64,000 bases of DNA from Neobacillus massiliamazoniensis (GTDB taxonomy: Bacteria > Bacillota > Bacilli > Bacillales > Cytobacillaceae): the NCBI RefSeq assembly GCF_001048695.1, contig NZ_CVRB01000002.1, positions 186,001-250,000 on the forward strand, given 5' to 3'. The notes under the pieces are model-generated. The model had not been told where the DNA came from, did no database searches, and was given only the letters and a program-made list of their open reading frames with translations. This document shows positions 1 through 64,000 of the stretch, piece after piece; the stretch's first letter is position 1, and each line of letters opens with the position of its first letter. Made by a program: the position numbers and the translations under genes.

Positions 1-147
1 CACGGAGAACAGAGTGACCCTATGTTGACTTATCGTAGGGAGAAGAGCGAAGTACACTAGGCGCTGGGCGTCTCCGCCGAAAAACTCACGTTTTTCGGCG
101 TGCGAGGTATCGCTTCCGAAGCTTACTCTTATGGAGCTGGACAATTC
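1..147 (+). repeat. Dispersed repeat family B, copy cut by the window edge
   Basis: This stretch has no coding signal and ends in ATGGAGCTGGACAATTC, the same 3' end as the element at 7986-8108 (CCTGGAGCTGGACAATT). It contains a hairpin with CGCCGAAAAA and TTTTTCGGCG arms around 76-101. I read it as the 3' part of an interspersed repeat whose 5' end lies outside the window. Confidence 0.5.
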
Positions 148-171
148 TCGAAGTCAAAATAGCTTTTTCAA

Positions 172-199
172 TAAAAAAAAGCCCGTTTACGAAACAGGC
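172..199 (-). terminator. Intrinsic terminator of the SE1561 gene
   Basis: On the minus strand GCCTGTTT and AAACGGGC form a stem around a CGT loop, followed by eight or more T. The stem overlaps the last codons and stop of the gene. Confidence 0.8.
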
Positions 200-387
200 T
201 CGCTTGCTTCACGATTATCGAATTCTCGACATTTTGACTCCATATCATCAAGGATAGATAGTAAGCGGTCAATATCATCAAGGTCTGTTTCTGCCGGATC
301 AATGGCATCGAGAACATCAAGAAACATATTTAGTCGTTGCTTTAAGAAATTCACTTGTGAATTTTTATCAGTGGTTGCTTTGCCCAA
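187..387 (-). CDS. SE1561 family small protein
   Basis: A 66-residue acidic soluble protein that resembles the SE1561 family of Bacillus and Staphylococcus, which has no known function. The middle (LNMFLDVLDAIDPAETDLDDID) is the recognisable part. The start is a TTG seven bases after AGGAGAG, so the gene is easily missed if only ATG is considered. The stop codon lies inside its own terminator hairpin. It is monocistronic, reading away from yfkD. Family assignment is from memory of the sequence pattern. Confidence 0.75.
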   Translation of the reverse strand: MGKATTDKNSQVNFLKQRLNMFLDVLDAIDPAETDLDDIDRLLSILDDMESKCREFDNREASEPVS

Positions 388-469
388 AACTGTTCTCTCC
401 TTTCAGTAACGTATCCATCCTATCGAAATAATGTACTATTTGCAATCATTTTTCCACAAAAGTAAAGGA

Positions 470-548
470 AAGGATGTCCAAAAGGGTCTGACCCCCCGCT
501 TTACAATTGTAGGTTGAGGGGCCTGACACTATGTTTTGAGACATCCTT
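470..548 (-). terminator. Large inverted repeat / terminator at the end of yfkD
   Basis: AAGGATGTC (470-478) pairs with GACATCCTT (540-548), and CAAAA with TTTTG inside it. The interior holds GGGTCTGACCCC and GGCCTGACAC, which resemble the GGTGTCAGGC palindromes elsewhere in the window. It abuts the yfkD stop codon. The T-run is weak, so it may be a repeat element that also terminates. Confidence 0.5.
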
Positions 549-1353
549 ATCTTGGGCGTTCAGAGGCTGCGAAGCTGAATGACACATAATCCTGAACAGG
601 AATCCAGGCTCCGATACCTTGCGATGTAACATTTTTAACGACAATAAACTTTCTACTTCCTTTTAACATGAGATAAACTTCCCCGTAAGTTACCTTCCCT
701 TTTTCATTGACGCCTGGGCAGAAAGCATATAAGTAACCTAAGCGGTTCGCTGGAATGTTATATACATGATCGTTTTTCGTTCCCCCGCCAATGATGGTTT
801 CAAATGAGAGCGGAAGCTTCGTTTTTTCCATTGCCTTGTGCAGCATCATCTTTTTAACATCTTCTGCATTTGCTACTTTGGCAGTTAATCCGCCACGCAC
901 GATTTTTTGTACTTCCTGTACATAGTGAATTTGATAGGGAACATTTCCACCACGGTTATCAAAGTAATTAGTATTAATTTTTTGATACTCCCAATTAGGC
1001 GATGTTTCCGTTGATTCATAATTTAATGGCCACTGTCCAAGATAGACAATTGCACGGTAGCCAATAGCAAAAGGGGAACTGTTGATGCTGGATTCATTAA
1101 GCATCCGAATTAAATCGGGGTTTTCAATTTTAACTTTTGACGAGTTGATTAATTTTTTCGTTAATTCACTCGGCTGCAAATGTGGAAGGTTTTGGGTTGA
1201 ATTCGGATACGTATTTTCCTTCGAGATATTTCGAACTGATAACGGAATTTGATAGGTGACGGTTTTTTTCACCGGAGCTTTTTCAGCAAAACCAGTCGGT
1301 AAAATAGAGAACATTAATAACAGCGTCATTAGAATTGACAAACATTTTTTCAC
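547..1353 (-). CDS. yfkD: YfkD-like exported protein
   Basis: A 268-residue protein with a clear Sec signal peptide: MKKC, a hydrophobic stretch from about residue 5 to 20, and cleavage probably near FAEKA. The rest is soluble with no metal or catalytic motif that I recognise. Length and pattern match the YfkD family of Bacillus, of unknown function. The start is GTG, nine bases after AGGAG. Its neighbours, the yfkE exchanger and yfkF pump, are also neighbours of yfkD in B. subtilis, which supports the name. It has its own terminator-like hairpin. Confidence 0.85.
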   Translation of the reverse strand: MKKCLSILMTLLLMFSILPTGFAEKAPVKKTVTYQIPLSVRNISKENTYPNSTQNLPHLQPSELTKKLINSSKVKIENPDLIRMLNESSINSSPFAIGYRAIVYLGQWPLNYESTETSPNWEYQKINTNYFDNRGGNVPYQIHYVQEVQKIVRGGLTAKVANAEDVKKMMLHKAMEKTKLPLSFETIIGGGTKNDHVYNIPANRLGYLYAFCPGVNEKGKVTYGEVYLMLKGSRKFIVVKNVTSQGIGAWIPVQDYVSFSFAASERPR

Positions 1354-1811
1354 TCAGTTAAACTCCTTTCACGATTATAGATTAAAGCAGTATGAACATA
1401 GTTTTTTCGGAGTTCATAAATATTATCCATTTACCAATTACAAATTTCCTTATCTGCATCATTACTGTAAAAGTAACAAAAATGTAAAAATCAGAATATT
1501 TACAAAAATTTAATTTTAGTTTATAATAAACTTAACCTTTTAATAAAGGAGGGCAGTTAATCAATCTGCTAACATCAATTATTAAGGAGGTTGGGATATA
1601 CGTCTTTTAATATTCAACACTCGTGTTTTACCTATTCTTTTTAAACATGAAGGTTGGTGATTGATGGTCCCAAAGAGAAGCGATTGATTTGACCCGTATT
1701 CTTTGAATTAAGCTTTTCAAATAAAGCAGGATGCTCTTTAAGTACATGTGAAATTGTAAAAAAAGAGGATGTTCCAAATGTGTCAACCGCATTTGGAACA
1801 CCCTCTTTTTA
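1354..1811. other. Intergenic region with unassigned transcription signals
   Basis: No gene with a ribosome binding site and start codon is visible here. On the plus strand there is a promoter-like pair (1499-1527), two AGGAGG-like sites (about 1547 and 1585) with no correctly spaced start, and the terminator at 1762-1808. On the minus strand an open frame without a start codon runs to a TAA at 1641-1643 and reads HVLKEHPALFEKL...GPSITNLHV, with plausible codon use. It may be the end of a lost small gene. Confidence 0.4.
1499..1527 (+). promoter_or_regulatory. Promoter-like TTTACA-17-TATAAT
   Basis: TTTACA at 1499-1504 and TATAAT at 1522-1527 with a 17-base spacer form a near-consensus sigma-A promoter. 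No convincing coding sequence follows before the terminator at 1762-1808, so an RNA of about 275 bases would be made. Confidence 0.4.
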
Positions 1812-1812
1812 T
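1757..1812 (-). terminator. Bidirectional terminator after the Ca2+/H+ exchanger gene
   Basis: AAAGAGGATGTTCCAAATG (1762-1780) pairs with CATTTGGAACACCCTCTTT (1790-1808). There is a T-run on both strands, seven T in the minus direction. It follows the yfkE stop codon directly. Confidence 0.9.
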
Positions 1813-2864
1813 TATGATAAGAAAAATCCAATTCCCATAATGACATAAGCAGCGATTAAGGTTAAGCCTTCAAACCAATTGGATTCACCATCATTTGAAA
1901 TTACGACCATGAGAAGGACGGAAGAAGCCATAGCTACTAGCTCTTGCCAGCTAAAAATTAAAGGCATCGATTTTTCAAAAAAAAGCGAAATCAATACAAG
2001 TACTGGTAAGACAAACATCGCTACCTGCAGTGTTGAGCCAATAGCAATTTCGACTGCAATGTCCATTTTATTTTTATAAGCCATTAGTACTGCTGAGGCA
2101 TGCTCAGCAGCATTTCCCACAATGGCAACGATGATGATGCCGATAAATAGCTCCGTCCACCCGAAGGTTGAGGCAACAAATTCAAAGGTATGGACAAGGT
2201 GTTCGGAAATATACGCGACGATGCTCGTTGCAATGGCAAGGATTGCGATCGCTTTTTCTTTTCCCCACTCCGGTTCTTCACGCTCCTCTGTTTCCCGTTC
2301 ATGCTGATACACACCTCGATGGGTAACGAGTTTAAAAAATAAAGCTGCTAAGTAAAGAAAGATCAAGATAACAGAAATCCCGATGCTTAATGTAAGAGTT
2401 TTCGACTTAGTCAAATTCATCGAAAAAACTTCGGGAATGACAAAAGCAATCATGACAGCAAACATGAGGAGTCCTGAATTGTGCCTTGCATCATAAATAT
2501 TAAATTCTTGTCGTTTGTATTTTAATCCACCTACAAAAAAGGATAAGCCTGCGACAAGAAGTAAATTCCCGAGGACTGAGCCTGTTAATGACGCAAGCAC
2601 TACGCCAACCAGCCCTGCCTTTAAGGAAAAAATGGAAATGATCAACTCCACTGCGTTTCCAAAGGTTGCATTCAGCAATCCACCAATCCTTGGCCCCGCC
2701 ACAATTGCAAGACTTTCCGTTGCTCTCCCCATATAGCTCGCTAGCGCAATAATCGTTATGCAATATAGAAAAAATAAGAGGATATTTGACCAGTTCATCA
2801 GTGTTCCGATAATGGATAACGGGACGCCACTGAATGTCATGACCATAAAAATTTTGTTTGTCAA
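1812..2864 (-). CDS. yfkE: Ca2+/H+ exchanger (CaCA/CAX family)
   Basis: An integral membrane antiporter that exports Ca2+ in exchange for protons. The diagnostic CAX signatures are both present: GGLLNATFGNAVELIIS near residue 60 (alpha-1) and GNAAEHASAV in the second half (alpha-2). About eleven membrane helices are visible, with an acidic loop (ETEEREEPEWG) between the halves. I choose the TTG at 2862-2864, seven bases after GGAGGG. The longer frame to 2885 would run over its own ribosome binding site, and the resulting 350 residues fit the B. subtilis YfkE length. The yfkF pump diverges from it. Confidence 0.93.
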   Translation of the reverse strand: MTNKIFMVMTFSGVPLSIIGTLMNWSNILLFFLYCITIIALASYMGRATESLAIVAGPRIGGLLNATFGNAVELIISIFSLKAGLVGVVLASLTGSVLGNLLLVAGLSFFVGGLKYKRQEFNIYDARHNSGLLMFAVMIAFVIPEVFSMNLTKSKTLTLSIGISVILIFLYLAALFFKLVTHRGVYQHERETEEREEPEWGKEKAIAILAIATSIVAYISEHLVHTFEFVASTFGWTELFIGIIIVAIVGNAAEHASAVLMAYKNKMDIAVEIAIGSTLQVAMFVLPVLVLISLFFEKSMPLIFSWQELVAMASSVLLMVVISNDGESNWFEGLTLIAAYVIMGIGFFLS

Positions 2865-3012
2865 CCACATTCCCTCCGTTCTCATTTATCATTCCCAAAA
2901 CAGAGAAACAATCATACCGTGCCGTTTTTTCTGAATTTTTTGCTTGCAAATATCCCTTTTTCCCGTTACCATCATTTAGGATATGTAATTATAAGACTCG
3001 AGGATTAATTTT

Positions 3013-4188
3013 ATGAACAAGAATGCTTTTCGTTTTTGGATACTCGTTAGCATTGTTGCCATTTCAGGCTTTTCACAAGGGATGCTACTGCCGCTTATTG
3101 CCGTTATTTTTGAAAAAAACGGTGTTTCGTCATCACTTAATGGCTTCAATGCAACGGCTCTTTATATTGGAATCCTGCTCGTTTCTCCTTTTATGGAGAT
3201 TCCATTAAGAAAATACGGGTATAAACCGATGATCATTGTCGGTGGAGGAATTGTTATTGCTTCCCTTGCGTTATTTCCGTTGTGGCAATCGTTTTGGTTT
3301 TGGTTTTTCCTGCGACTATTTATTGGAATTGGTGACCACACCCTCCATTTCGCGACGCAAACCTGGATTACTGCCTTTTCACCCGTGGAAAAAAGAGGAA
3401 GGAACATTGCCTATTACGGCTTATTTTTCGGAATCGGATTTGCAGCCGGACCTTTGTTAACTCCATTGGTACGTGTAAATGAAGCCCTCCCCTTTATTAT
3501 TTCATCCATAGTTTGCTTATGCGGATGGTTCTTTACGTTCACCCTGAAAAATGAACACCCTGACCAAGAGGTGAAGATTAATTCATTTGTTCAGACGATT
3601 AAAAGGTTTAAACAAGCAATGAAATATGGGTGGATTGCCTTTTTACCACCATTATCGTATGGCTTTTTAGAGTCATCACTAAATGGTAGTTTTCCCGTTT
3701 ATGCCTTAAGAATGAATATGGATATTTCCAACGTGTCACTCGTTTTATCCGCATTTGCCATTGGCACTATTTTGACCCAAGTTCCTTTAGGAATGTTGGG
3801 TGATTCTTACGGTCGCAGAAAGGTACTAATAACCGTATTATTCATTGGATTTTTATGCTTTTCTGCCGCGAGCTTTCTCGAACATTCATTTATTGGTTTA
3901 TGTTTAGTCTTCCTTTTCTCTGGAATGGCTGTCGGCTCAACCTTCTCGCTTGGGATTAGCTACATGACTGACTTAGTTCCGAAAGACTTATTGCCGACTG
4001 GAAATTTGTTATGCGGTATCTTTTTTAGCATAGGAAGTTTAAGCGGACCGATTATCGGCGGATTGTTTATTCAATTTTTTCAACATATCAGCTTTTTTTA
4101 TAATATTAGTACGGTACTTCTCGTTTTATCATTCATGATCTTTACTTTTGGAAAAAACACCAATCGAACCGTAAAGGAACATTATTAA
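3013..4188 (+). CDS. yfkF: MFS transporter, YfkF-like
   Basis: A 391-residue major facilitator with 12 predicted helices. The helix 2-3 loop motif is poorly conserved, but its counterpart in the second half is clear (LGDSYGRRKV). The substrate cannot be read from the sequence; related Bacillus pumps are annotated as drug or metabolite exporters. It diverges from the Ca2+ exchanger, as in B. subtilis. A weak hairpin terminator follows at 4271-4306. Confidence 0.85.
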   Translation: MNKNAFRFWILVSIVAISGFSQGMLLPLIAVIFEKNGVSSSLNGFNATALYIGILLVSPFMEIPLRKYGYKPMIIVGGGIVIASLALFPLWQSFWFWFFLRLFIGIGDHTLHFATQTWITAFSPVEKRGRNIAYYGLFFGIGFAAGPLLTPLVRVNEALPFIISSIVCLCGWFFTFTLKNEHPDQEVKINSFVQTIKRFKQAMKYGWIAFLPPLSYGFLESSLNGSFPVYALRMNMDISNVSLVLSAFAIGTILTQVPLGMLGDSYGRRKVLITVLFIGFLCFSAASFLEHSFIGLCLVFLFSGMAVGSTFSLGISYMTDLVPKDLLPTGNLLCGIFFSIGSLSGPIIGGLFIQFFQHISFFYNISTVLLVLSFMIFTFGKNTNRTVKEHY

Positions 4189-4213
4189 TTGTGGAGCATT
4201 TTTGTTTAAAGAT

Positions 4214-4226
4214 ACATATAATATGT
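4214..4226. promoter_or_regulatory. Perfect 13-bp palindrome with an overlapping TATAAT
   Basis: ACATAT-A-ATATGT is a 6-1-6 palindrome containing TATAAT at 4217-4222, upstream of the metal ATPase. It could be an operator over a -10 box, but no good -35 element sits at the right distance. It matches none of the PerR, Zur or CzrA boxes closely. Confidence 0.25.
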
Positions 4227-4270
4227 GGTAAACTAAAAAAAATAATATTTCATTTGATTTGTAAAATTTT

Positions 4271-4306
4271 GCTGTCATCTCTGATGACAGCTTTCGTGTT
4301 TTTTAG
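4271..4306 (+). terminator. Intrinsic terminator of yfkF
   Basis: GCTGTCATC and GATGACAGC form a nine-pair stem with a TCT loop, followed by TTTCGTGTTTTTT. Confidence 0.75.
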
Positions 4307-4387
4307 GGGTAATGAATATGATTCTTTTTATCAATTAGGGGAGAAACGAAACACGGATATTTTTAAGTAAAAAACGGAGGGGAGAAA

Positions 4388-6313
4388 ATGAGTATGGAAG
4401 CAAAAACAATCGAAAGAAGCGAAAGAAATATTCAAAATGTTGGATTTATTGAAAAAATCAAGCCTCATGCAGAACTGATTGCTGCTGTACTAAGTGGGGT
4501 ATTGATTGCAGCTGGCTGGCTCATGGATAAATATAATCTAGAGGCACAATCAATAATTGCTTACTTGTTGGCATTTGTCATCGGTGGATTTGCTAAAGCA
4601 AAGGAAGGGATCGAGGCAACGTTTGAAAATAAAGAACTAAATGTGGAAATGCTGATGGTCTTTGCAGCTGTTGGCTCCGCCATTATTGGTTATTGGTCAG
4701 AAGGCGCCATCTTAATTTTTATTTTTGCCTTGAGTGGCGCACTAGAAACCTACACTATGAATAAAAGCCATAAGGAGATTTCATCTTTAATGGAGTTACA
4801 GCCGGAAGAAGCACTCCTTGTGACAAATGGTGCTGATAGACGGGTAGATGTGTCAGAGCTTCAAATCGGAGATCACATTTTGATTAAGCCTGGGGAACGG
4901 GTTCCTTCAGATGGTATCATCATTAAAGGAAATACGAACATCGATGAAGCTGCTATTACTGGGGAATCTCTCCCTGTTTCCAAAGGAAATCAAGCGGAAG
5001 TGTTTGCCGGTACCGTGAACATAACAGGTGCGATTACTGTCGAAGTAACAAAGATGAGTACTGACACCCTTTTTCACAAAATTATTAAACTTGTTCAATC
5101 GGCCCAAAGTGAAAAATCACCTTCGCAGCTTTTTATAGAACGCTTTGAAGGTACCTATGTGAAAGTTGTGCTCGCAGTTGTCTTCTTGATGTTTTTCATT
5201 CCACACTTCTTGCTTGGGTGGAGCTGGCATGAATCATTCTATCGTGCCATGATTTTATTGGTTGTTGCCTCTCCTTGTGCCCTAGTAGCATCGATTATGC
5301 CAGCAACTCTTTCAGCAATTTCCAATGGCGCTAAGCATGGGATTTTGGTGAAAGGAGGGGTCCATTTAGAAAATCTAAGTCATTTGGAAGCCATTGCTTT
5401 TGATAAGACTGGAACCCTGACAAAAGGAAAGCCTGAAGTTACAGAAATACTTGCCAAAGAGGGACTGAATCAAGAGAACTTATTATGGAAGGTTGCTTCC
5501 ATTGAAAAACACTCCAATCATCCACTTGCTCAGGCAATTGTAAAGTATGCAAAGCTTCATCTTGAAAAGGAACTTTTTCATCCTGACCGTCTTGAGGATG
5601 TCGCCGGGTGGGGCATTATGGCCGAAATAAAAGGTGAACAATGGAAAATTGGCAAAGCTGATTTTGTAGGAAAAGAGGCAGCAGAAGCCTTTGCTGGTGG
5701 CAAAGCAAAAAATCTCGCCAGTGAAGGAAATACGCTTGTTTATGTTCAAATCAATGGCGAATTATCCGGAATGATTGCATTGAAGGATGTAGTGCGTTCT
5801 GAATCAAAAATGGCCATTGAACAATTGAAAAAGCATGGCATTCATACGGTTATGATAACAGGTGATAATGAAAAAACAGCTAGGGTGCTTGCTGCTGAGA
5901 GCCATGTGGATCAGTACTTTGCCGAATGTCTCCCTGAAGAAAAGGTAGAGCATGTTAAAACATTAAAAACCAAATATAAAACAGTGGCTATGGTAGGCGA
6001 TGGAATCAACGATGCACCGGCTCTAGCCATTGCTAATATTGGGATAGCGATGGGGGAAGGTACCGATGTTGCGCTCGAAACCGCGGATATCGTCCTGATG
6101 AAGAATGATTTACCTCGTATTGCCGAAGCGATTAACCTTTCAAAGCGGATGAACAAAATCATTAAACAGAATGTCGTATTTTCCATTTCCGTAATCATGC
6201 TATTAATCGCATCCAACTTTTTTCAAGTACTCGATCTCCCATATGGGGTTATCGGTCATGAAGGAAGTACTATTCTTGTTATTCTGAACAGTCTTCGATT
6301 ACTAAGATCATAA
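4388..6313 (+). CDS. zosA: Heavy-metal P1B-type ATPase, ZosA-like (zinc)
   Basis: A 641-residue cation pump of the inner membrane. Core motifs are intact: TGES (191-194), SPC metal-binding motif in the sixth helix (295-297), phosphorylated DKTGTLT (Asp339), the HP motif in HSNHPLA, and GDGINDAPAL near the C terminus. It has no N-terminal CxxC metal domain and no His-rich tail, unlike CadA or CopA. The length and SPCALVASIMPATLSA match B. subtilis ZosA (YkvW), a zinc transporter. The start ATG follows GGAGGGGA. It is monocistronic with a strong terminator. The metal is inferred from the family and could also be cadmium or cobalt. Confidence 0.85.
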   Translation: MSMEAKTIERSERNIQNVGFIEKIKPHAELIAAVLSGVLIAAGWLMDKYNLEAQSIIAYLLAFVIGGFAKAKEGIEATFENKELNVEMLMVFAAVGSAIIGYWSEGAILIFIFALSGALETYTMNKSHKEISSLMELQPEEALLVTNGADRRVDVSELQIGDHILIKPGERVPSDGIIIKGNTNIDEAAITGESLPVSKGNQAEVFAGTVNITGAITVEVTKMSTDTLFHKIIKLVQSAQSEKSPSQLFIERFEGTYVKVVLAVVFLMFFIPHFLLGWSWHESFYRAMILLVVASPCALVASIMPATLSAISNGAKHGILVKGGVHLENLSHLEAIAFDKTGTLTKGKPEVTEILAKEGLNQENLLWKVASIEKHSNHPLAQAIVKYAKLHLEKELFHPDRLEDVAGWGIMAEIKGEQWKIGKADFVGKEAAEAFAGGKAKNLASEGNTLVYVQINGELSGMIALKDVVRSESKMAIEQLKKHGIHTVMITGDNEKTARVLAAESHVDQYFAECLPEEKVEHVKTLKTKYKTVAMVGDGINDAPALAIANIGIAMGEGTDVALETADIVLMKNDLPRIAEAINLSKRMNKIIKQNVVFSISVIMLLIASNFFQVLDLPYGVIGHEGSTILVILNSLRLLRS

Positions 6314-6340
6314 AGACCGGGAGGCTCCCGGTCTTTTTTT
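6313..6340 (+). terminator. Intrinsic terminator of zosA
   Basis: AAGACCGGGA and TCCCGGTCTT pair around GGC, followed by seven T. The stem touches the stop codon. Confidence 0.95.
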
Positions 6341-6386
6341 ATTGGTCTTTAGAACTGTCCAGTTCAAGTGCTAGTCAAACAGCTAT

Positions 6387-6494
6387 TTAATGATACCCGT
6401 TAGAGCCGTTTGCAGAACTTGATGTTTTATGTTTTGGATTACTCTTATTTCCTTTTTGTTTTGTGCCGCCATCTTTTTTTGTTTTTTTCGTCAT
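6387..6494 (-). CDS. Small lysine-rich basic protein (possible spore protein)
   Basis: A 35-residue protein, MTKKTKKDGG at the start and NGSNGYH at the end, rich in Lys, Asn, Ser and Gly with no hydrophobic core. The ATG is six bases after GGGAGGTT. Composition and size resemble minor small acid-soluble spore proteins and other spore peptides of Bacillus, but I do not recognise the exact family. It follows yfkH on the same strand behind a short hairpin. Confidence 0.65.
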   Translation of the reverse strand: MTKKTKKDGGTKQKGNKSNPKHKTSSSANGSNGYH

Positions 6495-6510
6495 GATGTG
6501 AACCTCCCAT

Positions 6511-6531
6511 TAAAAAATAGGGGCATCCCCC
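6511..6531 (-). terminator. Short terminator-like hairpin after yfkH
   Basis: On the minus strand a GGGG/CCCC mini-stem is followed by TATTTTTT. It separates yfkH from the 35-residue gene. The stem is only four to five pairs, so the call is weak. Confidence 0.4.
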
Positions 6532-6574
6532 AATTATAGTTTGGACAGATCACCTATTTTCATAAAGGGAATAA

Positions 6575-7417
6575 TTAGCAGCCTTTCCGATTCTTTTCAC
6601 TATAAAAAGCATTAATCTCTCCGCCAATAACAATGATGTAAGCAGATAAATAAAGCCATGTCATTAATACAATAATCGTTCCAATACTCCCATACATAAA
6701 TGAAAAGTCATTTATTTTCCTTACATAGAAGGAAAGTCCTAATGAAGAGATAATCCAGCCAATAGTGGCAAAAATTGCTCCAGGAAATACACTTTTGCAG
6801 CGCAATTTTACATTTGGTGCAATCCAATAAAGCCCTGTAAAAATTAACAATAAAATAATCGCATTAACTAGCCAACTTAATGCGTTCCAAAGCTTTAAGA
6901 ATTGGGATGAATAACCCAACAATGAAAAAAGAAACACCCCGATTTCCCTTCCAAAAATAGGAATAACAATAGCCAAGATTAACACCAAAATCATCCCAAA
7001 TGTCAGAAGAATATCCATTCCTCTTACAACAATAAACGAGCGGGTTTCCTTTACATCGTAGGCTTTATTAAACGCTCGAACAATCGCATCAATTCCATTA
7101 GAAGCCGCAAAAATCGTGCCGATAATCCCGAATGAAAGTAATCCGCTATTACGGTTGCTCATTATGTAATTTACATTTTTTTCAATTAAATCCAATGCCT
7201 CATCAGGTGCAAATCTTTTGATTAAATAAAGCATATCCTCGTGTGGTATCGGGATATATGGAAGAAGCGTAAATAAAACAATAAGAAGTGGAAATAGCGA
7301 GAGCAGAAAAAAATAAGCCAATTGGGCACTCAGTCCATTTATGTCATCTTCCTCAATCCGATGCCAAAACAGTTTAATTAAAGAGAAGCGAACTTCCCCT
7401 GCTTTTCCCATTTCCAC
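6575..7417 (-). CDS. yfkH: YihY/BrkB family membrane protein (YfkH-like)
   Basis: A 280-residue protein with six membrane helices and the family signatures DGLSAQLAYFFLLSLFPLL-like near residue 27 and FxYGSIGTIIVLMTWLYLSAYIIVIGGEINA near the C terminus. The family was once called ribonuclease BN in error; its actual function is unknown, and a transport or envelope role is likely. It lies seven bases after the YtxH-like gene, so the two are probably one operon. Placement close to yfkE-yfkF and yfkK matches the B. subtilis yfk region. Confidence 0.88.
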   Translation of the reverse strand: MEMGKAGEVRFSLIKLFWHRIEEDDINGLSAQLAYFFLLSLFPLLIVLFTLLPYIPIPHEDMLYLIKRFAPDEALDLIEKNVNYIMSNRNSGLLSFGIIGTIFAASNGIDAIVRAFNKAYDVKETRSFIVVRGMDILLTFGMILVLILAIVIPIFGREIGVFLFSLLGYSSQFLKLWNALSWLVNAIILLLIFTGLYWIAPNVKLRCKSVFPGAIFATIGWIISSLGLSFYVRKINDFSFMYGSIGTIIVLMTWLYLSAYIIVIGGEINAFYSEKNRKGC

Positions 7418-7424
7418 CTCTCCT

Positions 7425-7778
7425 TTAATGACTTACTTTCTCTTCGTCAAATAGACTCGATTCTTCATTCTTTGTAAAGGTATCTTTTGTTTCCTTCAGA
7501 ATATCCGTTACCTGGGGGGTTAAATCTCTTAATTCATCCACTTTCTCTGTCATAAAGGATATGTCTTCGCTAATCTGTTCAAAGGTTGCCTTGAAATTTT
7601 CGGCAGTTTCCTTTACTTTTTTTGTGACATCTCCAGGATTTTTTACGATGTACGAAATCTTACTAGAAGCTTTGCAAACATTTGTCTTCATTGCCTGACG
7701 AGTGCCTTTATCTAATAAGCTTAAAGCACCGCCGGCAATTGCTCCTAGAAGCATTCCACGCCAAAAATGATTTTTCAT
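7425..7778 (-). CDS. YtxH-like small membrane-anchored protein
   Basis: A 117-residue protein with one N-terminal glycine-rich membrane helix (LLGAIAGGALSLLDKG, about residues 10-26) followed by amphipathic and coiled-coil-prone helices (KVKETAENFKATFEQI, EKVDELRDL). This is the YtxH-domain layout common in Bacillus envelope and stress proteins. It is the first gene of the pair with yfkH. By position it may correspond to B. subtilis YfkI, but I cannot confirm that. Confidence 0.75.
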   Translation of the reverse strand: MKNHFWRGMLLGAIAGGALSLLDKGTRQAMKTNVCKASSKISYIVKNPGDVTKKVKETAENFKATFEQISEDISFMTEKVDELRDLTPQVTDILKETKDTFTKNEESSLFDEEKVSH

Positions 7779-7985
7779 ATGTCTTTTAACCTTCCCTTTC
7801 TTATTATTCTCTATTTTTCTGCAGTTTCCATGAATTTTTTAAAAAAATCTTCTCTTCCATTTTGCTTGATGCCACTTTTCCTTGCAAGTCTTTCCCGGAA
7901 GAATTCCGATTTTATGAAATCCAATATGTAAAATCAGGTTTGTATTGACATATACTTTTTAACATGAAAAGATTGTTCTATGAAA

Positions 7986-8108
7986 GAAAAGCGGAAGGCG
8001 CCCGATTATCGGCAACAAGCGCAAGACGAGCCGGCCGAAAGGTTGCTTTTTAACCTTTTGGACGGATTGACTTGTGACCTCGAGCCGATGGCGCCTGGAG
8101 CTGGACAA
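7986..8108 (+). repeat. Dispersed repeat family B, full copy
   Basis: It starts AAAGCGGAAGGCGCC and ends GGCGCCTGGAGCTGGACA, with GGCGCC inverted ends and an inner hairpin (AAAGGTTGC/..TTAACCTTT region). The reverse-orientation copy at 25750-25880 has the same ends with a different middle. Its 3' edge lies just before the yfkK ribosome binding site, so the insertion sets the upstream context of that gene. Confidence 0.7.
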
Positions 8109-8127
8109 TTTGGAAAGGGTGATCGGA

Positions 8128-8352
8128 GTGAATTTATCACAAAAATCAACTGAAAATGTCGAATATATGATTGAAAAAATAAAAGAGAAATTAAAAGTAT
8201 TAAACCTCGGAGCGATTAAACCATCCCATTTTGACGAAGAAATGTATGAAGAGTTAAAAGAGATTTATGAAATGGTACAAAGAAAAAGCTCCTTTAGCCC
8301 AAGTGAAATGCAGGCACTCGTAGAGGAGCTTGGTAGCTTGAGGAAAAAATAA
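8128..8352 (+). CDS. yfkK: DUF1128 / UPF0435 family protein YfkK
   Basis: A 74-residue helical protein containing KLKVLNLGAIKPSHFDEEMYEELKEIY... and FSPSEMQALVEELGSLR, the conserved core of UPF0435 (DUF1128). Function is unknown. The GTG at 8128-8130 lies eight bases after AAAGGG and gives the expected family length. Longer in-frame starts would run back into the repeat element and are rejected. A strong terminator follows. Confidence 0.85.
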   Translation: MNLSQKSTENVEYMIEKIKEKLKVLNLGAIKPSHFDEEMYEELKEIYEMVQRKSSFSPSEMQALVEELGSLRKK

Positions 8353-8360
8353 AGATGAAA

Positions 8361-8400
8361 GAGGGTGTCCCAAATTAAACTTAGGGGCACCCTCCTTTTA
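8361..8400 (+). terminator. Intrinsic terminator of yfkK
   Basis: GAGGGTGTCCC (8361-8371) pairs with GGGGCACCCTC (8384-8394), followed by CTTTTATT. Confidence 0.85.
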
Positions 8401-8407
8401 TTAATGG

Positions 8408-8625
8408 TCTGTTAAACTTGTCTGTTGATTTCCGCTCTAGTGGCGGTCCGGGGAGCCTCCTCGGCGCTATTGCGCCTGTGGGGTCTCCCCTGCCCCGTAC
8501 TCCCGCAGGACATTGAATTACATCCATGAATCCGCCCACGCACGAAGGAAATGCGGTAGCATTTTCGAGGAGTCGAGCGCCCTTCCGCTCCAATCAACAT
8601 TGTGGAAAAAATATCATGAACTTAG
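8408..8625 (+). repeat. MITE-like repeat family A, long form (copy 1)
   Basis: It starts CTGTTAAACTTGTCTGTTGATTT, runs through the conserved GGGGAGCCTCCTCGGCGC...CCCCTGCCCCGTACTCCCGCAGG core, and ends CCGCTCCAATCAACAT. It carries the 61-bp extra segment of the long form. The terminal inverted repeat is decayed at both ends in this copy. No coding content is believed, although open frames cross it. Confidence 0.85.
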
Positions 8626-8633
8626 TACATATA

Positions 8634-8672
8634 GTGGTGCCTGTCACCTTATAGGACAGCCACTTTATTTTT
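8634..8672 (+). repeat. Hairpin related to the GTGTCAGGC palindrome family
   Basis: AGTGG-TGCCTGTC and GGACAG-CCACT form an imperfect stem followed on the plus strand by TTATTTTTT. No plus-strand gene lies directly upstream, because yfkK already has its own terminator. A degenerate palindromic repeat seems more likely than a gene terminator. Confidence 0.35.
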
Positions 8673-8707
8673 TGAAACATTGAACTGGCAGATTGGCAAT
8701 TTTCCAT

Positions 8708-9457
8708 TTAATCCTGGTTCGTTAGGATCACTGGGCCATCCTTCGTAATTGCAAGAGTATGTTCATATTGTGCAGAGTACTTGCCATCAATGGTTCGTGC
8801 TGTCCAACCATTGTCATCCATTTTCGATTGATACCGTCCTATGTTCACCATTGGTTCAATCGTGAAAACCATTCCTTCTTTGATCCGTGATCCTTTTCCA
8901 GGAAGTCCATAGTGCGGGACATCTGGCTTTTCATGAATTACCGCCCCTATCCCATGTCCAATAAAATCACGAACGACTGATAATCCTTCGCTTTCAACGT
9001 ATGTCTGAATGGCATGACCAATGTCTCCGATTCGATTGCCGACAACAGCCTGTTCAATCCCTTTATATAATGCCTCTTTGGTAACCTTCAATAAATGGTC
9101 GGTTTCCTCAGAAACTTTCCCAACAGCATAAGTCCAGGCTGAATCTGCTAATGCACCATTATATCTTACCACCATATCGATGGTTACAATATCGCCTTCT
9201 TTTAACGGCTCTTTTCTAGGAAAGCCGTGGCATATTTCGTCATTAATACTGGCACATGTTGCGTACTGGTAGCCCTTATAGCCTTTTTGTTCTGGGGTTG
9301 CATTATTTTTCTTTAAAAAGTCATCAACAAATTCTTCAATCTCCCATGTTGTAATACCTGGTTTGATCCGTTTTGCAATCTCTCTATGGCAAGCGGCAAG
9401 AATTTCTCCCGCCTGTTTCATTGCGTCAATTTCTCGTTGTGATTTAAGTACAATCAT
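8708..9457 (-). CDS. map: Methionine aminopeptidase type I
   Basis: A 249-residue cytosolic metalloenzyme that removes the initiator Met from nascent proteins. All five metal ligands are in recognisable motifs: Asp in VTIDMVVRYNGALADSAWT (two), His in IGHGIGAVIHEKPDVPHYG, Glu in FTIEPMVN, and Glu in YEHTLAIT. Length and the stand-alone position, away from the ribosomal protein/adk cluster, fit the second enzyme of Bacillus (MapB/YflG) rather than the essential MapA. The ATG follows GGTTGGGAAG at good spacing. Confidence 0.92.
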   Translation of the reverse strand: MIVLKSQREIDAMKQAGEILAACHREIAKRIKPGITTWEIEEFVDDFLKKNNATPEQKGYKGYQYATCASINDEICHGFPRKEPLKEGDIVTIDMVVRYNGALADSAWTYAVGKVSEETDHLLKVTKEALYKGIEQAVVGNRIGDIGHAIQTYVESEGLSVVRDFIGHGIGAVIHEKPDVPHYGLPGKGSRIKEGMVFTIEPMVNIGRYQSKMDDNGWTARTIDGKYSAQYEHTLAITKDGPVILTNQD

Positions 9458-9519
9458 TTTCTTCCCAACCTTTATTTTTATTTTTATGAATACAGAACAT
9501 GAAGGTTCTTTAAATTAGT

Positions 9520-9596
9520 CTATGTTAAAGCTCATTGTTGATTTTGCCACTATGTTAATTGGAGCGGAAATCAACAGGAAATTTAACAGAGCCTTA
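9520..9596 (-). repeat. MITE-like repeat family A, internally deleted copy
   Basis: Only the two ends of the element remain: CTATGTTAAAGCTCATTGTTGATTTT...CTATGTTAATTGGAGCGG joined to AAATCAACAGGAAATTTAACAGAGCC. In the complete minus-oriented copy GGAGCG occurs on both sides of the missing core, so recombination between those short repeats explains the junction. Confidence 0.75.
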
Positions 9597-9720
9597 AATT
9601 AAATATCTAAACAATTTATAGTAATGATTAGAATATACAATATTTATATTATCGCGATTTTGATACTTTTTCAAAGCTCCTGGTTGTAAATCAAAAAGAC
9701 TTCATTCCAATTGTTCATTT

Positions 9721-9749
9721 TTGTTATACAATTATCAATTTTGTAATAT
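9721..9749 (+). promoter_or_regulatory. Putative sinR promoter
   Basis: TTGTTA (9721-9726) and TAATAT (9744-9749) are 17 bases apart and lie 67 bases before the sinR start. It is a reasonable sigma-A promoter by position and spacing only. Confidence 0.5.
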
Positions 9750-9815
9750 GGAACTTCCCCAATCTTTTTGGTAAGATTATTATGTAAATACAAAAAAGTA
9801 GGTGAATTAGACTCA

Positions 9816-10139
9816 ATGATCGGTGAACGAGTAAAAAAACTACGTTTAGAGAAAAGAATGTCTTTATCAGAACTTGCTGATCAGGCAGGAGTCGCTAAAT
9901 CATATCTTAGTTCTCTTGAGAGAAATCTTCAACGAAATCCTTCCATTCAGTTTCTCGAAAAAATAGCTTCTGTCTTAAATGTGCCAATTGATTATTTAAT
10001 TCATGAAAGTATCAATTTAGAGGAATTAGATCAGGACTGGATTAGCATCGTAAAAGAAGCAATGAATTCTGGAGTTTCAAAGGACCAATTTCGGGATTTT
10101 CTCGAATTTAATAAGTGGCGTATTCATAACAAGGACTAA
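9816..10139 (+). CDS. sinR: SinR, master repressor of biofilm matrix genes
   Basis: A 107-residue DNA-binding protein. Residues 1-65 are an HTH_XRE domain (MSLSELADQAGVAKSYLSSLERN, then NPSIQFLEKIASVL). The C terminus (LDQDWISIVKEAMNSGVSKDQFRDFLEFNKWR) is the SinI-like helical-hook dimerisation domain. Both match B. subtilis SinR (111 residues), which represses matrix operons and is antagonised by SinI. The start is the ATG at 9816, eleven bases after AGGTGA; an upstream in-frame extension is unsupported. Unlike B. subtilis it is not downstream of sinI but faces it tail to tail. Confidence 0.95.
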   Translation: MIGERVKKLRLEKRMSLSELADQAGVAKSYLSSLERNLQRNPSIQFLEKIASVLNVPIDYLIHESINLEELDQDWISIVKEAMNSGVSKDQFRDFLEFNKWRIHNKD

Positions 10140-10149
10140 TAATAAACTA

Positions 10150-10197
10150 TAAAAGCATTCTACAAAGTCGGATTTTTTGTAGAATGCTTTTTAATTT
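10150..10197. terminator. Terminator between convergent sinR and sinI
   Basis: AAAAGCATTCTACAAA (from 10151) pairs with TTTTGTAGAATGCTTTT. T-runs on both strands (plus TTTTTAATTTT, minus CTTTTATAGTTT) suggest it serves both genes. Confidence 0.85.
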
Positions 10198-10280
10198 TCC
10201 CCCTGCTATTGGGGTTTTTTTCTGATTTTTATTTGCCATTTTGAATTTTCCGTTGTTTCAAATTTCATTATGTATTCACC

Positions 10281-10427
10281 TTAAGGTTTTTCCATTAAAC
10301 ATTCTGTGGACTGGCTCGTATGTAGATAGTCACGAACTGTTTCCTTCGAAATACCTAGCTCCATAGCTTCGATAATAAGGGCTAGCCATTCCAAGTCCAA
10401 TCCATCGATTCCATTCGTCGTTTTCAT
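10281..10427 (-). CDS. sinI: SinI, antirepressor of SinR
   Basis: A 48-residue protein whose core, DGLDLEWLALIIEAMELGISKETVRDYL, matches the SinI dimerisation hook that binds SinR and displaces it from DNA. It also resembles the SinR C terminus encoded 140 bases away. The ATG at 10425-10427 is seven bases after AGGGGGAA. The frame stays open upstream, but that part is a structured leader (cyclic-di-GMP riboswitch), not protein. It faces sinR tail to tail, so the two must be regulated separately, unlike the sinIR operon of B. subtilis. Confidence 0.9.
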   Translation of the reverse strand: MKTTNGIDGLDLEWLALIIEAMELGISKETVRDYLHTSQSTECLMEKP

Positions 10428-10556
10428 GTTAAAATTCCCCCTAAAATACGTTTTCGTATCCCAGGCAGCCCGGCCATCATAGCTTCGAGTAGAATGCCTT
10501 AGATCCGTAGCTTTGCGTCCCTTTTTTTCAAAAGGTTTGCCTTTTTCTGTTGTTTC
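10428..10556 (-). promoter_or_regulatory. Cyclic-di-GMP-I (GEMM) riboswitch in the sinI leader
   Basis: On the minus strand, in order: GGCAAACC (10534-10541), a CUUUU/AAAAG stem capped by GAAA, then GGGACGCAAAGC (10510-10521), CUAAG...UAUG strands matching an 11-nt tetraloop receptor for that GAAA loop, and GGCCGGGCUGCC (10464-10475). This is the GEMM-I consensus order and spacing. Downstream, CUGGGAUACG-AAAA-CGUAUUUUAG forms a ten-pair hairpin (with G-U pairs) whose 3' strand ends in the first bases of the sinI ribosome binding site, a plausible expression platform. Whether the ligand turns sinI on or off cannot be told. Confidence 0.88.
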
Positions 10557-10615
10557 AAAAGAAACAAACCTCTTAAATTGATAGGCCAAAATCCTTAATC
10601 ACAATGTATATGTTC

Positions 10616-10621
10616 ATTATA
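10616..10621 (-). promoter_or_regulatory. -10 box of the putative sinI promoter
   Basis: TATAAT on the minus strand about 60 bases before the riboswitch aptamer and 190 before the sinI start. No good -35 hexamer is visible, as expected for an activator-dependent promoter. Confidence 0.45.
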
Positions 10622-10684
10622 TATAGTAAAATTTTAGTAGTGTGTTGTTTTTTGTCATTTTTTTCAATATTTCGAACTATTTTT

Positions 10685-10693
10685 TTCGACAAA
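10685..10693 (-). promoter_or_regulatory. Spo0A box upstream of sinI
   Basis: The minus strand reads TTTGTCGAA, an exact consensus Spo0A box, about 65 bases upstream of the -10 box. A second partial match (TTCGAAC) lies at 10671-10677. In B. subtilis sinI is activated by Spo0A~P, so the site fits the gene. A nine-base match in AT-rich DNA can occur by chance. Confidence 0.6.
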
Positions 10694-10752
10694 ATTCATC
10701 AATTTTTATTAATTTTTTCAGATAAATTCACGATTAGAGTGGAGTTATAATG

Positions 10753-10796
10753 AAAAAAAGAAGGGAAATAAAGTCGAATTCCCTCCTTTTTTACAT
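10753..10796 (-). terminator. Terminator of the PfkB-family kinase gene
   Basis: On the minus strand AAGGAGGGAA and TTTCCCTTCTT pair around TTCGACTTTA, followed by a run of T. The complementary strand also carries T, so it can act both ways. Confidence 0.85.
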
Positions 10797-10837
10797 ATTT
10801 TTAGTAGATACTACCTAGATTCCTATTTCAAAATACT

Positions 10838-11806
10838 CTATCTTTGATTCACTTGGAGGCAGAAATACTTCTGAAAGGTTTCAAGAAGAACTTGTTGATT
10901 TAATAATGGATTGACTGTTTCATTGGACTGAATGGTAATCATGGAACAAGAAATCCCTATCTTACATGCGTCTTCTGTGCTTAACCCTTTTAAATAACCA
11001 AATAAGATGCCTGCAATTAGTGAATCTCCTGCCCCAGTTACATCATGAACAGGAATTTCAGGAGGAAATAATGCGCCTGCTTCTCCTGCTTTCGTGAAAT
11101 ATATTAAACCACTTTCTCCCCTTGTGATGACGACTCTTTCCGCACCTCTTTTTAGAATCATTTCGGCTGCTCTAAAAAAATCTCCCTCTGTCGTGATTTC
11201 TATTTTTGCGATTGCTTCCGCCTCTTTTTGATTAGCAATTAGCCACGTGACACCATCAAGAGCTTCAGGCAGTTTTTCAACCTTGGGGGCAGAGACTGTA
11301 GCGATACAGACTTGTTTTTTTTCCAGACTGCATCGTTCAATCACCTCAACAATCAAATCCTTTGGAAAATTCATATCAAGTAAAACGATTTCTGCCTTCT
11401 TAAGGTGATGCCACTTTTTTTCAATAAATTGTGCTTCTACTTCATCGTAAATCGCCATATCTGCAAAAGCAATGGCCATTTGTCCATCTGGATCAAGTAC
11501 CGCCGTATAGGTTCCCGTCACTTTCCCCTGAATAATTTCTGTTGGATTTATATCTACGAACTTCTTTGTATGTCTAAGCAGCCATTCCCCTTCAAAATCA
11601 GCTCCTACAAATCCCAACAAACCGGTATTTATCCCTAAGCGACCTAAAGTCTCTGCAATATTTCTGGCAACTCCACCGTATGACACCGTGTTAGATGCCG
11701 GGTTTGATGTTTCAAATTTTAGCTGATTAATGGTCTGTATTTTCCGATCAACATTTGCTCCACCGATACAGAGAATCTCATAATTCATTTCACTTTGTTT
11801 GTTCAT
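10838..11806 (-). CDS. PfkB-family carbohydrate/nucleoside kinase (PsuK-like)
   Basis: A ribokinase-fold cytosolic kinase of about 322 residues. The N-terminal signature CIGGANVDRKI and the C-terminal signature DVTGAGDSLIAGILFG, with catalytic Asp in GAGD, are intact. The N-terminal half (ASNTVSYGGVARNIAETLGRLG) is closest in pattern to pseudouridine kinases (PsuK/YeiC), but no PsuG glycosidase is nearby, so the substrate stays open. I start at the ATG at 11806, ten bases after GGGAG; another ATG two codons earlier is too close to that site. Confidence 0.8.
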   Translation of the reverse strand: MNKQSEMNYEILCIGGANVDRKIQTINQLKFETSNPASNTVSYGGVARNIAETLGRLGINTGLLGFVGADFEGEWLLRHTKKFVDINPTEIIQGKVTGTYTAVLDPDGQMAIAFADMAIYDEVEAQFIEKKWHHLKKAEIVLLDMNFPKDLIVEVIERCSLEKKQVCIATVSAPKVEKLPEALDGVTWLIANQKEAEAIAKIEITTEGDFFRAAEMILKRGAERVVITRGESGLIYFTKAGEAGALFPPEIPVHDVTGAGDSLIAGILFGYLKGLSTEDACKIGISCSMITIQSNETVNPLLNQQVLLETFQKYFCLQVNQR

Positions 11807-11940
11807 GCACATGTCACTCCCATGGTGATATTCAGAGTGCGTTAAAAAATTTTTAACCTTATATATTAGTACGCTACAAAGATAAAAAATCCTTCTTGGA
11901 ATAAATGGGAGAAAATTCGAGAAGTTTTATAATAGTAATA

Positions 11941-11971
11941 TTTGTCTAAAATGTGACAAATAGCATATAAT
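11941..11971 (+). promoter_or_regulatory. Promoter with palindromic TTTGTC...GACAAA operator
   Basis: TTGTCT (11942-11947) and TATAAT (11966-11971) are 18 bases apart. TTTGTC-N8-GACAAA (11941-11960) is an inverted repeat over the -35 box, and each arm is close to the Spo0A box TTTGTCGAA. It would drive the 40-residue membrane protein gene that follows. Confidence 0.45.
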
Positions 11972-12034
11972 GTAAACAACATATAAATATACAAAATATT
12001 ATTAATATTTAGAAAATAATAAAGGAGCTGTTTT

Positions 12035-12157
12035 ATGACTATTATTCATGTTTTAAATTACTCGATTCCAATTGGTTTTATGGTATTTTTCGGTTATCTT
12101 CTCGACAGGGTATGTAAACCGGTAAATCCGGAAAAACAAGAAGCTGACAAAGAATGA
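12035..12157 (+). CDS. Small single-helix membrane protein (40 residues)
   Basis: A short gene with a good AAAGGAG site six bases before ATG. The product begins MTIIHVLNYSIPIG, has one membrane helix (about residues 8-24, IPIGFMVFFGYLL) and a charged C-terminal tail ending KQEADKE. I do not recognise a family. It has its own promoter with a palindromic operator, and its 3' end forms part of a terminator, both signs of a real small gene. Confidence 0.7.
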   Translation: MTIIHVLNYSIPIGFMVFFGYLLDRVCKPVNPEKQEADKE

Positions 12158-12190
12158 TTTAACATCATCTCGCCAGCTTTTTTATATTTT
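12140..12190 (+). terminator. Terminator of the 40-residue membrane protein gene
   Basis: AAGCTGAC at the end of the coding sequence pairs with GCCAGCTT, followed by TTTTTATATTTTT. The outer stem is short, and inner GAATGAT/ATCATCTC pairing extends it. Confidence 0.65.
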
Positions 12191-12196
12191 TGGAAA

Positions 12197-12571
12197 CTAT
12201 ATTTTCAACTTATTTTGTACTTTTAGCTGATAGTTCTTAAATAAGGACGAGTTTGTTTGTACACCGCGCTTTGACATTAATTGATTAAATCGGAGCATCT
12301 TTTCATTTAATTTCTTTTGGAGGTCGTCTTTTTCACTGTCATCACATTTTTTCAATAGGCTTTCGATGGTCATCATTTCCTGTCTAAGACTGCTTTCTTC
12401 TTCTGTATAACCTGCATTTTTCATCAACTTATACGCCATCCGCAACTCCTCCGGGATCCCGGATAAATCCTCAAGCTGCAAGGGTTTACCATAGCCAGGG
12501 AGATGATTAAAATCTCCATCTCTATACGCTTTTTTAATTCGATCTTCTGATACGATGTGAAATAAATCCAT
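12197..12571 (-). CDS. DUF1992 protein (DnaJ-homologue C28 family)
   Basis: A 124-residue soluble helical protein starting MDLFHIVSEDRIKKAYRDGDFNHLPGYGKPL, the conserved N-terminal signature of DUF1992 (bacterial relatives of DNAJC28). No J domain is present, so chaperone function should not be assumed. The remainder is charged coiled-coil-like helices. It is similar in size to Bacillus YflB. The gene stands alone on the minus strand. Confidence 0.8.
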   Translation of the reverse strand: MDLFHIVSEDRIKKAYRDGDFNHLPGYGKPLQLEDLSGIPEELRMAYKLMKNAGYTEEESSLRQEMMTIESLLKKCDDSEKDDLQKKLNEKMLRFNQLMSKRGVQTNSSLFKNYQLKVQNKLKI

Positions 12572-12683
12572 TTTCCGCCTCCTTTTTCCTATTTATACTA
12601 TGATAAGTATATCAAGTTCTACTTTATTAATAAATTTCAAATGTAGGGGAATGCTACATTTGATAACGAAAGGAGTGTTATGT

Positions 12684-12851
12684 TTGGCGCGTGGAGAACA
12701 TTTTAATCATAAAATGAAAAACCATCCCGGAGAATTTCCGAAAAACAGCATTTCAAAAAAGCATAATGAGGGTGCACCTGGAGATGAAGAGTTCATCGTT
12801 ACGAGAGAGGCATTTAAAAATAGATCGGAAGATGAAGAAAGGCGTGATTAA
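12684..12851 (+). CDS. Small hydrophilic protein, unknown function
   Basis: A 55-residue hydrophilic product starting at a TTG six bases after AAAGGAGTG. It reads (M)ARGEHFNHKM then KNHPGEFPKN and ends NRSEDEERRD. It has no membrane segment and is rich in charged residues, Asn and His. I do not recognise it; many unannotated Bacillus sporulation-period peptides look like this. The stop codon is inside the palindrome shared with hutH. Confidence 0.6.
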   Translation: MARGEHFNHKMKNHPGEFPKNSISKKHNEGAPGDEEFIVTREAFKNRSEDEERRD

Positions 12852-12864
12852 TCACGCCCTTTTC
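12836..12864. terminator. Bidirectional palindromic terminator
   Basis: GGCGTGATTAATCACGCC is a perfect palindrome with a T-run on the plus side (CTTTTC) and a weaker one on the minus side. It overlaps the stop codon of the small plus-strand gene and adjoins the hutH stop. Confidence 0.7.
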
Positions 12865-14374
12865 ACATAGATAGTGTTTGCAAAATCTGAGACATTTCCA
12901 TTACTTTTAAACCTTCTGCCGCTTTTTCTATATCTTTAGAGAAAATCCGATCCTTATTTATGGTTGGAACCCATTCTCTTCCTTTTTCATAAAATTTCTT
13001 CGTTTGACTTGCCATTTTTTCCACACCACGGTATTCCACTGCCTGCATCGCACAAATCAACTCAATCGCCAAAACCTTTCTCGTGTTTTGAATAATTTGG
13101 TAGGCATGCCTTGACGCAATCGTTCCCATGCTGACATGATCCTCCTGATTCGCGGAAGATGGAATCGAATCGACACTTGCAGGATGGGCTAATGTTTTAT
13201 TTTCCGATACGAGTGCGGCGGCGACATATTGCATGATCATCGCACCGGACTGTAAGCCTGGTTCTGGGCTTAAGAATGGCGGCAGATCATTTAGCTGGGG
13301 ATTTATTAATCTTTCAGTCCGTCTTTCCGATATATTCGCCATTTCTGCAACCGCTATTTTCATAAAGTCCATCGCAAAAGCAATCGGCTGTCCGTGGAAG
13401 TTCCCTCCAGAGATGACTTTTTCACCATCTTCAAAAATTAACGGATTGTCGGTAGCTGCATTCATTTCAATCTCAAGTTTTTCTTTCACATAATCAAGCG
13501 CCTGCCAAGTTGCACCATGAACCTGAGGGATACAGCGAAGTGAATAGGCATCCTGCACTCTAAGCTCTCCCTGCTGCGTCGTTAACAGGCTATCACTTAA
13601 ATAACGACGGATTCTTGCGGCTGTATCTACTTGCTGCTGATAGCCCCTAGCCACATGCACTTCTTCAGCAAAGGCATCAATGATTCCATTTAATCCTTCT
13701 ATAGTCATGGACGCAATTAACTCACTTTCTTGGGCAAGCTGTTCAGCTTCCAAGTAGCCCACTACACCCATTGCCGTCATAGCTTGAGTCCCGTTGATAA
13801 GGGCTAGACCTTCCTTTGCCTCAAGAATGACCGGAAGAATTCCTTCCTGTTGAAATGCTTCAAGTGAATCCATTTTCTGCCCCTTATAAAAGACCTCTCC
13901 CTCGCCAATCAACACCAATGCCAGATGGGAAAGTGGAGCTAAATCCCCGCTTGCACCAAGTGAGCCTTGTTGAGGAATGACAGGAATTATATCCCTATTT
14001 ACTAATTCCAGAAGCTTTTCAATGACAAGTGGTCTGATTCCCGAAAATCCTTTTAAAAGTGCATTTGCCCGAAGCAGAACCATTGCTTTTGCAACATTTT
14101 CGGGAAATGGTTCACCGACGCCACATGCGTGGGAACGGATTAAATTAAGCTGTAGGTCTTGAACATGTTCTTTTGGAATTAATACATCGCTGAATTTTCC
14201 AAAACCAGTTGTTATTCCGTAAACTACTTTTCCTTCAGAAACAATTCTTTCTACTGCTTCACGACTCTTTTGCACCGCTTCCATACTTTTCTCGGAAGCC
14301 TTGACCTTTTGGTTATGAAACAAAAGGTCATTCATTTGCTTAAGGGTTAAACTTTCTCCTGTTAATATAATCAC
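12863..14374 (-). CDS. hutH: Histidine ammonia-lyase
   Basis: A cytosolic enzyme converting L-histidine to urocanate and ammonia, the first step of histidine use. The MIO cofactor tripeptide Ala-Ser-Gly sits at about residues 141-143 ([15 protein letters not shown]), and 503 residues is the normal length. I choose GTG at 14372-14374, six bases after GAGGTG, which fits the family N terminus better than the GTG three codons earlier. No hutU, hutI or hutG lies in the window, so the pathway genes must be elsewhere or missing. The leader carries an attenuator-like hairpin. Confidence 0.93.
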
Positions 14375-14399
14375 CTTTCTCACCTCTACTACTTTAGCA

Positions 14400-14452
14400 T
14401 AATAAAGAAAGAGGCCGGATTCCTTATCACATTAGATTTGGAGTCCAGCCTC
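14400..14452 (-). promoter_or_regulatory. Attenuator-like hairpin in the hutH leader
   Basis: On the minus strand GAGGCTGGACTCC and GGAATCCGGCCTC pair, followed by TTTCTTTATT, only about 25 bases before the hutH start and downstream of the putative promoter. In B. subtilis the hut operon has a leader terminator overcome by HutP with histidine; this may be equivalent. No HutP gene or clear NAG-triplet array was identified. Confidence 0.6.
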
Positions 14453-14537
14453 ATTTATAAAAAAATTTGAATATGGAATTGTCCCTGAATGTTTCATTAA
14501 TCATCATCCCATTTCAGAAAATTCTTATTGTGTTAAT

Positions 14538-14565
14538 TTTATATGTTGAAAAAATATTTTGTCAA
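14538..14565 (-). promoter_or_regulatory. Putative hutH promoter
   Basis: Minus strand TTGACA (14560-14565), 16-base spacer, TATAAA (14538-14543). It gives a leader of roughly 155 bases containing the hairpin. Confidence 0.6.
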
Positions 14566-14659
14566 CTAGTTTTCCAAATTTTAGTGCAATAGCACTTTAC
14601 CTTAATAATAAATAAAAGCTATTTAGAATCAAACCTGGGCTCTTGACCAGTTAATTGAA

Positions 14660-14688
14660 TTAAAATAGAGGGGCTATTCAAGCCCCTC
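14660..14688 (-). terminator. Intrinsic terminator of topB
   Basis: Minus strand GAGGGGCT and AGCCCCTC pair around TGAAT, followed by TATTTTAATT. Confidence 0.85.
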
Positions 14689-14702
14689 CCTTAAGTATGG
14701 TG

Positions 14703-16892
14703 TTAATCCAATTTCAACCCTTTTAATGCTTCTGCCAACGCATTATTCACAGGTTCTTCATCTTTGTGCTGGTTTTTCAAATACTTTTGTACAGTACGTT
14801 TATCCACTTTACCACCAGATTCTTTTTTACGGCGTTCTTGGAATGAGGATAACTTCTCACGATATCCACAGTTACAGGTAAAAATTTGGCCCTCCCCTTC
14901 GCCACGTAGCTCTAGTTTTTTATGGCATTGTGGGCAGCGTGCGTTTGTGACGCGTGCGACATTTTTACGATGTCCACATTCACGATCTTGGCACACAAGC
15001 ATTTTGCCTTTTTTGCCGTTCACTTCAAGCATTGGTTTTCCACAGTCTGGACAATTTTTTGTAGAAATGTTTTCATGCTTGTATTTTTTCCCACTTGCTT
15101 TGATTTCAGCAACGATTTCTTTTGTGTAGTTTTTCATTTCGCTGATAAACACTTCTTTTTTCAACTTGCCATGAGCAATTTGATCAAGCTTTTGTTCCCA
15201 CTCAGCTGTCAAAGTAGGCGATTTTAGCTCTTCAGGAACTAAATCTAACAATTGACGACCTTTAGAAGTTATATGAATGTCTTTGCCACGCTTTTCGATT
15301 AAGAATGAATTGAATAGCTTGTCAATAATGTCTGCACGTGTAGCAACAGTACCTAGTCCACCAGTCGATTTTAACGTGTCTGCAAGTTGTTTATTTTGCG
15401 TCTCCATATACTTCGTAGGATTTTCCATTGCCGAAAGCAATGTCGCCTCATTAAAGCGTGCAGGTGGATTTGTTTGACCTGATGTTTGTGCGATTAGTTT
15501 CACGTTTAATGTATCGGCTTTTTCGATGCGAGGTAAAATTTGTTCTTTCAGATCATCTGTAGCCTCTTCATCTTCAAAGCGATTTTCATATACTTCTTTC
15601 CAACCAATCGCTAAAATGGTTTTTCCTCTAGCAACGAAGTTCTCATCACCGATTTTCGCACGAAGCGTTAATTGATCGTACTCGAATGCTGGGAATAGTA
15701 CTGCTAAGAATCGTTTTACGACTAAGTCATATATTTTCCGCTCTTTATCTGTGAAGGCTGAGAAGTTTACATAGCTTTCTGTTGGAATGATGGCATGGTG
15801 ATCTGATACTTTACTGTCATCAACAAATGCTTTAGAAATTTTTATAGGCTTGTTTAAGACCTTATTAGCTAATGAACGATATTCTCCTACTCCACATGCT
15901 TTTAAGCGTTCTGGAAGTGTTCCTACAATATCTGAGGAAATGTAACGTGAATCAGTACGAGGATACGTTAAGACTTTATGTTGCTCGTACAGCTTTTGCA
16001 TAATGTTTAACGTTTCCTTTGCGGAGTAACCAAAGATTTTGTTCGCATCGCGTTGTAATTCTGTTAAATCATAAAGACCTGGAGAAAAAGACTTCTTCGG
16101 CTTTTTTTCAATTTCGGTTACAATGGCATTTTGTTTACCTAATTTTTTCACAATCGCATCGATTTTCTCTTTATCAAAGCTGCGACCGTTTCCTTTTGCA
16201 TCTTGCCATGTAAGCTTTAATTGGTCTGTTGTTTGGGCTTCGATACCATAATATGTTTGTGCTTTGAAGTTTTTGATTTCGTCCTCACGTGCTGCAATCA
16301 TCGCAACAGTAGGTGTTTGAACACGACCACAGTTTAGCTGAGCATTGAACCTGGTTGTTAATGCACGTGTGGCATTAAGACCGATATACCAGTCAGCTTC
16401 TGAACGTGCGACAGCTGAAGCATATAAATTGTCATATGCTTTACCATTCTTCAAATTAGCAAAGCCGTCTTTAATAGCTTTATCAGTAACAGATGAGATC
16501 CATAGACGTTTAATAGGTTTATTAACTTTTACTTTGTCAATAATCCAACGTGCGACTAATTCTCCCTCTCTCCCTGCGTCTGTAGCCACGATTATTTCAT
16601 TGACATCATTTCTAGTCAGTTGACTTTTAACAGCATTAAACTGTTTTCCAGTCTGCTTAATGACTGTCAATTTCAAACGCTCAGGTAGCATAGGTAAATC
16701 TTCTAAATTCCACGTTTTATATTTCACATCGTAACTTTCTGGGTCAGCAAGTGTGACTAGGTGTCCAAGTGCCCAAGTAACGATATATTTATCGCCTTCA
16801 AGATACCCATTTCCTTTTTTATTACAATTCAATACACGTGCAATATCACGTGCGACAGAAGGTTTTTCAGCAATTACAACACTTTTTGCCAT
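14703..16892 (-). CDS. topB: DNA topoisomerase III
   Basis: A 729-residue type IA topoisomerase that cuts and rejoins one strand. The N-terminal Toprim domain (VIAEKPSVARDIARVL, ATDAGREGE) and the catalytic Tyr310 in LTYPRTDSRYIS are intact. At the C terminus there are Cys-rich ribbon motifs (CPDCGKPML, CQDRECGHRK, CPQCHKKLEL, CNCGY) before a basic tail. The start ATG follows AAAGGATG. It is monocistronic with its own terminator. Confidence 0.95.
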   Translation of the reverse strand: MAKSVVIAEKPSVARDIARVLNCNKKGNGYLEGDKYIVTWALGHLVTLADPESYDVKYKTWNLEDLPMLPERLKLTVIKQTGKQFNAVKSQLTRNDVNEIIVATDAGREGELVARWIIDKVKVNKPIKRLWISSVTDKAIKDGFANLKNGKAYDNLYASAVARSEADWYIGLNATRALTTRFNAQLNCGRVQTPTVAMIAAREDEIKNFKAQTYYGIEAQTTDQLKLTWQDAKGNGRSFDKEKIDAIVKKLGKQNAIVTEIEKKPKKSFSPGLYDLTELQRDANKIFGYSAKETLNIMQKLYEQHKVLTYPRTDSRYISSDIVGTLPERLKACGVGEYRSLANKVLNKPIKISKAFVDDSKVSDHHAIIPTESYVNFSAFTDKERKIYDLVVKRFLAVLFPAFEYDQLTLRAKIGDENFVARGKTILAIGWKEVYENRFEDEEATDDLKEQILPRIEKADTLNVKLIAQTSGQTNPPARFNEATLLSAMENPTKYMETQNKQLADTLKSTGGLGTVATRADIIDKLFNSFLIEKRGKDIHITSKGRQLLDLVPEELKSPTLTAEWEQKLDQIAHGKLKKEVFISEMKNYTKEIVAEIKASGKKYKHENISTKNCPDCGKPMLEVNGKKGKMLVCQDRECGHRKNVARVTNARCPQCHKKLELRGEGEGQIFTCNCGYREKLSSFQERRKKESGGKVDKRTVQKYLKNQHKDEEPVNNALAEALKGLKLD

Positions 16893-16947
16893 ATTAAATA
16901 CATCCTTTCAAGTTTCCGTATGTTAACTATAGCATACGTCCCAAATG

Positions 16948-16980
16948 GGTGTCAGGCACACTGGTGCCTGACACCTTTTT
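16948..16980 (+). repeat. GGTGTCAGGCACC palindrome (family D), copy 1
   Basis: GGTGTCAGGCAC and GTGCCTGACACC form a 12-pair hairpin followed by six or more T on the plus strand. It looks like a terminator, but the only upstream plus-strand sequence is the divergent topB promoter region. The same 13-mer recurs at 30174-30208 and inside a gene at 35429. Confidence 0.6.
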
Positions 16981-17054
16981 TAATTGTTGAAACTTTTTCC
17001 ATTCCAGTAGTATGATGGTAAGGCACTATGAAAATTTTGAAACGGGGAAAAATT

Positions 17055-18320
17055 ATGAAAATTAGAGATTGGGACCAGAATCTAAAGGTTCGCTTATTTG
17101 CCGAAGCCATGATGAATATTACCTTTTGGATGTTTTTTCCATTCTTAACAATTTATTTTGCAGATGAATTTGGTAAAAATAAAGCGGGCATTTTGTTAGT
17201 ATTTTCTCAAGTGTTTTCTGTATTAGCTAACTTAATGGGCGGCTATTGTGCTGACCGGTTTGGAAGGAAACGAATGATGGTGCTTTCTTCCATCGGACAA
17301 GGACTCTCCTTCTTAACCTTCGCTATTGCTAGTTCTCCTTGGTTTCATTCACCATGGATTGGATTCATTTCCTTTGCATTTGCCGGAGTATTCGGCGCCT
17401 TTTATTGGCCTGCAAGCCAAGCAATGGTAGCAGACGTGGTCGAGGAAAAAGACAGAAGCCATGTATTTGCGATTTTTTATACATCCCTTAATATTGCGGT
17501 TGTCATTGGTCCTATTTTAGGTGCGATATTCTATGTTCGCTATCGATTCGGAGTCATGCTTGTCGCTGGCATTGTCTGTATTTTGCTCGGAATGATTCTA
17601 TCAAAATGGACCAGAGAAACAGCCCCATTACAAAAGACACTTACTCCTAATGGAAAATGGTATTATTTTTTACAAAACCAGTTTCGGGATTATTCGATTA
17701 TTATTAAGGACAAAACGTTTCTTCTGTTTATTCTTGCTGGTGTTTTGGCCGGGCAGACATTTATGCAGATGGATTTATTAATTCCGGTTTATATTAAAGA
17801 CTTTATCAAAAACGAACAGTTATTTTCTATTGGTAACTGGGTATTTACCGTCACTGGTGAACAGGCATTTGGGATTGTACTTGCTGAAAATGGCTTCCTC
17901 GTTGCTCTGTTCACTGTTTTCGTGACGAAATGGATGACCAAATATAAAGAACGAAATGTGTTTGTCCTATCTTCCATCATGTATGCGATCTCCATTATTT
18001 TCTTTAGTCAAACCCATTGGCTATGGGGACTCATGATGGCGATGGCCATATTCACTTTTGCTGAGTTAATGGCGGCGGGGCTGCAGCAAAGCTTTGTTTC
18101 CAAGCTTGCCCCGGAGAATATGAGAGGACAATATTTTGCAGCAGGAAGTCTACGATTTACCATCAGCCGGACCATCGCACCCCTCTCCATTCCGATGACA
18201 GTCTGGTTTGGATATGGCTGGACGTTCATCGTCCTCGCTGTCCTCGCACTATGCAGTGCCGGTATGTATTGGGTTATGTATAATTTGTTTGAAAAAAAGC
18301 CTACTCTTGGATCCTGTTAA
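17055..18320 (+). CDS. MFS transporter
   Basis: A 421-residue major facilitator with 12 helices and motif A between helices 2 and 3 (GGYCADRFGRKRMMV). The N terminus KIRDWDQNLKVRLFAE is typical of a Bacillus group related to MdtG/YttB-type drug exporters; the substrate is unknown. I start at the ATG at 17055, after a GGGGAA site, rather than the ATG nine codons earlier, which has no ribosome binding site. A terminator follows. Confidence 0.82.
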   Translation: MKIRDWDQNLKVRLFAEAMMNITFWMFFPFLTIYFADEFGKNKAGILLVFSQVFSVLANLMGGYCADRFGRKRMMVLSSIGQGLSFLTFAIASSPWFHSPWIGFISFAFAGVFGAFYWPASQAMVADVVEEKDRSHVFAIFYTSLNIAVVIGPILGAIFYVRYRFGVMLVAGIVCILLGMILSKWTRETAPLQKTLTPNGKWYYFLQNQFRDYSIIIKDKTFLLFILAGVLAGQTFMQMDLLIPVYIKDFIKNEQLFSIGNWVFTVTGEQAFGIVLAENGFLVALFTVFVTKWMTKYKERNVFVLSSIMYAISIIFFSQTHWLWGLMMAMAIFTFAELMAAGLQQSFVSKLAPENMRGQYFAAGSLRFTISRTIAPLSIPMTVWFGYGWTFIVLAVLALCSAGMYWVMYNLFEKKPTLGSC

Positions 18321-18336
18321 GGGTCCATTTTTTATC
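18308..18336 (+). terminator. Intrinsic terminator of the MFS gene
   Basis: TGGATCC and GGGTCCA pair around TGTTAA, followed by six T. It overlaps the stop codon. Confidence 0.7.
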
Positions 18337-18439
18337 TGCGTACAAATATTTTTTGTAATATTGTACTAAAATGTTCATATTTATCTCTTTTAATAATATA
18401 ATAAATATGTATAGGTTACATTCCCCGAAGGCGGTGGTA

Positions 18440-18559
18440 ATGATGGATTGGTCACAATTTTTTGCTCCAACTTCATTGTCAGGCGTTATAACATTCGTTG
18501 CATTATTTTCCGCAGGTGTTTATTTTAATATAAAAGTATACGGTTCTAAGCTACAGTAA
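18440..18559 (+). CDS. Small single-helix membrane protein (39 residues)
   Basis: A short product starting MMDWSQFFAPTSLSG with one hydrophobic helix (VITFVALFSAGVYFNIKV) and a short basic tail. A moderate ribosome binding site (AAGGCGGTGG) precedes the double ATG, and a strong terminator begins in the last codons. No family recognised. The terminator and hydrophobic design support a real gene; a longer frame upstream has no start signal. Confidence 0.55.
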   Translation: MMDWSQFFAPTSLSGVITFVALFSAGVYFNIKVYGSKLQ

Positions 18560-18586
18560 AGATGAATATCTTTACTGTATTTTTAT
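18552..18586 (+). terminator. Intrinsic terminator
   Basis: TACAGTAAAGAT (18552-18563) pairs perfectly with ATCTTTACTGTA (18568-18579), followed by TTTTTATTT. Confidence 0.9.
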
Positions 18587-18592
18587 TTCTTT

Positions 18593-18836
18593 GGCTATGT
18601 TAAACTTGCCTGTTGATTTGCGCTTCAGGCGCTTGCTTTCCGCGGGCGTTCCGGGGAGCCTCCTCGGCGCTTAAGCGCCTGTGGGGTCTCCCCTGCCCCG
18701 TACTCCCGCAGGACGTTGAATCAGCATCTTTGAATTAACACCGCACGAAGGAAATGCGATAGCATTTTCGAGGATCTCGCGTCTTCCGCTCCAATCAACA
18801 TAGTTTCAAAAATCAACAATGACTTTTAACACAGCC
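18593..18836 (+). repeat. MITE-like repeat family A, long form (copy 2)
   Basis: It runs from GGCTATGTTAAACTTGCCTG to TTTTAACACAGCC with the shared GC-rich core and the 61-bp extra segment (partly diverged: CAGCATCTTTGAATTAACACC). This copy also retains GCGCTTCAGGCGCTTGCTTTCCGCGGGCG near its left end, as the short-form copy at 34.6 kb does. It fills most of the 350 bases before ampS. Confidence 0.9.
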
Positions 18837-18910
18837 ATTTCTTTAATTTTCTTTTTCTTCTAAAAAAAGCTACAATAGACAATGAAGATTTTGGTAAAGG
18901 AGACAAAAAT

Positions 18911-20143
18911 ATGAGTGATTTTCAAAAGAACTTAGAAAAATATGCAGAGCTTACCGTTAAGGTGGGCGTAAACATTCAAAAGGGACAAATATTATATGTT
19001 GGCGCATCCATTGATGCTGCTGAGTTTGTTCGTTTAGTTGTAAAAAATGCATACGAAGCGGGGGCAAGCAATGTCATTGTTGATTGGAATGATGATACTG
19101 TGGCGAGAACCAAATATGATTTAGCTCCTGATGAAGCATTTCATGAATACCCTGTATGGCGTGCTAAAGAACGAGATGATTTAGTGGATAAAGGGGCAGC
19201 GTTTATGGCAGTTGTTTCGCAAAGCCCTGATTTATTAAAGGGTATCGATCCTGAGCGCATCTCTAATTTCAATAAAGCAGCAGGTAAAGCATTAGCGAAG
19301 TATCGTCAGGCAGCTCAATCCGACAAGGTTAGCTGGACAGTCGTCGCTGCCGCCTCACCTGCCTGGGCTGCAAAGGTATTTCCGGATGTTCCTAGCGACC
19401 AGCAAGTTGACAAGCTTTGGGATGCTATTTTTAAAGCCACTCGTGCTGACCTTGAAAACCCTGTGGAAGCCTGGAAAAAGCATGATGAAACCCTTCATGA
19501 AAAGGTCCATTATTTAAACGAAAAGCGTTATGCAAATCTTCATTATAAAGCACCTGGAACCGATTTAACCATTGAGCTTCCGAAGAACCATATCTGGGTT
19601 GGAGCTGGAAGTGTTAATGAAAATGGTATTGAATTTATGGCCAACATGCCAACTGAAGAAGTATTCACCGTTCCATTTAAAACAGGTGTAAACGGAACAG
19701 TAGCAAGCACAAAGCCGCTTAGCTATGGTGGAAATATCATCGACCGCTTTTCGGTTACTTTTGAAAACGGAAAAATTGTTGGGGTAAAAGCTGAAGAAGG
19801 CGAAGAAATTCTGAAACGTCTTGTTGATACCGACGAAGGATCTCATTATCTTGGTGAAGTCGCTCTTGTTCCGTATGACTCACCTATTTCACAATCAAAC
19901 ATTCTTTTCTTCAACACCCTATTTGATGAAAATGCATCGAACCATTTGGCAATTGGAAGCGCCTATGCTTTCTGTATCGAGGGCGGCAAGAAAATGTCCT
20001 CCGAGGAATTACAAGAAAACGGGCTAAACAATAGCCTCACTCACGTCGATTTCATGATTGGCTCAGCTGAAATGGACATCGACGGAATTACAGCTGACGG
20101 TAAAGCAGAGCCAGTGTTTAGAAAAGGAAATTGGGCTTTTTAA
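18911..20143 (+). CDS. ampS: M29-family aminopeptidase
   Basis: A 410-residue cytosolic metallo-aminopeptidase of the thermophilic (AmpS/AmpT) family that trims N-terminal residues from peptides. The family's C-terminal metal-site segments are visible: HLAIGSAYAFCIEGG and LTHVDFMIGSAEMDIDG. It also has the typical N terminus (NLEKYAELTVKVGVNIQKGQ). ATG follows AAAGGAGAC at ideal spacing. It is monocistronic with a terminator. Confidence 0.93.
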   Translation: MSDFQKNLEKYAELTVKVGVNIQKGQILYVGASIDAAEFVRLVVKNAYEAGASNVIVDWNDDTVARTKYDLAPDEAFHEYPVWRAKERDDLVDKGAAFMAVVSQSPDLLKGIDPERISNFNKAAGKALAKYRQAAQSDKVSWTVVAAASPAWAAKVFPDVPSDQQVDKLWDAIFKATRADLENPVEAWKKHDETLHEKVHYLNEKRYANLHYKAPGTDLTIELPKNHIWVGAGSVNENGIEFMANMPTEEVFTVPFKTGVNGTVASTKPLSYGGNIIDRFSVTFENGKIVGVKAEEGEEILKRLVDTDEGSHYLGEVALVPYDSPISQSNILFFNTLFDENASNHLAIGSAYAFCIEGGKKMSSEELQENGLNNSLTHVDFMIGSAEMDIDGITADGKAEPVFRKGNWAF

Positions 20144-20163
20144 TATATGAGTTTTAAAGAGAC

Positions 20164-20194
20164 CGGTCACTATTTATTTTAGTGGCCGTTTTTT
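20164..20194 (+). terminator. Intrinsic terminator of ampS
   Basis: CGGTCACTA and TAGTGGCCG pair around TTTATTT, followed by six T. Confidence 0.85.
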
Positions 20195-20197
20195 ACA

Positions 20198-20420
20198 TTA
20201 AAATGTTTTATTTGACCTGATTGGGGGCTTTCGTGTTTTTCTGGCACGTTAAACTATTTAATTTGACCGAGTTGGGGATCTTTCACCTTTTTCGGGCACG
20301 TTAAACCATTTAATTTGACCGGTTCAGGAGTTTTTCGCCATTTTCGGGTACGTTAAACTGTTTAATTTGACCGGTTCAGGAGGCTTTCGCCATTTTCGGG
20401 CACGTTAAACTGTTTACATT
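20198..20420. repeat. 52-bp tandem repeat, four units plus a partial
   Basis: Units start at 20198, 20249, 20301, 20353 and 20405 (partial). Each reads TTAAACTGTTTAATTTGACC, then GG(T)TCAGGAGGCTTTCGCC, then ATTTTCGGGCACG with small changes. The first unit is 51 bases and most diverged; units 3 and 4 are nearly identical. No open frame or promoter explains it. It fills the gap between ampS and mscL. Confidence 0.92.
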
Positions 20421-20550
20421 AGCTGCAAAAAATCAGAAAGATACCTCATTCAAGTCAATAAGAATATAGTTAATATCATAAAAGAATTGAAAAATAGTAA
20501 GTATAAAGTGTAAAATATCAGATACTTAATAGTTTTGGAGGTAGCACTAG

Positions 20551-20955
20551 ATGTGGGATGAATTTAAGAAATTTGCAATTAAAGGCAATGTCATTGATCT
20601 GGCTGTCGGGGTTATTATTGGAGGGGCATTTGGGAAAATCGTTTCCTCGCTCGTAGGAGACGTTCTTATGCCATTGATTAGCTTATTAACAGGTGGAAAG
20701 CACGATATCACCAACCTTGCAATAAAAGTAGGAAATGCAAATTTAAAATATGGTGCCTTTCTTCAAAACATCATTGATTTCTTCATTATTTCCTTTTCAA
20801 TTTTCCTGTTTGTTAAATTTATTAATCGTTTTACAAAGAAGGAAGAAGCGGCACCGGTCGTTGAGAAGATTGACCGAAAAGAGGAGCTTCTCGCTGAAAT
20901 TCGAGACTTATTAAGAGAAGACAAAGATATTTTTAGAAAAAATGAAACTTCTTGA
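20551..20955 (+). CDS. mscL: Large-conductance mechanosensitive channel
   Basis: A 134-residue homopentameric emergency release channel of the plasma membrane. The first helix signature [24 protein letters not shown] (from residue 11) is canonical. It is followed by the periplasmic loop, the second helix ([16 protein letters not shown]) and a charged C-terminal helix. ATG follows TTGGAGG. It is 48 bases upstream of yetJ, so co-transcription is possible. Confidence 0.96.
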
Positions 20956-21003
20956 CCACTTCATCGTATATCTTTAATAAGAAAATAATTTGAGGTGAAA
21001 AAA

Positions 21004-21639
21004 TTGTATCCACAAACATCAACTGAATTTATGCCATCTGTTTTAAGAACATTTGCGCTTTCGCTTGCTTTTGCATTCCTTGGTACAATGGCTGGGGTAT
21101 ACGTACCGCCTAGTTTATTTTTACCTTTAGCCATTATTGAAACAGTGATGCTCATTGCCGCCTTCATCTTTAGGCGAAAAAAGGCAATCTCATATCCATT
21201 CCTATATATCTTTACCTTTGTATCAGGAATCACCTTGTATCCGGTTGTCGCCTATTATCTTGCTACCACCGGGGCAAATACGGTTATCCTCGCGTTTGCT
21301 AGTACAACGGTTGTCTTTACAGGCATTGCAATCTATGCAACAAAATCAAAACGGAACTTCTCGTTCTTGGGTGGATTCCTTTTAGCAGCATTACTTGCCA
21401 TGGTCGCTATTTCTATTTTTAATTTAATCTGGCCATTAAGCTCAACTGGGATGCTTGCTTACTCTTTTATCGGGGTTATGGTATTCAGCGGCTACGTTCT
21501 CTTTGATTTTAACATGATAAAGCGTCAAGGAGTTCGTCAGGAAGATGTTCCACTCGTTGCGTTAAGTCTTTACTTGGATTTTATTAATTTATTCCTTAGC
21601 ATCCTCCGCATTTTTGGGATTCTTTCTAAAAATGATTAA
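21004..21639 (+). CDS. yetJ: Bax inhibitor-1 / YetJ family Ca2+ leak channel
   Basis: A membrane protein of 211 residues with seven helices, related to TMBIM proteins and to B. subtilis YetJ, a pH-sensitive calcium leak. The C-terminal half (YVLFDFNMIKRQ, LSLYLDFINLFLSILRIFGIL) holds the two acidic positions that form the pH sensor in YetJ. I start at TTG 21004, because the GTG three codons earlier lies inside the ribosome binding site GAGGTGA. Confidence 0.9.
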   Translation: MYPQTSTEFMPSVLRTFALSLAFAFLGTMAGVYVPPSLFLPLAIIETVMLIAAFIFRRKKAISYPFLYIFTFVSGITLYPVVAYYLATTGANTVILAFASTTVVFTGIAIYATKSKRNFSFLGGFLLAALLAMVAISIFNLIWPLSSTGMLAYSFIGVMVFSGYVLFDFNMIKRQGVRQEDVPLVALSLYLDFINLFLSILRIFGILSKND

Positions 21640-21644
21640 ACTAG

Positions 21645-21673
21645 AAAAAAGGCCGTTACCAACGGCCTTTTTT
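21645..21673. terminator. Bidirectional terminator
   Basis: AAAAAAGGCCGTT and AACGGCCTTTTTT pair around ACC. It serves yetJ and the convergent flippase gene, whose stop lies in the stem. Confidence 0.95.
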
Positions 21674-23003
21674 AATTGCTGCTTTGTTGTTTTTGAATAA
21701 AAGAGCTTGAGAATACTCCGATTTTCTTACAGATGGTTAAATAATGCATAAGGGCGATTAATATTGAACTCGTATTCATAGCGATTACTATCCCATCCAT
21801 CCGCCATTCTGGCTTTGATCCTAATACCCAAATGATAGAAAAAGCAATCACTGTTCCCCAAATGTTATGAATAAACGAATCTTTAATAAGCCCAAGACCA
21901 ATTAAGATGGCCTGTAGCGGCATGATAAAATAGTGAAATAAGAAGAATGGCCATAGCATTTGCAAAAATACGGAAGCTGTAGATGAATGAAAGAATAACG
22001 ATGATAATGGATCGGCAAAAATATAGAAGAGAAAAACAGCCGGGACCCCGTATAAGAAAGTCAGCATGATTACTTGGTGGAGCATTTTCTGCATGGTAGG
22101 ATAATCTTTTTCAGAGTAAGCCTTTGAAACGGCCGGAATCAGGACAATCATTAAGGAATGAGCAATAAAGGCAGGAAAAAATCCTATCGTTATAGCCACT
22201 CCCATCAGCATCCCATATTGTTCCGTTGCTATTGTGGCGGTAAGGCCGGACCGAACCAATACTGCTTTGATTAAAAACGGCTGTATCGCACCTGTTAAAG
22301 CGGCAAACAAGCGCATTACTGTCGTTGGAATCGAAACAGACATTAAATTTTTGCGGACAACCTTTCGATTTAAGTTAGAAAAAGGATGACGCTTCATCTG
22401 CTGAAATTGAATAACGAATTCGAGGATTAAGTATAGAAACACAACGACTTCGCTTCCTATTAATGTTGCTATGGCAATTAATAGTGCCGCTTCTGTATTA
22501 AAGTGGAAAAAGCGAAACAACAGGAATAATGCGGCGAGTTGAAATATTTTCCTTAGAAAATTGGAGACAGCAATTTTCCCCATATGATGCACACCCATAA
22601 AGTATCCTCTGGCAACAGACATAAAGGTAGTAACTGGAATTAGGATTAGGATGAGCCATCTTAAATAAGGGTGATAAGAATTAAATATCGGAATAAAAGG
22701 CATCATCACTGTAGCTACCAGCAATAAACTGCTTGTAAAAACAATCGTGATGGTGATCGCATGATAAAGAATGTTTCGATGAAACCGCTCCTCTTTTTCT
22801 GCAATAAATTTCGAAATAGATATGTGCAGCTCAAAGCTCGAGAGGAGAACAATCAAATAAATCGACGGCAGGATGGACATATACATACCTAAGCCATGTT
22901 TACCTAACTCCCTCGCCAAAATCATATTGACAAAGAACTCAATCCCTTCTCCTAAAAAAGCAGATGCCGCCAAAAAAAAGATTCCTCTGTAGTAAATCGC
23001 CAT
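21672..23003 (-). CDS. Polysaccharide-flippase-like protein (SpoVB/YkvU type)
   Basis: A 443-residue membrane protein of the MOP superfamily with about 14 helices. It begins MAIYYRGIFFLAASAFLGEGIEFFVNMILAREL, typical of the SpoVB/YkvU group that moves lipid-linked sugars or acts in spore envelope formation. I prefer the ATG at 23003, nine bases after GGGGG; a TTG fourteen codons earlier lacks a site. A structured element with its own terminator separates it from liaR. YkvU identity is likely but not certain. Confidence 0.8.
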   Translation of the reverse strand: MAIYYRGIFFLAASAFLGEGIEFFVNMILARELGKHGLGMYMSILPSIYLIVLLSSFELHISISKFIAEKEERFHRNILYHAITITIVFTSSLLLVATVMMPFIPIFNSYHPYLRWLILILIPVTTFMSVARGYFMGVHHMGKIAVSNFLRKIFQLAALFLLFRFFHFNTEAALLIAIATLIGSEVVVFLYLILEFVIQFQQMKRHPFSNLNRKVVRKNLMSVSIPTTVMRLFAALTGAIQPFLIKAVLVRSGLTATIATEQYGMLMGVAITIGFFPAFIAHSLMIVLIPAVSKAYSEKDYPTMQKMLHQVIMLTFLYGVPAVFLFYIFADPLSSLFFHSSTASVFLQMLWPFFLFHYFIMPLQAILIGLGLIKDSFIHNIWGTVIAFSIIWVLGSKPEWRMDGIVIAMNTSSILIALMHYLTICKKIGVFSSSFIQKQQSSN

Positions 23004-23072
23004 TTGTTGATTCCCCCAATCCTTCCCTTTAAACCTATGAGACAAGTTCGCTGAATAGTAGGGAATTTTTTC

Positions 23073-23252
23073 TGGGCATAAAAAAAAGGACTACTATAGC
23101 CCTTTTTTACTTCGTCCCGCATTAACGGGCAATAAGATAAGAACCCCACCTCAAGATTGAGAGAGAAGCGAAGAAGATCAGTGGGGGTTAACTGCCCGTA
23201 AAAGCCCGATTGGTTCAACTAACCATCAGCCGGGATGAAGTCCCCCACTGAT
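23073..23252 (-). other. Highly structured intergenic element with terminator (possible IS-end or bcr-like repeat)
   Basis: On the minus strand ATCAGTGGGGG pairs with CCCCCACTGAT, enclosing GGTTAGTTGAACC and CCCG/CGGG stems. ACGGGCA pairs with TGCCCGT further on. GTGGGGTT can also pair with AACCCC of the first helix, so two alternative folds exist. It ends with AAAAAAGGGCTA/TAGTCCTTTTTTTT, a strong terminator. There is no coding frame. It could be a mobile-element end (IS200/IS605 type), a dispersed repeat, or a regulatory RNA for the flippase gene. Confidence 0.55.
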
Positions 23253-23259
23253 GGAAGTT

Positions 23260-23892
23260 TCACTTTATCAGAGAATGCTTAAATGCATATATAACTGCTT
23301 GGGTGCGATCCTGTACCTGCAGCTTACTTAAGATATTGCTGACATGGGTCTTTACGGTTTTCAGTGCAATAAACAGTTCATCGGCAATTTCCTGATTGGT
23401 CTTGCCTTCTGCCATTAACAATAAAATCTCTAGTTCTCTACTTGTCAGTTCCTCATGCGGCAGGTGCTGTGCTTTTTGCCGCATTTTAACCATCATTTTT
23501 CCGGTTACTTCCGGTTCAAGGACAGATTGGCCATGATAGGTAGCGCGGACGGCATTGGCAATTTCACTTGCTTTTGAGGTTTTCAGCATGTAGCTAGTAG
23601 CGCCAGCCTCAAGTGCCGGGTATACTTTTTCGTCATCTAAGAAGCTTGTTACGATGATGATCTTAGCTTCCGGCCACTGTTCGATGATTTGCCTTGTAGC
23701 CTCAATCCCGTCCATTTCTTTCATGACTAAATCCATTAAAATAATATCGGGACGAAGCTTAAGGGCAAGCTCAACACCCTCTTTTCCATCTCCCGCTTCA
23801 CCGACCACTTCGATATCAGGCTGTGCCGACAAATAGGAAGAAACTCCGATCCGTACCATCTCATGGTCATCAACAAATACCACTCTAATCAT
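23260..23892 (-). CDS. liaR: Response regulator LiaR
   Basis: A 210-residue NarL/FixJ-family regulator. The receiver domain has the phosphorylated Asp in [14 protein letters not shown], and the C-terminal LuxR-type helix-turn-helix reads [25 protein letters not shown]...[11 protein letters not shown]. It closely follows B. subtilis LiaR, which activates liaIH on cell-wall damage. The start ATG (23892) overlaps the end of liaS, so translation is probably coupled. Confidence 0.93.
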
Positions 23893-24934
23893 TTCCACCA
23901 TCCCCGTTCATCATAACCGGAACCTTTACCTCAAGCCGAGTTCCTTTATTTTTCACACTAATGATCTTCAGTGTACCACCGACTTCAAGAGCGCGTTCAT
24001 GCATATTTTGCATTCCGTACGAGCCGGCTTTTGTTTTGTTAACCTCAAACCCAATTCCGTCATCAACAATCCGTAAAATAACTAGGTCATCCCTTTTAAT
24101 CATCAGCACCTCAAGCTTGTTAGCTTTTGCATGCCTGAGAGTATTCGAGATGGATTCTTGCAGAATACGAAACAGATGGTCTTCAATTCCTTTATCAAGC
24201 GGGAAATCTTCAACCTTCCATTGAATATCCATCGTCACCTTTTGAGATAATTCGATTAAAAGCTCTTCAATTCCTACCTTGAGCGATTTATTCTTCAAGG
24301 CAACAGGACGCAAATGAAGAAGCAGCGCACGCATTTCAAGCTGTGATTGATGAATCATTTCCTCCACCATTTTTAATTGCTTGTCTTCAAGTGTCTCTGT
24401 TGTCTGTTGTTTCGTTTCATTAATGGCTGACATCATCATCGATGCCGCAAATAATTGCTGACTGACCGAATCATGCAGCTCGCGAGCGAGGCGGTTCCGC
24501 TCCTGCTCGATAATTTCCTGGATCCTTGCTTCCTGGTCCTCTACTTTTTCGGTAGCTAACCTTTGCGATAATTTGGCTTGTTCTGACATTTGTTTGCCAA
24601 TTTTCTCGATACGTTTCGCAATAGTTTGGATTTCCGTTATCGTTGGTCTTTCATCGATCTCGGTTTGTTTTCCTTCCTCAAGTTGATGCAAGGACTGGTC
24701 AAGAAAAAACAGCTGCCTTCTCCAAAACATGCCGGAAACCGCGCCAATGAAAATACCAACAGTGATACTGAATGCCGGGATAAAAATGATAAAGGGAATC
24801 CCCATAAAATTTCGATCCCAAAGACTAGACCAATTAGACAAAGGGAAGACAACAAAAAAAATCGCCGCCACCGCGATGGCAATCACAAAAGACAAGCCGA
24901 CACTCCACATCATTTGCCGCTGTGTTGTGCTCAT
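23885..24934 (-). CDS. liaS: Sensor histidine kinase LiaS
   Basis: A 349-residue membrane kinase with two helices (about residues 10-30 and 45-68), a short extracellular loop, a HAMP-like linker, HisKA_3 dimerisation domain with the phospho-His in [19 protein letters not shown], and an HATPase domain ([16 protein letters not shown]). It responds to lipid-II-targeting antibiotics in B. subtilis, held inactive by LiaF. It overlaps both neighbours by a few bases. Confidence 0.93.
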
Positions 24935-25665
24935 ATCCGGCTCACCTCTAAATTCCCTACCAAAAGCGTAGTAAAAATTTTTACCTTTTGCTCGGCATTT
25001 TCATATCCTGGTGTTTTCAACTGGATTACTTGGTTAAACATTTTCGAAGAATGGTTTTCGAAAACATTCGCGGATCCTACTACACAAGAATGATGGATAC
25101 TTACCTCTGTTTCATATGGTATGAGAATTTGGATATTTCCGATCATATTCCGAATAAAAATAACGGTTTCCCCTTGTGGAAGCAGTGTATAGCTGAAATC
25201 GATGACGCAATCGCCAATTCCTGTCTGAATGTTCACATCATTCCATTCGTAAACACTATTTGGCGTTTTTTGTTGGCCCAAAAAGTGATTTTCAAAAAAT
25301 GGCTTAGTCGAAATCATCGTTTCCTTTTGTTGTATATGAACTGGTTCTTTAAACTCAGGTTGCATTTTTCGGGGATTTCGCTTTGATTTTAAATATTGAA
25401 TAAAAAAGTGCAGTAAAATCGCTAACAATATAAATTTAAATGTCAACATATTTAAGATGCTGATTAAAGTAAAGACGATCCCACCGAAAAAGAGTATTTT
25501 CCCCCGTTTTTTTGTCAATTTTTTTCGGCCTAAGTAAATCATTGCACTAGAGATAAAAAGGGAAAAGATAAGCCCTCTGTTGAAAAATAGTATTTCAAGG
25601 AGGAGAATGATGACACCCATTAACACCATCCATCCGACATAATCATTTTTAGTATTTTTAAACAT
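24931..25665 (-). CDS. liaF: LiaF, inhibitor of the LiaRS system
   Basis: A 244-residue membrane protein: four N-terminal helices within residues 9-90, then a soluble domain (DUF2154 type) with VIDFSYTLLPQGETVIFIRNMIGNIQILIP, the conserved part of LiaF/VraT. It silences LiaS without stress. ATG 25665 follows GGAGAGGG; the longer frame upstream reads through a repeat and is rejected. It overlaps liaS by four bases. Confidence 0.92.
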   Translation of the reverse strand: MFKNTKNDYVGWMVLMGVIILLLEILFFNRGLIFSLFISSAMIYLGRKKLTKKRGKILFFGGIVFTLISILNMLTFKFILLAILLHFFIQYLKSKRNPRKMQPEFKEPVHIQQKETMISTKPFFENHFLGQQKTPNSVYEWNDVNIQTGIGDCVIDFSYTLLPQGETVIFIRNMIGNIQILIPYETEVSIHHSCVVGSANVFENHSSKMFNQVIQLKTPGYENAEQKVKIFTTLLVGNLEVSRI

Positions 25666-25696
25666 GGGCTCACCCTCTCCTTTTTTCTCTATGGTC

Positions 25697-25722
25697 AAAA
25701 GGCGTAGGATTCTACGCCTTTT
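25697..25722 (-). terminator. Hairpin between liaH and liaF
   Basis: AAAAGGCGTAG-GATT-CTACGCCTTTT is a perfect 11-pair stem with A/T flanks, just before liaF. It probably ends the liaIH transcript at least partly. Confidence 0.6.
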
Positions 25723-25749
25723 AAAATGATTAGTCAGTACTTCCGCTTT

Positions 25750-25880
25750 TATTACTATCCAGCTCCAGTGCCTTGCCCCTCGGGTCATAAGCCGTCCTAC
25801 TTTGGTGGCTGAGAAGCTGCCTCCTCGCAGGTCGTCTTATGCCTTTCGGGGCTGTTCAAGGCACTTCCGCTTTTATTAGA
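25750..25880 (-). repeat. Dispersed repeat family B, reverse copy inside the lia locus
   Basis: Read on the minus strand it starts AAAAGCGGAAGTGCC and ends GGCACTGGAGCTGGATA, the same ends as at 7986-8108 but with matching GTGCC/GGCAC instead of GCGCC/GGCGC. That compensatory change keeps the end stem. It lies between liaH and liaF. Confidence 0.75.
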
Positions 25881-25896
25881 ATAACATGTTTTGCTA

Positions 25897-26541
25897 TTAA
25901 TTGGACTTGGTTTCGTCTAATTTCCTATCTTTTTCTAGCTGAGCGATTTTTGCATCTATGGTGCTCCGATAATAAGAGCTGTTTACTTGATGCTCAAGGC
26001 GGTCTAGATAGTTCTCGATTTCTTGGAAGCGCGAGAACGATTTATCGGAATAAGTATGGGAATCTAACACTTGATTCATCCGAATATTGGCGCGGGTTAC
26101 ATTTTCACGACCCATTAATTCCATCCGGCGAATATGCATATCTTTAAGCTTGTGCTTCATTTCTTGATATTTTCTTTCTAACTCCTCAAGCTGAGTCTTT
26201 ACTTGCTCAAGCGATCCGCTTAAACGCTGCGCACGGTCGACAAATTGCTGGTGCTCGGCTGCTGCAAATTGGGAAAGCTCCATTTCTCCAGCTTGTGAAG
26301 CAATTTCTGCTTGTTTCTTTCTTTTTTCAGCAAATTCAACAGCTTGTAAATATTCCCTTGTAAATTCATCCTTAAGCGTATATTGCCGCTCTAAAAGCTT
26401 TCTTACTTTTTCAGTTTCCTGTTCACACTCGCGAAGGTATTGATTTAACATCGCAATTGGATTTTTCTTCTCCTTTTGGTCAATAGCCTCGTTAAGATCA
26501 GCTAGAATTGTGTTTTTCAATCTTGTTAATAAGTTTGTCAT
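25897..26541 (-). CDS. liaH: LiaH, PspA/IM30-family membrane-stress protein
   Basis: A 214-residue, almost entirely coiled-coil protein of the PspA/Vipp1 family that forms rings on damaged membranes. It starts MTNLLTRLKNTILADLNEAIDQKEKKNPIAMLNQYLREC, the family signature with the membrane-binding helix. It is the main target of LiaR in B. subtilis. It lies 50 bases after liaI in the same operon. Confidence 0.93.
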   Translation of the reverse strand: MTNLLTRLKNTILADLNEAIDQKEKKNPIAMLNQYLRECEQETEKVRKLLERQYTLKDEFTREYLQAVEFAEKRKKQAEIASQAGEMELSQFAAAEHQQFVDRAQRLSGSLEQVKTQLEELERKYQEMKHKLKDMHIRRMELMGRENVTRANIRMNQVLDSHTYSDKSFSRFQEIENYLDRLEHQVNSSYYRSTIDAKIAQLEKDRKLDETKSN

Positions 26542-26591
26542 GTTTATTCTCTCCTTTATAAAAATTTGTAATTATTTCCTACAACGAAATC

Positions 26592-26942
26592 TTAATAATG
26601 TTTTAAATTACTCCATTCTTTTTCAAAATTAACAAATGGATCGGACTCTTCCTTTACTGAGGCAGTACGCTTGTTTTCATTCCACTTTTTATATACAAGG
26701 TAGAGCACAAATGCTGCTCCGACACCAATGATCGCCGGTGCATTATGGATGGAAGCCATCAAAACAATGAATCCGATGATTCCGAGCCCGATTTTGCCTC
26801 CAGTCGATTTAGCCTTTAAAAACTGTTTAAAAATAAAGTAGAGTAACACTAAGCTGACGAAAAACCCTACCATCGGACCAATTGTTGAAAGCAGAACAAT
26901 AGCTGATATACCACCCGCTAAAAGTAAACCAAATTTTTTCAT
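26592..26942 (-). CDS. liaI: LiaI, membrane anchor of LiaH
   Basis: A 116-residue small membrane protein with helices covering residues 5-45 and 52-85 and a charged C-terminal tail (KKWNENKRTASVKEESDPF). Position before liaH and size identify it as LiaI, which recruits LiaH to the membrane. ATG follows AAAGGAGG. A TTGGAA/TAAGAT pair lies about 40 bases upstream, but with only 15 bases between; a LiaR box could not be identified with confidence. Confidence 0.85.
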   Translation of the reverse strand: MKKFGLLLAGGISAIVLLSTIGPMVGFFVSLVLLYFIFKQFLKAKSTGGKIGLGIIGFIVLMASIHNAPAIIGVGAAFVLYLVYKKWNENKRTASVKEESDPFVNFEKEWSNLKHY

Positions 26943-27046
26943 TTTGTTTATCCTCCTTTCGTTTTCTTGATTTCATCTTACCTTTTTTCAATCTGTTCCA
27001 AAATTGCGCCTGAGCTTGATTTTTATATCGGTCCCAAGACGTAGAA

Positions 27047-27082
27047 AGGGTCAGACTCTAATAAAAAGAGCTGACCCTTTAC
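27047..27082 (-). terminator. Inverted repeat after the LysM-CAP gene
   Basis: AAAGGGTCAG and CTGACCCTTT pair with an inner AGAG/CTCT. It follows the CAP gene on the minus strand. The T-run is weak. The GGGTCAGACCC sequence also occurs near 482-492. Confidence 0.5.
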
Positions 27083-27106
27083 CTCACATAAGTGTGGCCA
27101 CTTTGC

Positions 27107-27721
27107 TTATTTTGAAATAAATTGCTGAACCCAATAATAACCCTGCGATCCACCTTTTGCATATCCACAACCGATGTAGGTGTAATTTGCATTTAGAATA
27201 TTGGCCCGATGACCTGAGCTGTTCATCCAAGCTTGGACTACTTCAGCAGGAGTAATCTGCCCGGCAGCAATATTTTCAGCAGCGGCACTGTAGACGATTC
27301 CAAAATTCCTCATCATCGTAAATGGATCACCATAGGTTGGACTTGTATGAGAAAAATAATTATTGTCTCGCATATCCATTGCCTTATAGCGGGCCACCCT
27401 AGAAAGTTGCCAATCCATTGTCAACGGTTTTAACCCAAATTTTGCTCTTTGTTGATTGGTCAACTGGATCACTTGATTTTCAATACTTTTGGTTGCATCA
27501 AGGTTTGGAATATTAACCTTTTGACCTGGATAAATGAGATGCGGATTTTTAAATTGCGGGTTTGCACCTATTAGTTCTGATAGACCGACCTGATAACGAA
27601 CGGCAATTTTCCATAGAGAATCACCAGGCTGAACAATATAAACTTGCTGGGCGAACGAAACATTGGGAATGCAAAAAAGAGACAGAATAAACAGTAAGCC
27701 AATCCAAAAAGTTTTTTTCAT
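27107..27721 (-). CDS. Secreted LysM-CAP (SCP-like) protein
   Basis: A 204-residue exported protein: signal peptide (residues 1-24, cut near SFAQQ), one LysM domain binding peptidoglycan (VYIVQPGDSLWKIAVRYQVGLSELIGANPQ...YPGQKVNIP, 27-71), and a CAP domain (82-204) with GHRANILNANYTYIGCGYA and HTSPTYGDPF. This is the YkwD/SafA-like architecture seen in spore-coat and cell-wall proteins. The enzymatic role of CAP domains in Bacillus is unclear. ATG follows GGAGGCG. Confidence 0.88.
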   Translation of the reverse strand: MKKTFWIGLLFILSLFCIPNVSFAQQVYIVQPGDSLWKIAVRYQVGLSELIGANPQFKNPHLIYPGQKVNIPNLDATKSIENQVIQLTNQQRAKFGLKPLTMDWQLSRVARYKAMDMRDNNYFSHTSPTYGDPFTMMRNFGIVYSAAAENIAAGQITPAEVVQAWMNSSGHRANILNANYTYIGCGYAKGGSQGYYWVQQFISK

Positions 27722-27826
27722 ATTTTCGCCTCCTCCGAATATATATTTTTGATTTCCTGCTCAAAATATACAGGGGATTGAAAAATAAATAGGAACTAAC
27801 GCTGAGATGATGCGGAGGACAAACGA

Positions 27827-28204
27827 TTGAGGGACCTATCATGGATGACTTATCTCATGTTAATTTTAGCCAGCTACCGATTAACTCATTTAATTGTTTT
27901 TGATAAAATTACCGAATTTATCCGAAGACCCTTTGTGAAAAAAGTAAAGGTAGAGACAGATAGCGGTACTGAATCAAAGGAGGTTCCAACCTCGATGTTT
28001 GGTTATCTATTGAAATGTTATTGGTGTGCCGGGATTTGGAGTGCGATTTTGCTTGGTACAGCCTACTTGCTTTTTCCAAAGGTTACCTACGTTTTTATTC
28101 TCATTTTCTCCATTGCCGGCGGTCAATCAATTATCGAAACGTTTGTCGGAGTGAATATAAAAAAAGTCGATTTTTATGCAGATTTGAAGAAGAAAGACGA
28201 ATAG
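27827..28204 (+). CDS. DUF1360 membrane protein (YngL-like)
   Basis: A 125-residue protein with three hydrophobic segments and the DUF1360 signatures LASYRLTHLIVFDKITEFIRRPF and LKCYWCAGIWSA, a Cys-Trp-Cys motif at the start of a helix. Related proteins in Bacillus (YngL and others) are poorly studied and often sporulation-linked. TTG start, eight bases after GCGGAGG. A small membrane-protein gene follows. Confidence 0.85.
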   Translation: MRDLSWMTYLMLILASYRLTHLIVFDKITEFIRRPFVKKVKVETDSGTESKEVPTSMFGYLLKCYWCAGIWSAILLGTAYLLFPKVTYVFILIFSIAGGQSIIETFVGVNIKKVDFYADLKKKDE

Positions 28205-28230
28205 AAATCGTAATGCCTGCGAAAAAAAAT

Positions 28231-28262
28231 TCCCCCCCTGCATATATTTTATAAAGGGGGGA
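28231..28262 (+). promoter_or_regulatory. Hairpin that buries the next ribosome binding site
   Basis: TCCCCCC pairs with GGGGGGA across an AT-rich loop of about 17 bases. The G strand is the Shine-Dalgarno sequence of the gene starting at 28269. Translation would need this stem to open, as in simple RNA thermometers. Confidence 0.5.
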
Positions 28263-28268
28263 TTTAAT

Positions 28269-28412
28269 ATGGGAGTCTGGTGGGTCACGACCATCGGTTT
28301 TGTCCTATGTCTTGGTTTTGTTGGCGCAACTTTTATTCATTTCATAAGAAGAGGTCTAGATTCAGATGATGCAAAACGAATTGACCGAATTAAAGATGAA
28401 AAAGAGGAATGA
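28269..28412 (+). CDS. Small single-helix membrane protein (47 residues)
   Basis: A product starting MGVWWVTTIGFVLCLGFVG with one N-terminal helix (about residues 4-26), then a charged tail (RRGLDSDDAKRIDRIKDEKEE). GGGGGG lies seven bases before the ATG but is held in a hairpin. No family recognised. It follows the DUF1360 gene by 64 bases and probably shares its transcript; a strong terminator lies downstream at 28543. Confidence 0.7.
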   Translation: MGVWWVTTIGFVLCLGFVGATFIHFIRRGLDSDDAKRIDRIKDEKEE

Positions 28413-28542
28413 TGGCAGTTAGTCAGAATGGGCCAATTGTAATGCCTGTAGGGCAGCTCGCACAAATCCCTGATTCTCAAGATTTAATTCATTTTCCGGT
28501 GTCCAAGGATTCGACATCCCTTCTCATCCTTTCATATGAAAT

Positions 28543-28572
28543 AAAGAGCCATGTTTATGACATGGCTTTTTT
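28543..28572 (+). terminator. Intrinsic terminator
   Basis: AAAGAGCCATG and CATGGCTTTTTT pair around TTTATGA. It ends the DUF1360/small membrane protein transcript. Confidence 0.9.
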
Positions 28573-28658
28573 GGGCAAAAATACTATTTTCCTTCACATT
28601 ATTTTCTCTTTTTAGGAAAAATTAAACAAGAGTTCATTCTAATGCTGGAGGAATACAA

Positions 28659-30170
28659 ATGAGTTCACCTGAGAATAAATTTCCGAAAACCTATTGGCGT
28701 GAGATTGAATTACCCGCCTTTGAGAAATTAAGCGAGGATATAGCTGTTGATGTTGCCATTGTTGGTGCTGGAATCGCCGGGATTACTGCCGCATATCAGC
28801 TGTCTAAAGAAGGTTTGAAGGTTGCCCTAATAGAAGCGGGTGCCGTTTTAAATGGGACTACCGGACATACGACTGCGAAGCTGACAGCCCAACATGGCAT
28901 CATTTACGATGAATTAATAAGCCATTTTGGTGAAGAAAAGGCAAGGCTTTATTATGAATCACACATGCACGCAATTCAGTTCGTCGAAAATAAAGGAATT
29001 GACTGTGATTTTAGTCGAGAAGATGCATATGTGTATGCTTCAACTGAACAGTATGCAAGGGATATTGAAACCGAAATGGAAGCATATGAGCAGCTTGGAA
29101 TCGAGGGAAGCATGAAAGACCTCATCCCCTTTAATATTCAAATAAAGGGCGCAATCTTGATGAAAAATCAAGCCCAGTACCATCCGCTTAAGTTTTTGCG
29201 GGGTCTCCTTGAGGAAGCAGTTCACTCCGGCTGCCATGTTTACGAAAATACAACAGCCGTAGACATTGAGGATGAAGAATCCGAGCCGAAAGTAGTGACA
29301 AAGGATGGACATAAGGTAACCTGCAAGCATGTGATTATCGCCTCGCATTTTCCTTTCTATGATAAACCCGGGCTCTATTTCGCGAGGATGTACGCATCAA
29401 GATCTTATGCAATCGGAGTGAAATGGGATAAAGACTATCCAGGCGGTATGTATATCTCGGCCGATACTCCATCTCGTTCCCTCCGCTATACTCCTTATAA
29501 TGGCAGTAAATTACTCATCATTGGAGGAGAAACCCACAAAACGGGACAAGGTGTCGATACCTTAACGCATTATCACGCACTCGCTGATTTCGCGAAGGAA
29601 GTGTTCGGAACGGGGGACTACCTATATCGCTGGTCTGCACAGGATTTAGTTACCTTAGACCGCGTCCCTTTTATCGGGCAGATGACGGAGAATAAAGAGA
29701 GAATATTAGTCGCCACCGGCTTTAAAAAATGGGGGATGACAACCGGGATAATGGCAGGGCATTTATTGGCCGACTATGTATTGAATCGTGATAATCCTTA
29801 TAAGGAACTTTATTCACCATCGCGCTTTCATGCCGACCCTGATCTAGGAAAAGCCATTACAACGAATGCGGATGTAGCGAAGCATCTTGTAAAGGGCAAG
29901 CTTGAGTTTGTTCCAAAAGATCCCGGAGATGTGAAGAATGGCGAAGGCTCCGTAGTGATGCATAACGGTAAAAGAGCAGGAGCTTACCGGGATGAAAACG
30001 GCAAGCTTTATCTCGTTGATACAACTTGTACCCATCTTGGCTGCGAAACAGAGTGGAACCATGCCGAAAAAACATGGGATTGCCCATGCCATGGCTCTCG
30101 ATATGCTTATTCTGGGGAAGTAATCGAAGGCCCGGCGCTAAAAGCACTAGATTTGCTTGAAGAAAAATAA
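28659..30170 (+). CDS. yhfW: FAD-dependent oxidoreductase with C-terminal Rieske domain
   Basis: A 503-residue fusion. Residues 30-60 hold the FAD-binding Rossmann motif (VAIVGAGIAGITAAYQL), the middle is a DAO-type oxidoreductase, and the last 80 residues are a Rieske [2Fe-2S] domain with ligands in CTHLGC and CPCHGSRY. The same layout is found in B. subtilis YhfW. The substrate is unknown. ATG follows a weak GGAGG site. A palindrome of family D lies directly after the stop. Confidence 0.9.
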   Translation: MSSPENKFPKTYWREIELPAFEKLSEDIAVDVAIVGAGIAGITAAYQLSKEGLKVALIEAGAVLNGTTGHTTAKLTAQHGIIYDELISHFGEEKARLYYESHMHAIQFVENKGIDCDFSREDAYVYASTEQYARDIETEMEAYEQLGIEGSMKDLIPFNIQIKGAILMKNQAQYHPLKFLRGLLEEAVHSGCHVYENTTAVDIEDEESEPKVVTKDGHKVTCKHVIIASHFPFYDKPGLYFARMYASRSYAIGVKWDKDYPGGMYISADTPSRSLRYTPYNGSKLLIIGGETHKTGQGVDTLTHYHALADFAKEVFGTGDYLYRWSAQDLVTLDRVPFIGQMTENKERILVATGFKKWGMTTGIMAGHLLADYVLNRDNPYKELYSPSRFHADPDLGKAITTNADVAKHLVKGKLEFVPKDPGDVKNGEGSVVMHNGKRAGAYRDENGKLYLVDTTCTHLGCETEWNHAEKTWDCPCHGSRYAYSGEVIEGPALKALDLLEEK

Positions 30171-30212
30171 AAGGGTGTCAGGCACCAAAAAAAATGGTGC
30201 CTGACACCCTTG
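30171..30212 (+). repeat. GGTGTCAGGCACC palindrome (family D), copy 2
   Basis: AAGGGTGTCAGGCACCA and TGGTGCCTGACACCCTT pair perfectly around an A-rich loop. It probably terminates yhfW and the convergent small gene, but the T-run is poor. Identical 13-mer to those at 16963-16975 (reverse) and 35429. Confidence 0.75.
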
Positions 30213-30216
30213 TTCA

Positions 30217-30351
30217 TTATTTACTATTCGGACGATTCCGCTTCAGATCTTCTCCTGTTGAAAATTCAACAAGCTCAGAGCTATTCCTCATTGGCTTTTT
30301 CACATTGTTGTTGCGCTGGGCATTGGCGTTTCCAAGTTTCTTTCTTCCCAC
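30217..30351 (-). CDS. Small basic protein (44 residues), possibly spore-associated
   Basis: Starts at GTG nine bases after AAGGAG. The product begins (M)GRKKLGNANAQRNNNVKK, continues PMRNSSELVEFSTGEDLK and ends NRPNSK. It is rich in Asn, Lys and Arg with no hydrophobic segment. The composition is like small spore proteins, but I cannot name a family. Upstream in-frame codons have no start signal. It is convergent with yhfW. Confidence 0.55.
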   Translation of the reverse strand: MGRKKLGNANAQRNNNVKKPMRNSSELVEFSTGEDLKRNRPNSK

Positions 30352-30457
30352 CCAATTCATCTCCTTTTTGAAAAATTCAATGATAGTATGGATGAAAGCA
30401 TGCAAACTTATTCTTTTGAAGACAGCTCTGTCCGGATTACTTCCGAATTTAGAGTGC

Positions 30458-30790
30458 AATTTGTGAAAACTTCGGTTTTATTTGCGAAAACTACAGTTTC
30501 ATTCGCGAAAATCTCGGTTTCATTTGCGAAAACTACAGTTTCATTCGCAAAAACCAGTTTCATTTGCGAAAACTTCGGTTTCATTTGCGAAAACTACAGT
30601 TTCATTTGCGAATACTACAGTTTCATTTGCGAAAACCTCGGTTTCATTTGCGAAACCTAGTTTCATTTGCGAAAACTACAGTTTCATTTGCGAAAATCTC
30701 GGTTTCATTTGCGAAAACTACAGTTTCATTTGCGAAAACTTCGATTTCATTTGCGAAAACCTCTATTTCATTTGCGAAAAAGTTTACTAC
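30458..30790. repeat. 21-bp minisatellite, about 16 units
   Basis: The unit is TTTCATTTGCGAAAACTACAG or ...CTTCGG, tandemly repeated about 16 times; two units are 19 bases. The endings fall into an ACTACAG and a TCGG type that partly alternate. Because 21 is a multiple of three, several frames stay open and produce false repetitive peptides (for example SFAKTTV). No ribosome binding site leads into them. Confidence 0.93.
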
Positions 30791-30860
30791 CGAGTTAAAA
30801 AACAACATCTTCGATTTACAGAGCGTAAAAAAAGACAGTGGATGTCCACTGCCATTTCCA

Positions 30861-32000
30861 TTATCTATTTAACTTTTGGTTTTCTGCTGAAATTTGTCCT
30901 TTATAAAAAATTCTTTTATGAAGGGGAATGTTTAATTTGCGGCAGAAAACTTTCAATTCACGTTCTTCTCTTTCGGTAACAAGCGAAATGACCGTTCCTT
31001 CTGCTCCCATTCTTCCAGTTCTTCCGCCGCGATGAACGTATTGCGTTACATCCTTGGGAAAATCTATATGGACGACATGGGTAACTCCTTGAATATCCAG
31101 TCCTCTTGCGGCAACATCTGTTGCAATGAGCATTTTCATTTTTCCGTCGCGAAATGCCTTAAGCGCCGTTTGCCGCTCTAGTTTTTTCATTTCACTATGT
31201 AAAATTCCAATAGAAAGCTCTTTAAATAGTAATTTTTCCTTAAAAACCTGAATTTCACCGATATCATTAATAAACGCAAGGGTTTTGGCATTTTCTAAGC
31301 GCACTATTTTTTCAAGCAACTTGATTTTGTCGCGTTGTTCACAAAGAAAATAAATGTGTTCGACCTCTCCTGCAGATGCTATTTCGTCCTTTTGAATTCG
31401 AATGACTTCCGAGTCCTTCGTTAGCTCTTTCGCCAATTTTTCCGTTTCTGCTTTTAGTGTTGCTGAAAATAAAATAACTTGTCGGTGGTCAGCCAGTGTC
31501 GACTTCACAATGTTTTGAACGGTATTTAGATGCTCAGGAATTAATAGCTGATCCCCCTCATCGAGTACAACCAGCTTCACTTCATGCATTTTCACCTTTT
31601 TCTGCTTGATAAATTCATACAAGCGGCCCGGTGTGGCGAAAATGGCATGGGGACGTTTTTTTAATTTTTCAAGTTGTCGCTTTACATTTGCCCCTCCAAT
31701 GAGCGATGTACCTCGGATTCCGCTTCCTTCAGACCATTTTTGAAATTCTTGATATACTTGCATGACCAGCTCCTGCGAGGACGCTAACACAACGGCTTGC
31801 AGGGTCTGCGTATTTGGATCAATTTTATTTAATAATGGTAATAAATAGGCCAGCGTCTTCCCTGTCCCTGTCGGTGATTCCGCAATTACGTCCTTCCCTT
31901 CAAGGATAGTTGGTATTGCCGCTGTTTGTATGGCAGTAGTAGCTTGAAAACCGGATTTTTCCCACACATCCTGTAAGAATGGCTTTAGATTATTTAACAT
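30861..32000 (-). CDS. yfmL: DEAD-box RNA helicase YfmL-like
   Basis: A 379-residue ATP-dependent RNA helicase core without long extensions. Motifs in order: SPTGTGKT (I), PGR (Ib), DEGD (II, in place of DEAD), SAT (III), ATDVAARGLD (V) and HRGGRTGR (VI). It starts MLNNLKPFLQDVWEKSGF with the Q-motif region just after. Size fits B. subtilis YfmL, involved in ribosome assembly. ATG follows AAGGAG. The 21-bp minisatellite lies directly past its stop. Confidence 0.88.
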   Translation of the reverse strand: MLNNLKPFLQDVWEKSGFQATTAIQTAAIPTILEGKDVIAESPTGTGKTLAYLLPLLNKIDPNTQTLQAVVLASSQELVMQVYQEFQKWSEGSGIRGTSLIGGANVKRQLEKLKKRPHAIFATPGRLYEFIKQKKVKMHEVKLVVLDEGDQLLIPEHLNTVQNIVKSTLADHRQVILFSATLKAETEKLAKELTKDSEVIRIQKDEIASAGEVEHIYFLCEQRDKIKLLEKIVRLENAKTLAFINDIGEIQVFKEKLLFKELSIGILHSEMKKLERQTALKAFRDGKMKMLIATDVAARGLDIQGVTHVVHIDFPKDVTQYVHRGGRTGRMGAEGTVISLVTEREERELKVFCRKLNIPLHKRIFYKGQISAENQKLNR

Positions 32001-32059
32001 AACTTACTCCTTCAATTTATAAATGTACCACTGATACTATCTCATTAAGCTGTAGATGT

Positions 32060-32362
32060 CTAGATAGGAAAATGATTCATATAAAGAAGAATCCAAAGGA
32101 TATGATAACAGAGGACTGAAAAATAGATAACACAAGTAGAAACTAAGAGAATCCGCCTCCACCCAATTAATGGACGGAGCCAATACAATCCGATGAGCGC
32201 AAGCGGGAGACAAATTTTGATCATGTAAAAAATAACCCAGCTTTTTTCAATGGCTAGCCTCATTATCGGGTTCCCCTCTTCAATTAAACCAAATGTTATG
32301 CCAAGATTGGTTAAAACTGCATCCATCAAACCGGCAAACAGCAGAAATAAACAGAGCTTCAT
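32060..32362 (-). CDS. DUF5658 small membrane protein
   Basis: A 100-residue protein with four predicted helices, the DUF5658 pattern (LMDAVLTNLGITFGLIEEGNPIMR then helices). Function unknown. I start at the ATG at 32362, seven bases after GAGGAGG; the longer frame by 15 residues has no comparable site. No terminator was evident. Confidence 0.78.
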   Translation of the reverse strand: MKLCLFLLFAGLMDAVLTNLGITFGLIEEGNPIMRLAIEKSWVIFYMIKICLPLALIGLYWLRPLIGWRRILLVSTCVIYFSVLCYHILWILLYMNHFPI

Positions 32363-32464
32363 GAACTTCCTCCTCAAAAAATGAAAATCTCCTTTCTGCT
32401 CATTCATAGTCTGATACTTAAGAGAGTCCCCTCGTTACTTAATGTTTAGAACACCCATTTTTAG

Positions 32465-32584
32465 GCATGCAAAGCTCATCAAAATTTCAACCAGTTCGTG
32501 GAGGCTCGTCGGCAGTTCACGTCCAGTGATAGTCCTCTTCAAGGAACGACTGTTCAAAATATTGTCTTGGATGCGCTCAAATAA
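32465..32584 (+). pseudogene. Possible gene remnant
   Basis: An open frame without a start codon reads KAHQNFNQFVEARRQF, then TSSDSPLQG and TTVQNIVLDALK before TAA. Codon use looks protein-like, but a TAG precedes it and there is no ribosome binding site. It may be the 3' end of a lost small gene. The rest of 32363-32870 shows nothing recognisable. Confidence 0.2.
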
Positions 32585-32870
32585 TATCCTTTTTTATATT
32601 ATTTTTCAGTTAGGAAAAAATATTACAGCAGCCTGATAGTCATAATAACACATAACGAACAAATTTGTTCTTAATAAATTACATTGTTTTAAAAAAATCC
32701 CTTAATAATGCTTCAGATTCATCAAATGTTAGCCACAGTTTTTTTCTTCCTCTTCATAGGAATTTCTATTTTCGAAAGGTGTGTGAACAATGTGTGACAA
32801 TCAACATATACTCCAATAAATGATGGTAGAATGAACAGCAGTATATAACAATATAACGGAGTTGAATATA

Positions 32871-33143
32871 GTGACTAGAAAGATCTCAATTTTCGCTTCT
32901 CTGTTGTTTTTTCTATTCTGTACAAATGTTTTTGCCCATTCTTATATAAATTCTTCTTCTCCTAGTAAAATCATTAATAAAACTGATCCAATAACTTCAA
33001 ATAGTAATCAAACCATTGCACTAACAACAAAGAAGAAAGCTGATTTCCCTCCTTTTAAAGCATTTGTTGTGCCTGGAGCGGCGGTGTTATTCATTATTGG
33101 TCTTGCAGGCTATTGGTTCGTTTATCGAAGAAGATATAGGTAA
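32871..33143 (+). CDS. Short exported, C-terminally anchored protein (CopC-like start)
   Basis: About 90 residues: signal peptide (cut after FA-HS), a short Ser/Asn/Thr-rich exposed part (INSSSPSKIINKTDPITSNSNQTIAL), and a C-terminal helix with a basic tail (WFVYRRRYR). The mature start HSYINSSSP resembles CopC/YcnJ copper-binding proteins, but most of a CopC domain is missing, so it is either a truncated relative or an unrelated tether. GTG start nine bases after GGAG. Confidence 0.55.
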   Translation: MTRKISIFASLLFFLFCTNVFAHSYINSSSPSKIINKTDPITSNSNQTIALTTKKKADFPPFKAFVVPGAAVLFIIGLAGYWFVYRRRYR

Positions 33144-33275
33144 AATTTCAATCTTGGAATCAATAGCTCCTTCGGTTGGCCATATTCTTACAATCGTTAA
33201 TTCGTTTTTATCCAATCGTCAGCATAATCCCAATGGTTCGAAGAATGACTCCTTTTGAGTCAATATACCACCTTG

Positions 33276-33965
33276 TCACAGCCTATTTTTTAACACTGGT
33301 CTGGCCCTCAGTACAACAGATGCCTTCTGCTCCGCATCATGTAAATAAGGATAATAAAACGAATGGTCGGGATGCTCTTTGATTTGTTGTTTATAATAGG
33401 CTGCAACTTTTTTAAAATAATAGGGCTCCACATCCTTCGCTAGAATGAACTTCCCTCCATCCCAGCGATATACTTCCACGGTATATGCTTCCCCTTTATC
33501 ATGAAACCATAAAGCAATTTCTGCTTTTCCGTCTCTGCCACTTAATCCTGGCATATCTTCGACTTCAATTTTGCTAAAGATAAAATCACCATTAAGTTTT
33601 TCCTCAATCAGTCCTGGAATTGTCCACTCGTAAATCGACAATTGGGACCAAATTGAAGCAACCTTCCATCCTACCACAATACTTACCTTGTTCTGGCTTT
33701 TAATATGGGCAGTTCCAAGATAACTTACTTGATATCCAGGCCCATTTAATATAGAAATGATTCGCAAGTGCCCATAATACTCTTTTAGAGTGAATAGCTG
33801 CAGCTGTTGATTTGTACGCATTATGCCGATTGCTTCCAATTTGCCGTCTCCATCTAGATCAACAAAATGGAGAAGAGCTTGTTTAGGATTGGTATCCGTA
33901 TACAACAATTCTGAACCATAAGGGAGGAAGGATAACACCCATTCTCGCTCTCTATCTAACATCAT
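33276..33965 (-). CDS. Protein of unknown function with VCBS/FG-GAP-like repeat
   Basis: A 229-residue protein without signal peptide. The segment LLHFVDLDGDGKLEAIGIM matches the calcium-binding FG-GAP/VCBS repeat core, and GRDGKAEIALWFHDKG may be a second repeat. The rest is beta-rich. I do not recognise a specific family beyond similar hypothetical Bacillus proteins. A double ATG starts the frame, after GGGGGAGCC. Confidence 0.7.
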   Translation of the reverse strand: MMLDREREWVLSFLPYGSELLYTDTNPKQALLHFVDLDGDGKLEAIGIMRTNQQLQLFTLKEYYGHLRIISILNGPGYQVSYLGTAHIKSQNKVSIVVGWKVASIWSQLSIYEWTIPGLIEEKLNGDFIFSKIEVEDMPGLSGRDGKAEIALWFHDKGEAYTVEVYRWDGGKFILAKDVEPYYFKKVAAYYKQQIKEHPDHSFYYPYLHDAEQKASVVLRARPVLKNRL

Positions 33966-34046
33966 GGCTCCCCCAGTTTACTTTTTCATATGTATATGAA
34001 AAAGTAATGATAATGGCGATTTAAAAACTTGTACAATTCGCACATA

Positions 34047-34090
34047 AAAAGAGACAAAATAAGACCGAAGCCTAGTTTTGTCTCTTTTTT
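34047..34090 (-). terminator. Terminator of the SCP2-like gene
   Basis: AAAAAGAGACAAAA and TTTTGTCTCTTTTTT pair, with T-runs on both strands. Confidence 0.85.
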
Positions 34091-34101
34091 ATTACTTTAT
34101 T

Positions 34102-34467
34102 TTAGAATGGTTCTTTAATATTGTACTTGCGTAGAATGGTTTCTATTTTCATTCCCGTTGCAATATTCCCTTTTGCTTTAACCTTTCCAGTCATTAGCGC
34201 CATGGTTCCGCTTAGTTTACATAATACAAATTTTTTGAAAGTATCGTATGACAATTGCATCGAAACATCAGGAATGGTTTCTACCCCTTCCTTAATGGTT
34301 AATTTACCATCCTTAAAAAAATGCTGATAGATCCCTGTGTCTTCACCGTGAACCTCATATTGAACAACTGCGTTAAAGCCTCGAATTGGCTCAGGATGCT
34401 CATTGAATATTTCTTCGATTTTTGTCATCAGTTCAGCTAAAGAATATTCGGCGATTGCTTTTGCCAT
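34102..34467 (-). CDS. SCP2 sterol-carrier-domain protein
   Basis: A 121-residue single-domain SCP2 protein: conserved GFNAVVQYEVHGEDTG, IPDVSMQLSYDTF and MTGKVKAKGNIATGMKIE. SCP2 domains bind lipids or acyl-CoA; the ligand in bacteria is usually unknown. I start at the ATG at 34467 after AAAGGAGGGG; an earlier ATG thirteen codons upstream lacks a site. Confidence 0.88.
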   Translation of the reverse strand: MAKAIAEYSLAELMTKIEEIFNEHPEPIRGFNAVVQYEVHGEDTGIYQHFFKDGKLTIKEGVETIPDVSMQLSYDTFKKFVLCKLSGTMALMTGKVKAKGNIATGMKIETILRKYNIKEPF

Positions 34468-34580
34468 GTGGATAACCCCTCCTTTGTTTATGGAAAACCA
34501 AAGCATTTCTTATAGTTCAATGATACTAATACGTATCAGTATCAATCCAATGAAAGTTTTTTGAACTTTTCGACCATTTT

Positions 34581-34778
34581 TTTAAAAGGCTGTGTTAAAG
34601 GTCATTGTTGATTTTTGAACTATGTTGATTGGAGCGGAAGGCGCGAGACTCCTGCGGGAGTACGGGGCAGGGGAGACCCCACAGGTGCTTAAGCGCCGAG
34701 GAGGCTCCCCGGAACGCCCGCGGAAAGCGAAGCGCCTGGAGCGCAAATCAACAGGCAAGATTAACACAGCCTTTTAAA
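34581..34778 (-). repeat. MITE-like repeat family A, short form with perfect 18-bp ends
   Basis: TTTAAAAGGCTGTGTTAA (34581-34598) and TTAACACAGCCTTTTAAA (34761-34778) are exact inverted repeats. The core is the same as the other copies, but the 61-bp segment between CCCGCAGG and AGTCTCGCGC is absent. No transposase is encoded. Confidence 0.92.
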
Positions 34779-34839
34779 AAAGCATTCACTAATTGGTTAG
34801 ATTAACAAATGCTCCGATGGCTGCTTTTTTCATGAAAAA

Positions 34840-35859
34840 TTAATGACCAATATCGTTAGCGGTTGGAATCAGTTCTTTCCAATCATTAAAGGAAATGACC
34901 GTATCCCAGTGACCGGTAATTTTAGCTATACTAACTACTACAATAAACAGGACAAAAAATGATACCGGTATAAACCATTTATTTACCTTCTTATGTATAA
35001 CGGTCATATTCAATGTATCTTTAATAGGGCAGGCCTCCACACATGACATGCAAGCAGTACAGTCCGGTGTTGCGACTACCTCTTTTTCATGAACCTTAAT
35101 TCTTTGCGGACAGGCCTTTGTACACATTTCACAGTTCGTACATGTAGCTTCATTGCGATGAACCTTTGTAATTCTAAAGATAGAACCTAATCCAATCAGT
35201 GCTCCATAGGGGCATAGGAAACGGCACCAGAAGTTTTTAAAGAATAATGATAAGACAAACAAAACGAGAATAACCTTTAATGTGAAGCCGCCAAAGTTCA
35301 AAAAGAAGAGCAGCATTTTAACATCAGCGATTTTATTATAAGGCTCATTTAGGAAATCCTTTGCCATAAATGTTGGCATATCAATCACAATTATTTTTAT
35401 AAAGAATAATAGCAGCAAATATTTTAATGGTGTCAGGCACCAAACTAGCCAGCGGGGTATTTCAAAATTCTTTTTGAAGATCTTTTTCCCAAGCATCCCC
35501 GTCCACTCACTGACCGTTCCAACCGGGCATATCCAACCGCAAAATGATTTACGAAAGATAATTCCTGAACCGACAAAAAAAGTAAATAACACGAGGCCAG
35601 CTGGATGGATTTGATCGAAAGAGCCGCTTGTCAGCCATACCTTCAAAGCGACCAAGGCACTGATTGGCAAAAATCCTTCCACCGCAGACGGGCGTTCAAC
35701 GAAAGGTGTTTTCCCCGCTGTTTCAAAATATTGATAAAATTGATAAAAGCGAAAGCCAACATATAACAAAAACAATAAAAATACTGCCTGAACCATAAAT
35801 CGTGTGATTTGCACTGGCTTTCGTTTCAGCTGCTTCACATACCAGTTTTTTGACTTCAT
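34840..35859 (-). CDS. 4Fe-4S membrane protein, NapH/YccM-like
   Basis: A 339-residue redox protein with five or six helices. Two CxxxCP clusters sit at membrane loops (FCGWICPVGTVSEW and WCRFLCPYGALIGL), and two ferredoxin-type [4Fe-4S] motifs follow (CTNCEMCTKACP, CTACMSCVEACP). This matches NapH/CcoG/YccM-type electron-transfer proteins; the partner is not in the window. ATG 35859 is eight bases after GGGGG. The codons for WCLTPL coincide with the GGTGTCAGGCACC palindrome. An FNR-like site lies upstream. Confidence 0.85.
   Translation of the reverse strand: MKSKNWYVKQLKRKPVQITRFMVQAVFLLFLLYVGFRFYQFYQYFETAGKTPFVERPSAVEGFLPISALVALKVWLTSGSFDQIHPAGLVLFTFFVGSGIIFRKSFCGWICPVGTVSEWTGMLGKKIFKKNFEIPRWLVWCLTPLKYLLLLFFIKIIVIDMPTFMAKDFLNEPYNKIADVKMLLFFLNFGGFTLKVILVLFVLSLFFKNFWCRFLCPYGALIGLGSIFRITKVHRNEATCTNCEMCTKACPQRIKVHEKEVVATPDCTACMSCVEACPIKDTLNMTVIHKKVNKWFIPVSFFVLFIVVVSIAKITGHWDTVISFNDWKELIPTANDIGH
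35429..35441 (-). repeat. GGTGTCAGGCACC motif inside the Fe-S protein gene
   Basis: The 13-mer that forms one arm of the intergenic palindromes at 16948 and 30174 occurs here within the coding sequence, encoding part of WCLTPL. Only one arm is present. Confidence 0.6.
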
Positions 35860-35912
35860 CACGATTTCCCCCTTTTTTTACTTTAACTATAAAGAACATA
35901 CAAAATAGGAAA

Positions 35913-35928
35913 TGTGATGTAAATCATT
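35913..35928 (-). promoter_or_regulatory. Possible Fnr/Crp-type site upstream of the Fe-S protein gene
   Basis: TGTGA-N6-TCATT lies about 55 bases upstream of the gene and matches eight of ten positions of TGTGA-N6-TCACA. GTTGT-C-ACAAC, another palindrome, lies at 35947-35957. Anaerobic control would suit an Fe-S electron carrier. Confidence 0.35.
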
Positions 35929-36036
35929 ACCACGAGCATTTTCATTAAGTTGTCACAACCTCTTTCGCAATACGGACAAAATATTTTTTATTATATCAAT
36001 ATAGTCTTTCTATTGAATTAAAAAAGAAAAAGAGGC

Positions 36037-36064
36037 TTGCAAAACTATTAAAATAGAATATAAT
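36037..36064 (+). promoter_or_regulatory. Putative brnQ promoter
   Basis: TTGCAA (36037-36042), 16-base spacer, TATAAT (36059-36064). It gives a leader of about 160 bases. Confidence 0.6.
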
Positions 36065-36110
36065 TTCTTTATTGAAATTGCTTCAGACTTTTTAAGAAAT
36101 ATAAAAATTA

Positions 36111-36205
36111 ATGACGAGAAGAGTAGCGTATGATGGTACGTTGATCGAAACCCGCAAGATACGCGATTATGCTCGTCCCTTCTATTGGGACGGGCTTTTT
36201 ATTTT
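36111..36205 (+). promoter_or_regulatory. Attenuator-type leader of brnQ (compact, T-box-like or unknown riboswitch)
   Basis: GACGAG (36113-36118) can pair with CTCGTC (36172-36177), enclosing GCGTAT/ATACGC (36126-36164) and GG/CC-GTT/AAC stems. The same CTCGTCCC also pairs with GGGACGGG (36187-36194) to form a terminator followed by CTTTTTATTTTT. The two folds exclude each other. The opening ATGACGAGAAGAGTAG resembles the base of T-box stem I and the terminator resembles T-box terminators, but the T-box sequence GGGTGGNACCGCG is not intact and the leader is too short. Confidence 0.6.
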
Positions 36206-36227
36206 TCAGATAAAAGGAGAAAGTCTA

Positions 36228-37565
36228 GTGAAAAAGAAAGACATATTTTTTGTCGGATTAATGCTATTTTCCATGTTTTTTGGAGCGGGCAACTTAATTT
36301 TCCCACCATTTTTAGGTATGGGTGCAGGGACATCCTTTTGGCCGGCGATTATTGGATTTATTATCACAGCAGTAGGCCTGCCACTTGTCGTCCTTACGGC
36401 AATTGCGCTTATAAATGATAGTGCAAACGCGCTTGGAAATCGCGTCCACCCATGGTTTGGAACTATTTTTACCGTTGCAATCTACTTATCAATTGGACCT
36501 TTCTTTGGAATTCCGAGGAACGCAAACGTTGCGTTTGAAATGGGCTTCAAATCTTTTGTAGGAAACGTTCCATCCCACCATTCAGCCCTTTTACTAGGTT
36601 TTACGGCTGTATTCTTTTTCATTGCCTATCTATTTAGCCTAAATCCATCAAAAATGGTAAGTTATTCAGGACGTTTTATTACACCCACTTTACTACTATC
36701 GATTGGTGTCCTTTGTGTCATAGGGTTCCTAAATTTAGATAAACCAATAAAAGCACCCGATGTAAACTATCACACGGCTGCCTTATTTAAAGGCTTACTC
36801 GATGGATATTCAACAATGGATGCTCTTGGTTCGCTTGCGTTCGGTATTGTTATAATAACGACCATTCAGCAAAAAGGCGTCAATGATCAAAAACAGTTAA
36901 CGAAATTCACCATAAAAGCAGGTTTAGTGGCAGGTGCTGCCCTAACTCTTGTCTATATTGCTATTGGCTACCTAGGTGCCAAAATGTCTGCATACGGTAC
37001 CTTCGATAACGGGACGGCTGTTTTATCAAATGCTGCCACTATTCTGTTTGGTAATGGTGGAAAAATGTTGTTAGGAGCGATCTTTACATTAGCATGTTTT
37101 ACGGCATGTGTCGGAATTACGATTTCATGTGGAGTATTTTTCTCAAAAATATTTCCAAAGCTTAGTTACCGCCTTGTTGTCACGATTATTATGCTTGCGA
37201 GTTTCTTTATTGCCAATCTTGGTTTGAACCAAATTATTGCTTTCTCTGTACCAATTCTTGATATGGCCTACCCTTTAACGATTGTGCTTGTGACCCTTTC
37301 CTTCTTGCACCGTTTCTTTGGCGGTTCGCAAAAGGTGTATGCCGGAGCTATGCTACTAACCGGTATTGTAAGCTTGTTTGACGGTCTAAAAATGTTTGGT
37401 CTAGACTGGGCTTTTCTAGATTCAATTACGGAGAAACTTCCACTAGCATCGGTTGGGTTCGACTGGATCGTTCCTGCCGTGATCGGAGGTTTGGCCGGAT
37501 TTATCTTAGAGAAATTCGGAAAGCCATCAACCCCAAAAGAAATTAAAATGGAAAAAATTTCATAA
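36228..37565 (+). CDS. brnQ: Branched-chain amino acid:cation symporter BrnQ
   Basis: A 445-residue LIVCS-family importer of Leu, Ile and Val with 12 helices. The N terminus FFVGLMLFSMFFGAGNLIFPPFLG is the family signature. I start at GTG 36228, eight bases after AAAGGAG; the frame upstream is the structured leader, not protein. A perfect palindromic terminator ends the gene. Confidence 0.93.
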   Translation: MKKKDIFFVGLMLFSMFFGAGNLIFPPFLGMGAGTSFWPAIIGFIITAVGLPLVVLTAIALINDSANALGNRVHPWFGTIFTVAIYLSIGPFFGIPRNANVAFEMGFKSFVGNVPSHHSALLLGFTAVFFFIAYLFSLNPSKMVSYSGRFITPTLLLSIGVLCVIGFLNLDKPIKAPDVNYHTAALFKGLLDGYSTMDALGSLAFGIVIITTIQQKGVNDQKQLTKFTIKAGLVAGAALTLVYIAIGYLGAKMSAYGTFDNGTAVLSNAATILFGNGGKMLLGAIFTLACFTACVGITISCGVFFSKIFPKLSYRLVVTIIMLASFFIANLGLNQIIAFSVPILDMAYPLTIVLVTLSFLHRFFGGSQKVYAGAMLLTGIVSLFDGLKMFGLDWAFLDSITEKLPLASVGFDWIVPAVIGGLAGFILEKFGKPSTPKEIKMEKIS

Positions 37566-37568
37566 ATA

Positions 37569-37597
37569 AAGAAGGTCAGGAATTCCTGACCTTCTTC
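37569..37597 (+). terminator. Palindromic terminator of brnQ
   Basis: GAAGGTCAGGAATTCCTGACCTTC is a perfect palindrome, followed by TTCTCATTT. Confidence 0.75.
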
Positions 37598-37611
37598 TCA
37601 TTTGGTGAGCG

Positions 37612-37648
37612 TTATGCTTGTCGGGGCTGCCCAAGGCACTTCCGCTTT
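37612..37648 (-). repeat. Dispersed repeat family B, truncated remnant
   Basis: TTATGCTTGTCGGGGCTGCC, then CAAGGCACTTCCGCTTTT, matches the right end of the copy at 25750-25880 (CTTATGCCTTTCGGGGCTG, then TTCAAGGCACTTCCGCTTTT). The other end is missing. It adjoins the stop codon of the oxidoreductase gene. Confidence 0.6.
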
Positions 37649-37649
37649 T

Positions 37650-38633
37650 CTATTCCCCATCAAACACAATGTTATTTTGTTTTCTCGCTTCTTCGGTAAT
37701 TCCAAGAACAATTTTGCTCCAATTTCTTAAAATCTCGTATTCTTTGTCATCTTTTATCCCAATGATTTTTGCCATGTTAATACACTCATAAACCATGTCT
37801 TTTTCTTCCTGCTTACCACTTAAGACTTGGCTTTTTTGAGTATGGCTATCATAGAATTTAATTTCAGAGATGGGTGCTGCATCTGCAAGAACAAAGGTCC
37901 CCATTTCGCCATGTATCTCACATGGGATCACCGAATGGGCTACTTTTGAGCAAATAATAGTACACACGAATCCATCATACTCTAATACGAGGGTCCCGCT
38001 GCCATCTACTCCGGTCCGTAATATGACAGGATGGTAGGCTACTTTTTTCGGAGCACCAAACAACCCTACCGCTAAATAGATGGGATATACACCTAAATCT
38101 ACAATTGTTCCCCCTGAAAAATGAGGAGAGAAAATATTCGGTTCTTCTCCAGCCAAAAATTTATCATATCGAGATGAATATTGTATGTACGGCAATATCG
38201 CGCTTCTAAGCTTTCCTGCCATCGAGAGCTTTTCTTTTAATATTTGAAAGTTTGGAGTATGGATATTGCGAATCGCTTCAAATAAATAAACCCCATTCTC
38301 ATCGGCAATCCGATATGCCTCCTCTAATTCGCGCAAATTTGAAAAAATCGGCTTTTCACAGATAACATGCTTTTTATTTTTCAAAAAAGTAAGTGCTTGT
38401 CCATAATGTAGAGAATTAGGTGAAGCGATATAGACTGCCTGAATGTCAGGACATTTTGCCATTTCATCTAAATCCGTAAAAAAATGGGAGGCATTATATA
38501 TATCAGCAAGCTCTTTTGCTTGATCTTCTGTACGGGAATAGACTCCGACTAATTGAAATTGTTTGCTATACTGTGCTGCTTTAATAAAAGAATGCGTTAT
38601 CCATCCGGTCCCGACTGTTGCAAAGTTAACCAT
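37650..38633 (-). CDS. Gfo/Idh/MocA-family oxidoreductase (YulF-like)
   Basis: A 327-residue NAD(P)-dependent dehydrogenase. The N-terminal Rossmann fold starts VNFATVGTGWITHSF (the second glycine motif is atypical: GTGWIT), with the family EKP motif in HVICEKPIFSN; the C-terminal domain is the substrate part. The pattern is closest to B. subtilis YulF; the substrate is unknown, probably a sugar or inositol derivative. I start at ATG 38633, eight bases after GAGGAGAA. No operon partners. Confidence 0.85.
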   Translation of the reverse strand: MVNFATVGTGWITHSFIKAAQYSKQFQLVGVYSRTEDQAKELADIYNASHFFTDLDEMAKCPDIQAVYIASPNSLHYGQALTFLKNKKHVICEKPIFSNLRELEEAYRIADENGVYLFEAIRNIHTPNFQILKEKLSMAGKLRSAILPYIQYSSRYDKFLAGEEPNIFSPHFSGGTIVDLGVYPIYLAVGLFGAPKKVAYHPVILRTGVDGSGTLVLEYDGFVCTIICSKVAHSVIPCEIHGEMGTFVLADAAPISEIKFYDSHTQKSQVLSGKQEEKDMVYECINMAKIIGIKDDKEYEILRNWSKIVLGITEEARKQNNIVFDGE

Positions 38634-38883
38634 TCGATGTTCTCCTCTCATTTGTAGCTTTCCTTAATATTGTAGCTTTTTTAAGCGGTGTTTACCAATT
38701 GCTAGTTTGTCGTAAGTCCGTTTATTTTCCACAATTGTCGTAACAAGCAAAAAATGAAGCCAGTAAACGCCTAAAAAATTCCATTCTACACTGTTTTTCC
38801 ACGGAATAATCAGGTACAATGGAAAAATATCAGTATTTATGTTATGTATAAATAAGTAGATATGATGAAAGAGGTTGAATTGG

Positions 38884-40539
38884 GTGGAGAATCAAACATC
38901 AAATTTTATTAAAGATATCATGATCAAGGACTTAGAATCAGGAAAACACGATAAAATTGTTACACGTTTCCCTCCAGAGCCAAACGGATATTTGCATATT
39001 GGCCATGCCAAATCGATTATTATTAACTTTGGTCTAGCTGATGAATTTGGCGGAAAGACGAATTTACGATTTGATGATACAAATCCTTTAAAGGAAGATA
39101 TCGAATTCGTTAATTCGATTAAAGAAGATGTGAAGTGGCTTGGCTTTGAATGGGACGATCTATTTTTTGCATCGAATTATTTTGAGGAAATGTATAACCG
39201 TGCCATCCTATTAATTAAAAAAGGACTTGCCTATGTCGATGACCTTTCGGCTGACGAGATCCGTGAATATCGCGGAACGCTAACAGAACCAGGAAAAGAT
39301 AGTCCCTTCCGCAATCGTTCAATCGAGGAAAACCTCGAATTATTTGAGCAAATGAGGGCTGGAAAATTTGCAAACGGTGAAAAAGTGCTGCGGGCAAAAA
39401 TCGATATGGCTTCCCCAAATATTAATTTGCGCGACCCCGTTATTTATCGAATTGCTCACGCAACACACCATAACACTGGCGATAAATGGTGCATTTATCC
39501 AATGTATGCCTTTGCCCACCCGCTTGAGGATGCCATAGAAGGGGTGACCCATTCTATTTGTACGGTTGAATTTGAAGACCAACGCCCGTTATATAATTGG
39601 ATTGTGGAACAATGCGAGATGGTAAGCCAACCCCAGCAAATCGAATTTGGTCGCTTAAATATCACAAATACGGTGATGAGTAAGCGTAAGCTGAAACAGC
39701 TTGTGGAAGAAAGTTTCGTCGATGGCTGGGATGACCCACGGATGCCGACAATTTCCGGAATGAGAAGAAGGGGCTATACGCCTGAAGCAATCAGGGCTTT
39801 TGTCCGTGAAACTGGGGTTTCAAAAGGTTCCGGTGCGGTAGATTCGCAAATGCTTGAACACTTCGTCCGCGAGGATTTGAAATTAAAGGTTCCAAGAACA
39901 ATGGGTGTCATTAATCCCTTAAAAGTTGTCATCACAAATTACCCTGAAGGCCAGATTGAATTGCTTGATGCCGAAATCAATCCGGAAAACCCTGAAATGG
40001 GCACACGGAAAATTCCTTTTTCCCGTGAAATATATATTGAGCAGGACGATTTTATGGAAGAACCACCGAAAAAATACTTCCGACTTTTCCCTGGCAATGA
40101 AGTCCGTCTAAAAAATGCTTATTTCATTAAATGTGAAGAAGTCATTAAAGATGCAGATGGTAACGTAGTAGAGCTTCGATGCACCTATGATCCAGAAACA
40201 AAAAGCGGCACAGGCTTTACCGGAAGAAAAGTAAAAGGAACGATTCACTGGGTTGAGGCTGCCCATGCAGTTCCAGCTGAATTCCATCTATACGAGCCGC
40301 TCATTTTAGATGAAACGGAAGATCAAAGTGATGAAGGAAAAACATTCCTAGATAACGTTAACCCTCATTCACTAGAAGTATTTCAAGGATTTGTCGAACC
40401 AAACATGAAAGAAAGCCGTCCGCATGACAAATTTCAATTCTTTAGACACGGTTACTTCAATGTCGATCCAAAACATACGACTGTTGATAAACTAGTCTTT
40501 AACAGAATTGTTTCCTTGAAAAGTTCCTTCAAATTATAA
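38884..40539 (+). CDS. glnS: Glutaminyl-tRNA synthetase
   Basis: A 551-residue class Ib synthetase that charges tRNA-Gln with glutamine. The signature [17 protein letters not shown] holds HIGH (residues 38-41), and VMSKRKL is the KMSKS loop, as in E. coli Gln[26 protein letters not shown] and the C-terminal beta-barrel anticodon domain ([25 protein letters not shown]) are also present. It is clearly GlnRS, not GluRS. Most Bacillus make Gln-tRNA through GatCAB, so the gene is notable and probably transferred. GTG start nine bases after AGAGG. No T-box in the leader. Confidence 0.95.
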
Positions 40540-40567
40540 AGAACCAGGCATTCCTGGTTCTTTTTTT
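40538..40567 (+). terminator. Intrinsic terminator of glnS
   Basis: AAGAACCAGG-CATT-CCTGGTTCTT is followed by seven T. Confidence 0.95.
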
Positions 40568-40601
40568 CTTGTCCGATATATACTTATCTTAAGTTTATGG
40601 A

Positions 40602-41783
40602 TCACCTTTGGAGATATTTTTTTCTCCAGGAATAGAGGAGCAATGAAATACTTATCAACATTTGCAATGAAAATAAAGTGGCATCCCAAAATGGAAGAGA
40701 AGCCGGCCCATCTAAAAAACCAGGAAAAACTTTTTTTGAAGCAAACAATAACTGTGGGATATAAAAGCTGATAAAGATAAATAGAGTTAAAAATACCCCT
40801 ATAAAATAAAAGATAGAATAGGAATACACCATTCTTTTTTCCTCGGCAAAAACGACCTCACCGGTTGTTGCTATTCGTAAAAAAGGAATCCACTTTCTCA
40901 TTACCTGCTGAGCATTTTCCATCAAGTTATAGCAGCCCGATATATTTTCAATCACGTAATACAAATCGGTTTTCATATAGACGCCGCATTGATAGACCAT
41001 ACGAATGAAAGTATCAAGAACTACCACATGCATAATACTCAAAAAAATCCCTGACCCGTTTGCAAAAATCAACTGACTAAATAACGCTAGAAAAAGGATT
41101 ACTGTATCAAAACAAATCCCTGCTAAATAAAGGACATTTCGTTCCTTTGATGGTAGTTTCCAAACCGTTGACATATCTGTTTCAATAACAACAATGAATA
41201 AACGGTGTCCAATTTCCAACTTAGTCGGAAGATTTTTTGATCTCATGGCTATCACATGACCAAGTTCATGGATTAATACCAAAGCAGCTGTAATGAACAT
41301 CCATGCCGGAATATTTAAAGCCATAACATTAAAGATAAAAATGTCCTTGTAATGTGGGAATAAAGTAGGATGAGAGATAAGTAGAAAAATATTTACGATA
41401 AAAAGTCCAATATAAACGATATAGGTAAACTTATTAAAAAAGAAGGTTCCCAACTGTGGTGGAATTTTCACAAAGCCTAAGCTCTCCTTCTTCTTTTCCT
41501 TACCCTCAACTTTGGCACCGTCAATTTCCTCAATCAATTGTAACTCTAAAAGCTGCTCCGCAAAATCAAGGAGGTCAACCTCTTCCTCTGGATACTTTCT
41601 CTTAAGATGCGTTTCAATTTCACCTAATAATTCTCCCTTAATCATCAAATTGATGGCATCAATACAAATCATCGGCATTTCATAGAACTCACCTGAGGTG
41701 TGATCCTCGACGATATAATTTTTTTTATCTTTACGAATTTCGATTGGGACTAACGAAAGACGTGAATGGAGTGAAAGATTCAT
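40602..41783 (-). CDS. Membrane M50 metalloprotease with N-terminal PqqD-like domain
   Basis: A 393-residue protein. Residues 10-90 look like a PqqD-type peptide-recognition (RRE) domain: short strands then helices with LLGEIETHLKRKYPEEEVDLLDFAEQLLELQLIEEI. A linker (KVEGKEKKKE) leads to several helices with HELGH (172-176) as zinc site and KTDLYY (271-276) as the probable third ligand region. This is the layout of proteases in ribosomal-peptide clusters such as YydH. It follows the 21-residue peptide gene behind a hairpin, so the peptide is its likely substrate. No radical-SAM or transporter gene is adjacent. Confidence 0.8.
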   Translation of the reverse strand: MNLSLHSRLSLVPIEIRKDKKNYIVEDHTSGEFYEMPMICIDAINLMIKGELLGEIETHLKRKYPEEEVDLLDFAEQLLELQLIEEIDGAKVEGKEKKKESLGFVKIPPQLGTFFFNKFTYIVYIGLFIVNIFLLISHPTLFPHYKDIFIFNVMALNIPAWMFITAALVLIHELGHVIAMRSKNLPTKLEIGHRLFIVVIETDMSTVWKLPSKERNVLYLAGICFDTVILFLALFSQLIFANGSGIFLSIMHVVVLDTFIRMVYQCGVYMKTDLYYVIENISGCYNLMENAQQVMRKWIPFLRIATTGEVVFAEEKRMVYSYSIFYFIGVFLTLFIFISFYIPQLLFASKKVFPGFLDGPASLPFWDATLFSLQMLISISLLLYSWRKKYLQR

Positions 41784-41804
41784 TTTAACACCCTTAAAAA
41801 TTTT

Positions 41805-41844
41805 TATAAAAGAAGGATGCCAAGCAAATACATGGCACCCTCTT
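41805..41844 (-). terminator. Hairpin between the peptide and protease genes
   Basis: Minus strand AAGAGGGTGCCA (41833-41844) pairs with TGGCATCCTTCTT (41810-41822) with one bulge, followed by TTAT. It probably reduces read-through so that more peptide than protease is made. Confidence 0.75.
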
Positions 41845-41858
41845 GATACATAATTTGA

Positions 41859-41924
41859 TTACAACCACGCACACCACCAACATGGACCTGTTGCCTTTAT
41901 TTTTTTAAGCTTACGGATTTTCAT
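41859..41924 (-). CDS. 21-residue peptide ending GPCWWCAWL (candidate signal peptide/RiPP precursor)
   Basis: The gene starts at an ATG placed after AAAGGAGGTGAATCC, the best ribosome binding site in the region, which lies in the last codons of the HD-GYP gene; start and stop overlap as ATGA. The product has a basic leader (MKIRKLKKIKAT) and a hydrophobic C terminus GPCWWCAWL with a Cys-x-x-Cys and three Trp. It is followed by a terminator hairpin and the M50/PqqD-like protease. Size, leader/core split and neighbours fit a processed, possibly modified, secreted peptide. I know of no named family. Confidence 0.75.
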   Translation of the reverse strand: MKIRKLKKIKATGPCWWCAWL

Positions 41925-43105
41925 GGATTCACCTCCTTTAATTGTAGTGGTTCAATGTTGTTTGATAATTTTTTATGAATTTCTACCCAAATAGGAAATA
42001 TTTCTTGAAATAAATCTACTAATTCTGGATCAAATTGCGTATCCCTTCCATCTAGTATACGCTTATAGGCTTCTTCAACAGGTAATGCTGATCGATATGA
42101 CCTCGTTGATGTCATCGCATCAAATGCATCTGCAATTGCTGCAATTCGCGCAAGATAGGGGATCTGTTCTTTTTTCAACTCATCAGGATAACCTTTCCCA
42201 TCCCAACGTTCATGGTGAGAGCGAATCACATCAATACCATTTTGTAATCCCTCTACCTTTGAAACTGCCTCAGCCCCAACTGTAGTGTGTGATTTTATAA
42301 TCTCATATTCTTCTTTTGTAAGTTTAGTAGGTTTCATTAGTATTTGATCTGGAATATGTACTTTACCGATATCATGAAGTAAGCAGGCATAATTAAAGGC
42401 TCTTAACTCATCAACCGTAAATTTCTTAGTTTCTTTTGCTAAAACATGGGCGTATGAGGCAACACGTTCACTATGCCCCTTTGTGTAAGGGTCTTTAAGC
42501 TCTAAGGTTGCAATTACACCTTTTACAATTCCTATAAGCTGATGGTCATAGGATGTTTTTACAGCTTTAACATATGCTTGGAAACGACTTAAAAGGATAC
42601 ATGCAAATACTGACAGAATAGCTATCAATAATAAACTTAATAATGCATTAGGAGCATGAATAATTAATCCAACCAGAAGATATTTCAGAGATAGTCCGAC
42701 AATAACTACTCTTAAAAATGAAGTATTAACAAAAATTGGGGATAACAAAAGCCATAGGACTTCAACTATATTTCCACTTTTATACATTTCTGGTTTTCCA
42801 ATATATGTGATAATATCGTTAAGAAAAGTTAAAAATGTATAACAAGTAAAATAAATATATTTTATTTGATAAGTTTTTTGTTTTTTGTATAAGTACCAGG
42901 CAAGCGGAATCAGAGCAAACATAACCAAATATATCCAAGTCCGTAGAATGTCGGGGGTATCATCTTTTAATGTTGGAATATATTTTGAAATAAAGGTATA
43001 GGAAAAGTCAAACCCAATATAAATAATGTAAAAAAGAACTAAAAACCATTTTACTGTTCTACCTTCTTCATTTATTATATTTGGGTCAATTATTTGTTTT
43101 TTCAT
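41921..43105 (-). CDS. Membrane HD-GYP domain protein (cyclic-di-GMP phosphodiesterase)
   Basis: A 394-residue protein. Residues 18-175 form five or six helices, closely similar to those of the neighbouring kinase (GNIVEVLWLLLSPIFVN; KYLLVGLIIH). Residues 195-380 are an HD-GYP domain with LLHDIGKVHIP (HD at 244-245), SHTTVGAEA, SHHERWDGKGYP (GYP at 305-307), IADAFDAMTSTRSYR, all needed for cyclic-di-GMP hydrolysis. No receiver domain is fused, so input is through the membrane domain. It is the first gene of a transcript with the peptide. Confidence 0.9.
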   Translation of the reverse strand: MKKQIIDPNIINEEGRTVKWFLVLFYIIYIGFDFSYTFISKYIPTLKDDTPDILRTWIYLVMFALIPLAWYLYKKQKTYQIKYIYFTCYTFLTFLNDIITYIGKPEMYKSGNIVEVLWLLLSPIFVNTSFLRVVIVGLSLKYLLVGLIIHAPNALLSLLLIAILSVFACILLSRFQAYVKAVKTSYDHQLIGIVKGVIATLELKDPYTKGHSERVASYAHVLAKETKKFTVDELRAFNYACLLHDIGKVHIPDQILMKPTKLTKEEYEIIKSHTTVGAEAVSKVEGLQNGIDVIRSHHERWDGKGYPDELKKEQIPYLARIAAIADAFDAMTSTRSYRSALPVEEAYKRILDGRDTQFDPELVDLFQEIFPIWVEIHKKLSNNIEPLQLKEVNP

Positions 43106-43280
43106 ATAGAGACCTCACGTTATATAAATCCCTTATTCTCACACTTCTATAAAAATTGAGTTTCTATATTGCACTTTTCTACATTATAAATCATTAATTT
43201 TATTAGAAGTATAAAAAATTTGAAGATTTATGTAAAATAATAGATTATTTTAGGTTTTTAGGAATTAATTTGAAATTCAA

Positions 43281-44531
43281 TTAAAAGAAAGCTTTTGATT
43301 GTTGTAATGGCAGCAAAATTTCTACAGTAGTTCCTTTCTCTGAAATACTCTTGATATTGAGTACACCCTTATGATCTTTAATAATTTGATTTGATACCAT
43401 TAAACCAAGCCCCGTTCCTTCCTTTTTAGTAGTAAAGAACGGCTCAACTAAATTGGGAATGTTTTCTTCGGGAATTCCGCACCCTTCATCTTCAATAGCA
43501 ACGTACAGCTTTTGACCTAAAATAGTTTTCAGCTTAATTTTTATCCTTCCTCCTTCACTCATAGCTTCAATTGCATTTTTGATTAAATTAATAAACACTT
43601 GCTTCAACTGTTTTTCATCACAATAAATAGGTGGCAATGGTTCTTCAGTAATCGTTTCAATCGTTACACCCTTTCCTTGTGCCTGCTGTTGTGTAATAGA
43701 TGTGGTATAGGCAATTATTTCTTCAATGTTAGATTTTTCAAATGTAATTACCCTCGGTTTTCCAAGATCCATCAAATCACTGACTATGGAATTAATACGG
43801 TCGACTTCTTCAATCATAATTGGATAAAAATCATTTGTATTTGGATAACTTTCCCTTTGCAGTTGTATAAATCCTTTTAATGAGGAAAGTGGATTGCGAA
43901 TTTCATGACCAATTGCTGTAGACATTTGACCAATAACAGCAAGCTTTTCTTTTTGTAGCAATTCTTCATGCATATCGGTAAGTGTATTTATATAGGAAAA
44001 AAATCGATTTAAAATGGTGAATGCAATAGCTGAAATCGGAAGAAGGATAATCATTGGGTAAAGCACGACTTTATCATGTAAAATAAGCCCAATGAAAAAG
44101 TATTTCCCAATTATTCCAATTGTAACGGTCCAAAAGTATTTTTTACTAACAAAAACTGGTGAAAAAACTACGAACAAAATTTCAACAATGTTACCAGCTG
44201 AAAATGTCTTTGTCGAGCCTAAATAAATTATAAGATTATTAACCGTATCTAAAATTATATATCCAAAAAGGTATAAATATTTAACCGGATAGGGGTTATC
44301 TTTTTTTATTAAATAGAATGCAATTGGCAGTAGCCCCAATATCAAAACATAAAGCCAAAGGCCGAGACCTGTGTTTAAAATACCAATTGTCTCTTTTTTT
44401 GCATAAATAGGGATTAAAATGTCATAAAATAAATCAAATGAAATATAAAAGATGTAAAATAACCAAAGAAATAATTTAATAGCCTTTTTCTCTTCAAATA
44501 CTAATTTAGGACTTTTTATCCCTTCATTCAT
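43281..44531 (-). CDS. Orphan sporulation-type membrane histidine kinase
   Basis: A 416-residue kinase: the N-terminal helices (to about 180) are homologous to those of the HD-GYP protein next door (GNIVEILFVVFSPVFVS; KYFFIGLILH). HisKA follows with the phospho-His in GQMSTAIGHEIRNPLSSLKGFIQL, then HATPase (NLIKNAIEAM, DEGCGIP, KKEGTGLGL). The H-box is typical of phosphorelay kinases such as KinA-KinE that phosphorylate Spo0F. No response regulator is adjacent, in agreement. ATG start ten bases after GGAG; an upstream TTG is less likely. Confidence 0.88.
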   Translation of the reverse strand: MNEGIKSPKLVFEEKKAIKLFLWLFYIFYISFDLFYDILIPIYAKKETIGILNTGLGLWLYVLILGLLPIAFYLIKKDNPYPVKYLYLFGYIILDTVNNLIIYLGSTKTFSAGNIVEILFVVFSPVFVSKKYFWTVTIGIIGKYFFIGLILHDKVVLYPMIILLPISAIAFTILNRFFSYINTLTDMHEELLQKEKLAVIGQMSTAIGHEIRNPLSSLKGFIQLQRESYPNTNDFYPIMIEEVDRINSIVSDLMDLGKPRVITFEKSNIEEIIAYTTSITQQQAQGKGVTIETITEEPLPPIYCDEKQLKQVFINLIKNAIEAMSEGGRIKIKLKTILGQKLYVAIEDEGCGIPEENIPNLVEPFFTTKKEGTGLGLMVSNQIIKDHKGVLNIKSISEKGTTVEILLPLQQSKAFF

Positions 44532-44682
44532 TTTCGAAACGCTCCGTTCCAGACTTATCAATAAAATTTCTGAAAACTATAATTAATTGTTATCTCTTCC
44601 TATTGTACCATCTTTTACTAATAAAATTGATATTTTTTTAAAAAAAATCGATTGGAATCGACAAAAAGTCCTACAAATCGAC

Positions 44683-44708
44683 AAAAAGAGCTTGCTTGAA
44701 GCAAGCCC
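44683..44708 (-). terminator. Terminator of the amino acid permease gene
   Basis: Minus strand GGGCTTGCTTCAAGCAAGCTC forms a hairpin followed by TTTTTG. It lies 40 bases past the permease stop. Confidence 0.8.
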
Positions 44709-44747
44709 TACCTACAAAAGTTCTATCTCCTATCCATTTTCTTCAAA

Positions 44748-46184
44748 TCAATTGCTCTTAACCTTTAATTTACCTGCCTCTTTCAAATGATCCCCATCTA
44801 TATTCAAATTAGAATGCTTTCGTCCATAACCGAAGTACACGAACAACCCTACAACAAGCCATACAGCGAAGGCAATCCATGTAACTTTAGGCAATTGGAT
44901 AGCTAAGTAGCCGCAGAAGACAAAAGCAAGAATTGGTATATACGGGACAAATGGAACACGGAATCCCGTCTTTGGTACCTGTTTGTTTTTACGTAGGTAT
45001 AATATCCCTATCGCTACTGTCATGAAGGCAAATAATGTCCCAAGGTTGGTTAATTCGGCCAATTTGCCAAGAGGAATGAAACCGGAAAAGATAGAGACGA
45101 GTAAAGCCGTTATCCATGAATTAATCAATGGCGTTTGCTTCTTCTTATCAATTTTAGACAGAAACTTTGGTAATAAACCGTCACGGCTGATAGCATAGAA
45201 AAGCCTAGTTTGACCATAAATCATGACAAGTAATACCGTGGTTATCCCAATAATCGCGCCGAGCGAGATAAAACCAGCGACCCAATCCTGATGGATGTAG
45301 GTTAGGGCAAAGGCAACTGGGTTTTTCACATCAAGCTTTTGATAAGGCACAATCCCAGTTAAGATGGCTGAAACCGCAATATATAAAACCGTACAAACAA
45401 GAAGTGAAGCAATAATCCCTATTGGCATATTTTTTTGTGGGTTTCTTACTTCCTCAGCAGCAGTAGAAACGGCATCGAAGCCAATGTATGCAAAGAAGAC
45501 AGTAGCTGCACCTGCTGTTACACCTGAGAATCCAAATGGCATAAATGGTGACCAGTTTACCGGTTTCACATACCAAACACCGACACCGATAAACAATAGA
45601 ACAACTGCTAACTTAATAGTTACCATAATACTATTTAAGCGAGCTGACTTTTTTACGCCTTGTGTTAATAGAAAGGTAATTAAGAAGACGATTAAGATTG
45701 CCGGAACATCAACAAAAGTTCCGTGTGCCGGATCATAGGCACTCGTTATCGCTTTAGGAAAATGGATCCCAAACCCTGCTAACAACCCTTGAAAATATCC
45801 TGACCAGCCGCTGGCAACAGCAGATGAGGCAAACCCGTATTCAAGGATTAAATCCCACCCCAAAATCCATGCAAGTAATTCTCCAAATGTTGCATAGCTA
45901 TACGTATAAGCACTTCCTGATACGGGAACAGTTGAGGCAAATTCTGCATAACATAGGGCTGCAAAAACGCAGGCTAAACCAGATAAGATAAAAGATATAA
46001 TAAGCGCAGGTCCTGCATGTTCTGCCGCGGCTACTCCAGTTAACACGAATATCCCTGTTCCTATAATTGCTCCAATTCCAAGCATCGATAAATCAAATGC
46101 ACCCAATTCTTTTTTTAGCGTAACATCTTTTTGGCCTGTTTCTTGGATTAGTTCCTGAATCGACTTTTTCCTAAATAGATTCAT
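44748..46184 (-). CDS. APC-family amino acid permease (YfnA/CAT type)
   Basis: A 478-residue transporter with 12 or more helices. LGIGAIIGTGIFVLTGVAAAEHAGPA is the APC substrate-binding signature, and the N terminus FRKKSIQELIQETGQKDVTLKKELGAFDL matches the cationic-amino-acid-transporter subgroup that includes B. subtilis YfnA. The exact amino acid is not readable. ATG follows AAAAGGAGAGG. Monocistronic. Confidence 0.88.
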   Translation of the reverse strand: MNLFRKKSIQELIQETGQKDVTLKKELGAFDLSMLGIGAIIGTGIFVLTGVAAAEHAGPALIISFILSGLACVFAALCYAEFASTVPVSGSAYTYSYATFGELLAWILGWDLILEYGFASSAVASGWSGYFQGLLAGFGIHFPKAITSAYDPAHGTFVDVPAILIVFLITFLLTQGVKKSARLNSIMVTIKLAVVLLFIGVGVWYVKPVNWSPFMPFGFSGVTAGAATVFFAYIGFDAVSTAAEEVRNPQKNMPIGIIASLLVCTVLYIAVSAILTGIVPYQKLDVKNPVAFALTYIHQDWVAGFISLGAIIGITTVLLVMIYGQTRLFYAISRDGLLPKFLSKIDKKKQTPLINSWITALLVSIFSGFIPLGKLAELTNLGTLFAFMTVAIGILYLRKNKQVPKTGFRVPFVPYIPILAFVFCGYLAIQLPKVTWIAFAVWLVVGLFVYFGYGRKHSNLNIDGDHLKEAGKLKVKSN

Positions 46185-46360
46185 ATCTACCTCTCCTTTT
46201 CTTATTGTCGAAATGTTCTGAATTTAAAAAATTTCTATACCGGTATAATATATCTTCATGGGCAAAAAAGCAATATATTTTGAAAAATAAAATTATTTGA
46301 AAATAATGCCAATAGAGGGTAACCCCATTTATAGGCTATAAATTTACTATTCCACAAAAA

Positions 46361-46400
46361 AATAGCTAACCCAGTCGATAAGACTAGGTTAGCTCCGCTA
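46361..46400 (-). terminator. Intrinsic terminator of the amidase gene
   Basis: Minus strand AGCTAACCTAGTC and GACTGGGTTAGCT pair, followed by ATTTTTTTG. Confidence 0.92.
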
Positions 46401-46402
46401 AA

Positions 46403-47923
46403 TCATGCCATTACTATTTCTTTTTCCTTAAAAAAAGGATTTCTTTGGATTGGAACCCAGTATTCCGATTGTTCCAGTTGGCCTGCAAGAGAAAACAACA
46501 GGTCCTCTCTACCTCGTGCCGCCATAAATTGCACGCCAACCGGTAGCCCATCAGAGGAGAGATGAAAAGGAACCGTCATCGCAGGTTGCCCTGTTAAATT
46601 AGCAAGCTGCGTGAAGGGAGTTCTTTTTAAATTATTTTCAGCTACTTGCTCGACAATGCCTATCCTCTTTAAGAGGCCACCCATACCAAGCTTTCCAGTT
46701 ACCTGCATCGCCGCTTTTTCAGATTGGCTAGGCTCAAGCTCGCCGATTTTCGGTGGAGGAAATGCCGTTGTCGGCGTTAAATAAAAATCATAGGTTTCAT
46801 GAAAAATTTCCATAGAAATGGCGGCTTTATCCCATTCTCTTAAGCTTAAAGCAAATTCTTTGGCAGACGTGGCTTTCCCAACTAAATTCAAAATCCAAGT
46901 TGTCGGTTCTACATCATTCATTTTTACCTTACGTCCAATCATTTCCTCAATGGTCGTGATCCATGAGGAAACTTCACCAAAATACATTGTTAAGAAGCTC
47001 TTGGCTATTTTTTGACCGTCAACCGGAGCCTGAATCTCTACCACATTATGCCCCATCGATTCTAAAAGATTTACTGTTTTTAAGACAGCTTCCTTACATT
47101 CATGGTGAACTTCTGTTCCAAGCGGAGATTGAAAAGAAAAAGCAATTGTATATTTTTCATCTGATGAATTCTGTAGTTGCTGTAAGAATGAGCCTTGATA
47201 AGGCATAGCATGAAAAGCAGCGTATTTTTCAAAAATACTAATTTCATCAAGCATCGCTGCACTATCACGGACCGTCCTCGACAGAATATGGTCTATTGCG
47301 GCTCCCTGCCAAAGCCTAGCATAATTAGGACCGACCGGAGTTCTTCCCCTAGTTGGCTTTAGACCAAATAAGCCACAAAAAGCACCCGGTATGCGAATCG
47401 ACCCTCCTCCGTCATTTGCCCCGGCAATCGGCACCATTCCACTGGCAACCGCTGCAGCAGCCCCGCCACTTGAGCCGCCCGGGGTATGGTTAAGATTCCA
47501 AGGATTTCTCGTTGGACCATAAAAGGCGGGCTCGGTAATCCCCATCAATGCAAATTCCGGGATGTTTGTCTGACCAACAAACAAGGCCCCCGTCTTCCTC
47601 ACCTGCTTTACATATTCCGAATCCCTTTCCGCCCGATAACTCTGGAAAACCTTTGAGCCTGAAGTAATCTTTTCTCCTTGTATTTCTTGAGAAATGTCCT
47701 TTAAAAGCATCGGTACACTTGCGAAAGTTCCATTTAAATCTAACGTCTCTGCCTCTCTTTCCGCTTTTTCGTAAAATTTATTTATGACGGCATTAAGCTT
47801 TGGGTTATGCTCTTCAATTATAGAAATTGCTTCAGCGAGCAATTCTTTTGGCTGGATTTCTTTCTTTTTTACTAATTCCGCTAATCCAAGACCATCATAG
47901 CTTTTATAGTCAAAGCCCTCCAT
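46403..47923 (-). CDS. Amidase-signature family hydrolase
   Basis: A 506-residue soluble enzyme with the Ser-cisSer-Lys triad: Lys in VPMLLKDIS, the Ser residues in TPGGSSGGAAAAVASGMVP and GANDGGGSIRIPG. These hydrolyse amides; the length and N terminus suggest a 6-aminohexanoate-dimer hydrolase-like or general amidase, not GatA (no gatC/gatB nearby). ATG follows GGAGAGGG. Substrate unknown. Confidence 0.85.
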   Translation of the reverse strand: MEGFDYKSYDGLGLAELVKKKEIQPKELLAEAISIIEEHNPKLNAVINKFYEKAEREAETLDLNGTFASVPMLLKDISQEIQGEKITSGSKVFQSYRAERDSEYVKQVRKTGALFVGQTNIPEFALMGITEPAFYGPTRNPWNLNHTPGGSSGGAAAAVASGMVPIAGANDGGGSIRIPGAFCGLFGLKPTRGRTPVGPNYARLWQGAAIDHILSRTVRDSAAMLDEISIFEKYAAFHAMPYQGSFLQQLQNSSDEKYTIAFSFQSPLGTEVHHECKEAVLKTVNLLESMGHNVVEIQAPVDGQKIAKSFLTMYFGEVSSWITTIEEMIGRKVKMNDVEPTTWILNLVGKATSAKEFALSLREWDKAAISMEIFHETYDFYLTPTTAFPPPKIGELEPSQSEKAAMQVTGKLGMGGLLKRIGIVEQVAENNLKRTPFTQLANLTGQPAMTVPFHLSSDGLPVGVQFMAARGREDLLFSLAGQLEQSEYWVPIQRNPFFKEKEIVMA

Positions 47924-48057
47924 CAGGTTGCACCCTCTCCATCGATTTTTACATTATACTTCTCTTAAATATTCAAAATTCCTTTTAAAGGATTCCTCAT
48001 TGTAATAATAAAAGTGGGAATGTTATTTATGTATGCGTTTTTGAAAGGAGAATCTGG

Positions 48058-49452
48058 ATGGACAATGATCTAACGTTTAAGCAGGCCGTAAACGAAAAAA
48101 AAGCAGATAATCTTGAAAAAGGGGCAGCTTCAGGTCTTGCTTGGTGGCAGCTTTCGCTAATTGGGATTGGATCTGTGATTGGAGCAGGTTTCTTTTTAGG
48201 AACAGGATTATCCATAAAGACTGCAGGTCCAGCAATATTAATCAATTATCTACTCGTTGGGATAACTGCCTTTTTTGTCTTTAGTGCAATCTCCGAGATG
48301 ACTGTTGCCGACCCGCAGCCAGGCTCATTTCGAACCTACGCCAAAAAAGCCTTTGGTAATTCAATGGGCTTTGTTTCCGGCTGGGTATATTGGACGGCGG
48401 GAATTTTTATTATGTCCAGCGAGGCGGTCGCTTTAGGAACTTTCACTAGATTCTGGTTCCCTCATATTCCTTTATGGATTTTCACGGCTGGTTACGTCGT
48501 TATTGCTTTTGGTATTAATCTTCTAGGGGTTAAAAATTTCGGGAAAATCGAATCGTTATTTGCCATAGTAAAATTATCAACCCTCGTCATTTTCATTTTT
48601 TTTGGTTTACTTATCTTATTTCATCTAATTTCTCCACAGTCCTTCACTTTTGATGTAAGAAGTTCTATAAGTCCTATGTTTCCTACAGGAATAAAAGGGA
48701 TGTGGGCGGCTCTCATTTTCGTTTTTTTTACATTTGGAGGAATTGAGGTAATGGGGGTTGCCTCAACTGAATTAAAAAATCAAAATGAAATTCCTAAAGC
48801 TGGAATTGCGATGATTATTGCTCTTCTTGCAGTGTACGTCCTGTCTCTTTTTTTTATTCTTTATTTCGTACCCTGGACAAAAATTAATGAGTCGGAAAGT
48901 CCTTTTGTGACGGCATTAACCATTTTCCATATTCCATACCTTGATTCTATCTTAAATCTCATAATAATAAGTGCTGCTTTCTCAACTATGGTTGGGGCCC
49001 TATTTTCCGTAACCAATATTATGATTTCTTTGGCAGAAGACCGTGATGCTCCTAAAGCACTCGCGAAAAAAAATCAGCATGGGGTCCCGATCCAATCCTT
49101 ATTTTTAACTGGAATTGCTCTAGCCGTTTCGCTTATTTTCTCGTTTTTTCTACCTGGAAAAATATATGAATACATTACAACGGCCGCAGGGGTCATGCTG
49201 ATCTTAAACTGGATCATTATTCTATCTTCACAAATAAAATTACGTAAAAAGGAGCTTCCAGGAACCTTTAAAATGTTCGGGTCTCCCTTTACTTCCTTCT
49301 TGGGTATTGCTTTTATTCTTGTAACCGTTTTAGGCGGATTGATGACAGCAACACAAAGAATGGGTGTTTTTATCAGCGTTGGGCTAATAGGGGTCATTTT
49401 TTTAGCACATTGGCTGTTTGACAGAAAACTTGGGGTTAGCTCAAAAGGCTGA
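48058..49452 (+). CDS. APC-family amino acid permease (YbxG/YdgF-like)
   Basis: A 464-residue transporter with 12 helices. LIGIGSVIGAGFFLGTGLSIKTAGPA and FTFGGIEVMGVASTELKN are APC signatures of the Bacillus group related to AapA/YbxG/YdgF, importers of small neutral amino acids such as alanine, serine or threonine. ATG follows GAAAGGAG. A terminator hairpin follows; nothing else is in the operon. Confidence 0.87.
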   Translation: MDNDLTFKQAVNEKKADNLEKGAASGLAWWQLSLIGIGSVIGAGFFLGTGLSIKTAGPAILINYLLVGITAFFVFSAISEMTVADPQPGSFRTYAKKAFGNSMGFVSGWVYWTAGIFIMSSEAVALGTFTRFWFPHIPLWIFTAGYVVIAFGINLLGVKNFGKIESLFAIVKLSTLVIFIFFGLLILFHLISPQSFTFDVRSSISPMFPTGIKGMWAALIFVFFTFGGIEVMGVASTELKNQNEIPKAGIAMIIALLAVYVLSLFFILYFVPWTKINESESPFVTALTIFHIPYLDSILNLIIISAAFSTMVGALFSVTNIMISLAEDRDAPKALAKKNQHGVPIQSLFLTGIALAVSLIFSFFLPGKIYEYITTAAGVMLILNWIIILSSQIKLRKKELPGTFKMFGSPFTSFLGIAFILVTVLGGLMTATQRMGVFISVGLIGVIFLAHWLFDRKLGVSSKG

Positions 49453-49475
49453 ATCATTTGCTGATTCATCTTTTT
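49447..49475 (+). terminator. Intrinsic terminator of the permease gene
   Basis: TGAATCA-TTTGC-TGATTCA followed by TCTTTTT. Confidence 0.75.
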
Positions 49476-49628
49476 ACATTTTAAGGGACTTTCTTCAATA
49501 TAAAAGTATCTACAACATTCCGTTCCTTATCAACAAATTTTGTAAACAAATGGAAGATGCATCAACCTATGTTTCACATTCTAAATCAGTTAGCCCAAAA
49601 TAAAGCCAAATCTTTTCTGAAAAAATTA

Positions 49629-49657
49629 TTGACATCTTACTATTTCTTGTATATAAT
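49629..49657 (+). promoter_or_regulatory. Perfect consensus promoter TTGACA-17-TATAAT
   Basis: TTGACA (49629-49634) and TATAAT (49652-49657) match both hexamers exactly with ideal spacing. No gene with a ribosome binding site follows on the plus strand. Confidence 0.65.
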
Positions 49658-49663
49658 TTATTA

Positions 49664-49990
49664 TTGTGCTTTAGATTTGTAACTTGGAATCAACAAGATA
49701 ATGCATCGAGAAAATTTGATGTAAGAATTTTTTCTGGCTTTCTACTAATGTTTTTCGGAAAGACTTATTCACACTGGATCGGCTTCGGAGCCGTAAGGAT
49801 GTAAGAGAGGTAGGGCTTACATCGTTTAGGTTATAAAACCTTCAGGTGGAAAATTGAACCGCGGCAAATAGATTTTTCTATATAAATTTTTACATTGATC
49901 TAGATATTAATAACATATATTCGGGTTACCAATGATAATGAAATAAAGCAACTAGAAGGCAGAGGGATAATAGTTCCTCTGCCTTCGCCA
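49664..49990 (+). ncRNA. Candidate structured non-coding RNA
   Basis: Downstream of the perfect promoter three hairpins follow each other: CGGCT-TCGG-AGCCG (49780-49793), GATGTAAG/CTTACATC (49798-49823) and AGGTT-ATAA-AACCT (49828-49841). A strong GAAGGCAGAGG/CCTCTGCCTTC stem lies at 49955-49986 with a weak T-run. No plausible protein with a start signal is seen, although a frame without a good start is open from 49604 to the TAA at 49802-49804. The 624-base gap to the next gene holds nothing else. Confidence 0.4.
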
Positions 49991-50076
49991 ATTTCATTAC
50001 TATTTTTCCACTCCTATAACTTCCAAACAAACCGATCATAAGTCTATTTATTCCAATAAAAAGCGTGGCAGGACAT

Positions 50077-50829
50077 TTACTCAATCACGATCGCTTGACT
50101 ACCCATTTGCTCCCATGCTTGGATAAAATCAGCTCGATCTACTTTTCTATTTTTATAGCCATATGGGTCGTTAATATAGATGTATTGATCATCATATCCA
50201 GTGATTACCACACTATGTCCACTATAGGTAATCTCGACTTTTCCTTGTGGTGTATTCCACTCTTGTAAATCAGAGACGGGAGAAAACGTGGTCGTTGTGA
50301 TAATCCAAACAGGGTGACCTTGACTGACTTGTTTTAATAGGTCAGTAAAGGGACTATTTGTTAAGTTCACGGCCCTATCTCCAACATATTGTTTAGCAAG
50401 GTCATAAATGGGTCCATTATATACGCTCAATCCTGGACCGTTTTCCATATCACCAACAAATCCAACATTGGGATTTCCATTAAGGCCGTCACTAAAATTT
50501 AAAGGGACTTTTGGAATTTTATCTGCTAACTCGTTCTTTGTTACCTTTATGCCATTATAGTTTAGCAACATTGTCAAACTAGTTACCTCACACCCGTTGT
50601 ATAAATGGGGTTCGTCCATTTGGTTGATCAACGGGACATCCAATTGAAAACTTTCAGGAATGATGGGCTCTTTTTTTTGAAGAGCCGTATCTTTTACACT
50701 TAGGTCGTTTCCTTTCCTGCTTGGTAGAGCTTGTGCTTTACCGGAATTTGCTGCTAATGTATTGTCCCCAATCAAAACAGATATCAATAACATAATCATG
50801 ATGAATAAGATTTTTTTCATAAACATCAT
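50077..50829 (-). CDS. Secreted C39-like (papain-fold) peptidase
   Basis: A 250-residue exported protein with a signal peptide (first 26 residues, cut near TLAANS), then a Peptidase_C39_2 domain: the catalytic Cys is in YNGCEVTSLTMLLNYNG and the His in YSGHSVVITGYDDQYIYINDPYG. Such YvpB-like proteins act on cell-wall or extracellular peptides; the substrate is unknown. An AAAGGA site precedes a double ATG; the start could be three codons later. It is monocistronic on the minus strand. Confidence 0.85.
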   Translation of the reverse strand: MMFMKKILFIMIMLLISVLIGDNTLAANSGKAQALPSRKGNDLSVKDTALQKKEPIIPESFQLDVPLINQMDEPHLYNGCEVTSLTMLLNYNGIKVTKNELADKIPKVPLNFSDGLNGNPNVGFVGDMENGPGLSVYNGPIYDLAKQYVGDRAVNLTNSPFTDLLKQVSQGHPVWIITTTTFSPVSDLQEWNTPQGKVEITYSGHSVVITGYDDQYIYINDPYGYKNRKVDRADFIQAWEQMGSQAIVIE

Positions 50830-50906
50830 ATCAGTCCTTTGTTTAGCATTATTTATCTGTGATGATAATGGTCAATCCTTAACTTTGTATTAAAATTTTT
50901 CAACAC

Positions 50907-50939
50907 TAAAAAAACCTTTAGCTATGCTAAAAGGTTTTG
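50907..50939 (-). terminator. Terminator of the thrE pair
   Basis: Minus strand AAAACCTTTTAGC and GCTAAAGGTTTT pair, followed by TTTAG. It overlaps the stop of the second gene. Confidence 0.8.
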
Positions 50940-51385
50940 AGTGGTTTATTTTTTTTTCGTTTCAATTTTAGGAAAATTTGGTTAAGGACTTCGGCAAAAA
51001 CAAGTCCAAATGCAATCGCACCTGAAAGCATAAGTACTTTCGCGGCAGATGCCACTGCTGAGTTATAATTATTTTCAACAAAATACCTCATGGCATTATA
51101 GGCAAGTCCTCCAGGTACTAAAGGGATGATTCCAGCAACGCTATAAATAATTACAGGGGTTTTATATATTTTCGCTAACACATGACTGAGGCTTCCAACA
51201 AAAAGGGTTGCCGCAAATGTTGCCGTTACCATATCTTTGCTGTAGCCCTCGATTAGATAATAAAGAATCCAGCCGCCCATACCAATAAGCCCACACTTTA
51301 CTAGCGTTTGCTTTGGTGCATTGAAAATGATACCAAAGGCACTGGTGGCAATAAAACTGGTGATCAATTGTGCAAAAATATCCAT
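50927..51385 (-). CDS. Threonine/serine exporter family, small subunit (ThrE C-half, YjjB-like)
   Basis: A 152-residue membrane protein with five helices; SVAGIIPLVPGGLAYNAMRYFV is the conserved segment of the ThrE_2 domain. In many bacteria ThrE is split, as here, with the larger subunit encoded 18 bases upstream. It exports small amino or organic acids; the substrate is not evident. ATG follows AGGAGGTGGCGG. Confidence 0.87.
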   Translation of the reverse strand: MDIFAQLITSFIATSAFGIIFNAPKQTLVKCGLIGMGGWILYYLIEGYSKDMVTATFAATLFVGSLSHVLAKIYKTPVIIYSVAGIIPLVPGGLAYNAMRYFVENNYNSAVASAAKVLMLSGAIAFGLVFAEVLNQIFLKLKRKKNKPLKTF

Positions 51386-51403
51386 CCTCCGCCACCTCCT
51401 TTA

Positions 51404-52171
51404 TTACACAAATGGAAACACGATTGCAATTCCGGAACCGATAGCAAAAGCGGTAAGGAAAGCCTCTGCTCCCTTTGATAATCCTGAGACTAGATGTCCC
51501 GCCATCAAGTCCCTTACCGCATTCGTCACTAAAAGACCAGGTACCAAGCTCATCACCGATCCAATGATGATTTTATCTAACTGGTGGCCTAGTCCTATTT
51601 TGACAAATAAGAACGACAAGAACCCAATCAAAAATGATGCCAGGAACTCAGAAAAGAACCTAATGGGAACAAAACGATGAAAATAGACAAAGGCAAAATA
51701 ACCGATTCCGCCGGAAATCATCGCCGGGATGAAATCATTCCAGCCCCCGTTAAACATAATCATAAAACAGCCGCTGGCCAATGATGCAGCAGCAACCTGA
51801 ATCATGATGGGGAACGATAAATTCAAGGAATCAATCTCGTTCAATTGCTCTAAAGCTTCTTTAAGATTGACTTCACCACTACTAATTTTTCTTGAAATAC
51901 TATTGACCAACGCAACCTTTTTCAAATCGGTTGAGCGCTCGGAGATTCGAATTAACCTCGTCTTGGCAGGCTCGGGCTCGTCTCCCTCTGCGGAAAAAAT
52001 AATCCCTGTCGGTGTAACATAGCTATGCGTCTTTTCAATCCCAAACGCTGCGGCCATCCGCATCATCGTATCCTCTACCCGATACGTCTCCCCGCCGCTT
52101 TGAAGAATAATTTTACCAGCTAACAAGCAAACTTCCATAATTTCATAAATTTTCAATTCCTGCTTATCCAT
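51404..52171 (-). CDS. Threonine/serine exporter family, large subunit (ThrE N-half, YjjP-like)
   Basis: A 255-residue protein with a cytosolic N-terminal domain (LAGKIILQSGGETYRVEDTMMRMAAAFGIEK) that is the ThrE/YjjP signature, then five helices (with VMSLVPGLLVTNAVRDLMAGH). It pairs with the small subunit downstream. The start ATG follows TGGAGAGAT. Confidence 0.9.
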   Translation of the reverse strand: MDKQELKIYEIMEVCLLAGKIILQSGGETYRVEDTMMRMAAAFGIEKTHSYVTPTGIIFSAEGDEPEPAKTRLIRISERSTDLKKVALVNSISRKISSGEVNLKEALEQLNEIDSLNLSFPIMIQVAAASLASGCFMIMFNGGWNDFIPAMISGGIGYFAFVYFHRFVPIRFFSEFLASFLIGFLSFLFVKIGLGHQLDKIIIGSVMSLVPGLLVTNAVRDLMAGHLVSGLSKGAEAFLTAFAIGSGIAIVFPFV

Positions 52172-52341
52172 TGATATCTCTCCAGTTTATTACTCCATAT
52201 GTTAACTAGTTTAAATCATAACAAAGGTCCTAGGCAATCAGCATATTGACTTAATGCTTTTAGAATAATGTTTTATTTTTGTAAAAGCATATTTTTCAAA
52301 AATTATCCCCTAGATTGTAGGTGAATAGACCGAACAACAGC

Positions 52342-52376
52342 AGCCTGTCATCCTTTTAGATGCAGGCTGTTTTTAC
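52342..52376 (+). terminator. Hairpin of unclear owner
   Basis: CAGCCTGTCATC and GATGCAGGCTG pair, followed by TTTTTAC on the plus strand. No plus-strand gene lies between it and the divergent thrE promoter, so it may end an unannotated RNA or be a repeat. Confidence 0.4.
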
Positions 52377-52447
52377 TTCTTTGATATAATAATTTCTCTA
52401 CTTTTTGCTTTTTATTCATAACTGATTTTCTCGGACCTTTTTTTATT

Positions 52448-52689
52448 GGCTGTGTTAAACTAGCCTGTTGATTTCCACTCAAGAAGCGAGCATCCGCGGG
52501 CGGTCCGGGGAGCCGGCGCTTAAACGCCTGCGGGGTCTCCCTCCCCTGCCCCGTACTCCCGCAGGACATTGAATTACATCCTTGAATCCGCCCACGCACG
52601 AAGGAAATGCGATAGCATTTTCGAGGAGTCGAGCGCCTTCCGCTCCAATCAACATAGTTACAAAATCAACAATGACCTTTACCACAGCC
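52448..52689 (+). repeat. MITE-like repeat family A, long form (copy 3)
   Basis: GGCTGTGTTAAACTAGCCTG to CCTTTACCACAGCC, with the GC-rich core and the 61-bp segment. It adjoins the stop codon of the ABC permease gene at 52696. Confidence 0.9.
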
Positions 52690-52695
52690 TTGTTA

Positions 52696-54336
52696 TTAAA
52701 AATTCCATATCGTTTTATAAGCCGATTTCCAAGCAAAAATAGTGATGACAACGAGCAAGATTAAGTAAACAAACACTCCGTATGGAATAAAGGTGACAGC
52801 AAAATGAAGCCCTGCCAAAATGCCTGCCAACAGTATTGCAAAAATCATTTTGATTCCCGAATTCTGCTGAATATCCTCAAACGACTCTGAAAAAGGGAGT
52901 GACCCTTTCAGATAGTTCGAGCAAATTACCGTGTATAAAATAGAGGTTACAAACACTACCAAAAGGTCAGGGATGATCTTTATTCCGAAAATAAACATAA
53001 AAATGAAGCTTGAGACCAAAAAGACTGGAAAAAAGAGATTAGAAATAAATACCTTTAAAACTGCGCTGTATAATGGTGCTAGGTTCGAAACGGGTGCCGT
53101 TTTATACAACCAAGCACCTTTATATTTCCCAGAGTACTTCAACATCGCGACAGCATTAGGAATCATCAAGCAAGACATATAGATCGCTAAATAACTCTTG
53201 CCGGAAGCTAATTCAGCATAAGAATAAATTTGAAGTTGATTAAACAGAATCACGAACGGAAGAACTATGGATAGACCTAATGCCGGATATACTTTTAATC
53301 GAAACTCTCTTTCGTTTCGCATCATATTATCTGCAAATCGAAAAAATACTCTCTCTTCAGCACTGCTACAAAGAACACCTGCTAACCAATTTTTCCACTT
53401 GCGGTCCTTTCGTCTTCTTTCGCCGCTGTTATTCGTTAATTTTTGTAGATTCTTCTCGAAGGATGGCATCATCTTGTTATACACAAAAATAGAAAGAACC
53501 GGAATCACTACGGCTAAGATTGAAAAACCGATAAAATAATTACTGAAATGACGGTTTAGGATTAGCTCAAATGGTGCCCCAAACCAAAAAGGTGGAATAA
53601 GAAACTGCCACCAGCTTGGTGAAAAGGTAAATTTCAAATTGACTAAGCTAAAAGCCCTACCTAAAACCTGGTACCCAATTGCAATCGAAACAGATAGACC
53701 GATTTGAACATAATTTATAATATCCTTAAGCTTTTCACCATCAAAGAAGCGTAAAATAAAATAATAAATGATAGATGTTAACACAACAATGAATAAATTG
53801 ACTAAAATGAGCCCGATTATAGCAAGTAGAAAGAATATTAATCCATGCCTAGCTGTCCCGATTGCTACTGGCAATGCAGTGATCGAAGCAGTTAGAAAAA
53901 ATAGATAGATGGATATATGAACCGTTTTTGCTGCATTGATGGTCTTTTTTTCAATGGGTTTCGTCTGGAGAATTCCCTTGTCCCTGACATCGAGGAGAAC
54001 ATTGGAAAAGTCAGAAATCATCGATGTCATGACGAGAAACATGACCATTCCAAAAAAGGCACTCATTTGATATATATAATTTTCTCCAAAGGTGATAAAA
54101 GGAATAAATATGATGCTAATTAAAACATACATAAACAGCGACTTGATAAACCCATTTTCTTCTGGCTTATTTTTATTCTTTTTCTTTGCCTGCTGATTAA
54201 AGACTGTAGGGGTCCTGCGTCCGTCCATTGTTAATTTAACCGCCAATATTTTTCTCATGGTAGGATAATCGATGCCAAATCGTTCGAAAAGCACGCGAAA
54301 TAGATCTAATATTTTTAAAGTTCGGAAGTCTTTCAC
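52696..54336 (-). CDS. ABC transporter permease
   Basis: A 546-residue membrane protein with about twelve helices in two sets separated by a charged stretch (NNSGERRRKDRKWKNW). It has no substrate-binding domain. It lies three bases after the ATPase gene in the same orientation and together they form an ABC transporter of the large-permease type found in Bacillus (YthPQ-like). Direction and cargo are unknown; export is likely. The family A repeat begins right after the stop. Confidence 0.82.
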   Translation of the reverse strand: MKDFRTLKILDLFRVLFERFGIDYPTMRKILAVKLTMDGRRTPTVFNQQAKKKNKNKPEENGFIKSLFMYVLISIIFIPFITFGENYIYQMSAFFGMVMFLVMTSMISDFSNVLLDVRDKGILQTKPIEKKTINAAKTVHISIYLFFLTASITALPVAIGTARHGLIFFLLAIIGLILVNLFIVVLTSIIYYFILRFFDGEKLKDIINYVQIGLSVSIAIGYQVLGRAFSLVNLKFTFSPSWWQFLIPPFWFGAPFELILNRHFSNYFIGFSILAVVIPVLSIFVYNKMMPSFEKNLQKLTNNSGERRRKDRKWKNWLAGVLCSSAEERVFFRFADNMMRNEREFRLKVYPALGLSIVLPFVILFNQLQIYSYAELASGKSYLAIYMSCLMIPNAVAMLKYSGKYKGAWLYKTAPVSNLAPLYSAVLKVFISNLFFPVFLVSSFIFMFIFGIKIIPDLLVVFVTSILYTVICSNYLKGSLPFSESFEDIQQNSGIKMIFAILLAGILAGLHFAVTFIPYGVFVYLILLVVITIFAWKSAYKTIWNF

Positions 54337-54339
54337 GGT

Positions 54340-55137
54340 CTACACCTCTTGAACAATGGACACAAATTCCTCGGCCAGCGCTTGATGTTCATTAAAACCA
54401 GTAAGCTGATTAAAAATCTGTTCCAGCGTTCCCTCTTTATTTTGCTCCTTTAATTCTTTGAAACTCCCATCTGCAACGATCTTTCCATCATTGATTAATA
54501 TAATCCGATTACTTATTTTCTCAACTACATCCATGATATGAGAAGAGTAGAAAATCGTTTTTCCATTAGCAGCAAGTATGTCTAGAATTTCTTTAAACAC
54601 CATTACGCTATTGGCATCAAGCCCACTTAACGGCTCATCCAAAAACAAGAGGTCCGGATTATGTATCAGACTTGAAATAATTAGTACCTTTTGTCGCATC
54701 CCTTTTGAGTAAGAGGCGATGCGGGAGTGGTAAACCTCTTCTAAACCAAAGACCTTCATCAATCTTTGTGCTTTTTCATCTGCTTCCATAAAATCCATTC
54801 CATATAATTCACCAACAAAGGTTAAGTACTCCCTCGCAGTAAGATTATCATAGAGCTCGGCAATTTCTGGAACATAACCAATTTTCCTCTTATAGTCGAT
54901 ATTCTTGTCAGTGACTTCTTCCCCGAAAATTTCCACCTTGCCGGAATAATCTCCCTCAAGCCCTAACAAAATCTTTATTGTCGTGCTTTTCCCGGCTCCA
55001 TTTGGTCCAATATAGCCTATAATTTGGCCGCGATGGACCGTTAAATCAATCCCCTTTAAAACCGTTTTTGTTCCATAGTCCTTTTTTAAATCCTTTAAGC
55101 ATAATACGACTTCTTGGTTCGTTTCGATGTCAATCAC
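54340..55137 (-). CDS. ABC transporter ATPase
   Basis: A 265-residue ATPase with Walker A GPNGAGKST, signature SYSKGMRQK, Walker B LLFLDEPLSGLD and H-loop SSHIMD. The C-terminal extension ends ALAEEFVSIVQEV. Its partner is the downstream permease. The GTG at 55137 is the only upstream start, but AGAGGG is directly next to it, so the exact start is uncertain. Confidence 0.88.
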   Translation of the reverse strand: MIDIETNQEVVLCLKDLKKDYGTKTVLKGIDLTVHRGQIIGYIGPNGAGKSTTIKILLGLEGDYSGKVEIFGEEVTDKNIDYKRKIGYVPEIAELYDNLTAREYLTFVGELYGMDFMEADEKAQRLMKVFGLEEVYHSRIASYSKGMRQKVLIISSLIHNPDLLFLDEPLSGLDANSVMVFKEILDILAANGKTIFYSSHIMDVVEKISNRIILINDGKIVADGSFKELKEQNKEGTLEQIFNQLTGFNEHQALAEEFVSIVQEV

Positions 55138-55197
55138 CCTCTTTTATTTAACTATTCTAATAGTAACATATTTTTCCTATTTTTCTATAAAAAACAA

Positions 55198-55238
55198 AAA
55201 AGCTGACGAAAGGGATTCCCTAAAGTCAGCTTTTTGTG
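55198..55238 (-). terminator. Intrinsic terminator
   Basis: AAAAAGCTGAC and GTCAGCTTTTT pair, with T-runs on both strands. It ends the yfkAB-fragment transcript before the ABC operon. Confidence 0.85.
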
Positions 55239-55286
55239 TCTCTCAACATCTTATATTTGTATTTCAAATCTAATTTTCGTTTTCTA

Positions 55287-55793
55287 TTAAAAAATACTAT
55301 TTCTCAGGTTTTTTTCTATTTTCGCACGCATACAAACAAAATCAATATCTTGATAATAACTGTTTTTTACAAGAATATTAGGTCCAAGACATAAAACAGC
55401 GGGACAGTGGCAGCTTAATTCCTTCGCAATGCTTGAGTCTATCCACTTTTCGTAGGCAGCTGGCAAGGTGGAAGTTTGAATGTTTCCAAGCGGTGGTGTA
55501 TCACCAAAATCCGTTACAATAATATCTCCATTAAAAATATTAATATTAAGGCGTGAACGGCCATCAGGAGCATTTCTAACCGTTACATTTTTACTCTGGT
55601 ACATCCTTTTTAATAAATCTAAATCCTCTTGTTTGGAGCTGCATTCATAGAATGGCAAAGTCCCGAACAGCATCCAAACCTTTTCATCTCGGACATCGAG
55701 CAAATGATGAATGGCCGCCATTATTTCTTCAAGTGTTAATCCTTCAAGGTTACTGGCAAAATCGCTTGGGTACATCGATTGTAATGAATCTCC
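55287..55793 (-). pseudogene. yfkAB: C-terminal fragment of radical-SAM/CxCxxxxC protein YfkAB
   Basis: The 162-residue frame beginning MYPSDFASNLEGL contains WMLFGTLPFYECS, NVTVRNAPDGRSRLNINIF, IIVTDFGDTPPLGN and the CxCxxxxC motif (SCHCPAVLC), all from the C-terminal 40 percent of YfkAB. The N-terminal radical-SAM half with CxxxCxxC is absent. In-frame codons GDSLQS precede the Met, then a TAA at 55794-55796, so the gene is truncated rather than merely misread. Function is probably lost. An AGGAG site lies 14 bases before the ATG, perhaps fortuitous. Confidence 0.75.
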
Positions 55794-55808
55794 TTACGTT
55801 TGACAACC

Positions 55809-55839
55809 AAAAAAACGTTAGTACTTTATAGCACTAACG
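55809..55839 (-). terminator. Intrinsic terminator of the broken gene at 55826-56088
   Basis: Minus strand CGTTAGT and ACTAACG pair, followed by seven T. The stem begins inside the end of the decayed reading frame. Confidence 0.8.
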
Positions 55840-56088
55840 CTTCCAAAAAAGTGTTTTGATTCAATTTTCCATGTGTTTCAATAACTACAGCATGCTTACA
55901 TATGATTATATTCTCATCCAGCTGCTGTGGTCTTCCTATAGCTTTAAAAAGTATCCTTTATTATTGTCAATTGTCCAATCTGAGTCCGTGTAACCTGTTA
56001 TGATGGAGAGCTCCTCATCCGTCTGATTCGCTTCTTTTTAAAGAAACCACTGGCTTTCGCTCTCCACCTCATATTCATTACCATTCAT
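55826..56088 (-). pseudogene. Frameshifted small gene, unknown function
   Basis: Joining frames gives a plausible protein of about 86 residues: MNGNEYEVESESQWFL, then KEANQTDEELSIITGYTDSD and WTIDNKGYFLK, then AIGRPQQLDENIIICKHAVV and IETHGKLNQNTF before TAA. The breaks fall at two homopolymer runs (CTTTAAAAAG and ACTTTTTAAAG). A terminator follows. Two shifts could also be sequencing errors, in which case the gene is intact. No family recognised. It is in the same orientation as the large ATPase. Confidence 0.5.
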
Positions 56089-56128
56089 AAAGATTTCTTA
56101 TCAAGGCTTTTTCGAATTCGTTCAAATT

Positions 56129-56263
56129 TTACTTCTGTTTCATTTTCCTTGATAGGTCTGAGACCATTGGACGAAGAGTATCTTTCACTACAGGTAATAA
56201 GGCCTTTGAAGCAAAAACAAGTGCTGCGCTAATGACAATGCGGTTTAAATTTCTTTCAAGCAC
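56129..56263 (-). CDS. Short DUF5132-like protein (probably truncated paralogue)
   Basis: A 44-residue product from a GTG after AAAGGAGG. It has a hydrophobic N terminus (RIVISAALVFASKALLPVVKDTLRP) and ends RKMKQK. The segment ALLPVVKDTLRPMVSDL matches YPVIKDTFRPIAHDL in the protein at the end of the window. After the stop, another frame reads EVKFERIRKSLDKKSL, matching EIKFERMKKSLDKDIF there, so this copy seems to have lost about 17 codons and gained a frameshift. It lies 52 bases after the ATPase gene. Confidence 0.6.
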   Translation of the reverse strand: MLERNLNRIVISAALVFASKALLPVVKDTLRPMVSDLSRKMKQK

Positions 56264-56315
56264 GATAGACCCTCCTTTAGGTAAACTATCCCCTCTTTAT
56301 TATACCTTTTTATTC

Positions 56316-59300
56316 CTATGCTATTGCCACAGACAGCCGGGTTTTAGGCTCTATTCTGCGAGGCATTGATATCCATAATCTTGAAACAGCTTTAGCAAGC
56401 TTAGCTGAAGCGGTTATCACTAACAGAATCGGAGCCCAGTTCCAAAGAGGGATGGAAACAGTTTTAAATATTGCTGCTAACGGTGGAATATAAATGACAC
56501 CAAACAATGATAACAACGATATTCCAAGTGCTCCAACTAAGAAACGGTCTTTTGTCCAATCATTTATCGATTCCTGAGATCCAGCCTGCCTCCAAGAAAA
56601 TGTCTGTATCAGCCTTCCTGTTACTAATGTAGCGAATGCAACCGTTTGGGCAGCAGCTAATGACATACCGGCTCTAAGGCCCCAAACGAATAGTCCAAGT
56701 GATCCAATCCCTAATATCACACCCCTGGTTATGACTTGCTTATATAGAGCACTATCTAATATCTCTTGTCGTTTTGTTTCCTTTGTTTTATTGCCAGGAT
56801 TTACCGCAAGAATAATGGCAGGAAGGGCATCCGTAAGCATATTCATCAGCATTATTTGCACAGGAACAATTGGAAGCGGCAGACCTGCCAAAACAGCCGT
56901 TGAAGTCACAAGCATTTCCGCCAGATTTCCGCTTAATAAGCAGCCAATCGCTTTTCTAATATTCCCTATGATCGTTCTTCCTTCTTTAACTCCATCTACT
57001 ATTGACCCAAAATGATCTTCTTTTAGAACCATATCGGCAGTTTCCTTCGTTACCTGGGTACCCGTTTGCCCCATCGCTATGCCGACATCGGCTTTTTTAA
57101 TGGCTGGAGAATCATTTACCCCATCGCCTGTCATGGCAACGATATGTCCATTTTCCTGAAGAATGGTGACGATACGAAGTTTATGTTCGGGAGTGACTCT
57201 GGCATAAATAGCGATTTCATCAATAATATTTTTTAACTCTTGGTCAGAAAGATGATCCAGTTCTTCTCCTGTAATAATTCTCATACCGTTTTCATAAATC
57301 CTGACTTGTTTAGCGATTGATAAAGCTGTTAGGGGGTGATCCCCGGTTATCATAACTGGTCTAATACCCAATTCAATAGCTTCACGAATACTTTTTTCAA
57401 CCTCAGGTTTCGGAGGATCGATCATACCCGCCATTCCTGCATAGATCATTCCTGAATCTGAATGATCTTCACAATTATGACGGGATTTCTTGTCTAATTC
57501 CTGATAAGCAACCCCTAAAACCCTTAGTGCCTGGTTCGCAAGGCTGTTATTCTGTTCTATAATTTGCGTTCGAACCTTTTCAGTTAATTGATACTTCTTT
57601 CCGTTTTTCAGATAGTATGAACAATTGTTCAAAAGCTTCTCAACAGAACCTTTAGACATGACAAAACATTGCTCTTTGTCATTTTCATGATGGCAAACAA
57701 TACTCATCTTTCCACTGTTTGAGTCAAACGGGATTTCCTCCAGACGTTTCCATCCAGTATTGTATTTTGTCAATCCGCCATGTTTAGCGGCAAGTGTAAG
57801 CAGTGCTCCTTCTGTCGGATCTCCTTTCACATTCCACCGCCCATCCTCTTGAAGCAATTGAGAATTATTACAGAGCACACCAATTTTTATGATCTGTTCC
57901 AAGTCCTCAGAGCTTTTATTAGACAAAATGGTTTCGTTTATATCTCCTTCAGGAATATACCCCTCACCGGTTACTGTATAATCATTCCCTACTGTGAGAA
58001 TGCGTTTAACCGTCATTTCATTCTTCGTTAAAGTTCCTGTTTTGTCCGAACAAATAACCGTTGTTCTTCCCAATGTTTCAAGAGCCGACAGCTTTCGCAC
58101 TAGCGCCTTTTTCTTTGCCATTCGAAATATTCCAGCTGTCAGGGCAGAGGTAATGGTTATCGGAAGCCCTTCAGGAATAGCCGATGCTGTTAATGCTACA
58201 GATGTCGTCACCATCTCAGTTATAGGTACTCCCCTAATGAGCCCGGTCATAAAGACGAGCGCTCCAATGGCAAGGGCACCTTTCATGAATTTTTTACTTA
58301 TCTTTGTCACTTGCTTTTGTAATGGTGTTGTTTGGTCCTCTTCTACTGTTAAAAGAGATAGAAGATGCCCCATTTCCGTATGTTTACCTGTTTGAACGAC
58401 AATTGCCCTGCATTTGCCACGGGTAATGTGTGTGCCCATATAAAGCATATTTGTTCGATCTGCAATTGGCACGTTATCTTTTAATGTCGTTTCCTTCTTA
58501 ATGACAGGAAGTGATTCCCCGGTCAATGCTGATTCATTAGCTTCTAAATTCCAAGCTTGAAGGATGCGAAGATCGGCAGGTACACGATCACCTGCATTTA
58601 ACTCCACGATATCACCAGGTACTAAATCAAATGCTGCAATCTCCTTTACATCGCCCGCGCGTAAAACATGGCAGTTAGGAGGTACAAATTGACTCATTGT
58701 TTCTACTGCCCGATCAGCCTTTCTTTCCTGAATCGTACTGATTCCGGCATTTATCAGGAGAATCGTACCCATAATGATTCCATCAAACAAATGTCCAGTT
58801 ACCGCACTAAGAATGGCAGTCGCTCCCAACACTTGTGTGGTAAATTCCTTAATCTGGCCAAAATACGTCTTAGTCCAATTAGAACGCACTTTTGGAACAA
58901 GCTGGTTTTTCCCGTATAAGGAAACCGCTTCATTTACTTGCCCGGTACTAAGTCCGAGATGGATGTCATTATTAAAATGTCTAATTATCTCATTTGGACT
59001 TTTGGTATGCCATTGGATTCCACCATTTGCACCTTGAACTGCAGATTTCCCGATTAGATTAGAGGTACCAAACCTTCGCTCAGTCCATTTTTTTGCTGAG
59101 GACATAAATGTCAACGAAAGGGCATCACTTATGAGATTTACTAGTGGTGCAGTAATAACCATCGGAATGGCTATTGTGGATCCAACTAGATTCCATGCTT
59201 TCGTTATCCAAATATTTCGTTTTACTATACGATTTAACTCTTTTCCATTTTGCAGGGTTTTTGCGATATTTGTTAACTGCTCAATAGTGCAGTAAGGATA

Positions 59301-60575
59301 GAATGAAACCACCTTACTATTTTCAGATACATTATTTTTTACAACAACTAGTACTTCTTCACGTTTCCTTATGTTTAGGTCATTTTGTGAAATCAGGCGG
59401 ATATTGTATTCACTCAAATCTTTTTCCAGCTTATCTAGGTCATTATTTAACTCATTGTTCACAAACGAAACGTTTCCACCTAGAAATGATGTGAAAAGTG
59501 GAATACATTCACTGCGAATTGTTCCATCTTTTGTAATAAGGGAAACGTCCTCAAAAATCACATTCTTTGTTTGAGCTAATTGATAGATTGAACCGTTAGT
59601 TGGTATTTCTTGCTTATTTTGCCTTGCGACATGTTCCGCCTGTTTCCAAGTGTATTCCGCTGAAACAGTGATAGGGCGTGGATTTGCTGCAAGTAATACA
59701 GCCAGAGAAACGATCGGATTACGAGTTACTGCAAGTGCTGCAGCAGCACCGATAAATCCCAGCTTACTTGCTTTTCGGCTGTAAGCTTCAATTTCCTCTG
59801 ATACATATTCCTGATCTAGTAATTCAGTGTTAACAGTCTTCATTCTTTTCCAGTTTAAGTACTGTATTAAGCTTAATCCTCCTAATACAATTAAATTTTC
59901 CCTTATTAGGGCTAACGTGAGAGCACTTGCTGATAATAAAAGATCTGTATTTAATCTTCCATCATTCTTAAGATTCTTTAATCTCCTTTTTATAAAAGGG
60001 TAACCTGTTCCAACAGAAAGAATCGCAGAAATCAAAAAAGGAACAGGATGCCTGGCGAGTGCGGACCTTCCAAAAAATAATTGCTTTATACCTAAAATCC
60101 CCAGTCCAGTGACTGAAAGGGCTAACGGCAACGGAACTTTATCGTCTGAAGGCGCACGTGCCCGTTGATTATTTGGAAGCGTACTTAAATAAGAGCTGAC
60201 AATCTTTTCATAGGAAGTTTCATGACAGATTGCTCCGGTAGATATTGTCGCAGCGGCTTCAGAGAAACTTTCTGATTGAGTGATGACTGCGGCAGATTGC
60301 AACTCTTCATTAATCCTAAAGCATTGTTTAAAAATCATTTGTTCAAATTGAGAAATGAACAAACACAACTTGTTTAGGGGGAGAGTAGATTCGTCATATT
60401 GGATTAGAATTTTTCCCGTAATTACACTTGCTTCTAGTTGAATAATTCCTTCTATAGAGGAAAACGCCTGCTCAAAATGACAGGCAATTTCAGGATTATC
60501 TTTTAAACCATAAAGCTCGGTTCGTAATCTCCCTGAAATTACGTGATAAGACCTTTTCTTTAGTTCGAATTCCAC
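56316..60575 (-). CDS. Very large fused P-type ATPase (CtpH/CtpI-like)
   Basis: A 1419-residue membrane protein. Residues 1-90 resemble a heavy-metal-associated domain without CxxC. Residues 150-500 look like a degenerate P1B ATPase: ANPRPI where CPx is expected and FEDVSLIT where DKTGTLT is expected. Residues 520-1400 are a complete P2-type pump: TGES (685-688), PEGLP (801-805), DKTGTLT (Asp844), KGDPTEGAL, MITGDH, GDGVNDSPA (1150-1158), NMLTDALP. The P2 half resembles Ca2+/Mn2+ (PMR1-like) ATPases. The arrangement is that of mycobacterial CtpH/CtpI. The transported ion is unproven. Confidence 0.85.
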   Translation of the reverse strand: MEFELKKRSYHVISGRLRTELYGLKDNPEIACHFEQAFSSIEGIIQLEASVITGKILIQYDESTLPLNKLCLFISQFEQMIFKQCFRINEELQSAAVITQSESFSEAAATISTGAICHETSYEKIVSSYLSTLPNNQRARAPSDDKVPLPLALSVTGLGILGIKQLFFGRSALARHPVPFLISAILSVGTGYPFIKRRLKNLKNDGRLNTDLLLSASALTLALIRENLIVLGGLSLIQYLNWKRMKTVNTELLDQEYVSEEIEAYSRKASKLGFIGAAAALAVTRNPIVSLAVLLAANPRPITVSAEYTWKQAEHVARQNKQEIPTNGSIYQLAQTKNVIFEDVSLITKDGTIRSECIPLFTSFLGGNVSFVNNELNNDLDKLEKDLSEYNIRLISQNDLNIRKREEVLVVVKNNVSENSKVVSFYPYCTIEQLTNIAKTLQNGKELNRIVKRNIWITKAWNLVGSTIAIPMVITAPLVNLISDALSLTFMSSAKKWTERRFGTSNLIGKSAVQGANGGIQWHTKSPNEIIRHFNNDIHLGLSTGQVNEAVSLYGKNQLVPKVRSNWTKTYFGQIKEFTTQVLGATAILSAVTGHLFDGIIMGTILLINAGISTIQERKADRAVETMSQFVPPNCHVLRAGDVKEIAAFDLVPGDIVELNAGDRVPADLRILQAWNLEANESALTGESLPVIKKETTLKDNVPIADRTNMLYMGTHITRGKCRAIVVQTGKHTEMGHLLSLLTVEEDQTTPLQKQVTKISKKFMKGALAIGALVFMTGLIRGVPITEMVTTSVALTASAIPEGLPITITSALTAGIFRMAKKKALVRKLSALETLGRTTVICSDKTGTLTKNEMTVKRILTVGNDYTVTGEGYIPEGDINETILSNKSSEDLEQIIKIGVLCNNSQLLQEDGRWNVKGDPTEGALLTLAAKHGGLTKYNTGWKRLEEIPFDSNSGKMSIVCHHENDKEQCFVMSKGSVEKLLNNCSYYLKNGKKYQLTEKVRTQIIEQNNSLANQALRVLGVAYQELDKKSRHNCEDHSDSGMIYAGMAGMIDPPKPEVEKSIREAIELGIRPVMITGDHPLTALSIAKQVRIYENGMRIITGEELDHLSDQELKNIIDEIAIYARVTPEHKLRIVTILQENGHIVAMTGDGVNDSPAIKKADVGIAMGQTGTQVTKETADMVLKEDHFGSIVDGVKEGRTIIGNIRKAIGCLLSGNLAEMLVTSTAVLAGLPLPIVPVQIMLMNMLTDALPAIILAVNPGNKTKETKRQEILDSALYKQVITRGVILGIGSLGLFVWGLRAGMSLAAAQTVAFATLVTGRLIQTFSWRQAGSQESINDWTKDRFLVGALGISLLSLFGVIYIPPLAAIFKTVSIPLWNWAPILLVITASAKLAKAVSRLWISMPRRIEPKTRLSVAIA

Positions 60576-60661
60576 TATGTTTACTCCCCTTGGCTACCGT
60601 GTCTAATTTTTTCATATCTTTCATTTTTAACTTCAATTGGAAATCTATTCATCAAAAAATA

Positions 60662-60696
60662 AAAAAAAGGAACATAAATTTGTTCCTTTTTTTACT
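60662..60696 (-). terminator. Terminator of the glycine-zipper gene
   Basis: Minus strand AAAAAGGAACA and TGTTCCTTTTT pair around AATTTA, with eight T following. It separates the glycine-zipper gene from the ATPase. Confidence 0.88.
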
Positions 60697-60705
60697 GATT
60701 TAGAA

Positions 60706-61068
60706 TTACTCTGAAAAATTTTGCTGGAGTTTAAGACTTTCATTATGGGCTAAACGATTATTATGTAACATCTGATTATTAAAAATGATATGACCAGCCT
60801 GATAGCCAACGGTATTTCCAAGCCAATTTCCAACCATGCTCCCAATTAATGATCCGATAATTGTTCCTGGCCCAGGTAAAATAGATGTCCCTAAAATGGC
60901 CCCGTATTCAATTCCTGCCATCAGTCCTAAACTCCCGGTAACATTTTTAGAGGTTTGAATAGCGTACTCCTTTTTACCCAAATGACCGGATGTCATAGCT
61001 TGAGTATCTTTTAATTGTGCCAAACCTCCAGAAATAACACCTGCCCAAAGCGGAACTCCATTAAACAT
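60706..61068 (-). CDS. Glycine-zipper small membrane protein
   Basis: A 120-residue protein with two hydrophobic, glycine-rich stretches: GSLGLMAGIEYGAILGTSIL and GTIIGSLIGSMVGNWLGNTVGYQAG. The GxxxG spacing is typical of glycine-zipper membrane proteins. No specific family is recognised. ATG is seven bases after AAAAGGAGG. It lies upstream of the large ATPase, with a terminator between them, so shared function is only a guess. Confidence 0.7.
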   Translation of the reverse strand: MFNGVPLWAGVISGGLAQLKDTQAMTSGHLGKKEYAIQTSKNVTGSLGLMAGIEYGAILGTSILPGPGTIIGSLIGSMVGNWLGNTVGYQAGHIIFNNQMLHNNRLAHNESLKLQQNFSE

Positions 61069-61318
61069 AAAAAAACCTCCTTTTCATGTTAATGTAACCG
61101 TTTGAACTTAAAATTATGTTCTGCGTTTTAAAAAAATATCTTTAGGTAAGGGAATTTTTTTTCATTATCGGAACAAAATAAAAAGGTTCCTTAAACTCAA
61201 TATCAAAAAATCAGTGCATATATTGGATAAAATGACACCTTTTTGCATCGATTTATTTACACCCTTTATGTAATTTAAACCAAATTTAAAAAATCCATTT
61301 TAATTAGGAGGAATCTAA

Positions 61319-61402
61319 ATGTCTGAACCTCTAAAAAAAAGGACGAGATGGAAATACAGACGTTTATGCAGAATTAGAAAATTATTTTTTAAACTGGGTT
61401 AA
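61319..61402 (+). CDS. Very basic 27-residue peptide
   Basis: A strong TAGGAGGAATCTAA site precedes ATG. The peptide starts MSEPLKKRTRWKY and ends RKLFFKLG, with 11 Lys/Arg, one Trp, one Cys and no acidic residue after Glu3. A good terminator follows 9 bases after the stop. The composition resembles cationic antimicrobial or membrane-active peptides, or a nucleic-acid-binding peptide. No immunity, export or antitoxin gene is recognised next to it. Confidence 0.6.
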   Translation: MSEPLKKRTRWKYRRLCRIRKLFFKLG

Positions 61403-61410
61403 TTTTTTTT

Positions 61411-61460
61411 AGTGCAGAACCTTCGGTTATGGATCATAACCCAAGGTTCCGCACTTTTTA
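61411..61460 (+). terminator. Intrinsic terminator of the basic-peptide gene
   Basis: AGTGCAGAACCTT and AAGGTTCCGCACT pair (one mismatch), with an inner GGTTATG/CATAACC stem, followed by TTTTTA. Confidence 0.92.
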
Positions 61461-61608
61461 TTGAAAAGAAAAGCTGTCCATTTACAAGTCTACACTTTTT
61501 TTTAATTAAAAAATGAAGCATAAGACAAAATAAAGAAAAAATAATATAAAAATACAACTGTTTATTAAAACAAAAATATCTTAAATGAATAATAAGAGGT
61601 GAATTAGG

Positions 61609-62181
61609 ATGACATGGATTAATTCCTTTATTATTGCAAATTTAATTGGTATCGGATCCAATCTTGATAATTCAAGTGTAGGTATGGCGTATGGAATTAA
61701 GAATATCAAATTTCCTCATCGGGTAAATTTCATTATTAATGTTGTGGGATTAATAATTTCCTTATTAGGGGCATTCATGGGTACATTTATTTCCCGGTAC
61801 ACCTCAAAAAATACTGCACAATTGGTATCTTGTCTCGTATTATGCGGAGTTGGATTATATATTTTATATACGGCCTATTTACAACCTTTCATTTCAAAAG
61901 AAACATCTCAACAATTTAAATTAGAAAACCCTGGCTTTAAACAAGGAATACTCCTTGGATTTGGGTTATCATTTTCAAACTTTGCAGGCAGTTTAAGTGC
62001 AACTGTTTCCAATTCTGTATCTTTGTGGACAACAGTATTAAGCATTTCTGCGTGGGGCTATTTTATGATTTTATTTGGCAATTATATCGGGATTGGATTT
62101 ATCTCCAGATTTCTTGGTAAGTACTCTTCCATGGTTTCAGGATTTTTATTAATTGGAGTAGGTCTTCATCAGCTTATATAA
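61609..62181 (+). CDS. MntP/YtaF-family membrane protein
   Basis: A 190-residue protein with six helices and two related acidic/aromatic motifs, IGSNLDNSSVGMAYGI near the N terminus and LSFSNFAGSLSATVS in the second half, the pattern of MntP manganese exporters and of the sporulation protein YtaF. Asp in the second motif is replaced by Asn, which is closer to YtaF-type than to active MntP. ATG follows AGAGGTGAATT. A terminator follows. Confidence 0.8.
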   Translation: MTWINSFIIANLIGIGSNLDNSSVGMAYGIKNIKFPHRVNFIINVVGLIISLLGAFMGTFISRYTSKNTAQLVSCLVLCGVGLYILYTAYLQPFISKETSQQFKLENPGFKQGILLGFGLSFSNFAGSLSATVSNSVSLWTTVLSISAWGYFMILFGNYIGIGFISRFLGKYSSMVSGFLLIGVGLHQLI

Positions 62182-62301
62182 TCCAGACAAATAATTTTAT
62201 TTAGGATAAGTCCTGCTTTTAATTATAATATATGTGAGAAGTACGAAAGTATTGTTAAAACAATGTAAAGTTTCTTTCAATCCAATATTTAATAAATAAA
62301 A

Positions 62302-62358
62302 GATCCCTCTTATGAAGATAGTAGAAATATCCTATCTTACATAGGAGGGTTTTTTTTA
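62302..62358 (+). terminator. Terminator of the YtaF/MntP-like gene
   Basis: CCCTCTTATG...AGATA and TATCT...CATAGGAGGG form a long imperfect stem followed by eight T. Confidence 0.85.
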
Positions 62359-62369
62359 CTTTATAAAAA

Positions 62370-62612
62370 ACTCTGTTAAACTTGGTTGTTGATTTGCGCT
62401 CAAGAAGCGAGCATCCGTGGGCGTTCCGGGGAGCCTCTTCGGCGCTTTGGCGCCTGCGGGGTCTCCCCTGCCCCGTACTCCCGCAGGACATTGAATTACA
62501 TCCTTGAATCCGCCCACGCACGAAGGAAATGCGATAGCATTTTCGAGGAGTCTCGCGCCTTCCGCTCCAATCAACAGTGTTAAAAAAACAACAATGACCT
62601 TTAACACATCCT
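62370..62612 (+). repeat. MITE-like repeat family A, long form (copy 4)
   Basis: It runs from TCTGTTAAACTTGGTTGTTGATTTGCGC to CTTTAACACATCC, with GC-rich core and 61-bp segment. One terminal base differs from consensus (ACACATCC for ACACAGCC). It lies between the YtaF-like and TerC-family genes and fills most of that 556-base gap. Confidence 0.88.
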
Positions 62613-62737
62613 TATAAAAAGAACTAAATTTTCAGCTTCTATATTCATTGCAAGTTGTATATGTTTGTACAAATGAACACAAAATTATTTATGGTAAATT
62701 ACTTATCTAAAGTTAATTATTATCTGGAGGAAATAAA

Positions 62738-63403
62738 ATGAATTTGATGCAAATTTTATCTCTGGTGGGAATTGATATTTTACTTTCAGGTGATAACGCT
62801 GTGGTTATTGCCCTTGCTGCCAGCAGTGTGCCTAAGCACCTGCAAGGGAGAGCCATTTTCGGAGGCATGTTAGGTGCAATTGTTCTTCGAATTTTAGCTG
62901 CAGCTGTATTAATTAAGTTCCTGCAGTATTCATTTGTCCAAGCAATCGGCGGATTAATTCTGTTACGGATTGCTTATCATTTAATTGTACAAAAAGATGA
63001 AGAACAACAGGATGCTCCAGTGTCAAAACGCATTTGGAGCGCCATCCGGATTATTGCAATTGCTGATTTCACTATGTCTATTGACAACGTTATTGCATTA
63101 TCAAGTGTTGCAAGAGGAATTTTACCGATATTTATGGGTATTATTGTCTCGATTCCGATCATCATAATAGGAAGTCGTTTTTTTATGATGCTTATGGAGA
63201 AATTCCCTGTCATTATTTATGTAGGTTCCGGCTTCTTGGCATTTGCTGCCGGTAAAATGATTATTGAAGATAAAGGATTGACATTTTTAACAAACCAAAT
63301 TTCGGACTCCTATAATTTTGTGATTCCACTCGTTTTGGCTATTGTCCTACTAGCTGGGGGATTTGTAAAAAATTATATTAAAGAAGTTAAAATTTTCACA
63401 TAA
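62738..63403 (+). CDS. TerC-family membrane protein (YjbE-like)
   Basis: A 221-residue protein with seven helices and the two acidic TerC motifs: LSGDNAVVIALAASSVP near residue 17 and MSIDNVIALSSVARG in the middle. Family members (YjbE, YkoY, YceF in B. subtilis) export manganese or metallate exoenzymes. No yybP-ykoY manganese riboswitch is seen in the 120-base leader. ATG follows TGGAGGAAAT. It has its own terminator. Confidence 0.88.
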   Translation: MNLMQILSLVGIDILLSGDNAVVIALAASSVPKHLQGRAIFGGMLGAIVLRILAAAVLIKFLQYSFVQAIGGLILLRIAYHLIVQKDEEQQDAPVSKRIWSAIRIIAIADFTMSIDNVIALSSVARGILPIFMGIIVSIPIIIIGSRFFMMLMEKFPVIIYVGSGFLAFAAGKMIIEDKGLTFLTNQISDSYNFVIPLVLAIVLLAGGFVKNYIKEVKIFT

Positions 63404-63437
63404 AAGCCTCTGTGTCACAATCCACAGAGGCTTTTTC
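63404..63437 (+). terminator. Intrinsic terminator of the TerC-family gene
   Basis: AAGCCTCTGTG and CACAGAGGCTT pair, followed by TTTC. Confidence 0.88.
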
Positions 63438-63520
63438 AGTTTCATTTTTTACTTTAAAAAATAGAAAGTCTCTTTTGTTTTTTTAAGTCCACCGGATATT
63501 GTACTCCTTACTAGGAAATG

Positions 63521-63760
63521 TTAAAACTTTTTTAGCCTCTCAAACGAGATTAGATTTAACAAATTGATTTTATGCTCTTTTCCAATGGTCCTTACCTTTC
63601 CAAAAAAGGTTCCAAGAAATTCTTCCCAAATATAGCCTATTTCCTTTTGAGAGGAGGGATTTCCCTCTATTGTTTGGATGCTGTCACGTATCGCTTGTTC
63701 CATATGCGAAAGTGCCTGCTTGAGATGAAGAATGACCTGACTGTCTTCCTGCTGTTCCAT
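63521..63760 (-). CDS. Small soluble protein, unknown function
   Basis: A 79-residue product starting MEQQEDSQVILHLKQALSHMEQAIRDSIQTIEGN, mostly helical and acidic, ending in a basic LISFERLKKF. ATG follows AAAGGAGGAGGGG. It is encoded 29 bases after the DUF5132-like gene and is probably co-transcribed. I do not recognise a family. Confidence 0.7.
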   Translation of the reverse strand: MEQQEDSQVILHLKQALSHMEQAIRDSIQTIEGNPSSQKEIGYIWEEFLGTFFGKVRTIGKEHKINLLNLISFERLKKF

Positions 63761-63789
63761 GCTGCCCCTCCTCCTTTACTCCGTCCAAT

Positions 63790-64000
63790 TTATTGAAAAA
63801 TACGATTTTGCTGTTTTGGTTCATGACTTTCACTTTCGATAAATATATCCTTATCAAGGCTTTTTTTCATTCGTTCAAACTTTATCTCTGCCACGATATC
63901 CTCGATTCCTTCTTTGGTAATGACAGCGAAATACTTCATTTGCTTCTTTAAATCATGAGCAATCGGGCGGAATGTGTCCTTAATAACCGGGTACAATGCG
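63790..64000 (-). CDS. DUF5132-like protein, 5' end beyond the window
   Basis: The visible part reads YPVIKDTFRPIAHDLKKQ, then MKYFAVITKEGIEDIVAEIK, then FERMKKSLDKDIF and a polar tail ending QQNRIFQ. By comparison with the paralogue at 56129-56263, a short hydrophobic N terminus is missing upstream, so the TTG at 63996 is probably not the true start. DUF5132 proteins are found beside metal-associated P-type ATPases in several phyla; function unknown. Confidence 0.6.
   Translation of the reverse strand, partial: ALYPVIKDTFRPIAHDLKKQMKYFAVITKEGIEDIVAEIKFERMKKSLDKDIFIESESHEPKQQNRIFQ

Follow-up and report, generated by a model that had tools for sequence, protein, structure and literature searches.

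In the 64,000-nt stretch of Neobacillus massiliamazoniensis DNA analysed here (the window), a gene for a very short peptide lies between genes for a membrane-bound HD-GYP protein and a membrane protease of the M50 family (Table 1). These three genes, MASE12-HD-GYP, peptide and protease, make up the invariant unit, to which a MASE12 histidine kinase may be added. The ATG of the peptide gene overlaps the TGA of the HD-GYP gene as ATGA; this overlap, the strong ribosome binding site and the hairpin had all been pointed out in an earlier note on this DNA, and they lie on the minus strand as it described. The membrane protease with a HELGH motif, also reported there, corresponds to the M50 gene of Table 1. 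Under a strict rule, the hairpin is present in 43 of 72 loci (the window counted), and the pairing counts obtained for 16 loci lean towards the stem, as these loci were chosen among those with a clear hairpin. A stock terminator scan of the region listed four sites, the hairpin between peptide and protease not being among them, and promoter-like sites were found in no excess (19, versus 20.8 in shuffles).

Table 1. Genes and sequence features of the peptide locus (positions in the window)
Feature	Position	Strand	Remarks
RRE-site-2 protease (M50) gene	40602..41783	-	HELGH = residues 172-176
RRE (PqqD-like) domain of the protease, acidic	41508..41783	-	residues 1-92; structure model
Terminator-like hairpin in the peptide/protease gap	41814..41841	-	GGxTGC..GCATCC stem and T-rich tail
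Precursor peptide gene, MKIRKLKKIKATGPCWWCAWL, 21 aa	41859..41924	-	basic leader (residues 1-10) and CWxC core, both conserved
Strong ribosome binding site of the peptide, AAAGGAGGTG	41930..41939	-	read from sequence; similar sites in relatives
MASE12-HD-GYP gene (membrane sensor domain and HD-GYP phosphodiesterase domain; candidate receptor)	41921..43105	-	
MASE12 histidine kinase gene, optional fourth gene	43281..44531	-	ATG start; TTG at 44561 possible (ORF list)

Conservation of the CWxC peptide

The tiny ORF encoding MKIRKLKKIKATGPCWWCAWL is a real gene. It was found again in 29 of the 30 same-genus loci examined, the window's own included (the 30 were drawn from the 58 genomes, out of 61 of the genus, that have a protease match). 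Upstream of the M50 protease, a CWxC peptide carrying the same basic leader is encoded in 71/72 named loci and in 43/43 order-wide genomes that have this protease, the two sets partly overlapping. Such recurrence argues that the ORF did not arise by chance, and the conservation beside homologous proteases, on which the earlier note had made its proposal depend, is borne out in the same 71 loci and 43 genomes. In the 30th same-genus locus (L019), a group II intron sits between peptide and protease, and in the named locus L103 the peptide is present ahead of a group II intron. The partners also stay together: peptide, MASE12-HD-GYP gene and protease in 71 of the 72 named loci, and peptide, HD-GYP motif and protease in all 43 order-wide genomes, as well as in 3/3 strong matches that belong to a different order within the class.

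The peptide is under strong purifying selection at the protein level. Pairwise codon differences over 13 codons of 72 peptides comprise 11688 synonymous and 3143 non-synonymous changes, compared to 1292 and 7132, respectively, for random single-base changes. Both Cys residues are invariant (72/72) and the WW pair occurs in 66 of the 72 peptides. The leader, MKIRKLKKxK, contains neither Trp nor Cys and is conserved as protein through synonymous changes; its net charge averages +5.8, and that of the RRE part of the protease -9.5 (72 loci each). No model in Pfam or NCBIfam covers the peptide.

Tandem Trp and Cys codons followed by a hairpin bring to mind attenuation leaders, of which trpL is a known example: translation of the peptide would sense tRNA charging and thereby set transcription of the protease. 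The frequency of the WW pair suits this idea, as does the location of the GGATGC-like arm (67 loci), which begins 25-75 nt after the pair's second codon and finds a slightly longer complement in the peptide region than in shuffles (longest stretch 7.1 versus 6.4). However, the lowest-energy fold pairs this arm downstream in 62/67 loci and upstream in only 5/67, the leader conserved at the protein level is free of Trp and Cys, and neither the RRE domain nor the covariation with the HD-GYP protein (see below) would be explained; attenuation is thus, in our opinion, hardly probable at all. The invariance of the two Cys residues would also be in line with a redox or metal sensor, in which the CxxC pair changes its state (disulfide or metal) and one state alone is cut or sensed. 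Nonetheless, a sensor of this kind would not require tails that vary with the HD-GYP type, and we find it very improbable.

The protease and the MASE12 proteins

According to its structure model, the protease combines a leader-binding (RRE) domain with a protease part of the site-2 type. The PqqD-like N terminus proposed in the earlier note is missed by Pfam but visible in this model. The RRE domain superimposes on leader-bound TbiB1 (Z 10.1, rmsd 2.5 over 79), and the protease core on SpoIVFB (Z 8.9, rmsd 4.5 over 158) and on the site-2 protease of M. jannaschii (Z 8.0, rmsd 3.9 over 143), where Z below about 13 is weak for mostly helical folds according to the tool's note; in Foldseek, the RRE domain gave a probability of 1.00 with an E of only 0.17. 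H172, E173 and H176 are invariant in 47/47 protease sequences. The Pfam M50 match is weak (E 0.00036, 20.4 bits, under the curated cut-off of 27.2) and is the only match of the protein to a Pfam or NCBIfam model, the RRE part having none in Pfam; among PDB sequences, the profile of the protease matched none. Three features of the RRE-site-2 (M50) precursor-peptide proteases, i.e. HExxH in a polytopic membrane protease, an N-terminal RRE fold and an adjoining conserved short gene, are found here, cleavage of the precursor being the predicted fourth. Membership of the protease family was delimited at E 1e-100, a cut-off of our own choice set in a gap; plasmid-borne relatives (27 records) show < 60 % identity.

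The HD-GYP protein and the kinase encoded upstream have the MASE12 membrane domain in common, which in the structure model of the HD-GYP protein consists of six helices. The output part of this protein exhibits the HD and HHExWDGxGYP motifs and the fold typical of HD-GYP phosphodiesterases, with the GYP motif and D245 invariant in 47/47 sequences and H244 in 90 % or more, and its model is close to the HD-GYP domain of PA4781 (Z 27.2, rmsd 1.9 over 203). In the fold search with the complete protein, HD-GYP matches filled the list, so that the MASE12 part was hardly probed. MASE12 was detected above the cut-off in 42/43 genomes with the protease versus 10/354 without it (Fisher p 6e-46, uncorrected for phylogeny); two genomes with MASE12 matches under the family cut-off (G128 and G136) were omitted from this 2 x 2 table. 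As 16 of the 42 genomes contain a single MASE12 match, the kinase does not belong to the invariant core. Moreover, ten genomes keep a MASE12 kinase in the absence of peptide and protease, which indicates that MASE12 can function without this peptide. The earlier proposal of two membrane receptors sensing the peptide is partly supported: both proteins carry MASE12 and the HD-GYP protein follows the peptide type, but the kinase lies outside the core and none of its positions separates the peptide groups (see below).

Covariation of the peptide core with its partners

The variable core of the peptide tracks the HD-GYP protein more than the protease or the kinase, which is what one would predict for a protein that reads the mature peptide. 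With a peptide-type label that was chosen after the HD-GYP tree had been seen, the HD-GYP tree requires 2 steps of type change, compared to 9 for the protease tree and 8 for the kinase tree. The last two counts are also below every shuffle (minimum of 11 and 9 steps, respectively), and the signal is thus partly shared. In the 65 of 72 loci that have all four genes as full ORFs, the rank correlation of the core with the protease (0.23 for the RRE part, 0.31 for the membrane part) is weaker than that with the HD-GYP protein. Within the latter, the sensor domain shows a modest partial r of 0.175 given the output domain, and the output domain a higher value of 0.23 given the sensor domain, so that the covariation does not point to the sensor part alone. 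For the membrane part of the protease the partial r is 0.209 given the RRE part, and 0.06 (p 0.19) given the output domains of the HD-GYP protein and the kinase; for the sensor domain of the kinase it is 0.115 (p 0.037) given its own output domain, and 0.07 (p 0.13) with further controls. When the two peptide groups were compared position by position (L132 omitted), they were separated by 0/426 positions of the kinase, 0/393 of the protease and 48/394 of the HD-GYP protein; only the two zeros are informative, the HD-GYP count being partly circular, as the groups were defined by HD-GYP clade.

The peptide gene overlaps the HD-GYP gene not only in the window but also in 36/71 named loci, and their covariation could therefore reflect hitch-hiking. 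The adjoining or overlapping position of the two genes and their covariation, together with the short, hydrophobic core and the lack of a clade-recurrent exporter gene, would also be compatible with a peptide that is never exported and, cut or uncut, remains in the membrane or cytosol, where it binds, as a small regulatory subunit, either the protease or the MASE12 bundle of its own cell's HD-GYP protein. On the other hand, a diverse core with two specificity-like groups resembles a cell-cell signal more than a fixed subunit, and the RRE-protease suggests processing; we regard such a subunit as unlikely.

Proposed mechanism and closest known systems

Among the 22 largest ORF families (>= 100 aa, flanks of up to about 6 kb, 72 loci), none is clade-wide besides the MASE12 proteins and the protease. 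These families include no clade-recurrent modifying enzyme (an unlinked enzyme or a shorter ORF being outside this scope), in agreement with the earlier suggestion of a minimal system, and no exporter, immunity or transporter gene that recurs across clades. Accordingly, the linked modifying enzyme by which a RiPP cluster is recognized was not found among these families.

Many Bacillus-like bacteria thus conserve, as one unit, the peptide, the protease and one or two sensors, and this unit looks like a peptide-signalling system. We consider it probable that the cassette acts as a compact device in which the RRE-protease removes the leader and releases the CWxC core, and the MASE12-HD-GYP protein senses this core and changes c-di-GMP. 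Cleavage, export, sensing or binding, and outputs are inferred, and both the RRE-site-2 fusion and the shared MASE12 domain fit the cleavage and sensing steps. In particular, the basic leader, with its IxxLxx[VI] motif, would be bound by the acidic RRE domain, and the fused site-2 protease would cut it at or in the membrane; the core with the CWxC motif would thereby be freed, either into the membrane or to the outside. Sensing of the mature core by the MASE12 domain of the neighbouring HD-GYP protein would then alter c-di-GMP hydrolysis. Where the MASE12 kinase is present, it may read the same or a related cue and feed a phosphorelay as a second output. The terminator-like hairpin 3' of the peptide gene would ensure that more peptide than protease is made.

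More tentatively, we propose that these cassettes represent a new class of signalling systems, in which a CWxC peptide, unmodified by any linked enzyme and freed by an RRE-site-2 protease, gates c-di-GMP breakdown directly via MASE12-HD-GYP, with swappable specificity groups and with MASE12 as a peptide-sensing domain. If so, MASE12 would gain a ligand, a peptide would be linked to c-di-GMP with no response regulator in between, and an RRE-site-2 protease would be seen to serve signalling without a linked peptide-modifying enzyme. The matches listed in open-access PMC (subscription journals and preprints lying outside this search) include no description of the peptide, the MASE12 proteins or the protease; for MASE12 just two papers were listed, neither of them related as judged by title. 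The cassette comprises only three genes and occurs in many named, sequenced Bacillaceae, which makes these predictions directly testable.

The closest known counterparts are the daptide RRE-site-2 protease, EpeP and the logic of the Agr system. In Agr, the cysteine protease AgrB processes AgrD, which is cut at both ends and forms a thiolactone, and the kinase AgrC acts with the regulator AgrA. The likeness lies in an operon that encodes a precursor peptide together with a membrane protease and a polytopic sensor, and the joint change of peptide and receptor between Agr specificity groups may have a counterpart in the covariation of peptide type and MASE12-HD-GYP. However, here the protease is an RRE metalloprotease, the candidate receptor is an HD-GYP protein and the kinase is optional; no AgrB-type cysteine protease was found beside the peptide, which in the named loci lies between the HD-GYP and M50 genes.

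In the portions of PMC10036551 that describe it, the daptide protease likewise has an RRE fused N-terminally to its intramembrane site-2 part, and short co-occurring ORFs adjoin its gene. In the same account, daptide clusters encode an oxidative decarboxylase and an aminotransferase, and their precursors bear an ELExMEAP motif, none of which was found here in the peptide alignment or the neighbour families. EpeP of B. subtilis is another membrane M50 protease thought to cut and export a small peptide, which in this case is a toxin; as far as the passages drawn on describe it, EpeX is accompanied by the epimerase EpeE and the immunity transporter EpeAB, and deletion of epeP does not fully abolish epipeptide production (PMC10885120, PMC12871923). 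EpeE- and EpeAB-like genes are not recurrent in our loci, whereas sensors are. By analogy to EpeP, a Trp-rich, cationic precursor could give rise to an antimicrobial or cannibalism peptide, released by the RRE-protease under the control of the sensors. We consider this quite improbable, as immunity and transporter genes are missing among the clade-recurrent families, the invariant partner is an HD-GYP protein, and the protease match in 58 of the 61 genomes of the genus is more suggestive of a house system.

The nearest relatives of the protease itself are found in loci that combine ThiF with a PqqD-M50 protein of the same RRE-M50 type (E about 1e-28 to 1e-66); a ThiF-family neighbour was identified by Pfam in both loci checked (L185 and L196). 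These loci differ in that the stretches examined contain neither a CWxC peptide nor MASE12. Small CPTCG ORFs upstream of distant M50 relatives were considered as a second peptide family, and this candidate was dropped, because the ORF of L185 is the in-frame end of a ThiF-family gene and a CPTC stretch lies upstream in 11/11 further relatives (L219-L229). One other small ORF, MKLKVKKLKAVKLPMFRWQT, is present upstream of the M50 gene in L196, as a single case.

A conserved peptide gene and its cassette

The earlier note had described a cassette of peptide, protease and sensors, and this observation is confirmed: all of the genes were found, and the peptide is kept in 71 of the 72 named loci that were gathered with the protease profile. 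The genome containing the window measures 5.6 Mb, and the named relatives closest to the window are mostly Neobacillus. Pfam detects the membrane sensor domain MASE12 in both sensors of the window (E 3.5e-31 and 1.4e-28), as well as HD_5 and HisKA/HATPase domains, while the M50 match in the protease is weak.

Features of the cassette in the window, in order of transcription
Feature	Position	Strand	Remark
MASE12 histidine kinase	43281-44531	minus	first in transcription order
MASE12-HD-GYP protein	41921-43105	minus	second in transcription order
21-codon ORF (peptide)	41859-41924	minus	ATG overlaps HD-GYP stop codon
Hairpin with T-rich tail	41814-41841	minus	between peptide and protease
Protease	40602-41783	minus	last in transcription order

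The 21-codon ORF is a real gene. Of 61 genomes belonging to the genus, 58 contain a match to the protease. Thirty loci were examined, the window's own among them, and in 29 the protease is preceded by a very short ORF that has its own ribosome binding site and the pattern MKIRKLKK[VI]K or near, then a spacer of few residues, CW[WVI]C and a tail that varies. In the sole exception, L019 (N. mesonae), the sequence upstream of the protease is the end of a group II intron, recognised by eye; L103 (Neobacillus mesonae) has the peptide ahead of a group II intron identified by Rfam (3998-5992). In both loci the intron directly follows the peptide-protease hairpin, and would keep the two genes apart until spliced. 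In the alignment of 72 peptides (71 named loci and the window), no variation is seen at either Cys, at the first Trp or at Leu6, and 66 of the peptides have W at the second Trp position. The codon differences among them are 11688 synonymous versus 3143 non-synonymous, compared with 1292:7132 for random single changes. L164 (Gracilibacillus boraciitolerans, 1400-2000) is a decayed locus, in which the HD-GYP gene is broken into two ORFs, the protease match begins only at residue 266, and the peptide ORF has lost its leader, the ATG immediately preceding CWWC; here the loss of the leader coincides with the loss of the RRE domain.

The protease and the intervening hairpin

According to its AlphaFold2 model (mean pLDDT 86.3, pTM 0.82), the protease is predicted to be an RRE-site-2 protease. 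Its N-terminal part superimposes on RRE domains solved with leader peptides, namely TbiB1 (Z 10.1, rmsd 2.5 over 79) and lasso B1 (Z 9.9, rmsd 2.4 over 80); Foldseek puts the same chains at the top (E 0.17, probability 1.00). The membrane part resembles SpoIVFB (Z 8.9, rmsd 4.5 over 158) as well as the site-2 protease of M. jannaschii (Z 8.0, rmsd 3.9 over 143), a similarity that counts as modest on the tool's scale. The HExxH motif is in place, and H172, E173, H176 and D273, the last presumably the third zinc ligand, are invariant in 47/47 sequences. The mean charge over the 72 loci is -9.5 for the acidic RRE part and +5.8 for the basic peptide residues 1-10.

The same kind of fusion, an RRE joined to a site-2 protease, occurs in daptide clusters (PMC10036551). 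The M50 protease EpeP is believed to cleave the epipeptide and to export it, although deletion of EpeP does not fully abolish epipeptide production (PMC10885120; PMC12871923). The nearest relatives of our protease adjoin ThiF-family proteins in the two Pfam-scanned loci L185 and L196, and a CPTC stretch resembling the end of the L185 ThiF protein lies upstream in all 11 further relatives (L219-L229). In L196, a second and distant RRE-M50 protease has a basic small ORF (5994-6056; MKLKVKKLKAVKLPMFRWQT) upstream, with a ThiF-family gene close by; this ORF may encode the precursor for a further peptide system.

By a strict rule, 43 of the 72 loci have a hairpin with a T-rich tail, and the stem score without the T rule is reached by 2.8 % of shuffles. 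In 16 loci chosen because their hairpin is clear, the outer seven pairs of the stem are intact throughout, and three stem pairs show two-sided changes; the window's hairpin is absent from the list of a stock terminator scan. Such a hairpin would impose polarity, yielding more peptide than protease. It also raises transcription attenuation as an alternative reading of the short ORF, against which speaks the Trp-free peptide leader, conserved at the protein level.

The three-gene unit and its neighbours

The conserved unit consists of three genes: HD-GYP, peptide and protease. In an order-wide sample of 397 genomes, 43 have a protease match below the cut of E <1e-100, set in the gap from 1.2e-107 to 6.6e-65, and 18 others have weaker matches alone. 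Each of the 43 carries a CWxC peptide gene ahead of the protease and, 281-334 nt further upstream on the same strand, the HD-GYP motif. MASE12 exceeds its family cut-off in 42 of the 43 versus 10 of the other 354 genomes (Fisher p 6e-46, ignoring phylogeny). The exception is G065, whose contig begins within the HD-GYP gene, past the bulk of the sensor domain, with a frame shift after that. In the ten MASE12 genomes without such a protease, the MASE12 protein scores highest against the window's kinase, and a rule-based scan lists no CWxC ORF within 700 nt of its gene. L165-L174, the loci of these ten, carry a MASE12 kinase with no such protease genome-wide and neither a CWxC ORF nor a MASE12-HD-GYP gene nearby. 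A class sample of 378 genomes yields strong protease matches in three genomes of another order, all with the HD-GYP motif and the peptide and one with an internal stop codon in the protease; in a phylum sample of 348 genomes, MASE12 occurs only in the window's own genome.

The kinase is optional, since 16 of the 42 genomes have a single MASE12 match. The signalling interpretation of the earlier note, with two receptors, is partly supported: the conserved unit and the predicted RRE-site-2 protease fit it, but the kinase lies outside the invariant core. In the named loci the kinase stands either before or after the run of HD-GYP, peptide and protease, and 63 of the 72 contain a full-length MASE12 kinase ORF; in the others it is interrupted by contig ends, split (L094) or absent (e.g. 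L157-L159). The two kinase ORFs of L094 (Neobacillus pocheonensis, 3145-4382) fit a dispensable kinase.

Besides the MASE12 proteins and the protease, the most frequent neighbour families occur in 45 of the 72 loci, all from the Neobacillus and Mesobacillus groups; therefore the families shared across clades, among the 22 largest around these loci (ORFs of at least 100 aa, within about 6 kb), include neither a modifying enzyme nor a transporter nor a response regulator. A response regulator gene, read from the sequence, adjoins HD-GYP in all eight Fredinandcohnia-group loci (L143, L146, L147, L154-L156, L160, L161), in all of which the genes preceding the unit resemble what we take to be a LiaFSR/PspA envelope-stress operon.

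Covariation of the peptide core and the candidate receptor

The peptide and the HD-GYP protein change together. Rank correlations with the distance between peptide cores, computed over the 65 loci holding all four genes, are 0.46 and 0.48 for the HD-GYP protein (its two parts), 0.32 for each part of the kinase, and 0.23 (RRE) and 0.31 (membrane part) for the protease; kinase and protease correlate mutually at 0.74-0.82. When the 18 of 72 peptides whose spacer is not TT, AT or TP are labelled, a rule fixed after the tree was seen, the number of label changes needed over the 65 tips is 2 for HD-GYP, 9 for the protease and 8 for the kinase, versus means of 16.2, 16.3 and 14.5 (minima 12, 11 and 9) for shuffled labels. 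The protease and kinase trees also carry some signal, because their observed steps fall below the shuffle minima. On the HD-GYP tree the 12 labelled peptides inside the Neobacillus group make up a single clade (support 0.978), while their common ancestor spans 44 tips of the protease tree and 41 of the kinase tree, and none of 426 kinase or 393 protease positions separates the two peptide groups.

Block exchange of the peptide together with the HD-GYP gene, with no functional need, may underlie this covariation: the two overlap in 36 of 71 named loci and otherwise lie at most 91 nt apart. However, the protease ORF is also only 40-115 nt from the peptide in 61 of the 71, and because the peptide is close to both genes, distance alone fails to explain why it follows the HD-GYP side.

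We lean, with some reserve, towards MASE12-HD-GYP as the receptor in a signalling system, in which the protease would free the CWxC core, the receptor would sense it and c-di-GMP would change; the closest known logic is that of Agr. The HD-GYP domain of the model superimposes on that of PA4781 (Z 27.2, rmsd 1.9 over 203). MASE12 is detected in all 47 aligned HD-GYP proteins, in which the GYP motif and D245 are invariant and H244 is kept in at least 90 %. In the structure model the MASE12 helices are joined by short loops only, and therefore a hydrophobic ligand would have to bind within or close to the membrane.
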